Assembly (NCBI GenBank): GCA_001412365.1
Contig: LKUE01000339.1
Coordinates: 1 to 10,042, forward strand
Source of the DNA: Desulfuromonas sp. SDB
GTDB lineage: Bacteria; SDB-A
Direction of reading: 5' to 3'
DNA: 10,042 bases
This document shows positions 1 to 10,042 of the stretch, piece after piece. The notes under the pieces were generated by a model. That model saw only the letters and a program-made list of their open reading frames with translations. It was not told the origin of the DNA and searched no databases. Numbering within the stretch: the stretch's first letter is position 1; every line of letters begins with the position of its first letter. A program made the position numbers and the translations under genes.

Positions 1-125
1 AAATCATTTCAATTCTTATTGTTAAAAAAATCTCTGAAAATCCAGCTTTAAAGCTGAAATTTAACTAAAAACCGCTGAAAAACCCCAAAAAAAGTGCAAA
101 AATCACATATATTGCATAAAATATA
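1..125. other. AT-rich non-coding region upstream of the HU promoter
   Basis: No convincing coding sequence is visible on either strand. The stretch has many short A and T runs, which often mark curved or UP-element-like DNA in front of strong promoters. It contains a perfect 14-bp palindrome at 43-56 (CAGCTTTAAAGCTG). The G+C-poor stem and absence of a following T-run argue against a terminator for an upstream gene. No function can be assigned with confidence. Confidence 0.5.
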
Positions 126-153
126 TTGACAAATACTATGTTTAGTGTATATT
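126..153 (+). promoter_or_regulatory. Sigma-70-type promoter for the HU gene
   Basis: A perfect -35 hexamer TTGACA (126-131) is followed after 16 nt by TATATT (148-153), a 5/6 match to the -10 consensus. Transcription would start near 160, giving an untranslated leader of about 35 nt before the ATG at 196. The AT-rich upstream DNA could act as an UP element. This is the best housekeeping promoter I can see in the window. It may also feed the downstream genes through incomplete termination at 529-559. Confidence 0.75.
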
Positions 154-182
154 TTTTTTTAATACAGTAATGAACCTCAACA

Positions 183-190
183 AGGGAGGA
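183..190 (+). promoter_or_regulatory. Shine-Dalgarno site of the HU gene
   Basis: AGGGAGGA lies 5 nt before the ATG at 196, which is close to ideal spacing. It fixes the HU start and predicts strong translation, as expected for an abundant nucleoid protein. Confidence 0.8.
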
Positions 191-195
191 CGTAA

Positions 196-495
196 ATGAA
201 CAAGGGCGAATTAATTGAAAAGATCGCCAAAGATACAGGGCTTTCCAAAGCTCAGTCTCAGAAATCTTTAGAAAGCTTTGTAGATGCAGTAAAAGGATCT
301 CTGAAAAAAGGTGATAAGGTAACCTTGGTTGGATTCGGAACTTTCAGTGTAAAGAAAAGAAATGCACGTAAGGGAAGAAATCCTCAGACCCAGGAAGTTA
401 TCAAAATTAAAGCCAAGAAAGTTCCTCATTTCTCACCTTCTTCTCATTTGAAAGATACAGTAGAGAAAGCGAGAATTTCTAAGAAAAAGAAATAA
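196..495 (+). CDS. HU/IHF-family nucleoid DNA-binding protein
   Basis: A 99-residue histone-like protein of the HU/IHF family. As a dimer these proteins bend and compact chromosomal DNA and assist replication, recombination and transcription. The N-terminal helices (residues about 1-40) carry the family pattern of MNKGELIEKIA. GFGTF is at residues 47-51, and the DNA-gripping arm carries ARKGRNPQT (57-65), the family signature. The usual VPxFxPGKxLK segment is altered to VPHFSPSSHLK (76-86). Typical HU is about 90 residues; the extra length here is a basic tail ending in four lysines, which may add non-specific DNA contact. The start is fixed by a strong promoter and Shine-Dalgarno site. HU versus IHF subunit cannot be decided from sequence alone. 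It is probably transcribed mostly as a monocistronic unit, because a strong terminator follows 34 nt after the stop. Confidence 0.95.
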   Translation: MNKGELIEKIAKDTGLSKAQSQKSLESFVDAVKGSLKKGDKVTLVGFGTFSVKKRNARKGRNPQTQEVIKIKAKKVPHFSPSSHLKDTVEKARISKKKK

Positions 496-524
496 TTCTG
501 GAACTTAAAAATTTTAAGATCCTA

Positions 525-1091
525 TTGGCCTCCGCCTCCCCTCGGCGGAGGTTTTTTTTAGAGCAAAGCAAAGTTAATTTTGAGGTGTGGACTCCCCATG
601 TTGCAGAAACTGTAGAACCGGGGGAATTACCCAGGGACTATGCCTGCCGAATTGCTGAATTAAAATTTAAAGCAGCAAATCGGAGGTTCCCGGATTGTCC
701 TCATATCATCATCGCTGCCGACACCATAGTATCACTGGGCACAGAGATTTTTCAGAAACCGGAAAATAGAAAACAAGCGGAAGTTTTTTTAAAAACTCTT
801 TCCGGAAAATGGCATCAGGTGATTACTGCACTTTGTTGCGGTCGGGGTAACCATATGATTTCAACCACCGAAGTTAGTGAGGTTCATTTCTGCAAGATAG
901 AGGAACAATATCTGAAAATTTATTTAGATTCCAAGGAATGGTGTGATAAGGCAGGTGGCTATGCTATTCAAGGATTAGCGAGTTTTTTTGTTGATGAAAT
1001 TAAGGGAAGCATGGATAATGTTATTGGATTTCCTTTTAAATCTTTTATAAGATTATTACATGAATATAAAGAGTTTAAATCTGGCCGGTGA
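525..1091 (+). CDS. maf: Maf-family nucleoside triphosphate pyrophosphatase
   Basis: Maf proteins hydrolyse non-canonical or pyrimidine nucleoside triphosphates (dTTP/UTP and modified bases) to monophosphates in the cytoplasm, as house-cleaning enzymes. Seen here: the signature ASASPRRR at residues 2-9, AADTIV (64-69) with the catalytic Asp, QKP (77-79), TLSGKWHQV (91-99), and the DKAGGYAIQG block (141-150) followed by GSMDNVIGFP. The dTTP/UTP type (YhdE-like) is the closest fit. The coordinates use TTG at 525, the first canonical start, but this removes the beta-strand normally preceding the signature. The frame is open back to 483 and reads NFKILLASASPRR, so the true start is probably non-AUG near 495-498 (ATT or CTG), directly at the HU stop. 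No clear Shine-Dalgarno site is visible. The gene overlaps the next one by 32 nt. The family call is firm and the start is not. Confidence 0.88.
   Translation: MASASPRRRFFLEQSKVNFEVWTPHVAETVEPGELPRDYACRIAELKFKAANRRFPDCPHIIIAADTIVSLGTEIFQKPENRKQAEVFLKTLSGKWHQVITALCCGRGNHMISTTEVSEVHFCKIEEQYLKIYLDSKEWCDKAGGYAIQGLASFFVDEIKGSMDNVIGFPFKSFIRLLHEYKEFKSGR
529..559 (+). terminator. Intrinsic terminator overlapping the maf 5' coding region
   Basis: A perfect 8-bp G+C-rich stem (CCTCCGCC at 529-536 pairing with GGCGGAGG at 544-551) with a 7-nt loop is followed directly by eight T residues (552-559). This is a textbook rho-independent terminator placed 34 nt after the HU stop codon. It lies within the maf reading frame, where it encodes the Maf signature ASASPRRR. 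It should end most HU transcripts and let only read-through RNA reach maf and the pil genes, unless a promoter further in serves them. Confidence 0.75.
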
Positions 1092-1581
1092 TGAACTTTT
1101 TTTAATTGCAGCAATTATTGCGGTAACTTCTACAGGTGTGGTTATCCGATTTGTCAAGGGAAAACAAAACCCTCCCCCTTTAATTTTTGCCCCCAAGCAT
1201 TTTGGCAATTATTGTCTGAAGAAAACATTGGAGGATAGATTGATTCCCGGTTTCACACAATATGATCCGGGATTGACCGCAGATGCCGGTAGAGACAATG
1301 AAGTTGACCACAATGAAAATTTGGTATATTCAAGTCAAAATATCCATTATAATATTAATTATCCGATTGATATCAATCAAGCTACTCAATATCAATTGGA
1401 AGCGTTACCGGGAATTGGACCAGTAATTGCATCGAGGATTATTGAGTATAGAACTAGCATAGGAAGGTTTAGTTGTAAGGAGGACATAATCGGAGTTAAA
1501 GGAATTGGACCGGTAAAATTTTCAAGAATAGAATCCTTAATTACAGTAACTGATTTTCAAAACGGGAACCCCGGGAATTAA
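1060..1581 (+). CDS. ComEA-like membrane-anchored helix-hairpin-helix DNA-binding protein
   Basis: A 173-residue protein with one hydrophobic segment near the N terminus (residues about 13-30), a low-complexity linker (about 35-100) and a C-terminal ComEA-type domain opening with IDINQAT (103-109). Two helix-hairpin-helix motifs are visible: LPGIGPVIA (116-124) and VKGIGPVKF (146-154). ComEA proteins bind double-stranded DNA outside the cytoplasmic membrane during natural transformation, acting with type IV pili and a ComEC channel. The SLBB domain found in Firmicutes ComEA is not apparent. Flanking charges do not settle topology: D11 and E12 precede and R30, K33 and K35 follow the hydrophobic segment, so the periplasmic location is inferred. 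The ATG lies inside the end of maf with little ribosome binding site, suggesting translational coupling. The stop is 1 nt before pilB. A role in DNA uptake is inferred from domain and neighbours. Confidence 0.8.
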   Translation: MNIKSLNLAGDELFLIAAIIAVTSTGVVIRFVKGKQNPPPLIFAPKHFGNYCLKKTLEDRLIPGFTQYDPGLTADAGRDNEVDHNENLVYSSQNIHYNINYPIDINQATQYQLEALPGIGPVIASRIIEYRTSIGRFSCKEDIIGVKGIGPVKFSRIESLITVTDFQNGNPGN

Positions 1582-1582
1582 G

Positions 1583-3289
1583 ATGAAGATTGGTGAAATA
1601 TTACTTAAACAAGGGGCAATTACTAAAGAGCAACTGGAGAAAGCATTATTAGAGCAGAAAAGGCAGGGGGGCAGATTTGGCAGTGTATTAATTCATTTAG
1701 GCTATATCACCGAAGGACAGCTGATCAATGCCCTGGAAAAAAAACTTCATGTCCCCAGTGTAGAACTCAGCAATTTAAATTTAGACCGCAGTGTGATAAA
1801 TCTAATTCCTGCTGATTTAGCTTTGAAGCATCAAATGATACCTATATCCAAAGTGGGTAAAACAATACGGATGGCAATGGTTAATCCCTTTGATCAAAAT
1901 GCAATTGAGTCAGTTAGATTTGGCTTGGGTTATGATGTGGAAGCGGTAGTGGCTGCGGACCGGGCAGTTCAAAATTCTCTTAAAAAATACTATAAAATTC
2001 AAAAGGCTCTGGATAAAGTTACTTCCTCTTTGGATTTAGCCTCTGAGGAAGAAATGCTTTCTTTGGCTGATTCCACCGAAGTAGGCAAAGGTCCCATGGA
2101 CTTGGATAAGCTGGAGACCAAAGCAGTTTCTCCCGCTCAGCAGTTTACCAGTAAAATTCTTAAAATGGCGGTGGAAAGGAAGTGTTCTGATTTTCACATT
2201 GAACCTTACGAAAAAGAAGTAAGAGTGAGGTTTAGAATTGACGGTATGCTTCATGAAATATCTTCTCCTGGATATCAACTGCATCAGAGTATAGTTACCT
2301 ACATAAAGTTACTGGGAGGGATGAAACCTGATGAACGAAGAAGACCCCAGGACGGAAGAGTAACAATGAAGACCAGCAATAAATTGGTTGATTTCAGAAT
2401 TGCGGTAGTTCCCACTATCTTTGGAGAAAAAGTGGCAGTCCGGGTTTTAGATAAATCATCAGTCAGTTTTAATATCAATGAATTAGGAATGGACAAGGAA
2501 GGCTTAACTTTTTTTAACAGAGCAATTCATAATCCCTACGGGATAATATTGGTTAGCGGTCCCAGTGGCAGCGGTAAAACTACAACTTTGTATGCAGCCC
2601 TTAATGAGATCAACAGCAAAGAAATTAATATCACCACTGCTGAAGATCCAGTGGAGTATATTTTACTGGGAATAAATCAGGTTCAGATGAACAGTGCCGC
2701 AGGATTAAATTTTGCTTCGGCGCTAAGAGCTTATCTTCGTCAGGATCCCAATGTAATTATGGTGGGGGAAATTAGAGATAAGGAAACTGCGGAGATTGCG
2801 GTGAGAGCTTCCTTGACCGGGCATTTGGTTATGTCCTCGGTTCATAGTAATACTGCTGCGGCTACTATAACCAGATTGGTAGAAATGGGAGTAGAACCGT
2901 TTTTGATTGCCTCAACTTTAACCCTGGTTGTTGCCCAGAGGTTAATTAAGAAGACTTGCCCCCACTGCCGCAGGCAGATAAGGGTTTCCCAGGAAAGATT
3001 GAAAGAAGTTCACATTGATCCCGGCATGTTTGACGGGATTGCCTTGTATAAGGGAATAGGTTGCGACAAGTGCAATAAAACCGGTTATCTGGGGAGGAGA
3101 GCAATATTTGAAGTTATGTATATCTCCCCCGGGATTAAGGAATTGATCTTAAAACGGGCTACCTCTGATCAGATAGATGATTTTGCGGTAAGGGAAGGAA
3201 TGGTAAGTTTAAGGAAATCAGGTTTGAAGGCAGTATTAAATCAGGAAACAGACCTGGAGGAAATAATTAAGGAAACTGCGGAGTTGTAA
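1583..3289 (+). CDS. pilB: Type IV pilus extension ATPase PilB/GspE, paralog 1, with c-di-GMP-type MshEN domain
   Basis: A 568-residue hexameric secretion ATPase that drives pilin polymerisation at the cytoplasmic face of the inner membrane. The N terminus is an MshEN domain with two 24-residue motifs, 2-25 (starting KIGEILL) and 31-54 (starting RFGSVLI), separated by exactly 5 residues, the arrangement known to bind cyclic di-GMP. A linker (about 140-185) leads to the N2 domain and core ATPase: PQDGR (255-259), Walker A GPSGSGKT (326-333), Asp box AEDPVE (353-358), Walker B with E396 in VGEIRD, and the His box HSN (421-423). A zinc site of paired cysteines follows (C459/C462 and C494/C497), typical of PilB/GspE and absent from PilT. 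Length is normal. The ribosome binding site is weak and the start sits 1 nt after the ComEA-like gene, so coupling is likely. The Thr-to-Ser change in Walker A is conservative. Confidence 0.95.
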   Translation: MKIGEILLKQGAITKEQLEKALLEQKRQGGRFGSVLIHLGYITEGQLINALEKKLHVPSVELSNLNLDRSVINLIPADLALKHQMIPISKVGKTIRMAMVNPFDQNAIESVRFGLGYDVEAVVAADRAVQNSLKKYYKIQKALDKVTSSLDLASEEEMLSLADSTEVGKGPMDLDKLETKAVSPAQQFTSKILKMAVERKCSDFHIEPYEKEVRVRFRIDGMLHEISSPGYQLHQSIVTYIKLLGGMKPDERRRPQDGRVTMKTSNKLVDFRIAVVPTIFGEKVAVRVLDKSSVSFNINELGMDKEGLTFFNRAIHNPYGIILVSGPSGSGKTTTLYAALNEINSKEINITTAEDPVEYILLGINQVQMNSAAGLNFASALRAYLRQDPNVIMVGEIRDKETAEIAVRASLTGHLVMSSVHSNTAAATITRLVEMGVEPFLIASTLTLVVAQRLIKKTCPHCRRQIRVSQERLKEVHIDPGMFDGIALYKGIGCDKCNKTGYLGRRAIFEVMYISPGIKELILKRATSDQIDDFAVREGMVSLRKSGLKAVLNQETDLEEIIKETAEL

Positions 3290-4974
3290 TGGCTGCTGAA
3301 ATATTAAATGCCTTACTTAATGCCAACCTGATAACTATGAGTCAGGTTAAGGCAATTAAGGATAAGCAGGAAGAAACTAATGAGGGAGTGGTTTCAGTAC
3401 TGGTTAAAAATGGCCACCTCAGTGAAATAAAGTTAATGAAGTTTTTCAAAGACCAGTATGGAATAGATTCTGCGGATCTTAAAAACTTCAAAATGGATCC
3501 TATGCTTCTGGATTTAATTGAAAGCGAGGTCGCTCACAAGTATCAGGTTATACCTATTGAGAAAAAGGGAAGATCTCTTTACGTAGGAATGATCAATCCC
3601 TTAAATGAAAATGCCATAGAAGATATAAGTTTTTTAACCGGTCTCAGCACCAAACCCCTTATGATTTCCCAGATTCAAATGCAGGAGTATTTAGATAAAT
3701 ATTACAAAAGAGAAGGAAACTTAGTGGCGGTGTCAGATCTTCCCCAAGCGGAACAGAAGGATGTGTATCAACCGGAGGAAGAATGGGAAGAAGAATTGAG
3801 TATGACTACCTCTTCCCAGGCTGCGGATTTTGTTAAATACATTATTGACGATGCAGTGTCCCGTAAAGCCAGTGATATACATATAGAATTTATTGGGAAA
3901 AGACAGAGGGTAAGGATGAGGATTGACGGGGTACTCCAGGAAGTTGTAGATGCCCCCCGCAAATTCAGCCTGGCTATCATCCAAAGGGTTAAAATCCTAT
4001 CCAAGATGGATATTGCCGAGCATATCAAACCCCAGGACGGAAGGATAAAATGGCGGTATCATGGAAGAGATATTGACTTGAGAGTTAGTGTTATCCCCAC
4101 CGTACTGGGAGAAAAAGTAGTGATGAGGATTTTAGATAAAGGAAGCTTAATGGTTGACCTGAAAGATCTGGGATTTACCGAACAATCCAGGAAAAAGTTT
4201 GAAGATGCCTTGGAAAGACCTTATGGAATAATATTAGTAACCGGTCCCACCGGAAGTGGAAAATCAACTACTCTTTATTCTGCATTAAGCCGTCTTAATG
4301 AACCGGGAACTCAGATTATTACAGTTGAAGATCCGGTAGAATATAATATCAGAGGGATTAATCAGATCCCCATAAGGAGCGACATCGGATTTGATTTTCC
4401 TGATGCGTTAAGAGCCATATTGAGACACTCCCCGGATATAATTATGGTGGGGGAAATCAGGGACCAGGATACTGCGGAAATAGCGATCAGGGCTGCTTTA
4501 GCTGGACAATTGGTTCTTTCCACCATTCATACCAATGATGCGCCCTCCACGGTTAACCGGCTGGTGGATATGGGAATTAAACCATTTTTGGTGGCAGCTT
4601 CTTTGAATATTATCCAAGCTCAGCGGTTGGTAAGAAGGATCTGTCCGAAATGCAAGAAGGCTATAGAGTATGATCAGGTCTATTTAAAAGAAATAGGCTA
4701 TGATCAGGAGAAGTACGGAAAATTCACTTTTTACAAGGGTACTGGATGCGGGTACTGTAATAATACCGGGTATAAAGGCAGGGTTGCCATTACTGAAGTA
4801 ATGCCCATATCCCGTAAAATCAGGCAGAGAATTGTGGACGGGGCATCTACTGCCGAAGTTAAACAATTGGCGATTAACGAAAAAATGATTACCCTTAGGG
4901 AGGATGCCTGGCTTAAAGTTTCCCAAGGAGTGACCACAATTGAAGAGATAGTCAGAGAGACATCTTCTCTTTGA
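3289..4974 (+). CDS. pilB: Type IV pilus extension ATPase PilB/GspE, paralog 2
   Basis: A second complete PilB/GspE ATPase of 561 residues, whose ATG shares one base with the stop of the first (TAATG), implying translational coupling and near-equal synthesis. The core is intact: PQDGR (248-252), Walker A GPTGSGKST (319-327), Asp box VEDPVE (346-351), Walker B E389 in VGEIRD, His box HTN (414-416), and zinc cysteines C452/C455 and C487/C490. The N-terminal fold can still be aligned to the tandem MshEN motifs (4-27 and 33-56), but the Arg and Gly positions that contact c-di-GMP are replaced (E4 and L6; G33 and V35), so binding is probably lost. An acidic linker (about 162-170) precedes the ATPase. 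It may be the partner of paralog 1 in a mixed motor, or an extension ATPase for a second filament. Both ideas are inference. Confidence 0.94.
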   Translation: MAAEILNALLNANLITMSQVKAIKDKQEETNEGVVSVLVKNGHLSEIKLMKFFKDQYGIDSADLKNFKMDPMLLDLIESEVAHKYQVIPIEKKGRSLYVGMINPLNENAIEDISFLTGLSTKPLMISQIQMQEYLDKYYKREGNLVAVSDLPQAEQKDVYQPEEEWEEELSMTTSSQAADFVKYIIDDAVSRKASDIHIEFIGKRQRVRMRIDGVLQEVVDAPRKFSLAIIQRVKILSKMDIAEHIKPQDGRIKWRYHGRDIDLRVSVIPTVLGEKVVMRILDKGSLMVDLKDLGFTEQSRKKFEDALERPYGIILVTGPTGSGKSTTLYSALSRLNEPGTQIITVEDPVEYNIRGINQIPIRSDIGFDFPDALRAILRHSPDIIMVGEIRDQDTAEIAIRAALAGQLVLSTIHTNDAPSTVNRLVDMGIKPFLVAASLNIIQAQRLVRRICPKCKKAIEYDQVYLKEIGYDQEKYGKFTFYKGTGCGYCNNTGYKGRVAITEVMPISRKIRQRIVDGASTAEVKQLAINEKMITLREDAWLKVSQGVTTIEEIVRETSSL

Positions 4975-4988
4975 TTGATTTAGATAAC

Positions 4989-4994
4989 AGGAGG
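4989..4994 (+). promoter_or_regulatory. Shine-Dalgarno site of pilT
   Basis: AGGAGG stands 5 nt before the ATG at 5000. It is a much stronger site than those of the upstream pilB genes, so pilT translation should start independently. Confidence 0.8.
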
Positions 4995-4999
4995 ATTGT

Positions 5000-6076
5000 A
5001 TGGCAAGCATTAGTATTGAAAATCTTCTCCGTGAGATGGTGGATAAAAAAGCATCCGACTTGCATTTAACCGTTGGCGCTCCTCCTGTTTGGCGGGTGGA
5101 TGGTGATATTGTGTTTTCAACCTATCCCCGGTTGACTCCGGATAGTGTAAAAGCCCTGGTTTATTCAGTTTTAAATGATGAACAAAAGAGGAAATTTGAA
5201 AATGAGCATGAACTGGATTTAAGTTTTGGAATTCCCGGAGTAAGCCGGTTTAGAGCCAATGCCTTTCTTCAGCGGGGAAATGTAGCCATGGCTATCAGAA
5301 CTATTCCTTTTGATATTTTAGGTTTTGAAAAATTGGGACTTCCTAATACTGTCGCCCACTGGTCTAATTTAGCCAAAGGATTAATATTAGTAACCGGTCC
5401 CACCGGAAGCGGAAAATCAACCACTTTAGCCACCCTGATTAATAAAATTAACATTGAGAAGAAAAAGCATATAGTCACGGTGGAAGATCCTATTGAATAT
5501 ACCTTCCAGCACCGAAAATGCATAGTAAATCAAAGGCAGGTTGGTTCAGATACCAAAACATTTGCCACTGCTTTAAAATATGTACTGAGACAAGATCCTG
5601 ATGTGGTGATGGTAGGAGAGATGAGAGATTTGGAAACCACTGAAGCCGCCCTCACCATTTCCGAAACTGGTCATCTGACTTTTGGAACTTTGCACACTAA
5701 CTCCGCAGTGGAAACGGTGAACAGAATCATTGATATATTTCCCGCTAACCGCCAACCCCAGGTCAGATCCCAGTTGGCTTTCGTATTGAGGGGAGTGCTT
5801 ACTCAAAGCTTGATACCGCGGATAAAGGGGGGGAGAGTTTTATCCAAAGAAATATTGGTGGTGACTCCCGCTATCTCCGCTTTAATCAGGGAAGAAAAAG
5901 TTCATCAGATTTACAATTTTATGCAGGCGGGAAAGAGATATGGGATGATGACCATGAATGAGTCTTTATTGGATTTGTGGATGAGAAAGGAAATAACTTT
6001 GGATAATGCCTTTGCCTATTCAAGGAATATTGAAGAATTGGAAAAAATGATAGCTGATTCCAGAAAGAATAAATAA
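5000..6076 (+). CDS. pilT: Type IV pilus retraction ATPase PilT
   Basis: A 358-residue hexameric ATPase that depolymerises the pilus, powering twitching motility and pulling in bound DNA. It lacks the PilB N-terminal domain and zinc cysteines, and its length matches PilT. Visible features: N-terminal domain with KKASDLHL (16-23), Walker A GPTGSGKS (133-140), Asp box VEDPIE (161-166), Walker B E207 in VGEMRD, His box HTN (232-234), and a PilT-specific AIRNLIRE-like motif AISALIRE (291-298) followed by KVHQI. This last motif is required for retraction in PilT proteins. It begins 25 nt after the second pilB with its own strong ribosome binding site. No PilU paralog is seen in the window. Its Walker A DNA is nearly identical to that of the second pilB. 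Confidence 0.96.
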   Translation: MASISIENLLREMVDKKASDLHLTVGAPPVWRVDGDIVFSTYPRLTPDSVKALVYSVLNDEQKRKFENEHELDLSFGIPGVSRFRANAFLQRGNVAMAIRTIPFDILGFEKLGLPNTVAHWSNLAKGLILVTGPTGSGKSTTLATLINKINIEKKKHIVTVEDPIEYTFQHRKCIVNQRQVGSDTKTFATALKYVLRQDPDVVMVGEMRDLETTEAALTISETGHLTFGTLHTNSAVETVNRIIDIFPANRQPQVRSQLAFVLRGVLTQSLIPRIKGGRVLSKEILVVTPAISALIREEKVHQIYNFMQAGKRYGMMTMNESLLDLWMRKEITLDNAFAYSRNIEELEKMIADSRKNK

Positions 6077-6106
6077 AAATATGGGATGCAGTATTAATAA
6101 GGAGCT

Positions 6107-6113
6107 AGGAGGT
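6107..6113 (+). promoter_or_regulatory. Shine-Dalgarno site of pilC
   Basis: AGGAGGT lies 4 nt before the ATG at 6118 and fixes the pilC start. A second weaker AAGGAG is just upstream at 6099-6104. Confidence 0.75.
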
Positions 6114-6117
6114 TAAT

Positions 6118-7341
6118 ATGGCTGTTTTTTTCTATAAAGGTACTAGGTATGATGGAAAAGATGAAAGTGGTGAATTAACAGCCGCTAATATCCAGGAAGC
6201 CCGAGCACAGCTGCGGGCGAGAAGAATTACTCCTATTACCATTAAACGCAAGGATACCCTGCTAAACCGGATGAAGGAAATCCAAATAGGAACAGGAGTT
6301 AATGCCCGTTCAATGGCTGCCTTTACCCGGCAATTTGCTACGATGATCAACGCTGGCTTGCCCTTGATGAGGTGTATGGAAATATTAACCGAGCAGGAAA
6401 CCAATCCCGGATTTAAAAAGGCACTTAAACAACTGTCCAGCGATGTAGAAGGCGGAACCACCTTGGCCGAAGCGATGAGAAAGCAGTCGCGGTTTTTCTC
6501 CAATCTCTACATCAATATGGTGGAAGCAGGTGAAAAGGGAGGTGCCCTGGATACCATATTAAACAGACTGGCAACCTATCTGGAAAAAACGGCAGCATTA
6601 GTTGCAAAAATCCGGGGGGCGATGATCTACCCGACTATAATAACCATTGTGATGATTATAGCGGTAGCGGTTATATTGATGTTTGTGTTGCCCACCTTTT
6701 CTTCTATGTACGCCGGATTGGGTGCAGATTTGCCTTTACCTACCCAAATACTGATGGGAATATCCAATTTACTGAGACATCATTTTTTCTTGATTATAGG
6801 GGTAATTGTAGCATTAATAATAGTATATAAACTGGTTACCAGAACAGATAAGGGAAAATTTATCAGAGATAAGGTATCCCTGTATATTCCAGTGTTTGGA
6901 AATTTAGCTAAAAAATCAGCAGTGGCAAGATTTTCCAGAACGTTAGCTACCTTGTTGAGCAGCGGTGTAGCTATATTGGATTCTCTTGAAATTACTGCCC
7001 GCACTTCGGGTAATGCAGTGGTGGAAGCAGCAGTTTTTGAAGCGAGAACTTCTATAAGTGAGGGTGAGGATATTTCCGGACCACTTTCCCGTGAAAAGGT
7101 ATTCCCTCCCATGGTAATTCAGATGGTAAGAATCGGGGAGCAGAGCGGACAGTTGGATATGATGCTTCAAAAGGTAGCGGACTTCTACGATCAGGAAGTT
7201 GATCAGGCGGTGGAAAACCTCACTGCCGCCCTGGAACCGATTATCATGGTAGTGCTGGGAGTTGTGGTAGGAGGCATAATGGTGGCAATGTATCTACCGA
7301 TATTCCAGATGGCTGCAACCTTTATGGAACATGCTGGTTAA
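6118..7341 (+). CDS. pilC: Type IV pilus inner-membrane platform protein PilC
   Basis: A 407-residue polytopic membrane protein of the GspF/PilC family, the platform on which PilB and PilT act to add or remove pilins. It has the expected duplicated T2SF domain: copy 1 about 68-191 (FTRQFATMINAGLPL, then GEKGGALD) and copy 2 about 271-393 (FSRTLATLLSSGVAI, then GEQSGQLD). Hydrophobic segments are at about 170-192, 222-240 and 374-396, giving the three-helix layout of the family. The N-terminal segment (YKGTRYDGK..GEL..A) is the normal PilC start, and length is standard. It follows pilT by 41 nt. Its stop is in the same reading frame as the downstream kinase, with no other stop in between. Confidence 0.95.
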   Translation: MAVFFYKGTRYDGKDESGELTAANIQEARAQLRARRITPITIKRKDTLLNRMKEIQIGTGVNARSMAAFTRQFATMINAGLPLMRCMEILTEQETNPGFKKALKQLSSDVEGGTTLAEAMRKQSRFFSNLYINMVEAGEKGGALDTILNRLATYLEKTAALVAKIRGAMIYPTIITIVMIIAVAVILMFVLPTFSSMYAGLGADLPLPTQILMGISNLLRHHFFLIIGVIVALIIVYKLVTRTDKGKFIRDKVSLYIPVFGNLAKKSAVARFSRTLATLLSSGVAILDSLEITARTSGNAVVEAAVFEARTSISEGEDISGPLSREKVFPPMVIQMVRIGEQSGQLDMMLQKVADFYDQEVDQAVENLTAALEPIIMVVLGVVVGGIMVAMYLPIFQMAATFMEHAG

Positions 7342-7380
7342 AACCAAGCAGCAGTTCAAAATATTATCGCTGATACAATT

Positions 7381-9027
7381 TTGAGTAAAACCCAGAATAA
7401 GTCTATTGATCTAAAGGATAAACTGATAGCAGTTTACCGTCCCTTTGTATTTTTCATTATTTCCGTGTTGGTGACCCTTCCCCTCAACCGGTTTAAGATA
7501 AGTTTAGTAGCATTGATTTTCCTTGTAGCTGCCCTTACCAGTTTAATGGACATATTTTTAGTTACTAAGAAAAGTAAGTTATGGTTGCTTTCTTTAGGAT
7601 TAGACTGCTTGGTCATAGCCATGCTTATTTTTATTTCAGGAGGGGTGGAGAGCAGTTTATCCATGATCTATATTCTGATCATTTTGATTTACACTCTTAA
7701 GCGGGGACAAAAAGCAGTTTGGATTTCTTCCGCCACTTCCATTTTAACCTATTTTGTTATTCTAATTCTCCACTGGAAAGGGATTCTGCAAATTGTGGAT
7801 AAATTATTTCACCTTGCTTTATATGAGGGGGAAAAACCCATATCCTTCAACTTTTTAGTTGTTCAGTTCAGTTTTTCAGCTGGTTCGGTACTGATTATTT
7901 CAGCAATTGCCGCGTGGATGGAAGAGAGAAGTGCTAAAAAAACCAAGCAGCTTGAATATGTTAAGTACACTACCGATGATATTCTCAGAAATATGGATGA
8001 AGGTGTTCTTACTACCGATAATTTAGGTGAAATTGCCTTTGTCAATCCTCCCTTTGCTTTATACACTGGTTACAATATGCTTAGCAAAGGTCAACAGATT
8101 CCTGATGAAATTTCAAAAATAATTGAAGAACAGCCTGAGGAATTGAAATTAATAGGCATTGACGGGCTGAAGCGGATTCTATCCTGCAGAGTCGCCACCA
8201 TGATGGATTTGAAGAGAAGGATAATTGGGAATATGATTGTACTTCATGATTTAACTGACCTCAGGGAAAAGGAAAAGAGGTTAAATGATATCAAACAAAT
8301 TGCGCTGATGGGTGAAATGAGTGCGGGAATAGCTCATGAAATTAGAAATCCTCTGGCTTCGATCAGGGCTTCCGTGGATGTACTGTATGACGATTTCACT
8401 CCTGAAAAAAAAGAATTGGCGGATATTGTTAGAAGTGAAGTGAGCCGGATAAATAATCTGGTGGAAGATTTCCTTAAATTATCCCGGCTGCCTGAACCTA
8501 AAAAAGAATTAACCAATATGAACAGCTTGATTAAGGATGTTAAAAAATTATTCTCCATATCTAAAAAGGGTGCAAATATTGAAGTGAAAACTTCAGTTTC
8601 CGATGAGTACATAACTGCGGAAGTAGATAGAAGTCAGATTATTCAGGTAATCATGAATTTACTTAACAATGCCAGCGATGCTCTGCAGAAACAGGAAGAA
8701 AAAATCATTTCAATTAAACTTAACCTTCAGGGAAATCAACTGTTGATTGAAATTCAAGATAACGGAATCGGGATTAGCAGTGATAATATAAAGAAAATTT
8801 TCAATCCTTTTTATTCGGGGAGCAAGGGAACCGGCTTGGGTTTATCTATTGTAAAAAAAATAATTTCTCATCATGACGGTGATATATGGGTGGAATCCGA
8901 ACTCAATCAAGGAACTGTTTTTACCATATCCATCCCCAGGGGTGATGATGAGGAGGATGAAAAAGAGAGCCCGGAGCAGCCTATGGATAAAGCAGAAATA
9001 AGTTTTAGAGAATGGAATGAAATGTAA
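7381..9027 (+). CDS. pilS: PilS-type membrane sensor histidine kinase
   Basis: A 548-residue sensor kinase. About six hydrophobic segments with short loops occupy residues 21-178, as in PilS, which senses pilin levels inside the membrane. A PAS-like region (about 195-290) follows, then the H box with the phosphorylated H319 in AHEIRNPLASI, the N box NLLNNASDAL (427-436), G1 DNGIG (460-464), F box FNPFYSG (474-480) and G2 GTGLGLSI (483-490). It has an unusual acidic tail beyond the ATPase domain (about 521-548). The TTG at 7381 is the best start available; the first in-frame ATG would remove part of the membrane region. No Shine-Dalgarno site is visible before it. The preceding pilC and following NtrC-family regulator support the PilS assignment, as does the same order in Geobacter. 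Confidence 0.9.
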   Translation: MSKTQNKSIDLKDKLIAVYRPFVFFIISVLVTLPLNRFKISLVALIFLVAALTSLMDIFLVTKKSKLWLLSLGLDCLVIAMLIFISGGVESSLSMIYILIILIYTLKRGQKAVWISSATSILTYFVILILHWKGILQIVDKLFHLALYEGEKPISFNFLVVQFSFSAGSVLIISAIAAWMEERSAKKTKQLEYVKYTTDDILRNMDEGVLTTDNLGEIAFVNPPFALYTGYNMLSKGQQIPDEISKIIEEQPEELKLIGIDGLKRILSCRVATMMDLKRRIIGNMIVLHDLTDLREKEKRLNDIKQIALMGEMSAGIAHEIRNPLASIRASVDVLYDDFTPEKKELADIVRSEVSRINNLVEDFLKLSRLPEPKKELTNMNSLIKDVKKLFSISKKGANIEVKTSVSDEYITAEVDRSQIIQVIMNLLNNASDALQKQEEKIISIKLNLQGNQLLIEIQDNGIGISSDNIKKIFNPFYSGSKGTGLGLSIVKKIISHHDGDIWVESELNQGTVFTISIPRGDDEEDEKESPEQPMDKAEISFREWNEM

Positions 9028-9044
9028 ATTTAATAAAATTTGAG

Positions 9045-10042
9045 ATGGTTAAAGAAAAGATATTAATTGTAGATGATGAAGAAAGTTTAATAAAAGTACT
9101 TTCCATTGCCTTTAAAAAACATAATTATTATGTACATGAAGCTACTTCCGCAAAGCAGGCGTTGAAGATATTAGAACAAGAACCAATTGATGTAGTAATT
9201 AGCGATATAAAAATGCCGGAAGTATCCGGTTTAGATCTTCTGGAAAAAGTTAAGAAGAATTCCCCTAATACTGGATTTATATTACTTACCGCCTATGCTT
9301 CTCTGGATTCGGCTATTAAAGCACTGAGATCGGGAGCTGATGATTATTTAACCAAGCCATTTGAAGTAGAGGAACTGCTGATAAGAATGGATAAAGTAAT
9401 GAGCAAATACCGGGTGCAGAGAGAAGCAGATTATCTCCGAAGTCTGTTCATCAAAGGGGGGAAGAAGATTGTGGGTTTGGAAGATGGCTTAAAAGAAGTT
9501 GCAGATAAATTGCGCAAAGCTGCCCCGGTTGACGCAACCATCTTATTACAGGGGGAAAGCGGAACGGGGAAAGAACTCCTGGCTAAATTAATTCATCAAT
9601 GGAGTTCCAGAAATAAAGGTCCTTTGGTTACAGTTAACTGTGCGGCAATACCGGAGACTTTGCTGGAAAGTGAACTGTTCGGACATAAGAAGGGATCGTT
9701 TACCGGAGCCAATGCAGATAAAGAAGGATTATTTAAAATTGCCGACGGAGGAACAATATTTCTGGATGAGATCGGGGATGTATCTCCTCTAATCCAGGTA
9801 AAACTGTTAAGGGCAATCCAGGAAAAAGAAATAACTCCCCTGGGAGCAACTTCCTCTATTAAAATAGATGTACGCATAGTGGTTGCCACCAATCGTGATT
9901 TAAAGAAAATGGTTGATAAAAATGAGTTCAGAGAGGATTTGTTTTACCGTATTAATGTGGTTCCCGTGTACATCCCCCCGTTAAGGGAAAGGCAGCAGGA
10001 CATTATAAATTTAGCTGAATTTTTTGTGGATAAATTTTCAAA
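9045..10042 (+). CDS. pilR: PilR-type sigma-54-dependent response regulator (3' end outside window)
   Basis: The first 332 codons of an NtrC-family regulator, cut by the window end. The receiver domain (about 4-118) has the acidic pair D10/D11, phosphoacceptor D54 in SDIKMP, T82 and K104. A short linker leads to the AAA+ domain: Walker A GESGTGKE (170-177), the sigma-54 contact loop reading GSFTGA (217-222) in place of GAFTGA, Walker B with IFLDE (238-242), and ATNRDL (281-286) with FREDLFYRINV. The DNA-binding domain should lie beyond the window. It starts 17 nt after the kinase stop with a weak GAG as ribosome binding site. In Pseudomonas and Geobacter, PilR activates pilin transcription with sigma-54 after phosphorylation by PilS. 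That role is inferred here from the neighbours. Confidence 0.93.
   Translation, partial: MVKEKILIVDDEESLIKVLSIAFKKHNYYVHEATSAKQALKILEQEPIDVVISDIKMPEVSGLDLLEKVKKNSPNTGFILLTAYASLDSAIKALRSGADDYLTKPFEVEELLIRMDKVMSKYRVQREADYLRSLFIKGGKKIVGLEDGLKEVADKLRKAAPVDATILLQGESGTGKELLAKLIHQWSSRNKGPLVTVNCAAIPETLLESELFGHKKGSFTGANADKEGLFKIADGGTIFLDEIGDVSPLIQVKLLRAIQEKEITPLGATSSIKIDVRIVVATNRDLKKMVDKNEFREDLFYRINVVPVYIPPLRERQQDIINLAEFFVDKFS

Follow-up and report, generated by a model that had tools for sequence, protein, structure and literature searches.

A putative intrinsic terminator of hup situated within the catalytic-motif codons of maf in Desulfuromonas sp. SDB and three relatives of a second genus

The gene hup of Desulfuromonas sp. 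SDB is followed by a G+C-rich hairpin and a run of eight T residues, both located within codons 12–21 of the downstream gene maf, and sequence comparison suggests that this element is very probably the intrinsic (Rho-independent) terminator of hup, with the same bases under a dual constraint as RNA and as protein. The hairpin with its U-tract, its position behind hup and its placement in the maf frame are common to two genera, and the synonymous sites of the element are conserved between them.

Results and discussion

The hairpin and T-run downstream of hup

The window, i.e. the whole stretch of DNA that was analysed (10,042 nucleotides, contig LKUE01000339.1), contains the following features in and around hup:

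126–153, + strand: predicted σ70-like promoter of hup (TTGACA, 16 nt, TATATT), with 11 of 12 consensus matches
183–189, + strand: hup Shine-Dalgarno sequence AGGGAGG, from sequence reading; a GGGAGG motif is present upstream of hup in the relatives too
196–495, + strand: hup, HU-family DNA-binding protein of 99 aa (PF00216, E = 3.9e-34), stop codon at 493–495
496–528, + strand: spacer of 33 nt between the hup stop codon and the hairpin, also containing the start region of maf
529–551, + strand: putative terminator hairpin, arms 529–536 and 544–551, loop 537–543 (sequence reading, scan, fold and relatives)
552–559, + strand: T8 tract (U-tract), codons TTT TTT TT(A); the relatives have T7 here

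When read directly, the hairpin consists of the 5' arm CCTCCGCC, the loop TCCCCTC and the 3' arm GGCGGAGG. It had been described in the original prediction as a perfect G+C stem of 8 bp, and the 8 bp, the 7-nt loop and the T8 were all recovered, but one of the pairs is A-U, so that only seven are G-C. Additional G-U pairs are possible between G527 and G528 and U552 and U553. The stem starts 33 nt past the TAA of hup, with the start of the downstream gene, which has the same orientation, falling in between, and from position 528 the maf frame reads GCC TCC GCC TCC CCT CGG CGG AGG TTT TTT TTA, which is A S A S P R R R F F L. Hairpin and T-run together encode ASASPRRR-FF and part of the Leu, and their placement in the maf frame, proposed from the start, was confirmed by this reading and by the Pfam identities of the genes.

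Folding of the RNA in a 61-nt context gave -19.4 kcal/mol and a z-score that is modest by itself (z = -1.96). Scoring was also performed with D, a measure of the d'Aubenton-Carafa type that combines stem energy and T-tract. D is 41.7 at the window site; over 404 kb of the genome only two further sites reach D of at least 30, one of them ranking higher, and block-shuffled sequence contained 0 such sites and no terminator as strong. This agrees with the claim that a strong terminator-like element stands where the hup transcript should end. Over the window and its relatives D ranges from 38.9 to 41.7, and the other strong sites in these genomes are mostly intergenic or just past stop codons. A simple consensus scan found 9 terminator-like sites, compared to 9.0 in shuffles, with the window site as the strongest, and no match to Rfam families was found within the window. 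The genome is sparse in intrinsic terminators, with three strong sites per 404 kb, and this counts against the terminator reading. Nor is the U-tract compelling by itself: of the two Phe codons TTT is the more frequent, and 45 runs of at least 7 T were counted in coding sequence over 300 kb.

When analysing the region upstream of hup, a block with the sequence TTGACAAATAC[AT]ATGTTT[TA]GTG (126–150 in the window) was found to be kept in both genera, more strongly than the remaining upstream sequence. In two of the relatives (G001 and G003) this block holds a dyad, ACATTG-N7-CAATGT, which is a candidate operator.

Conservation of the element in a second genus

The sample of the phylum consisted of four genomes from one family, that of the window and three (G001–G003) from another genus. 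The gene order hup-maf-comEA-pilB is kept in all three relatives, and their HU proteins are 75–78% identical to the HU of the window. In each of them the element CTCCGCCT-CAAGC-AGGCGGAG-TTTTTTT (T7) is located 31 nt past the hup stop codon, with a loop of 5 nt and a T-run that begins one base earlier than in the window, and it encodes ASASSRRS-FF. Loss of the stem or of the T-run from a genome retaining hup next to maf had been named beforehand as evidence against the original prediction, and all three second-genus genomes were found to keep both. A genome-wide motif search revealed exactly one copy per relative genome and 0 matches with the reversed control. The possibility of a repeated element was rejected on this single copy per genome.

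The two versions of the hairpin have a 7-bp core in common, formed in the window by 530–536 with 544–550. Outside the core the window has an extra G-C pair (529–551), and the relatives have an extra A-U pair on the loop side, at the places of 537 and 543, which is possible because AGG stands for the synonymous CGG. The amino acid changes P>S and R>S leave the shared core intact, and the synonymous differences (TTG/TTA, TCC/TCA, CGG/AGG and TTA/CTT) are all situated outside it. The stem is constant across the genomes, and no compensatory double changes (covariation) were seen among the four; few independent events are represented, since there are only four genomes from two genera and three of them carry an identical motif.

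The maf gene, its start and the predicted termination

Downstream of hup the following genes were identified:

495–1091, + strand: maf, Maf-family nucleotide pyrophosphatase (PF02545, E = 1.6e-50; TIGR00172; alignment)
1060–1581, + strand: comEA-like gene, helix-hairpin-helix protein (PF12836, E = 1.4e-16), in the same order as in the relatives
1583–3289, + strand: pilB-type ATPase, next in a putative maf-comEA-pil operon (ORF list; homologous ORF in the same position in the relatives), named from sequence similarity and not from a family scan

Residues 8–190 of Maf cover positions 1–186/187 of the PF02545 profile, so the hairpin is in the frame of a real gene. In the numbering of YhdE, the universal Maf motif includes Ser10 and Arg13, and Arg12 marks the YhdE subfamily (PMC3899018). 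According to our own mapping, by alignment to the Maf motif, the loop of the hairpin encodes the equivalent of Ser10, and the last base of the loop together with the 3' arm encodes both arginines. In the second-genus Maf, at the equivalent of 540–551 in the window, a Ser replaces the usual Pro of ASASPRR, with the Ser and both Arg of the motif retained.

No ATG, GTG or TTG precedes TTG 525 in the maf frame of the window (483–527), and TTG 525 itself is disfavoured as a start because the first beta strand would be lost. The start of maf in the window is probably a non-canonical codon, either ATT 495, overlapping the TAA of hup, or CTG 498, and such a start would fit weak initiation. In the relatives maf starts with GTG, 8 nt past the hup stop codon.

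In the mechanism proposed here a polymerase from the hup promoter would transcribe hup, form the G+C-rich hairpin and pause on the U-tract at about 557–559. The ribosome finishing hup would halt 33 nt before the stem and could not block the hairpin, and most transcripts would end there, a minority reading through into maf, comEA and perhaps the pil genes, which would be expressed at a lower level. The 5' arm corresponds to A-S-A, the loop to S-P, the 3' arm to R-R-R and the U-tract to F-F of the Maf catalytic loop, and because the same bases encode this loop, RNA and protein would constrain each other. Terminators that follow a stop codon by only a few bases were blocked in an E. coli system, and termination was maximal beyond ~27–30 nt (PMC4824070); the spacings of 31 and 33 nt are just beyond this threshold, and by analogy efficient termination is predicted. 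Termination activity, read-through and a throttling of maf and the pil genes are what we infer from these data, and the insulation of hup together with the throttling of the downstream genes fits the arrangement.

The original prediction also held that translation of maf through the hairpin could relieve termination, which in its full form would make the element a translation-controlled attenuator, where ribosomes on maf melt the hairpin and the translation of maf sets the expression of the pil genes. The hairpin is in the maf frame, 34 nt past the earliest plausible start, and ribosomes are able to block terminator hairpins in leader peptides, as for pyrL (PMC5021804). However, in E. coli the efficiency of a terminator at 30 bp from the start of a second ORF fell by only ~10% on translation of this ORF, as ribosomes do not catch up with the polymerase over the first 100 bp (PMC4824070). 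By this precedent translation of maf would relieve termination only to a slight degree, and together with the lack of a canonical start for maf in the window this weakens the proposed relief. With neither a pause site nor a leader peptide identified, an attenuator must be considered unlikely.

Messages terminated inside the second ORF left ribosomes without a stop codon in E. coli (PMC4824070). For the putative hup terminator, weak initiation of maf at ATT or CTG would limit the number of ribosomes stranded on terminated, stop-less maf fragments. Three of the four genomes, including that of the window, contain a tmRNA that scores above the cut-off of its family, and rescue of stranded ribosomes is therefore available and may act on maf fragments.

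A hairpin acting after transcription, as a brake on maf translation, an RNase barrier or a 3' stabiliser, appears improbable. A stable stem at codons 12–19 could slow ribosomes, and the 3' arm (544–551) holds a GGAGG that resembles a Shine-Dalgarno sequence and is sequestered by CCTCC of the 5' arm; no start codon suitably spaced from this GGAGG and common to the relatives was found. A post-transcriptional role would, however, leave unexplained both the U-tract adjoining the hairpin in the two genera and the distance of 31–33 nt from the hup stop codon.

Synonymous-site constraint on the motif codons

Synonymous sites around the hairpin are close to saturation. Identity at the four-fold sites of maf is 31–43% between the genera and 29–53% within the second genus, and with sites so diverged the shared motif codons are not due to recent ancestry. 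When comparing the three relatives, codons of the motif are identical in 12 cases out of 12, versus 12 out of 64 elsewhere in maf, counting codons whose amino acid is shared (Fisher p = 8.7e-8, with codons assumed to be independent), and this supports the earlier suggestion that one sequence is under both RNA-structure and protein constraint. The motif is also the longest run of identical codons in the maf genes of the relatives, 12 codons, with the next longest being a single codon. Across all four genomes 6 of the 8 hairpin and T-run codons are identical, as compared to 61 of 330 in the remainder of hup, maf, comEA and pilB (p = 0.001, under the same assumption), a test that includes the window which prompted the study whereas the comparison of the three relatives excludes it. 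Rare codons are used in the stem of the relatives, CGG making up 5% of the Arg codons and AGT 7–8% of the Ser codons.

The peptide could in principle account for the element without any RNA function, since SASPRRR written in TCC, GCC and CGG codons self-pairs and FF gives a T-run. This was addressed by synonymous recoding with the peptide fixed and with genomic codon usage, which gave a stem of at least 7 pairs plus a T-run in 0.7–1.8% of cases, and in 46 out of 40,000 (~0.1%) when 10 or more pairs, counting G-U, were required together with a T-run. A peptide that favours pairing does not, however, explain the full codon identity in three relatives at near-saturated synonymous distance, the rare codons in the stem, the near-constant spacing to hup (31–33 nt) or the lack of such an element in those Maf motifs of other lineages that were read. 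After the recoding and the codon-conservation test, a chance by-product of the peptide was rejected as very improbable. A T7–T8 tract directly 3' of a hairpin is a known slippage context, but programmed transcriptional slippage giving a second Maf product is hardly credible here, as a shift of +1 or -1 leads to early stops and to no product common to the four genomes.

Specificity to this lineage

Among 33 Maf loci of other lineages none had an HU gene near maf within the fetched flanks, and none of the 21 Maf motifs read from other lineages contained a hairpin with an adjoining T-run, by which the hairpin as a general feature of Maf genes was rejected. Some G+C-rich Maf motifs of other lineages do self-pair, to about -14 kcal/mol, with no U-tract, and FF after the arginines is tolerated, as two Maf of Flavobacteria type have KRFF (AGA TTC TTT and CGA TTC TTT), with no such T-run. 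A pattern search of 386 genomes for the Maf signature directly followed by T7 found, as the only maf, the one of the window genome; the pattern misses the relatives, where the T-run begins one base earlier, and the remaining 9 matches are not Maf-like by sequence. A scan of viral contigs gave no match, and a Maf search of genome contigs revealed seven Maf genes, all from Bacteroidota and none from this phylum. In the open-access literature nothing specific was found on hup-maf-comEA-pilB or on the same arrangement.

A second hairpin behind pilC

In the three relatives a second hairpin, GGCGATAG-CTTT-CTATCGCC, with a pyrimidine-rich tail containing T8–9 behind it, is situated 49 nt past the stop codon of pilC:

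G001 L083, 7103–7122, - strand: pilC-side hairpin
G003 L085, 6749–6768, - strand: pilC-side hairpin
G002 L105: the same junction

It is located in the first codons of a gene for a PilS-like kinase and encodes EA[IV]AFYRPFFFFL. The synonymous differences are found in the loop or just past the stem, save one TTT/TTC in the tail, and the stem itself shows a single change, from A-U to G-U. Codon identity is 8 of 11, versus 74 of 265 elsewhere (p = 0.003). The main T-run begins 5 nt past the stem, and with D below 0 the element is a poor terminator by the same score. At the corresponding place in the window (~7420–7435) only a weak stem with no adjoining T-run was found.

The two elements, hup to maf-pil and, in the second genus, pilC to the PilS-like kinase, allow the tentative and rather doubtful suggestion that this lineage recurrently places terminators in the first codons of the genes that follow, to step down expression along a cluster, with the protein partly shaped by the RNA signal. 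The FF of Maf could be an example of such shaping; the majority of other Maf proteins carry an acidic residue and leucine at this place.

Comparison with known systems

Predicted terminators inside genes are usually dismissed as noise or as premature termination. Here one of them apparently serves the upstream gene and is conserved at codon level in the catalytic motif of an unrelated enzyme, with synonymous sites elsewhere near random. It offers a compact natural case for the co-evolution of an RNA signal and a protein, for terminators placed just inside an ORF and for the fate of ribosomes on truncated messages. Terminators internal to ORFs are already known (PMC4824070, PMC7815308, PMC10319736), and what is notable here is the conserved dual coding in a catalytic motif.

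With intrinsic terminators in general the element shares a G+C-rich stem, a short loop and an adjoining U-tract, here 31–33 nt past the stop codon, but it is not intergenic, being contained entirely in the downstream coding sequence. A close experimental parallel is the terminator tR2 of E. coli in construct W48 (PMC4824070), which stands ~30 nt inside a second ORF behind a first one and is expected to work despite translation; that arrangement was engineered, whereas the present one occurs naturally, is conserved and specifies an enzyme's catalytic motif. RNA 3' ends with intrinsic terminator scores have been found inside ORFs in E. coli (PMC7815308) and Borrelia (PMC10319736) and likewise represent terminator-like structures in coding sequence, but they come from 3'-end mapping, while the present element is supported by comparative evidence and apparently acts for the gene upstream. 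Finally, leader-peptide attenuators of the pyrL-pyrBI type also have a terminator overlapping a translated frame; in maf, in contrast, the overlapping frame belongs to a complete enzyme gene, and elements for pausing or sensing were not found.
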